From Euryarchaeota archaeon UBA13 (GTDB lineage Archaea; Thermoplasmatota; Poseidoniia; Poseidoniales; Poseidoniaceae), in NCBI GenBank assembly GCA_002495945.1, contig DAHU01000111.1, forward strand, positions 1 to 11,001: a DNA stretch of 11,001 nucleotides. The letters run 5' to 3'. The position numbers and the translations under genes were made by a program. Positions 1 through 11,001 of this stretch are shown piece by piece; position 1 is the first letter of the stretch; every line of letters starts with the position of its first letter. The notes below the pieces were generated by a model, which ran no database searches, was not told the DNA's origin, and saw only the letters and a program-made list of their open reading frames with translations.

Positions 1-4
1 TGAG

Positions 5-27
5 TCGGGACAGATTTTATCATCTCA
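5..27 (+). promoter_or_regulatory. Shared upstream element, copy 1 (TATA-like core)
   Basis: The 18-base core TCGGGACAGATTTTATCA at 5-22 matches the cores at 359-376 and 1390-1407 except for one base (G at 13 where the others have T). Its TTTTAT stretch (15-20) lies 30 nt before the ATG at 45, measured from first T to A. That suits an archaeal TATA box serving a nearly leaderless transcript. No Shine-Dalgarno sequence precedes the ATG. The copy lies at the window edge, so its left flank cannot be fully compared. Confidence 0.55.
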
Positions 28-44
28 GCAAACCATCTTACAAC

Positions 45-299
45 ATGCCTGGGGAGCTCAGTAAGGAAGAGCCGCCTGAACTTGAAATACAGCAAGTACA
101 GGAACCGACAGAAATTAGAAAGAAAGGTTACGAAGAACCTCCCATACTCACGATAGGTTGGTTCATACTATGGTTAATCAAAAATGCTATTGTGTTGTTA
201 ATCATATTGTTGCTGTTAGAATATGTTATCGGACCAATATTGGATCATATCATTTTTTCTGGTTGCTGGGAGACTTTGCCTGGAGCAGACTGTTCCTAG
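45..299 (+). CDS. Small single-pass membrane protein, unknown function
   Basis: This 84-residue protein matches no family I recognise. Residues 1-33 are polar and rich in Glu and Pro, with EEPP occurring twice (residues 8-11 and 30-33). One long hydrophobic helix follows at about residues 35-60, then a short tail with two Cys (74 and 83). RKK at residues 25-27 suggests the N-terminus is cytoplasmic and the Cys-bearing tail is outside. The gene starts 30 nt after the TTTTAT of the shared upstream element, with no Shine-Dalgarno sequence, which supports the ATG at 45. Its upstream element matches those of the genes at 407 and 1445, but its protein lacks their IPPPVTEENKA block. It may therefore be a co-regulated partner rather than a paralog. 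The reading frame and promoter are persuasive; the function is unknown. Confidence 0.6.
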   Translation: MPGELSKEEPPELEIQQVQEPTEIRKKGYEEPPILTIGWFILWLIKNAIVLLIILLLLEYVIGPILDHIIFSGCWETLPGADCS

Positions 300-350
300 T
301 TTTGATGCTCACAAGTCCTCCTAGGCAGCATTGCTAAGATCGAGTTCATC

Positions 351-384
351 CTTGTGATTCGGGACATATTTTATCAATATCAAA
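351..384 (+). promoter_or_regulatory. Shared upstream element, copy 2 (TATA-like core)
   Basis: The 34 bases at 351-384 align with 1382-1415 with only four mismatches: three adjacent ones at 356-358 and one at 379. The stretch TCGGGACATATTTTATCAAT (359-378) is identical in the two. TTTTAT at 369-374 begins 38 nt before the ATG at 407, which leaves room for a leader of about 10 nt if transcription starts some 25 nt downstream of the box. Similarity stops after TCAAA, so this is a discrete element and not part of a long duplication. Confidence 0.6.
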
Positions 385-406
385 GATTTAGTAATCATGA
401 GAGATT

Positions 407-661
407 ATGGCGGAACTCAATTTAGACATTCCACCACCTGTCACAGAAGAAAATAAAGCCGATTATTTAGCTGAGTTGGAAAAATATAGAGAAGCGGAAG
501 AGTGGATAAAAAAGCACTCAATTAACTATGCTAAGGAAGAGGTGCAAGTAGTAAATAATAAAACTTCTAACCTATTTGATGCATTTATGGAATTGTTGTT
601 TAAGTTTATATTGAGTATTTTTACTTACGTCGCCATATTATTACTATTGATTTTTACTTAA
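407..661 (+). CDS. Small membrane protein with IPPPVTEENKA head (paralog A)
   Basis: This is an 84-residue protein of unknown function. Residues 8-38 form a charged, probably helical block (IPPPVTEENKA, then ELE, EAE, WI and KHS) that is 24/31 identical to residues 7-37 of the protein starting at 1445. A polar linker follows, then one hydrophobic helix at about residues 60-83 ending at the C-terminus, so it looks like a tail-anchored or single-pass protein. Of the 24 identical residues, 16 use different synonymous codons in the two genes. That is strong internal evidence that both are translated and under purifying selection. It follows the shared upstream element by a short leader and faces the convergent pdxH gene 40 nt away. 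An ATG at 395 also lies near the expected transcript start, but it is out of frame and gives only about 19 residues. Confidence 0.75.
   Translation: MAELNLDIPPPVTEENKADYLAELEKYREAEEWIKKHSINYAKEEVQVVNNKTSNLFDAFMELLFKFILSIFTYVAILLLLIFT
428..520 (+). repeat. Paralogous coding block, copy A
   Basis: These 31 codons pair with 1463-1555. The encoded peptides agree at 24 of 31 positions, and 16 of those 24 codons differ only synonymously (for example CCA/CCG, GTC/GTG, ACA/ACT, CAC/CAT). Similarity ends at the KHS residues, before the membrane segments. Confidence 0.7.
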
Positions 662-701
662 TTACACAGGTTGAAAATTGAAATTTAGGATGAAGACATG
701 C

Positions 702-1331
702 CTAAGGGTAAATCCTAGTTTTTGACCAATTGTTTTCCTCTTTACTCAGAATTATCCTCTCATGTAACCTAAACGGCTTACCATACCAATATTCTATTTT
801 ATCAACGAGTATTGTAAAACCTCCCCAAAATATCGGAGTTGGAACCTTTTTGTTAGAAAATTTCGCCTCATATTTACGAAACTCTTGATGCAGTCTTTCC
901 ATTGAAACTAACTCAGTGCTCTGTTTTGATGCCCATGCTGAGAGTTGGCTATTTCTCGGACGACTTTGATAGTACTCTTCGACCATGTCTCTGGGCATTT
1001 CAATTGCGGTTCCTTCAATACGCACTTGTCGACCTAATTGAGGCCACCATAATGTAGAAGAGGTCCGCTGGGTAGCGAAAATCTCTGACGCTTTGTTACT
1101 TTCTAAGTTTGTGAAGAAACCAATCTCCCTATCGTTGATGTGGCGCATTAGGACCATACGATTATGTGGATTGCCAGCCCTATCAACCGTCGCGAGATTC
1201 ATTGCATCAGGTTCTGCTATTCCCAAATCCTTCGCTTCCTGTACCCAATCGGTCAACAACTTAAGTGGTTGTTGTGGATTTATGGTGGCAAATTGAGATT
1301 CATATTCGTCCATGTTTACTTCGCTCGTCAT
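702..1331 (-). CDS. pdxH: Pyridoxamine/pyridoxine 5'-phosphate oxidase
   Basis: This 209-residue FMN enzyme oxidises pyridoxamine or pyridoxine 5'-phosphate to pyridoxal 5'-phosphate in the cytoplasm, the last step of bacterial-type PLP synthesis and a salvage step. The family's motifs appear in order: NRMVLMRHIND (58-68), FFTNLESNKASE (72-83), RQVRIEG (101-107), SRPRNSQLSAWASKQS (123-138), VPTPIFWGGF (163-172), RLHER (188-192) and a C-terminal TRIYP equivalent to the usual RLAP ending. Length is normal and the sequence is intact. A second Met at residue 7 is an alternative start. An AAATAATAA box (- strand, 1349-1357) lies about 22 nt upstream and suits a leaderless start at 1331. The gene sits between the two IPPPV paralogs on the opposite strand. 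Archaea generally make PLP with Pdx1/Pdx2 synthase, so a bacterial-type PdxH here suggests salvage and transfer from bacteria (inference). Confidence 0.93.
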   Translation of the reverse strand: MTSEVNMDEYESQFATINPQQPLKLLTDWVQEAKDLGIAEPDAMNLATVDRAGNPHNRMVLMRHINDREIGFFTNLESNKASEIFATQRTSSTLWWPQLGRQVRIEGTAIEMPRDMVEEYYQSRPRNSQLSAWASKQSTELVSMERLHQEFRKYEAKFSNKKVPTPIFWGGFTILVDKIEYWYGKPFRLHERIILSKEENNWSKTRIYP

Positions 1332-1381
1332 GAGTTAATGATATACTGTTATTATTTGTAGAAATGTATTGTTCAGCAACT

Positions 1382-1415
1382 CTTGTTTGTCGGGACATAT
1401 TTTATCAATTTCAAA
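1382..1415 (+). promoter_or_regulatory. Shared upstream element, copy 3 (TATA-like core)
   Basis: This is the third copy: TCGGGACATATTTTATCAAT at 1390-1409 is identical to 359-378, inside a 34-base block with four mismatches. TTTTAT at 1400-1405 begins 31 nt before the ATG at 1431 and 45 nt before the TTG at 1445. The 31-nt spacing matches copy 1 (30 nt). It overlaps the region upstream of pdxH, whose transcript leaves in the opposite direction from about 1331. Confidence 0.6.
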
Positions 1416-1444
1416 CGAGATATCCATTCAATGGAGGGGAATCT

Positions 1445-1849
1445 TTGAGAGAGTTGTTAGAGATTCCGCCGCCGGTGACTGAAGAAAATAAAGCTGAATA
1501 TTTACAAGAATTAGAGAGAATATCCGAGGCAGAGAATTGGATTGAGAAACATTCGGTTCGCAGTATAGAAAGTGAATCAATCGACAAAAATATACCAAAA
1601 AATAGTACTTTACCGGTTTTAGAACCAAAATTCCCTGATGACAAAAGAGTCCTTTCTCTGATTTTGTTAAGCATGTTGACATTATTTCTGTTTATTGTCG
1701 GCGCTGAATTCAATGGTGAGCCAGGTGAACTATATTGCTTAGGAATTTTTTGCTTATTTGTGGTTCTCGACGTTTTCGATAGACTTTCTAATGCGTTTCA
1801 ATGGTATCTGGCAGCATTGTCTCTATTCATTTTCATGATACTAATTTGA
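1445..1849 (+). CDS. Membrane protein with IPPPVTEENKA head (paralog B)
   Basis: This is a 134-residue protein of unknown function, read from TTG at 1445. Residues 7-37 match the block of the gene at 407 (IPPPVTEENKAEYL, ELE, EAE, WIEKHS). A polar linker follows, then three hydrophobic stretches at about 68-87, 97-112 and 118-134, where the paralog has only one. The TTG has a good Shine-Dalgarno sequence, GGAGG at 1433-1437. The frame is open back to an ATG at 1364, but that start would place the conserved promoter element inside the gene. An ATG at 1431 sits at the right distance from the element but is one base out of frame. One extra G in the GGGG run at 1436-1439 would join it to this frame and give MEGESLRELLE. 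So the gene either starts at TTG or carries a one-base deletion or sequencing error near its start. The shared block confirms the frame itself. Confidence 0.7.
   Translation: MRELLEIPPPVTEENKAEYLQELERISEAENWIEKHSVRSIESESIDKNIPKNSTLPVLEPKFPDDKRVLSLILLSMLTLFLFIVGAEFNGEPGELYCLGIFCLFVVLDVFDRLSNAFQWYLAALSLFIFMILI
1463..1555 (+). repeat. Paralogous coding block, copy B
   Basis: Partner of 428-520. The peptides are 24/31 identical with mostly synonymous DNA differences. The block begins at the ATT of IPPP and ends at the TCG of KHS. Confidence 0.7.
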
Positions 1850-1890
1850 GCGTTATTTTACCAAGCCACAATACACTACATCAGTCAGCA

Positions 1891-1898
1891 TTTTTTCT
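1891..1898 (+). terminator. Possible T-run terminator after paralog B
   Basis: TTTTTTCT lies about 40 nt after the stop of the gene ending at 1849 and before the TATA box of the next gene. Archaeal RNA polymerase commonly terminates at oligo-T tracts without a hairpin, and I see no strong hairpin here. Support rests on position and composition only. Confidence 0.3.
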
Positions 1899-1929
1899 AC
1901 AGTGCACCAATTTTCAAAAAACACAACAA

Positions 1930-1935
1930 TATAAA
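1930..1935 (+). promoter_or_regulatory. TATA box for the gene at 1958
   Basis: TATAAA is centred about 26 nt before the ATG at 1958, the spacing expected when the archaeal transcription start coincides with the start codon. No ribosome binding site lies between them. It is the cleanest leaderless promoter in the window. Confidence 0.55.
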
Positions 1936-1957
1936 CCTCGATTACGATGTTTTAGTT

Positions 1958-2200
1958 ATGCAGCGCTTAGAAATAGACGAAAATGGAGCTTTTCCTGTGG
2001 CTAATTTCATAGGTATAATATTGGGCTTTGCCAGTATCAGTACATTGCTTGTCATTCAATCACTCACCGTATTGCTGCCATTGTTGTTCGCACCGATGGT
2101 TTGCATTACGTTGATTTACTTATTGTATGCAGCTAACAGAAGCACCTCACGAGACGATGAAAATATAACAGTAAATCCAGTAAGAGTAGACATACTATGA
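1958..2200 (+). CDS. Small two-helix membrane protein, unknown function
   Basis: This 80-residue protein has a short charged head (MQRLEIDENGAF), two hydrophobic stretches at about residues 15-35 and 37-58, and a polar tail of about 20 residues (RSTSRDDEN...) with several charges. I recognise no family and it lacks the IPPPV block. The ATG is preceded by TATAAA at 1930-1935, consistent with a leaderless message. An ATG at 1948 is followed at once by a stop, so 1958 is the first useful start. It continues the run of small + strand membrane genes, but its promoter lacks the TCGGGACA element, so it is probably expressed separately. Confidence 0.5.
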   Translation: MQRLEIDENGAFPVANFIGIILGFASISTLLVIQSLTVLLPLLFAPMVCITLIYLLYAANRSTSRDDENITVNPVRVDIL

Positions 2201-2267
2201 TATTTCTCCGGAAACATCTAGTTACGGCTTTCACTAACCGGTTGACCCGAATAAACCTGTAGGCGGG

Positions 2268-2276
2268 TAATTTATT
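2268..2276 (+). promoter_or_regulatory. TATA-like box for the gene at 2300
   Basis: TAATTTATT (2268-2276) is centred about 28 nt before the ATG at 2300, again the leaderless spacing, with no Shine-Dalgarno sequence. Its 3' half overlaps the left arm of the inverted repeat at 2272-2297. Confidence 0.4.
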
Positions 2277-2297
2277 TGTTGGTTACATAACAAATAA
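2272..2297. promoter_or_regulatory. Perfect 9-bp inverted repeat between TATA box and start codon
   Basis: TTATTTGTT (2272-2280) and AACAAATAA (2289-2297) are exact reverse complements separated by 8 bases. The right arm ends 2 nt before the ATG at 2300 and the left arm overlaps the TATA-like box. If the transcript is leaderless, most of the repeat is not in the RNA, so a DNA operator for a dimeric repressor is likelier than an RNA hairpin. An overlapping alternative pairing GGTTA/TAACC (2281-2285, 2295-2299) also exists. Confidence 0.45.
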
Positions 2298-2299
2298 CC

Positions 2300-2638
2300 A
2301 TGCCTCAAGGGACTAGCGAGGTTGAACCAAATCAATCTGAGGTTACATCCGATTTTTGGGAAGGTGTGGTGGTTGAACAAGCAAATCAAACCATGTCGAT
2401 TGTAGATTGCCCACACTGTAGCCGTAGATTGCGTATTCCAGAAACATACTCAGGTGGCTTAACTTGTCCGGGTTGTGTAAAATCGTTTGCCACAAAAAAT
2501 GGTTACCCCTTAAACAAACACGGAGTTGTTGTCAAAAGGAAAAGCAAAGATAATGTTGGGATTATGGATTTAATAATTCTAGAATTGGGAGTTTATCTGG
2601 TTGTAGGTTTCTTTGTCCTATTATTTGCCCTGGTATAG
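2300..2638 (+). CDS. Zinc-ribbon protein with C-terminal membrane helix
   Basis: This is a 112-residue protein. Residues 1-32 are acidic and polar. A zinc ribbon follows with two CxxC pairs, CPHC (37-40) and CPGC (56-59), joined by RRLRIPETYSGGLT, the spacing of small rubredoxin-like or MJ0042-like ribbons. A basic stretch (KRKSK, about 79-83) precedes one hydrophobic helix at about 88-112 that ends the protein, so the ribbon should face the cytoplasm. Zinc binding follows from the Cys pattern; the cellular role is unknown. Similar ribbon-plus-helix proteins are common in marine Euryarchaeota (recollection, not tested). The promoter region is an inverted repeat, suggesting dedicated control. 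The gene converges on the TPR gene with only 18 nt between the stops. Confidence 0.72.
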   Translation: MPQGTSEVEPNQSEVTSDFWEGVVVEQANQTMSIVDCPHCSRRLRIPETYSGGLTCPGCVKSFATKNGYPLNKHGVVVKRKSKDNVGIMDLIILELGVYLVVGFFVLLFALV

Positions 2639-2656
2639 CGACATGGAACTTTATAA

Positions 2657-4414
2657 TCAGTCACAGCAACTCTTAGCCAGTGCGTCTTGCGCACAAAAGC
2701 AAGTTTTGGCTGGAACGATATCGGCTCTCGAGGATCGCTCATTGAACAACTTGGTAACTTCGGCAAGTTCTTCTGGAGCATCGCCTCTTGCTTCCAAGCA
2801 CAATTTCAATCCAAGTAAGCCCCACATGTTATCTTTCCATAATTTGATATCAGCTCGGTAGACCTCTTCTGCCTCTTCAATATGGCCTTGCTCAAATAGT
2901 AAAGCACCAAGAATATGTCTCACTGGCTGCATTTGTCCCCATGGTTCGTTGTATGCTAGGTTAAGAGATAGGTCGACACCACGGCGTAGTTCATCAAAAG
3001 CGGCCGTGAAATCATGCGGCTCGCCGGCTGCCTTGGCCAAGAACTGTCTACGATATTCTATCTCTGCCTCAAGAATGGCTGCGTTAACATTGAGAATTGA
3101 TGGCCCTTCTGCTGGATCTTGATACATGAAATTGTTATGCATCAATCGACCGGCAAGTGCTGGATTAGTTAGGGCTTCCTTGAACAATGCTTGCTCTGCT
3201 TCGGCTTCAGGGACCATACCTTTGGAAGCATATGCAACACCACGTGCGTAGTGTTGTGTTGCAATTGTTGCTGGGAAAACATCTTTGTTGCTGTACATTG
3301 GTTCTGCCAAGATTTCGTCCCACTTACCAAATCTAATCATTACGTGCCAAGGCATAGTAACATATGATTCAAGGAAAATTGCTCCCATTGGGATAATTCC
3401 TGCTAGCATAAATTGTGCGCCGTGGTTTTCGTCACCTTCTGGCAGTGTATCTACTGCCTTTCTTGCATACTTCATTGCAGTCTCATATTGCCCTTCAAAC
3501 ATTGCACACCAAACTACAAAGTGATGGTTGTGCATGCGGTAGAATTTGTAAAATTGCGACTCATTACCGGTAAGTTGAACATAATGATCGTCAGCCTCAA
3601 CTGCAGCGATATTACATTCCATTGCTTCTTTCCATTGACCAACCCATGCATCAATGTGTGATGGCATGTGAACCAAGTGACCACAGCCCGGCATTAGGGT
3701 TCTAAGTACGTCAGCTGCGGGGAGTGCTCGCTCAGGGTATGGCGACAATTCAAGAGCGTGACAGTATAAATGGCAAAGTGCTGGGTGCTCTTTAGCCCCC
3801 GGCACATTTTCAAACGCATCTTCCATGATTTGAATCAGCATCAATGTGCTATCATCAACTGGGGTTATTTCTCCAGTTGAAGCATCCTTATTCCATAGAG
3901 TCCATGGATTAAGATTCATCAATGCTTCAACATATATCGCAGTAACATCTAGGTCCCCACTATACTTTTCGTACAGAGGAGCCATTGCATCCGCAAATGC
4001 TTGATTCAGTTCTGGTGAGTTGCCCATGTTAAGCGCAGCTGGGTTTGCGTTGTCTCTGGCTTCCTTGGTGTGCCTCTTTGAAAGTGCCATAATCAAGTCT
4101 TGCTCTAACTCACTGCAATGATCTTTCAACGAGACAGCCTGTGCAATCGCATCATAACCTGGACCTAGTCCTGCTGACCAGTTGTAGCTTGAAGATAGGC
4201 AATACGCTATTCCCCACCATGCCATGGCACAGTTTGGGTCTAATTCAGTACACTTGGTAAAGCAAGCAATTGCTTGTTCGTGGTTGTAATTTAGCATGTG
4301 GCCAAAGGCTTCGACATACATTTTTCTGGCTTCATCGTTGGAGCATGTTATTTTTTCAGCGAATGCATAATTCGCAGGAACTCCAAAGTCATATTCAGTT
4401 GGTGCTAAGGACAT
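2657..4414 (-). CDS. TPR-type helical-repeat protein with His-rich motif and Cys-rich tail
   Basis: This 585-residue, probably cytoplasmic protein has no signal peptide or membrane helix. TPR-like helix pairs are visible at about residues 28-61 (ending CTELDPNCAMAWWGIA) and near the C-terminus (about 505-545). The centre holds the signature of a widespread family of large TPR proteins: HPALCHLYCHALELSPYPERA (210-230), GHLVHMPSHIDAWVGQW (245-261) and MHNHHF (294-299). The conserved His residues suggest a metal or ligand site, but no activity is established to my knowledge. The last 15 residues hold four Cys (CFC and CC). An AT-rich stretch on the - strand at about 4433-4444 is 25 nt upstream of the start and may be its TATA box. 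The gene stands alone, convergent with the zinc-ribbon gene and divergent from tspO. Confidence 0.82.
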   Translation of the reverse strand: MSLAPTEYDFGVPANYAFAEKITCSNDEARKMYVEAFGHMLNYNHEQAIACFTKCTELDPNCAMAWWGIAYCLSSSYNWSAGLGPGYDAIAQAVSLKDHCSELEQDLIMALSKRHTKEARDNANPAALNMGNSPELNQAFADAMAPLYEKYSGDLDVTAIYVEALMNLNPWTLWNKDASTGEITPVDDSTLMLIQIMEDAFENVPGAKEHPALCHLYCHALELSPYPERALPAADVLRTLMPGCGHLVHMPSHIDAWVGQWKEAMECNIAAVEADDHYVQLTGNESQFYKFYRMHNHHFVVWCAMFEGQYETAMKYARKAVDTLPEGDENHGAQFMLAGIIPMGAIFLESYVTMPWHVMIRFGKWDEILAEPMYSNKDVFPATIATQHYARGVAYASKGMVPEAEAEQALFKEALTNPALAGRLMHNNFMYQDPAEGPSILNVNAAILEAEIEYRRQFLAKAAGEPHDFTAAFDELRRGVDLSLNLAYNEPWGQMQPVRHILGALLFEQGHIEEAEEVYRADIKLWKDNMWGLLGLKLCLEARGDAPEELAEVTKLFNERSSRADIVPAKTCFCAQDALAKSCCD

Positions 4415-4656
4415 ACTTACCCGTAATCGGTCTTTTACTTAAGTTGAGCGCCTTTTAGAAGAAATAATATGCCGGTTAAAAGAACTATTTCGTCATTTTT
4501 CGCCGAATAAGGGCAAAATATCCTGTTACGGCATATTCCAGTATCTCCAAACGAAAGTTCAAACTGTTAACCCTTTGAAACCCCGAAGTAGTAAGTTACA
4601 AGATAGCATTGAGACAATTGTTAAACAGGTGATAGCGACACAGGTAAAATGATACG
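4415..4656. other. Divergent intergenic region, TPR gene / tspO
   Basis: This 242-base gap, the longest non-coding stretch in the window, lies between two divergent starts. It must hold both promoters. The clearest structure is a 9-bp inverted repeat, AATATGCCG (4466-4474) and CGGCATATT (4529-4537), with 54 bases between the arms. That is too far apart for a good hairpin but possible as a paired regulator site. I see no small gene or RNA gene here. Confidence 0.4.
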
Positions 4657-5046
4657 ATGACGTTTGATTCAGACTACGAACCATGGTTCCAACCACCTGG
4701 ATTCATCATCGGACCTATATGGCTAATTCTCTACACAATGTTGGCGTTTAGCTTTGTTATCATGCTATCAAAACGTAATGAGTTACCAAGACCTTACCTA
4801 ATTATTGCTCTATTTTTAATACAGTTAATAGTGAATCTTAGGTGGCCGATGGTGTTTAATTCCGAAGAATATTTTATTTCACTATTGATGATTATCGTGA
4901 TGGTTGTCTTTACTGTAATTTACGCTGGTATGTTGTATGACACTGCAAAAGAGGCATCTATGCTAGTATGGCCATACATTGCATGGGTCAGTTTTGCTGG
5001 TTTAATCAATCTGGCATATCTACTAAATTCAAGACAACTCATCTAA
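4657..5046 (+). CDS. tspO: TspO/MBR family membrane protein, short form
   Basis: The 129 residues match TspO/MBR (tryptophan-rich sensory protein / translocator) from the end of the family's first loop onward. EPWFQPPGFIIGPIWLILY (8-26) corresponds to the usual WxPPxxxFGPVWxxLY, LIQLIVNLRWPMVF (54-67) to the LQLxLNxxWxxxFF segment, and WPYIAWVSFAGLINLAYLLN (105-124) to PYxxWvsfAxxLNxxixxLN. Four hydrophobic helices are visible (about 15-37, 45-63, 71-93, 101-124), whereas the family has five in about 160 residues. The missing one is helix 1, and an in-frame TAA at 4645-4647 shows it is not simply upstream. TspO proteins bind tetrapyrroles and sterol-like ligands and in some bacteria tune responses to oxygen or light. 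Whether this short form does is unknown. It overlaps the small gene on the other strand tail to tail by 8 nt. Confidence 0.85.
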   Translation: MTFDSDYEPWFQPPGFIIGPIWLILYTMLAFSFVIMLSKRNELPRPYLIIALFLIQLIVNLRWPMVFNSEEYFISLLMIIVMVVFTVIYAGMLYDTAKEASMLVWPYIAWVSFAGLINLAYLLNSRQLI

Positions 5047-5266
5047 CCTTCATGTATGAATTAACAATTGGACTCAATATCAAGAAAACTGAAAATATGA
5101 TGTACAATGTTTGATTGATAAAAAATGTCTTCGGCGCTTCCGCTTTTGTACGCCAACCATAGCCTCTTGAATGCGTCCCTTCTTTGGAAAAACAATAACC
5201 AACATAACCCAACATAATGAAACCAAACAATGGACTCAGAAGTTGATACATTGCAAATTCTGCCAT
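5039..5266 (-). CDS. Small two-helix membrane protein downstream of the helicase
   Basis: This 75-residue protein of unknown function has hydrophobic stretches at about residues 8-26 and 52-69. They are separated by a polar, mildly basic loop (SKEGTHSRGYGWRTKAEAPK), and the protein ends YMKVR. It starts 30 nt after the stop of the DEAD-box helicase gene on the same strand, so the two are probably co-transcribed. Its own stop lies inside the last codons of the convergent tspO gene. Met 6 is an alternative start. I recognise no family. Orientation and tight packing make it more likely a gene than chance, but it has no independent support. Confidence 0.5.
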   Translation of the reverse strand: MAEFAMYQLLSPLFGFIMLGYVGYCFSKEGTHSRGYGWRTKAEAPKTFFINQTLYIIFSVFLILSPIVNSYMKVR

Positions 5267-5296
5267 ATTAATTCCAGTGAGTCAAAGTTAATTGTT

Positions 5297-6745
5297 CTAA
5301 TTATTGCCTCTCCGGCCTCGACGATTTCTTCCGCCTCGCCTACGGCCTCTCGATTGTTGATCGTTATTCTGTGAACCTGATTTTTTACCTCTGTTTGGTC
5401 GGTGGTGTGTATTTCGAGGTTTTTTCTTGTTATAGTCGCGCTTAGGCTTTCCCTGTGGTGCTTGAGTTCTATTTCTCCCTCTTTGATTCCCTTGTGAACG
5501 ATGTTTATTTCCCGAGTTACCCTGTGGTTTATTTCGTCGCCCGTAATGATTACGATTAGATTCATTCCGATTACGGCTACCGAAACTTCTTCGTCTCTGT
5601 GCCCCGATAAATTCGACCTCAAACTCAGGCAACTCTGCAAAGTTAGGCGGACAAAACTCTACGTTAATTCCGACCTCTCGCTGTATCTTGCTGACGGTTT
5701 TTCGTTGTGGTTTTTGTATCAGAGAGATGACTATACCCGTCGAGCCGCCTCGAGCAGTTCTGCCACTTCTGTGTTTGTATGCCTTGCCGTTCTCTGGTGG
5801 GTCGTAATGAATAACGCAATTGACACCCTCAACATCTATGCCACGAGCAGCTACATCAGTGGCAATCAAGGCCATACATTCACCGTGCTGAAATCGTGAC
5901 ATTGCTCGGTCTCGCTGCTTTTGCGAAAGACCACCGTGCAGTGTTTGCGCCGCAAGTCCGTCGTGCATCAAATCGTCTCCGACTCGATCTGCGCCCGCCC
6001 GCGTCCGGCAAAACACGATACTGCGGCCACATTTCCTAATAATTTCACTCGAAATAGTCGATTTCTTAGAATTTGGCATTAACCAGAAGTAATGAGTCAT
6101 ACTTTCCATTGATACCTCTTTTGGACCAACCTCGATAGTTACCGGATTTGTTTGATAATCACGCACTAAATCCGCAACCTCATCATCAAGTGTGGCGCTG
6201 AACAAGATAGTTTGACGGTCTTCTCGACACTCGTCAAGTATTTGGCACACTGGTTGCATGAAGCCCATATCTGCCATCCTATCGGCTTCATCAAGAACCA
6301 CAATATCCACATCCTCAAGAGAAATTGAACCGCGCTCAAGTAAGTCGATTAATCGACCAGGGCAGGCCACTAAAATATCTACACCCCGTTCCAATGCTTT
6401 GAATTGTTTGGTGTATGAAACTCCACCATATACGGCATAACTGTACAATCCGAGTTCTCTTGATAATGGGTCTAACACTTGGAAAATTTGCTCTGCAAGT
6501 TCCCTTGTTGGGGTTAAAATTAGTGAGGTTGGAAAACCGGGTTCCGCCTGTTTAGTTCGCTCGATTAATGGTAATCCAAAAGCGAGGGTTTTACCTGAAC
6601 CTGTCGGTGCTCGGCAGCATAAATCATTACCAAGCATACCATCCGGTATTGATTCCGTTTGAACCTCAAATGGTTGGTTTATTCCCTGTTCAGCCAGTGC
6701 TTTGACTAGTCTTCTAGAGACCCCCAAATCAGAAAATGAAACCAT
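5297..6745 (-). CDS. DEAD-box ATP-dependent RNA helicase, RhlE-like, with RG-rich tail
   Basis: This 482-residue superfamily 2 helicase unwinds RNA duplexes using ATP. All motifs are intact: Q motif (F4 to Q29), I APTGSGKT (46-53), Ia PTRELA (79-84), GG (107-108), Ib CPGR (128-131), II DEAD (152-155), III SAT (183-185), IV VFCRTR (244-249), V ATDVAARGID (295-304) and VI HRSGRTARGG (325-334). Residues 383-482 form a low-complexity tail of Arg, Gly, Asn, Lys and Gln with RGRRRGGRNRRGRRG near the end, expected to bind RNA non-specifically. RhlE-type helicases act in ribosome assembly and cold-induced RNA remodelling; which applies here is unknown. I chose ATG at 6745 because MVSFSDLG matches the family start; a TTG at 6754 would add three residues. 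The small membrane gene follows 30 nt downstream. Confidence 0.92.
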   Translation of the reverse strand: MVSFSDLGVSRRLVKALAEQGINQPFEVQTESIPDGMLGNDLCCRAPTGSGKTLAFGLPLIERTKQAEPGFPTSLILTPTRELAEQIFQVLDPLSRELGLYSYAVYGGVSYTKQFKALERGVDILVACPGRLIDLLERGSISLEDVDIVVLDEADRMADMGFMQPVCQILDECREDRQTILFSATLDDEVADLVRDYQTNPVTIEVGPKEVSMESMTHYFWLMPNSKKSTISSEIIRKCGRSIVFCRTRAGADRVGDDLMHDGLAAQTLHGGLSQKQRDRAMSRFQHGECMALIATDVAARGIDVEGVNCVIHYDPPENGKAYKHRSGRTARGGSTGIVISLIQKPQRKTVSKIQREVGINVEFCPPNFAELPEFEVEFIGAQRRRSFGSRNRNESNRNHYGRRNKPQGNSGNKHRSQGNQRGRNRTQAPQGKPKRDYNKKKPRNTHHRPNRGKKSGSQNNDQQSRGRRRGGRNRRGRRGNN

Positions 6746-6839
6746 AGCCAACAAACTACCCCGCTGTTAATGCCTATTTCATACCCATAGTACAGATTGC
6801 AACTTTTACGGCTACTAACACGGTCTGCGTCATCCACCG

Positions 6840-8033
6840 TCAATTACTTTTGACATACATTGCTACTGCATTGCCGCCACCCAAACAAAGTGTGACAATG
6901 CCGTTTTGAGCTTTGGTCCGGCGCATTACGCCAAGCATGGTAATCAAACATCTTGTTCCACTGCTACCAAGCGGATGGCCCAGTGATATTGCGCCACCAT
7001 GTAGATTAAATCTATCATGAGGAATTCCTACTTCTTTCGCTACTGCGCAAGATGCTGAAGCGAACGCCTCATTATGTTCATAAATTTCAACATCTAATAC
7101 TTCTAGGGAATTGCGTTTCAACAGAGTCCTTATTGCCGGTATTGGTGCACTCATAACTCGGTGTGGTTCTACCCCGCTGGTACAATAATCCTCGATATAG
7201 GCAATTATTTCCCAACCTTGTTGTTTGGCCATCGATTCACTCGTGATTAGAATTGCACTCGCACCATCATTCAACGTACTTGCATTACCCGCAGTCACCT
7301 GGCCTGTTTTATTGAACACTGGTCGCAGGTTTGACAAAACTTCAACATTGGAATTCGGCTTAATTCCCTCATCTCTGCTAAACTGTAAATCTTCGCCTCT
7401 ACGCTGAGGGACACTAACACTAAACGTCTCCCAATCAAACCATCCTTGATTCCACGCCTCTGCTGCTCGTTGATGACTACGCACGGCAAATTCGTCAGAA
7501 TCTGCTCTTGAAATTGCTGACTCTTCAGCGATGGTTTCTCCGGTATTACCCATGTGAATGTCATTGTAAACATCCCACAATCCATCATTAATCATCGAAT
7601 CAACGAGTTTTGAATCACCGATTTTCTTACCCCTTCGCTGGCCGATTAACAGTTGAGGAGCATTTGACATACTTTCCATACCCCCGGCAATGACCACATT
7701 TGATTTGCCTGCTATGATGCTATTTGCTGCCATCATGGCTGCCTCTAATGAACTGCCACATACTTTGTTGATGGTCGCTGCGGAGGTTGTAACTGGCATT
7801 CCTGAGCCAAGCGCAACCTGTCTTGCCGGATTCTGGCCGGAACCAGCTTGCAAAACTTGGCCAAATAGCACCTCATCGACCACACCACTAGCGACATCAA
7901 TACCGACTCTGTGACATAATTCCTTGACTGTCTCAACGCCTAGTTGAACTGCTGTCATTGATGATAAAGTACCCATGAAACTGCCAATGGGAGTTCTTGC
8001 AACACCACAGATTACCACTCTAGGTTGGCTCAT
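6840..8033 (-). CDS. Acetyl-CoA C-acetyltransferase (thiolase)
   Basis: This 397-residue cytoplasmic thiolase joins two acetyl-CoA into acetoacetyl-CoA, or runs the reverse thiolysis. It could therefore feed the mevalonate pathway for archaeal lipids or work in fatty-acid degradation. All catalytic features are present: nucleophile Cys 92 in NKVCGSSLEA, HNEAFA (320-325), His 353 in GGAISLGHPLGSSGTR and Cys 383 in CLGGGNAVA. The length is normal (392-397) and the sequence is intact. I placed the start at ATG 8033 (MSQPRVVICGVARTPIG) because family members begin there. An in-frame ATG at 8054 would add MVLIGLI, which has no counterpart, and the only TATA-like box (8072-8079) is too close to 8054. 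The archaeal thiolases that pair with HMG-CoA synthase and an OB-fold partner differ in sequence; this one looks like the bacterial AtoB/PhaA type. It diverges from the RNase PH gene. Confidence 0.93.
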   Translation of the reverse strand: MSQPRVVICGVARTPIGSFMGTLSSMTAVQLGVETVKELCHRVGIDVASGVVDEVLFGQVLQAGSGQNPARQVALGSGMPVTTSAATINKVCGSSLEAAMMAANSIIAGKSNVVIAGGMESMSNAPQLLIGQRRGKKIGDSKLVDSMINDGLWDVYNDIHMGNTGETIAEESAISRADSDEFAVRSHQRAAEAWNQGWFDWETFSVSVPQRRGEDLQFSRDEGIKPNSNVEVLSNLRPVFNKTGQVTAGNASTLNDGASAILITSESMAKQQGWEIIAYIEDYCTSGVEPHRVMSAPIPAIRTLLKRNSLEVLDVEIYEHNEAFASASCAVAKEVGIPHDRFNLHGGAISLGHPLGSSGTRCLITMLGVMRRTKAQNGIVTLCLGGGNAVAMYVKSN

Positions 8034-8071
8034 AATCAGCCCAATGAGGACCATAACTTCAATCTGCTCAT

Positions 8072-8079
8072 CAATAAAA
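8072..8079 (-). promoter_or_regulatory. Possible TATA box for the thiolase gene
   Basis: On the - strand this reads TTTTATTG. It is centred about 43 nt before the ATG at 8033, giving a leader of roughly 17 nt if transcription starts 25 nt downstream. That supports 8033 over 8054 as the start. The 95-base divergent gap (8034-8128) must also hold the RNase PH promoter, for which I see no clear box. Confidence 0.3.
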
Positions 8080-8128
8080 GCGGAAGATTCTTGAGAAGAT
8101 TTGATGAAAGAAGAGTCTTGGCCTAACC

Positions 8129-8953
8129 ATGGCCAAGTTCAAAACCGAGTTTGAAACCGACCGAAATTCTGACCAAATGAGACATGTCGAGGTCGAGATT
8201 GACTTTACCTCGAATGCGCTTGCATCCATTCTTTATCGCCAAGGCGATACCGTAGTTTTGGCATGTTGTACCAAAGAAGCAAGGCTCCCCGGTTGGTTTC
8301 CAAGAGATTCAACAAAAGGCTGGGTTCATGCTGAATATTCCTTGTTACCTGGTTCAACAGACTCTAGATTTAGAAGAGAACGTCGAGGTGCTAAAGGGAG
8401 AACTCAAGAGATTGAACGCCTCATTGCAAGATCACTACGGGCAGCAGTAGATTTAGAACAATTAGGACCAATCGCACTAAATGTTGATTGTGACATTCTC
8501 AACGCCGATGGGGGGACAAGGTGTGCCTCGATAACCGCAGCCAACCTAGCACTTAGATTGGCAGTTCGCAGATTGATTGCTAACGGTCAGTGCCTGCCAA
8601 TGGAACATAGACCAACCGATGAACAACGCAAAACCGGATGGGAAGCTCCAAAACTAACCGATGCTGAAAAATTAGCTCATGAAAACCGAGTCATTCCTCA
8701 CGACTTAGCTGCGATATCCGTTGGGTTAATCGAAGGAGAGGTATACTTGGATTTAGATTATGTTCTCGATTCTAACGCAGATGTTGATATGAATGTCGTA
8801 AAAACCAGTGATGGAAAATATGTCGAACTACAAGGCACAGGTGAAGAATCTACATTCTCCGGAGAAGAACTATTTGCTCTAATAGCCCAAGCAGATGCTG
8901 GTCTTGATGCTTTATTTGATGTACAAGCAGCAATTTTAGACGGCATAAATTAA
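8129..8953 (+). CDS. rph: RNase PH, bacterial type with an internal insertion
   Basis: This 274-residue phosphorolytic 3'-5' exoribonuclease trims tRNA precursors and other RNA ends with phosphate as co-substrate. Family motifs in order: QGDTVVLACCTKEARLPGW (38-56), GWVHAEYSLLPGSTDSR (64-80), GRTQEIERLIARSLRA (90-105, with Arg 91 at the phosphate-binding position), DCDILNADGGTR (120-131), AAISVGLIEGEVYLDLDY (194-211), DVDMNVV (218-224) and VELQGTGEESTFS (232-244). These match bacterial RNase PH, not the archaeal exosome subunit Rrp41, which lacks the DCDxxxADGGTR and ELQGTxE wording. The usual length is about 238. The excess is mostly a polar insertion at about 155-189, between the ADGGTR helix and the AAISVG strand. 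It is followed by tRNA-Phe, a plausible substrate. Confidence 0.9.
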   Translation: MAKFKTEFETDRNSDQMRHVEVEIDFTSNALASILYRQGDTVVLACCTKEARLPGWFPRDSTKGWVHAEYSLLPGSTDSRFRRERRGAKGRTQEIERLIARSLRAAVDLEQLGPIALNVDCDILNADGGTRCASITAANLALRLAVRRLIANGQCLPMEHRPTDEQRKTGWEAPKLTDAEKLAHENRVIPHDLAAISVGLIEGEVYLDLDYVLDSNADVDMNVVKTSDGKYVELQGTGEESTFSGEELFALIAQADAGLDALFDVQAAILDGIN

Positions 8954-9005
8954 CCGCTATTTCTTTGGAAGATTTGAAATGCGGAATCATGTCGCATGTA
9001 CTTGC

Positions 9006-9081
9006 GGGTAGGTAGCTTAGTTGGGAGAGCGCAGCACTGAAGATGCTGAGGTCGCCGGTTCAAGTCCGGCCCTACCCACCA
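9006..9081 (+). tRNA. tRNA-Phe (GAA), CCA encoded
   Basis: The cloverleaf is complete. The acceptor GGGTAGG (9006-9012) pairs perfectly with CCTACCC (9071-9077), and the D stem GCTT/GAGC has one G-T pair. The anticodon stem CAGCA/TGCTG flanks the loop CTGAAGA (9037-9043) with anticodon GAA at 9039-9041. The T stem GCCGG/CCGGC encloses TTCAAGT. A at 9078 is the discriminator and CCA (9079-9081) is encoded, so no CCA-adding step is needed. The loop has C32 and G37, the archaeal (and eukaryal) form of tRNA-Phe; bacterial tRNA-Phe usually has A37. There is no intron. It begins 52 nt after the RNase PH stop. Confidence 0.97.
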
Positions 9082-9142
9082 ATACTCACTCAGTGATTTA
9101 ATTACCAATCAGGAAAAAGTTGCAGTAGATTCCAAGCAATGC

Positions 9143-9150
9143 TTTAATTT
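9143..9150 (+). promoter_or_regulatory. TATA-like box for the gene at 9173
   Basis: TTTAATTT is centred about 27 nt before the ATG at 9173, which suits a leaderless transcript. No Shine-Dalgarno sequence lies before the ATG. This suggests the gene has its own promoter and is not read only from the tRNA transcript. Confidence 0.4.
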
Positions 9151-9172
9151 GCTAGGTTTCCTTATCCCCGTC

Positions 9173-11001
9173 ATGGGCGAGGAAACTGAGCAGTTTGATG
9201 AGCCCACCGAAGAGTCCGATGTCGAAGAAAAGGTCAGAGACAAAATCGGCAAGGAACTCGATGAAATCCGCCGCCGTAAAACGAAAACCAGCAAGCGTCG
9301 ATTTCTTACTAACAAAGAGGACTATGTCCTATTTGCCGGAATAGGCTATGGAATCCTCTTTGCAGCCTTATTGATTGGTATGTCCAGCGGCATCTTCGGT
9401 TCATCTACTACTTTGGACCACAAAGCATCAGAAACTTTCCTTGATACCGGGGAAGAGTGTGTGAATATTGAAGATCAATCTTGGATTCTAATATTCCCCG
9501 AAAATGATGCAGAGTATCTTGATTTGTCGGGGAGAAATCTTCCTTCAGGCTACGCATACATGAACTACACAATCATGCAGAGTGTTGGTGATAGTTGGGA
9601 AACTGTCGTGTCCGAAGACTCTGTCGCTCAAGTATCTGGTGCTAAAGCCTCTATGCAAGCCCCGTTTGACGAACTTGCTGTTGGCGAGTACCGAATATCA
9701 TTCTTTGTTGATGTTTACAACCAAAGCGAAGACTTGGCAAATGCATCAATCGTTGAAGGCGGCGACATAACACCGAAAGATATCGACTTTGAATTGGAGA
9801 TTAACAGCGGCGGATTCTTTTCCTTCCTGCCGTTCGTAGACTCTGATTCACATCGAGAAGTGAGAATTACAGAACCAGGGCCAAGAACCTGTTGGACGAC
9901 CAAAGACCTAGGTGACTGGGGTTACCTATTGATGGCTGCTGAATTGGGTGGCGGCCGTGAAACCGCTATGCTAACCGGCGGTACTGCTGGCATACCCGCT
10001 TGGTGGATGGCGTTTATCTCACTATCACTTTCAGCGGTAACCTTGTTGGTAATCTACCCAGTTATGTACAAAATATATCACCAAGATACCGATGATATCC
10101 TGTCTAGAAATCATATTGCAAGAGTCGTTGAAGACATTATTGGTAAGACTTCAAAACGATTGCATATCGACATTGACTGGGAGCTTTACAAATTAGAATC
10201 GAGAGAATTGTCAATCGATATTATTGTACCATACAAGAACACTGATGGTACATTGTCAGATAGTAAAGATATCAGGGCTGAAATACTTAGAGAAATTCTT
10301 GAAGAATTTGCCATATTCCGAGTTTTCAAACCCGTTCAACTTACTGTCAAGACCATTGGAGTGAATCAAGCGATTGATTTTGAAAGCGGAGTTGGCGTCG
10401 GTGCAGGGGCTGAAAACGCAGACGTTGATGAAGAGCAAGATTACGCCAGTTTCTTCTCTGAGTTGCATACCTTATCTCGAGTTGAGGACGAGGTTAGAGA
10501 TAGTCTTGATTTGTTCTTCGCCCGCCGTAGCGATGTCAAAATGGAAGGTGCCGTGGTTACCAGCGACGATAGAGTTATTTTCGTCTCAGTAATTTACAAA
10601 CCAACTCAACGCTTTGCATTCTTCAGATTTAAGAAGACAACGGATGAGGTTGAAGTTGAATTATACCGCTACATTTCTACCCGAAATCAAGACTTACTGG
10701 GTAGTCAAGAACTAATTGTCAAAGCAAGAAATCAGGTTTCAACATTGGCGGACCGCTCAGGAGCAGGTAGGGTAGAAAGCGCAAGCAAGAACGATGACAG
10801 AATCGTTGCCGTAGCAAAACAAGACGGTTTAGGTGGCCGAATGCTTCAAACTAATTTCATTGGCAATACTCTCTCTACAGTGGAGTACATGGCTAATGAA
10901 AAGCGAGAAATGATCAACAAATGGGGCTTTTGGGGCTTGATAGTGTTTGTATGGATTCCATTTATGGCATCAGGTGTGCTTGTTGGAGCAATGCTCGGAT
11001 T
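9173..11001 (+). CDS. Large membrane protein, partial, with probable small multidrug export-like C-terminal domain
   Basis: The frame is open from ATG 9173 to the window edge (609 codons, 3' end missing). Residues 1-43 are acidic, then basic (RRRKTKTSKRR), indicating a cytoplasmic N-terminus. Helix 1 lies at about 51-75. Residues 76-272 form a polar domain, probably outside the membrane, with just two Cys (96 and 240) that could form a disulfide. Helix 2 lies at about 273-300 (IPAWWMAFISLSLSAVTLL). Residues 301-580 form a large cytoplasmic domain with an acidic Gly/Ala-rich linker near 405-422. At 582 a hydrophobic stretch begins, KWGFWGLIVFVWIPFMASG, followed by VLVGAMLG. It resembles the conserved FGxxGLxxFVxIPxPGTGxxxGA segment of the Sm_multidrug_ex family (COG2426). 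The resemblance is from memory and the domain is cut off, so transport function is tentative. The whole arrangement looks like a lineage-specific extension in front of a transporter-like domain. Confidence 0.75.
   Translation, partial: MGEETEQFDEPTEESDVEEKVRDKIGKELDEIRRRKTKTSKRRFLTNKEDYVLFAGIGYGILFAALLIGMSSGIFGSSTTLDHKASETFLDTGEECVNIEDQSWILIFPENDAEYLDLSGRNLPSGYAYMNYTIMQSVGDSWETVVSEDSVAQVSGAKASMQAPFDELAVGEYRISFFVDVYNQSEDLANASIVEGGDITPKDIDFELEINSGGFFSFLPFVDSDSHREVRITEPGPRTCWTTKDLGDWGYLLMAAELGGGRETAMLTGGTAGIPAWWMAFISLSLSAVTLLVIYPVMYKIYHQDTDDILSRNHIARVVEDIIGKTSKRLHIDIDWELYKLESRELSIDIIVPYKNTDGTLSDSKDIRAEILREILEEFAIFRVFKPVQLTVKTIGVNQAIDFESGVGVGAGAENADVDEEQDYASFFSELHTLSRVEDEVRDSLDLFFARRSDVKMEGAVVTSDDRVIFVSVIYKPTQRFAFFRFKKTTDEVEVELYRYISTRNQDLLGSQELIVKARNQVSTLADRSGAGRVESASKNDDRIVAVAKQDGLGGRMLQTNFIGNTLSTVEYMANEKREMINKWGFWGLIVFVWIPFMASGVLVGAMLG

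What the first reader, a model, noticed from the sequence alone, without database searches (positions are those of the whole stretch)
407..1849. Two-member family of small membrane proteins with a conserved IPPPVTEENKA head on different membrane anchors
The heads of the genes at 407 and 1445 agree at 24 of 31 residues, yet 16 of those 24 codons differ synonymously. That pattern means long divergence under protein-level selection. Past the KHS residues the proteins differ completely: one has a single C-terminal helix, the other three. A fixed cytosolic head on interchangeable membrane regions suggests the head binds a common partner. I recognise no described family with this motif.
Basis: partly seen in the sequence, partly recalled or inferred. 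Interest (0 to 1): 0.72.

Follow-up and report, generated by a model that had tools for sequence, protein, structure and literature searches.

The report
Archaeal membrane proteins with shared head
An uncultured ocean archaeon carries small membrane proteins that begin with the same short piece and the same promoter-like DNA but end in different membrane parts, and relatives show that the front piece has been exchanged between genes; what the piece binds is not known.

Summary
It is not a two-member family. Twelve heads occur in 5 of 339 class-level genomes, all one genus of Candidatus Poseidoniaceae, in local clusters of 2-4; protein searches add 96 entries. Tails include single helices, multi-helix bundles, a zinc ribbon plus one or three helices, and a form with the head between helices. 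The start codons of all 12 headed genes lie 24-40 bases after a promoter-like element (TCGGGACAkATTTTATCA, 0-4 mismatches); 148 of 149 control ORFs have 6 or more. And front ends are exchanged: one gene carries the end of its neighbour's head (44 of 45 bases) on a zinc-ribbon tail 95% identical to another species' gene, switching at the KHS codons. Best reading: a mosaic family in which element plus head is a constant prefix on changing membrane modules. Family, element and mosaicism are shown; a cytosolic head docking to a common partner is inferred. Pfam, NCBIfam, PHROG, PADLOC and PDB comparisons gave no credible relative.

The parts
5..22 (+). Promoter-like element, copy 1 (TCGGGACAGATTTTATCA), in front of a headless small membrane gene
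   Evidence: 0 mismatches, 22 nt before the ATG
45..299 (+). Headless small membrane protein under the same element: one predicted helix, short C-terminal end with two cysteines
   Evidence: no head by profile
359..376 (+). Promoter-like element, copy 2
   Evidence: 0 mismatches, 30 nt before the ATG
407..661 (+). Headed membrane protein 1 (84 aa): N-terminal head, linker, one C-terminal helix
428..520 (+). Head of protein 1, IPPPVTEENK...KHS, 31 codons
1390..1407 (+). Promoter-like element, copy 3
   Evidence: 0 mismatches, 37 nt before the TTG
1445..1849 (+). Headed membrane protein 2 (134 aa): head, linker, three helices
1463..1555 (+). Head of protein 2, 31 codons, 24 residues as in protein 1
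2300..2638 (+). Headless zinc ribbon plus one helix, homologous to the zinc-ribbon tails of headed genes in G044, G076 and G085

Best explanation
A modular family of small membrane proteins in one genus of Candidatus Poseidoniaceae. The constant unit is a 5' prefix: a promoter-like element (upstream box TCGGGACA plus TATTTTAT), a short leader, and a head of about 39 residues (IPPP, then one helix ending W-I-x-K-H-S). It is attached to changing membrane modules. Front ends move between paralogues by recombination that can resolve near the KHS codons, while selection keeps the head's protein sequence. Most likely mechanism: the genes are expressed together; each protein sits with its head in the cytosol; the head docks to one common partner, so that different membrane or outward-facing parts are presented through the same inner connection. 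Shown: the family, the shared element, head conservation, tail diversity, one mosaic gene at DNA level and one at protein level. Inferred: that the element drives transcription, the cytosolic location, the docking. Unknown: the partner and the benefit.
For: The first protein alone finds 12 heads in 5 of 170 family genomes; a profile built from those 12 finds no further strong head in 339 class genomes (the 12 score E 1e-17 to 1e-23, by construction). 96 database proteins; the head profile recognises all 108 pooled sequences, some of which repeat the loci. 31-residue heads 100% identical on four tail classes not joined by alignment (P0022, P0032, P0033, P0034). Mosaic gene in G076 with the switch at KHS; P0086 joins the first 25 residues of the P0019 type (24/25) to the P0077 type (31/35 over residues 26-60). 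Element 24-40 nt before the start codon of 12 of 12 headed genes with 0-4 mismatches versus 6 or more in 148 of 149 control ORFs, the exception being a headless zinc-ribbon gene inside a cluster; in seven genomes all 9 places with 0-1 mismatches lie in these clusters (placement). The zinc-ribbon tail matches something in 59 of 61 genus genomes, while heads occur in only 5, so the module mostly occurs without the head. More positive charge before than after the first helix that follows the head in 13 of 20 chosen sequences; in 17a two predicted helices and a basic stretch precede the head, which fits a cytosolic head.
Against: No partner identified, and docking could not be tested. Conserved head positions are not clearly on one helix face (p 0.03 to 0.11). 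AlphaFold confidence is modest (mean pLDDT 67 and 65, pTM 0.30 and 0.26). None of the 21 family genomes that are at least 90% complete carries a head; the carriers are 65-83% complete. In the zinc-ribbon group the head is less conserved than the tail (0.71 versus 0.82). In the G076 mosaic the leader and first part of the head are only 73% and 77% identical to the neighbour, so it does not show a recent move of the whole prefix. Charge pattern: 2 of 20 opposite, 5 ties; in 19a the second helix before the head scores just under my threshold (1.55 against 1.6), and without it the head would lie outside. Weak copies of the element (2-3 mismatches) also occur elsewhere: at up to 3 mismatches 51 hits in seven genomes against 11 for the reversed control, of which 13 lie at cluster genes; among 62 genus genomes one 1-mismatch place lies outside clusters, inside a long ORF of G065. 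Single-helix tail classes may be one fast-diverging family.
Confidence: 0.58

Rival explanations
1. The head is a self-association helix: the paralogues bind each other and form mixed membrane oligomers, with no separate partner.
For: Clustered copies behind the same element; AlphaFold gives a single isolated helix after the PPP motif; conserved hydrophobic positions 19, 23, 26, 32, 33.
Against: The hydrophobic moment of the helix is not significant (p 0.20); the head is acidic (mean net charge about -4); no complex could be modelled.
Confidence: 0.3
2. The cluster is a conflict system (against viruses, competitors or mobile elements), with membrane modules diversifying under an arms race.
For: Patchy presence (5 of 62 genus genomes), contigs ending at or near the cluster, mosaic genes, two-cysteine C-terminal ends; general likeness to hypervariable archaeal islands such as VARTIG (PMC8416519, abstract and section 13 read).
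Against: No PADLOC model at E 0.01 for 8 of 9 cluster proteins, and one weak hit (E 0.0019, candidate model PDC-S05) in a repeat protein; no relative by two protein scans of viral contigs or in 50,697 phage records; no toxin domain found in the scans made.
Confidence: 0.25
3. Ordinary tandem duplicates: all tails are homologous but diverged beyond recognition, with no shuffling.
For: Several single-helix tails look alike by eye (acidic stretch, then one helix); class T0 chained otherwise different tails at z above 8.
Against: Zinc-ribbon tails and helix-head-helix forms are different architectures; identical heads sit on tails that are not joined by alignment; the G076 gene goes from 44/45 to 75/132 identity with its neighbour at KHS, and to 267/282 identity with another species' gene.
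Confidence: 0.1
4. The shared front is conserved for DNA or RNA reasons (transcription or translation start), not for the protein.
For: The upstream element is better conserved (88% over 34 bases between the two window copies) than the synonymous sites.
Against: Synonymous sites in the heads are near saturation while residues are kept; in 17a and 19a the head is internal, far from the start.
Confidence: 0.03

Closest known systems
Polymorphic toxin systems (PMC3482391, seen only in a search listing with the start of its abstract)
   Same: Constant N-terminal part joined to varying C-terminal parts by recombination.
   Different: The constant part here does not look like a secretion module; the variable parts are membrane segments; no toxin domain was found in the scans made, and immunity genes were not tested.
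VARTIG hypervariable module of Thermococcales (PMC8416519, abstract and section 13 read)
   Same: Archaeal, lineage-restricted, recombination-driven variability, function unknown.
   Different: No immunoglobulin domain in the 7 window proteins scanned; no large hub protein recognised; here each gene has its own copy of the element and head.
Mycoplasma variable surface lipoprotein families such as Vlp/Vsa (recalled, not looked up)
   Same: Conserved promoter and 5' coding region on divergent bodies.
   Different: There the constant part is a signal peptide and expression switches; here it is a predicted cytosolic head and switching was not looked for.
Zinc-ribbon membrane proteins of the same genus
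   Same: The ribbon of some tails is the same domain.
   Different: They lack the head; the headed forms look like a later combination.

Membership tests
Polymorphic toxin system | N-terminal trafficking or secretion domain | tested here: inconclusive
   The 12 heads have no Pfam match at E 1 and the charge pattern favours a cytosolic head in 13 of 20; no signal-peptide program was available
Polymorphic toxin system | Recognisable C-terminal toxin domains | tested here: not met
   Pfam on 2 headed proteins and PHROGs and NCBIfam on 10: no toxin; weak hits only, best TIGR00437 (ferrous iron transport) E 1e-4 in one member
Polymorphic toxin system | Adjacent immunity gene | not tested
   Neighbours were listed but not examined for this
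Polymorphic toxin system | Constant front joined to variable ends by recombination | tested here: met
VARTIG | Large protein with immunoglobulin domains and a hypervariable C-terminal domain | tested here: inconclusive
   No Ig match in the 7 window proteins scanned with Pfam; proteins of the other clusters were not scanned with Pfam
Known defence systems (PADLOC) | Match to a defence protein model | tested here: not met
   0 matches at E 0.01 for 8 of 9 cluster proteins; one weak hit (E 0.0019) to a candidate model in the repeat protein
Any curated family for the head | Match in Pfam, PHROGs, NCBIfam or PDB sequences | tested here: not met
   Pfam on 12 heads: none at E 1; full-length P0001 only a sub-threshold hit (PF19290, E 0.063, residues 9-51); PHROGs and NCBIfam on 10 full-length members give weak hits, positions shown for the first member only and mostly over its zinc ribbon; PDB: repeated Starmaker segments (E 0.0005, no single segment passing) and one E 5 hit

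The most novel reading that the evidence does not exclude
A promoter-plus-docking-head cassette that spreads by recombination and captures membrane modules, so that the archaeon keeps renewing its set of membrane proteins while keeping one fixed inner connection and one shared control: a modular membrane-diversification system for which my searches found no archaeal precedent.
Probability: 0.35. Interest if true: 0.75.

Novelty: new variant of a known kind. Interest (0 to 1): 0.55.

Why it matters
Marine Group II archaea are abundant and uncultured (general knowledge), and lineage-specific archaeal proteins of unknown role tend to be short and membrane-bound (PMC9258230, passages seen). Here a large orphan family gets an anatomy (element, head, seam, tail), a way it evolves, and a direct experiment: the 39-residue head can be used alone as bait for a partner. 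If the prefix reading holds, it is a compact example of how new membrane proteins arise by joining a ready-made promoter and docking piece to existing membrane modules.

Tried and rejected
Head as a known domain: rejected. Head in other groups: a phylum sample of 389 genomes from 155 genera gave only the window genome at E 0.001 (the other four carriers were evidently not drawn). In the class search 18 of the 23 listed genomes had only short partial matches at E 6e-4 to 0.05 (and G085 one such besides its two heads), mostly in long frames; I treat them as chance, but my attempt to read ten of them gave an alignment for only one. Viral origin: two protein scans of viral contigs without a relative and no phage record; six exact element matches in viral contigs were not followed and are about the number I would expect by chance (own estimate, no call). 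Empty-site comparison: the closest relative by one protein (G088, 98%) has a contig that ends 825 bases after that gene, so absence there is not shown; G095 has a related locus without heads on a 3.9 kb contig. The small membrane gene at 1958-2200, tried as a locus marker, lies in unrelated places in many other genomes. Headless copies of the CYGVC tail end: one strong match, in G050 and headed; three weak ones (E 0.016-0.71, G078 and G047) not inspected. Helix-face test: p 0.03-0.11. Tail class count depends on method: 7 groups with more than one member by BLAST, one of them a merged group of 67; 13 by shuffled-score clustering, of which P0009 (a damaged-looking entry) and P0037 (a shortened form) are doubtful. 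Seven proteins were dropped before that clustering (P0007, P0008, P0054, P0061, P0064, P0068, P0072). The 10 tail groups were made by hand from 81 of the 108 sequences. Structure search was not run because the models are of low confidence. Paper searches by general words did not list a description of this family; of the listed papers I looked into four (PMC5069720, PMC6393860 and PMC9258230 by passages, PMC8416519 by abstract and one section); the library holds open-licence papers only.

Full report
Observation. The block IPPP...KHS has 24 identical residues of 31, and 16 of the 24 use different codons. Synonymous differences are at saturation (pS 1.04), amino-acid-changing ones are few (pN 0.17). 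Past KHS the tails do not align. Hydropathy gives one helix in the first protein and three in the second. AlphaFold, at modest confidence (mean pLDDT 67), gives for the second an unstructured PPP stretch, a helix at residues 16-36, a low-confidence linker and three further helices. For a G050 relative with a one-helix tail it gives helices at 13-36 and 67-97.

Extent of the family. The first protein alone finds 12 heads in 5 of 170 family-level genomes: two in the window genome, two each in G044, G076 and G085, four in G050. A profile built from these 12 finds no further strong head in 339 class-level genomes; the five carriers all belong to the window's genus, of which 62 genomes are held. 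The carriers are 65-83% complete, and none of the 21 family genomes that are at least 90% complete has a head. So 5 of 62 may be an undercount, or the cluster may be rare. Three searches of a large protein collection returned 7, 85 and 4 proteins, a few named as MAGs of Poseidoniales, TMED248 or Thermoplasmatota; the head profile recognises all 108 pooled sequences. Some repeat the genome loci, and some are fragments or artefacts.

Tails. Tails include one helix; three or more helices with a GEPC-type loop; tails ending in GGGCYGVCGLSGWGGP; a zinc ribbon plus one helix (G076, G085); a zinc ribbon plus three helices (G044); and two forms (17a in G044, 19a in G085) with helices in front of the head. 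In 17a two helices precede the head; in 19a one does, and a second scores just under my threshold. Shuffled-score clustering gave 13 tail classes, two of them doubtful; 31-residue heads are 100% identical between classes T1, T3, T4 and T7. Some one-helix classes may be distant relatives of each other, so I do not insist on a number. The zinc ribbon also occurs without the head: in the window at 2300-2638, in G044 and in G095, and 59 of 61 genus genomes match the ribbon tail, many in open frames of about 265 or 835 residues. For the CYGVC end the only strong match in the genus is the headed G050 gene.

Promoter-like element. A 22-base repeat stands before three genes in the window. With up to two mismatches the pattern occurs three times in the window genome, all here, and the reversed control never. 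In seven genomes all nine places with 0-1 mismatches lie in these clusters, eight before headed genes and one before the headless gene at 45. Within 75 bases upstream, 12 of 12 headed genes have it at 0-4 mismatches, 24-40 bases before the start codon; of 149 control ORFs from 14 loci, 148 have 6 or more, and the exception (2) is the headless zinc-ribbon gene in the G044 cluster. Two cautions: the pattern came from the window copies, so the two window heads fit by construction; and control ORFs were taken from their first possible start codon. Weaker copies are not specific: at up to three mismatches seven genomes give 51 hits against 11 for the reversed control, 13 of the 51 at cluster genes, and one 1-mismatch copy in G065 lies inside a 924-residue ORF. 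The TATTTTAT part resembles an archaeal TATA box (general knowledge); that it is a promoter is inference. In some database proteins with over-long starts (for example P0043, P0051, P0056, P0074) the upstream residues look by eye like the translated element.

Exchange of front ends. In G076 two headed genes are neighbours. In the second, the 45 bases before the HS codons are 44 of 45 identical to the neighbour (24 of 42 to the G085 gene), but from the HS codons on it is 267 of 282 identical to the G085 zinc-ribbon gene and 75 of 132 to the neighbour. The leader and first part of the head are less alike (50 of 69 and 46 of 60 with the neighbour; 37 of 64 and 35 of 60 with G085), so the recent tract is short or the exchange has several layers. 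P0086 is a second mosaic, at protein level and from one metagenome contig: 24 of 25 residues like P0019, then 31 of 35 like P0077. Together with identical heads on tails that do not align, this shows that fronts and tails are recombined. Selection on the head is shown separately: pN/pS 0.17-0.54 in 45 pairs of 10 colinear heads, and heads more conserved than tails in 9 of 10 hand-made groups; the exception is the zinc-ribbon group (0.71 versus 0.82).

Setting. The first 2640 bases are AT-richer than the rest of the window (GC 0.381 versus 0.440). The window cluster and the G050 cluster start at a contig end, and the G076 and G085 contigs are only 3.4 and 4.9 kb. In the window, G044 and G085 the cluster lies beside the same 585-residue repeat protein and small membrane protein; in G076 those genes are on another contig; G050 carries its cluster near a GH1 gene. 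This fits a variable region, but I could not see one complete cluster.

Mechanism. Across the pooled heads W32 and P8 are invariant and P10, N15, Y19, L23, H36 and S37 nearly so; the head is acidic. Charges around the first following helix favour a cytosolic head in 13 of 20 chosen sequences, 2 against, 5 ties. A conserved peptide on changing membrane parts, behind a shared element, is best read as a docking piece. Self-association is the main rival; a role in conflict with viruses or competitors is possible but has no positive evidence. I could not identify the partner, and the helix-face test is at best marginal.

Novelty. No credible relative of the head was found in Pfam, PHROGs, NCBIfam, PADLOC or PDB sequences, and eight paper searches by general words did not list a description. 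In kind it belongs with mosaic families that join a constant front to variable ends, but it lacks a recognisable toxin domain (polymorphic toxins) and shows no Ig domain in the window proteins scanned (VARTIG). I therefore call it a new variant of a known kind.

Noticed in passing
window 45-299: Headless small membrane protein under the same element, with a short C-terminal end holding two cysteines (SGCWETLPGADCS).
   Followed up: partly
L016 2095-2442; P0013, P0059, P0063, P0070, P0071: Very conserved C-terminal end GGGCYGVCGLSGWGGP on tails with different numbers of helices, predicted outside the cell if the head is inside.
   Followed up: partly
window 702-1331: A pyridoxamine-phosphate-oxidase-like gene on the minus strand lies between the two headed genes; it was not seen in the stretches examined around the other four clusters.
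   Followed up: no
L016 2537-6412; L018 1-1929: Large proteins with ELWKSDGT repeats lie next to the head clusters in G050 and G076.
   Followed up: no
P0054 and P0064: P0054 ends in what I recall as translated sequencing-adapter letters, and P0064 joins a head to a piece with major-facilitator Pfam labels; both look like artefacts and were left out of tail clustering.
   Followed up: partly
window 4657-5046: TspO/MBR family gene (Pfam PF03073, E 1e-22).
   Followed up: no
window 9006-9081: tRNA-Phe (GAA) about 6 kb from the cluster.
   Followed up: no
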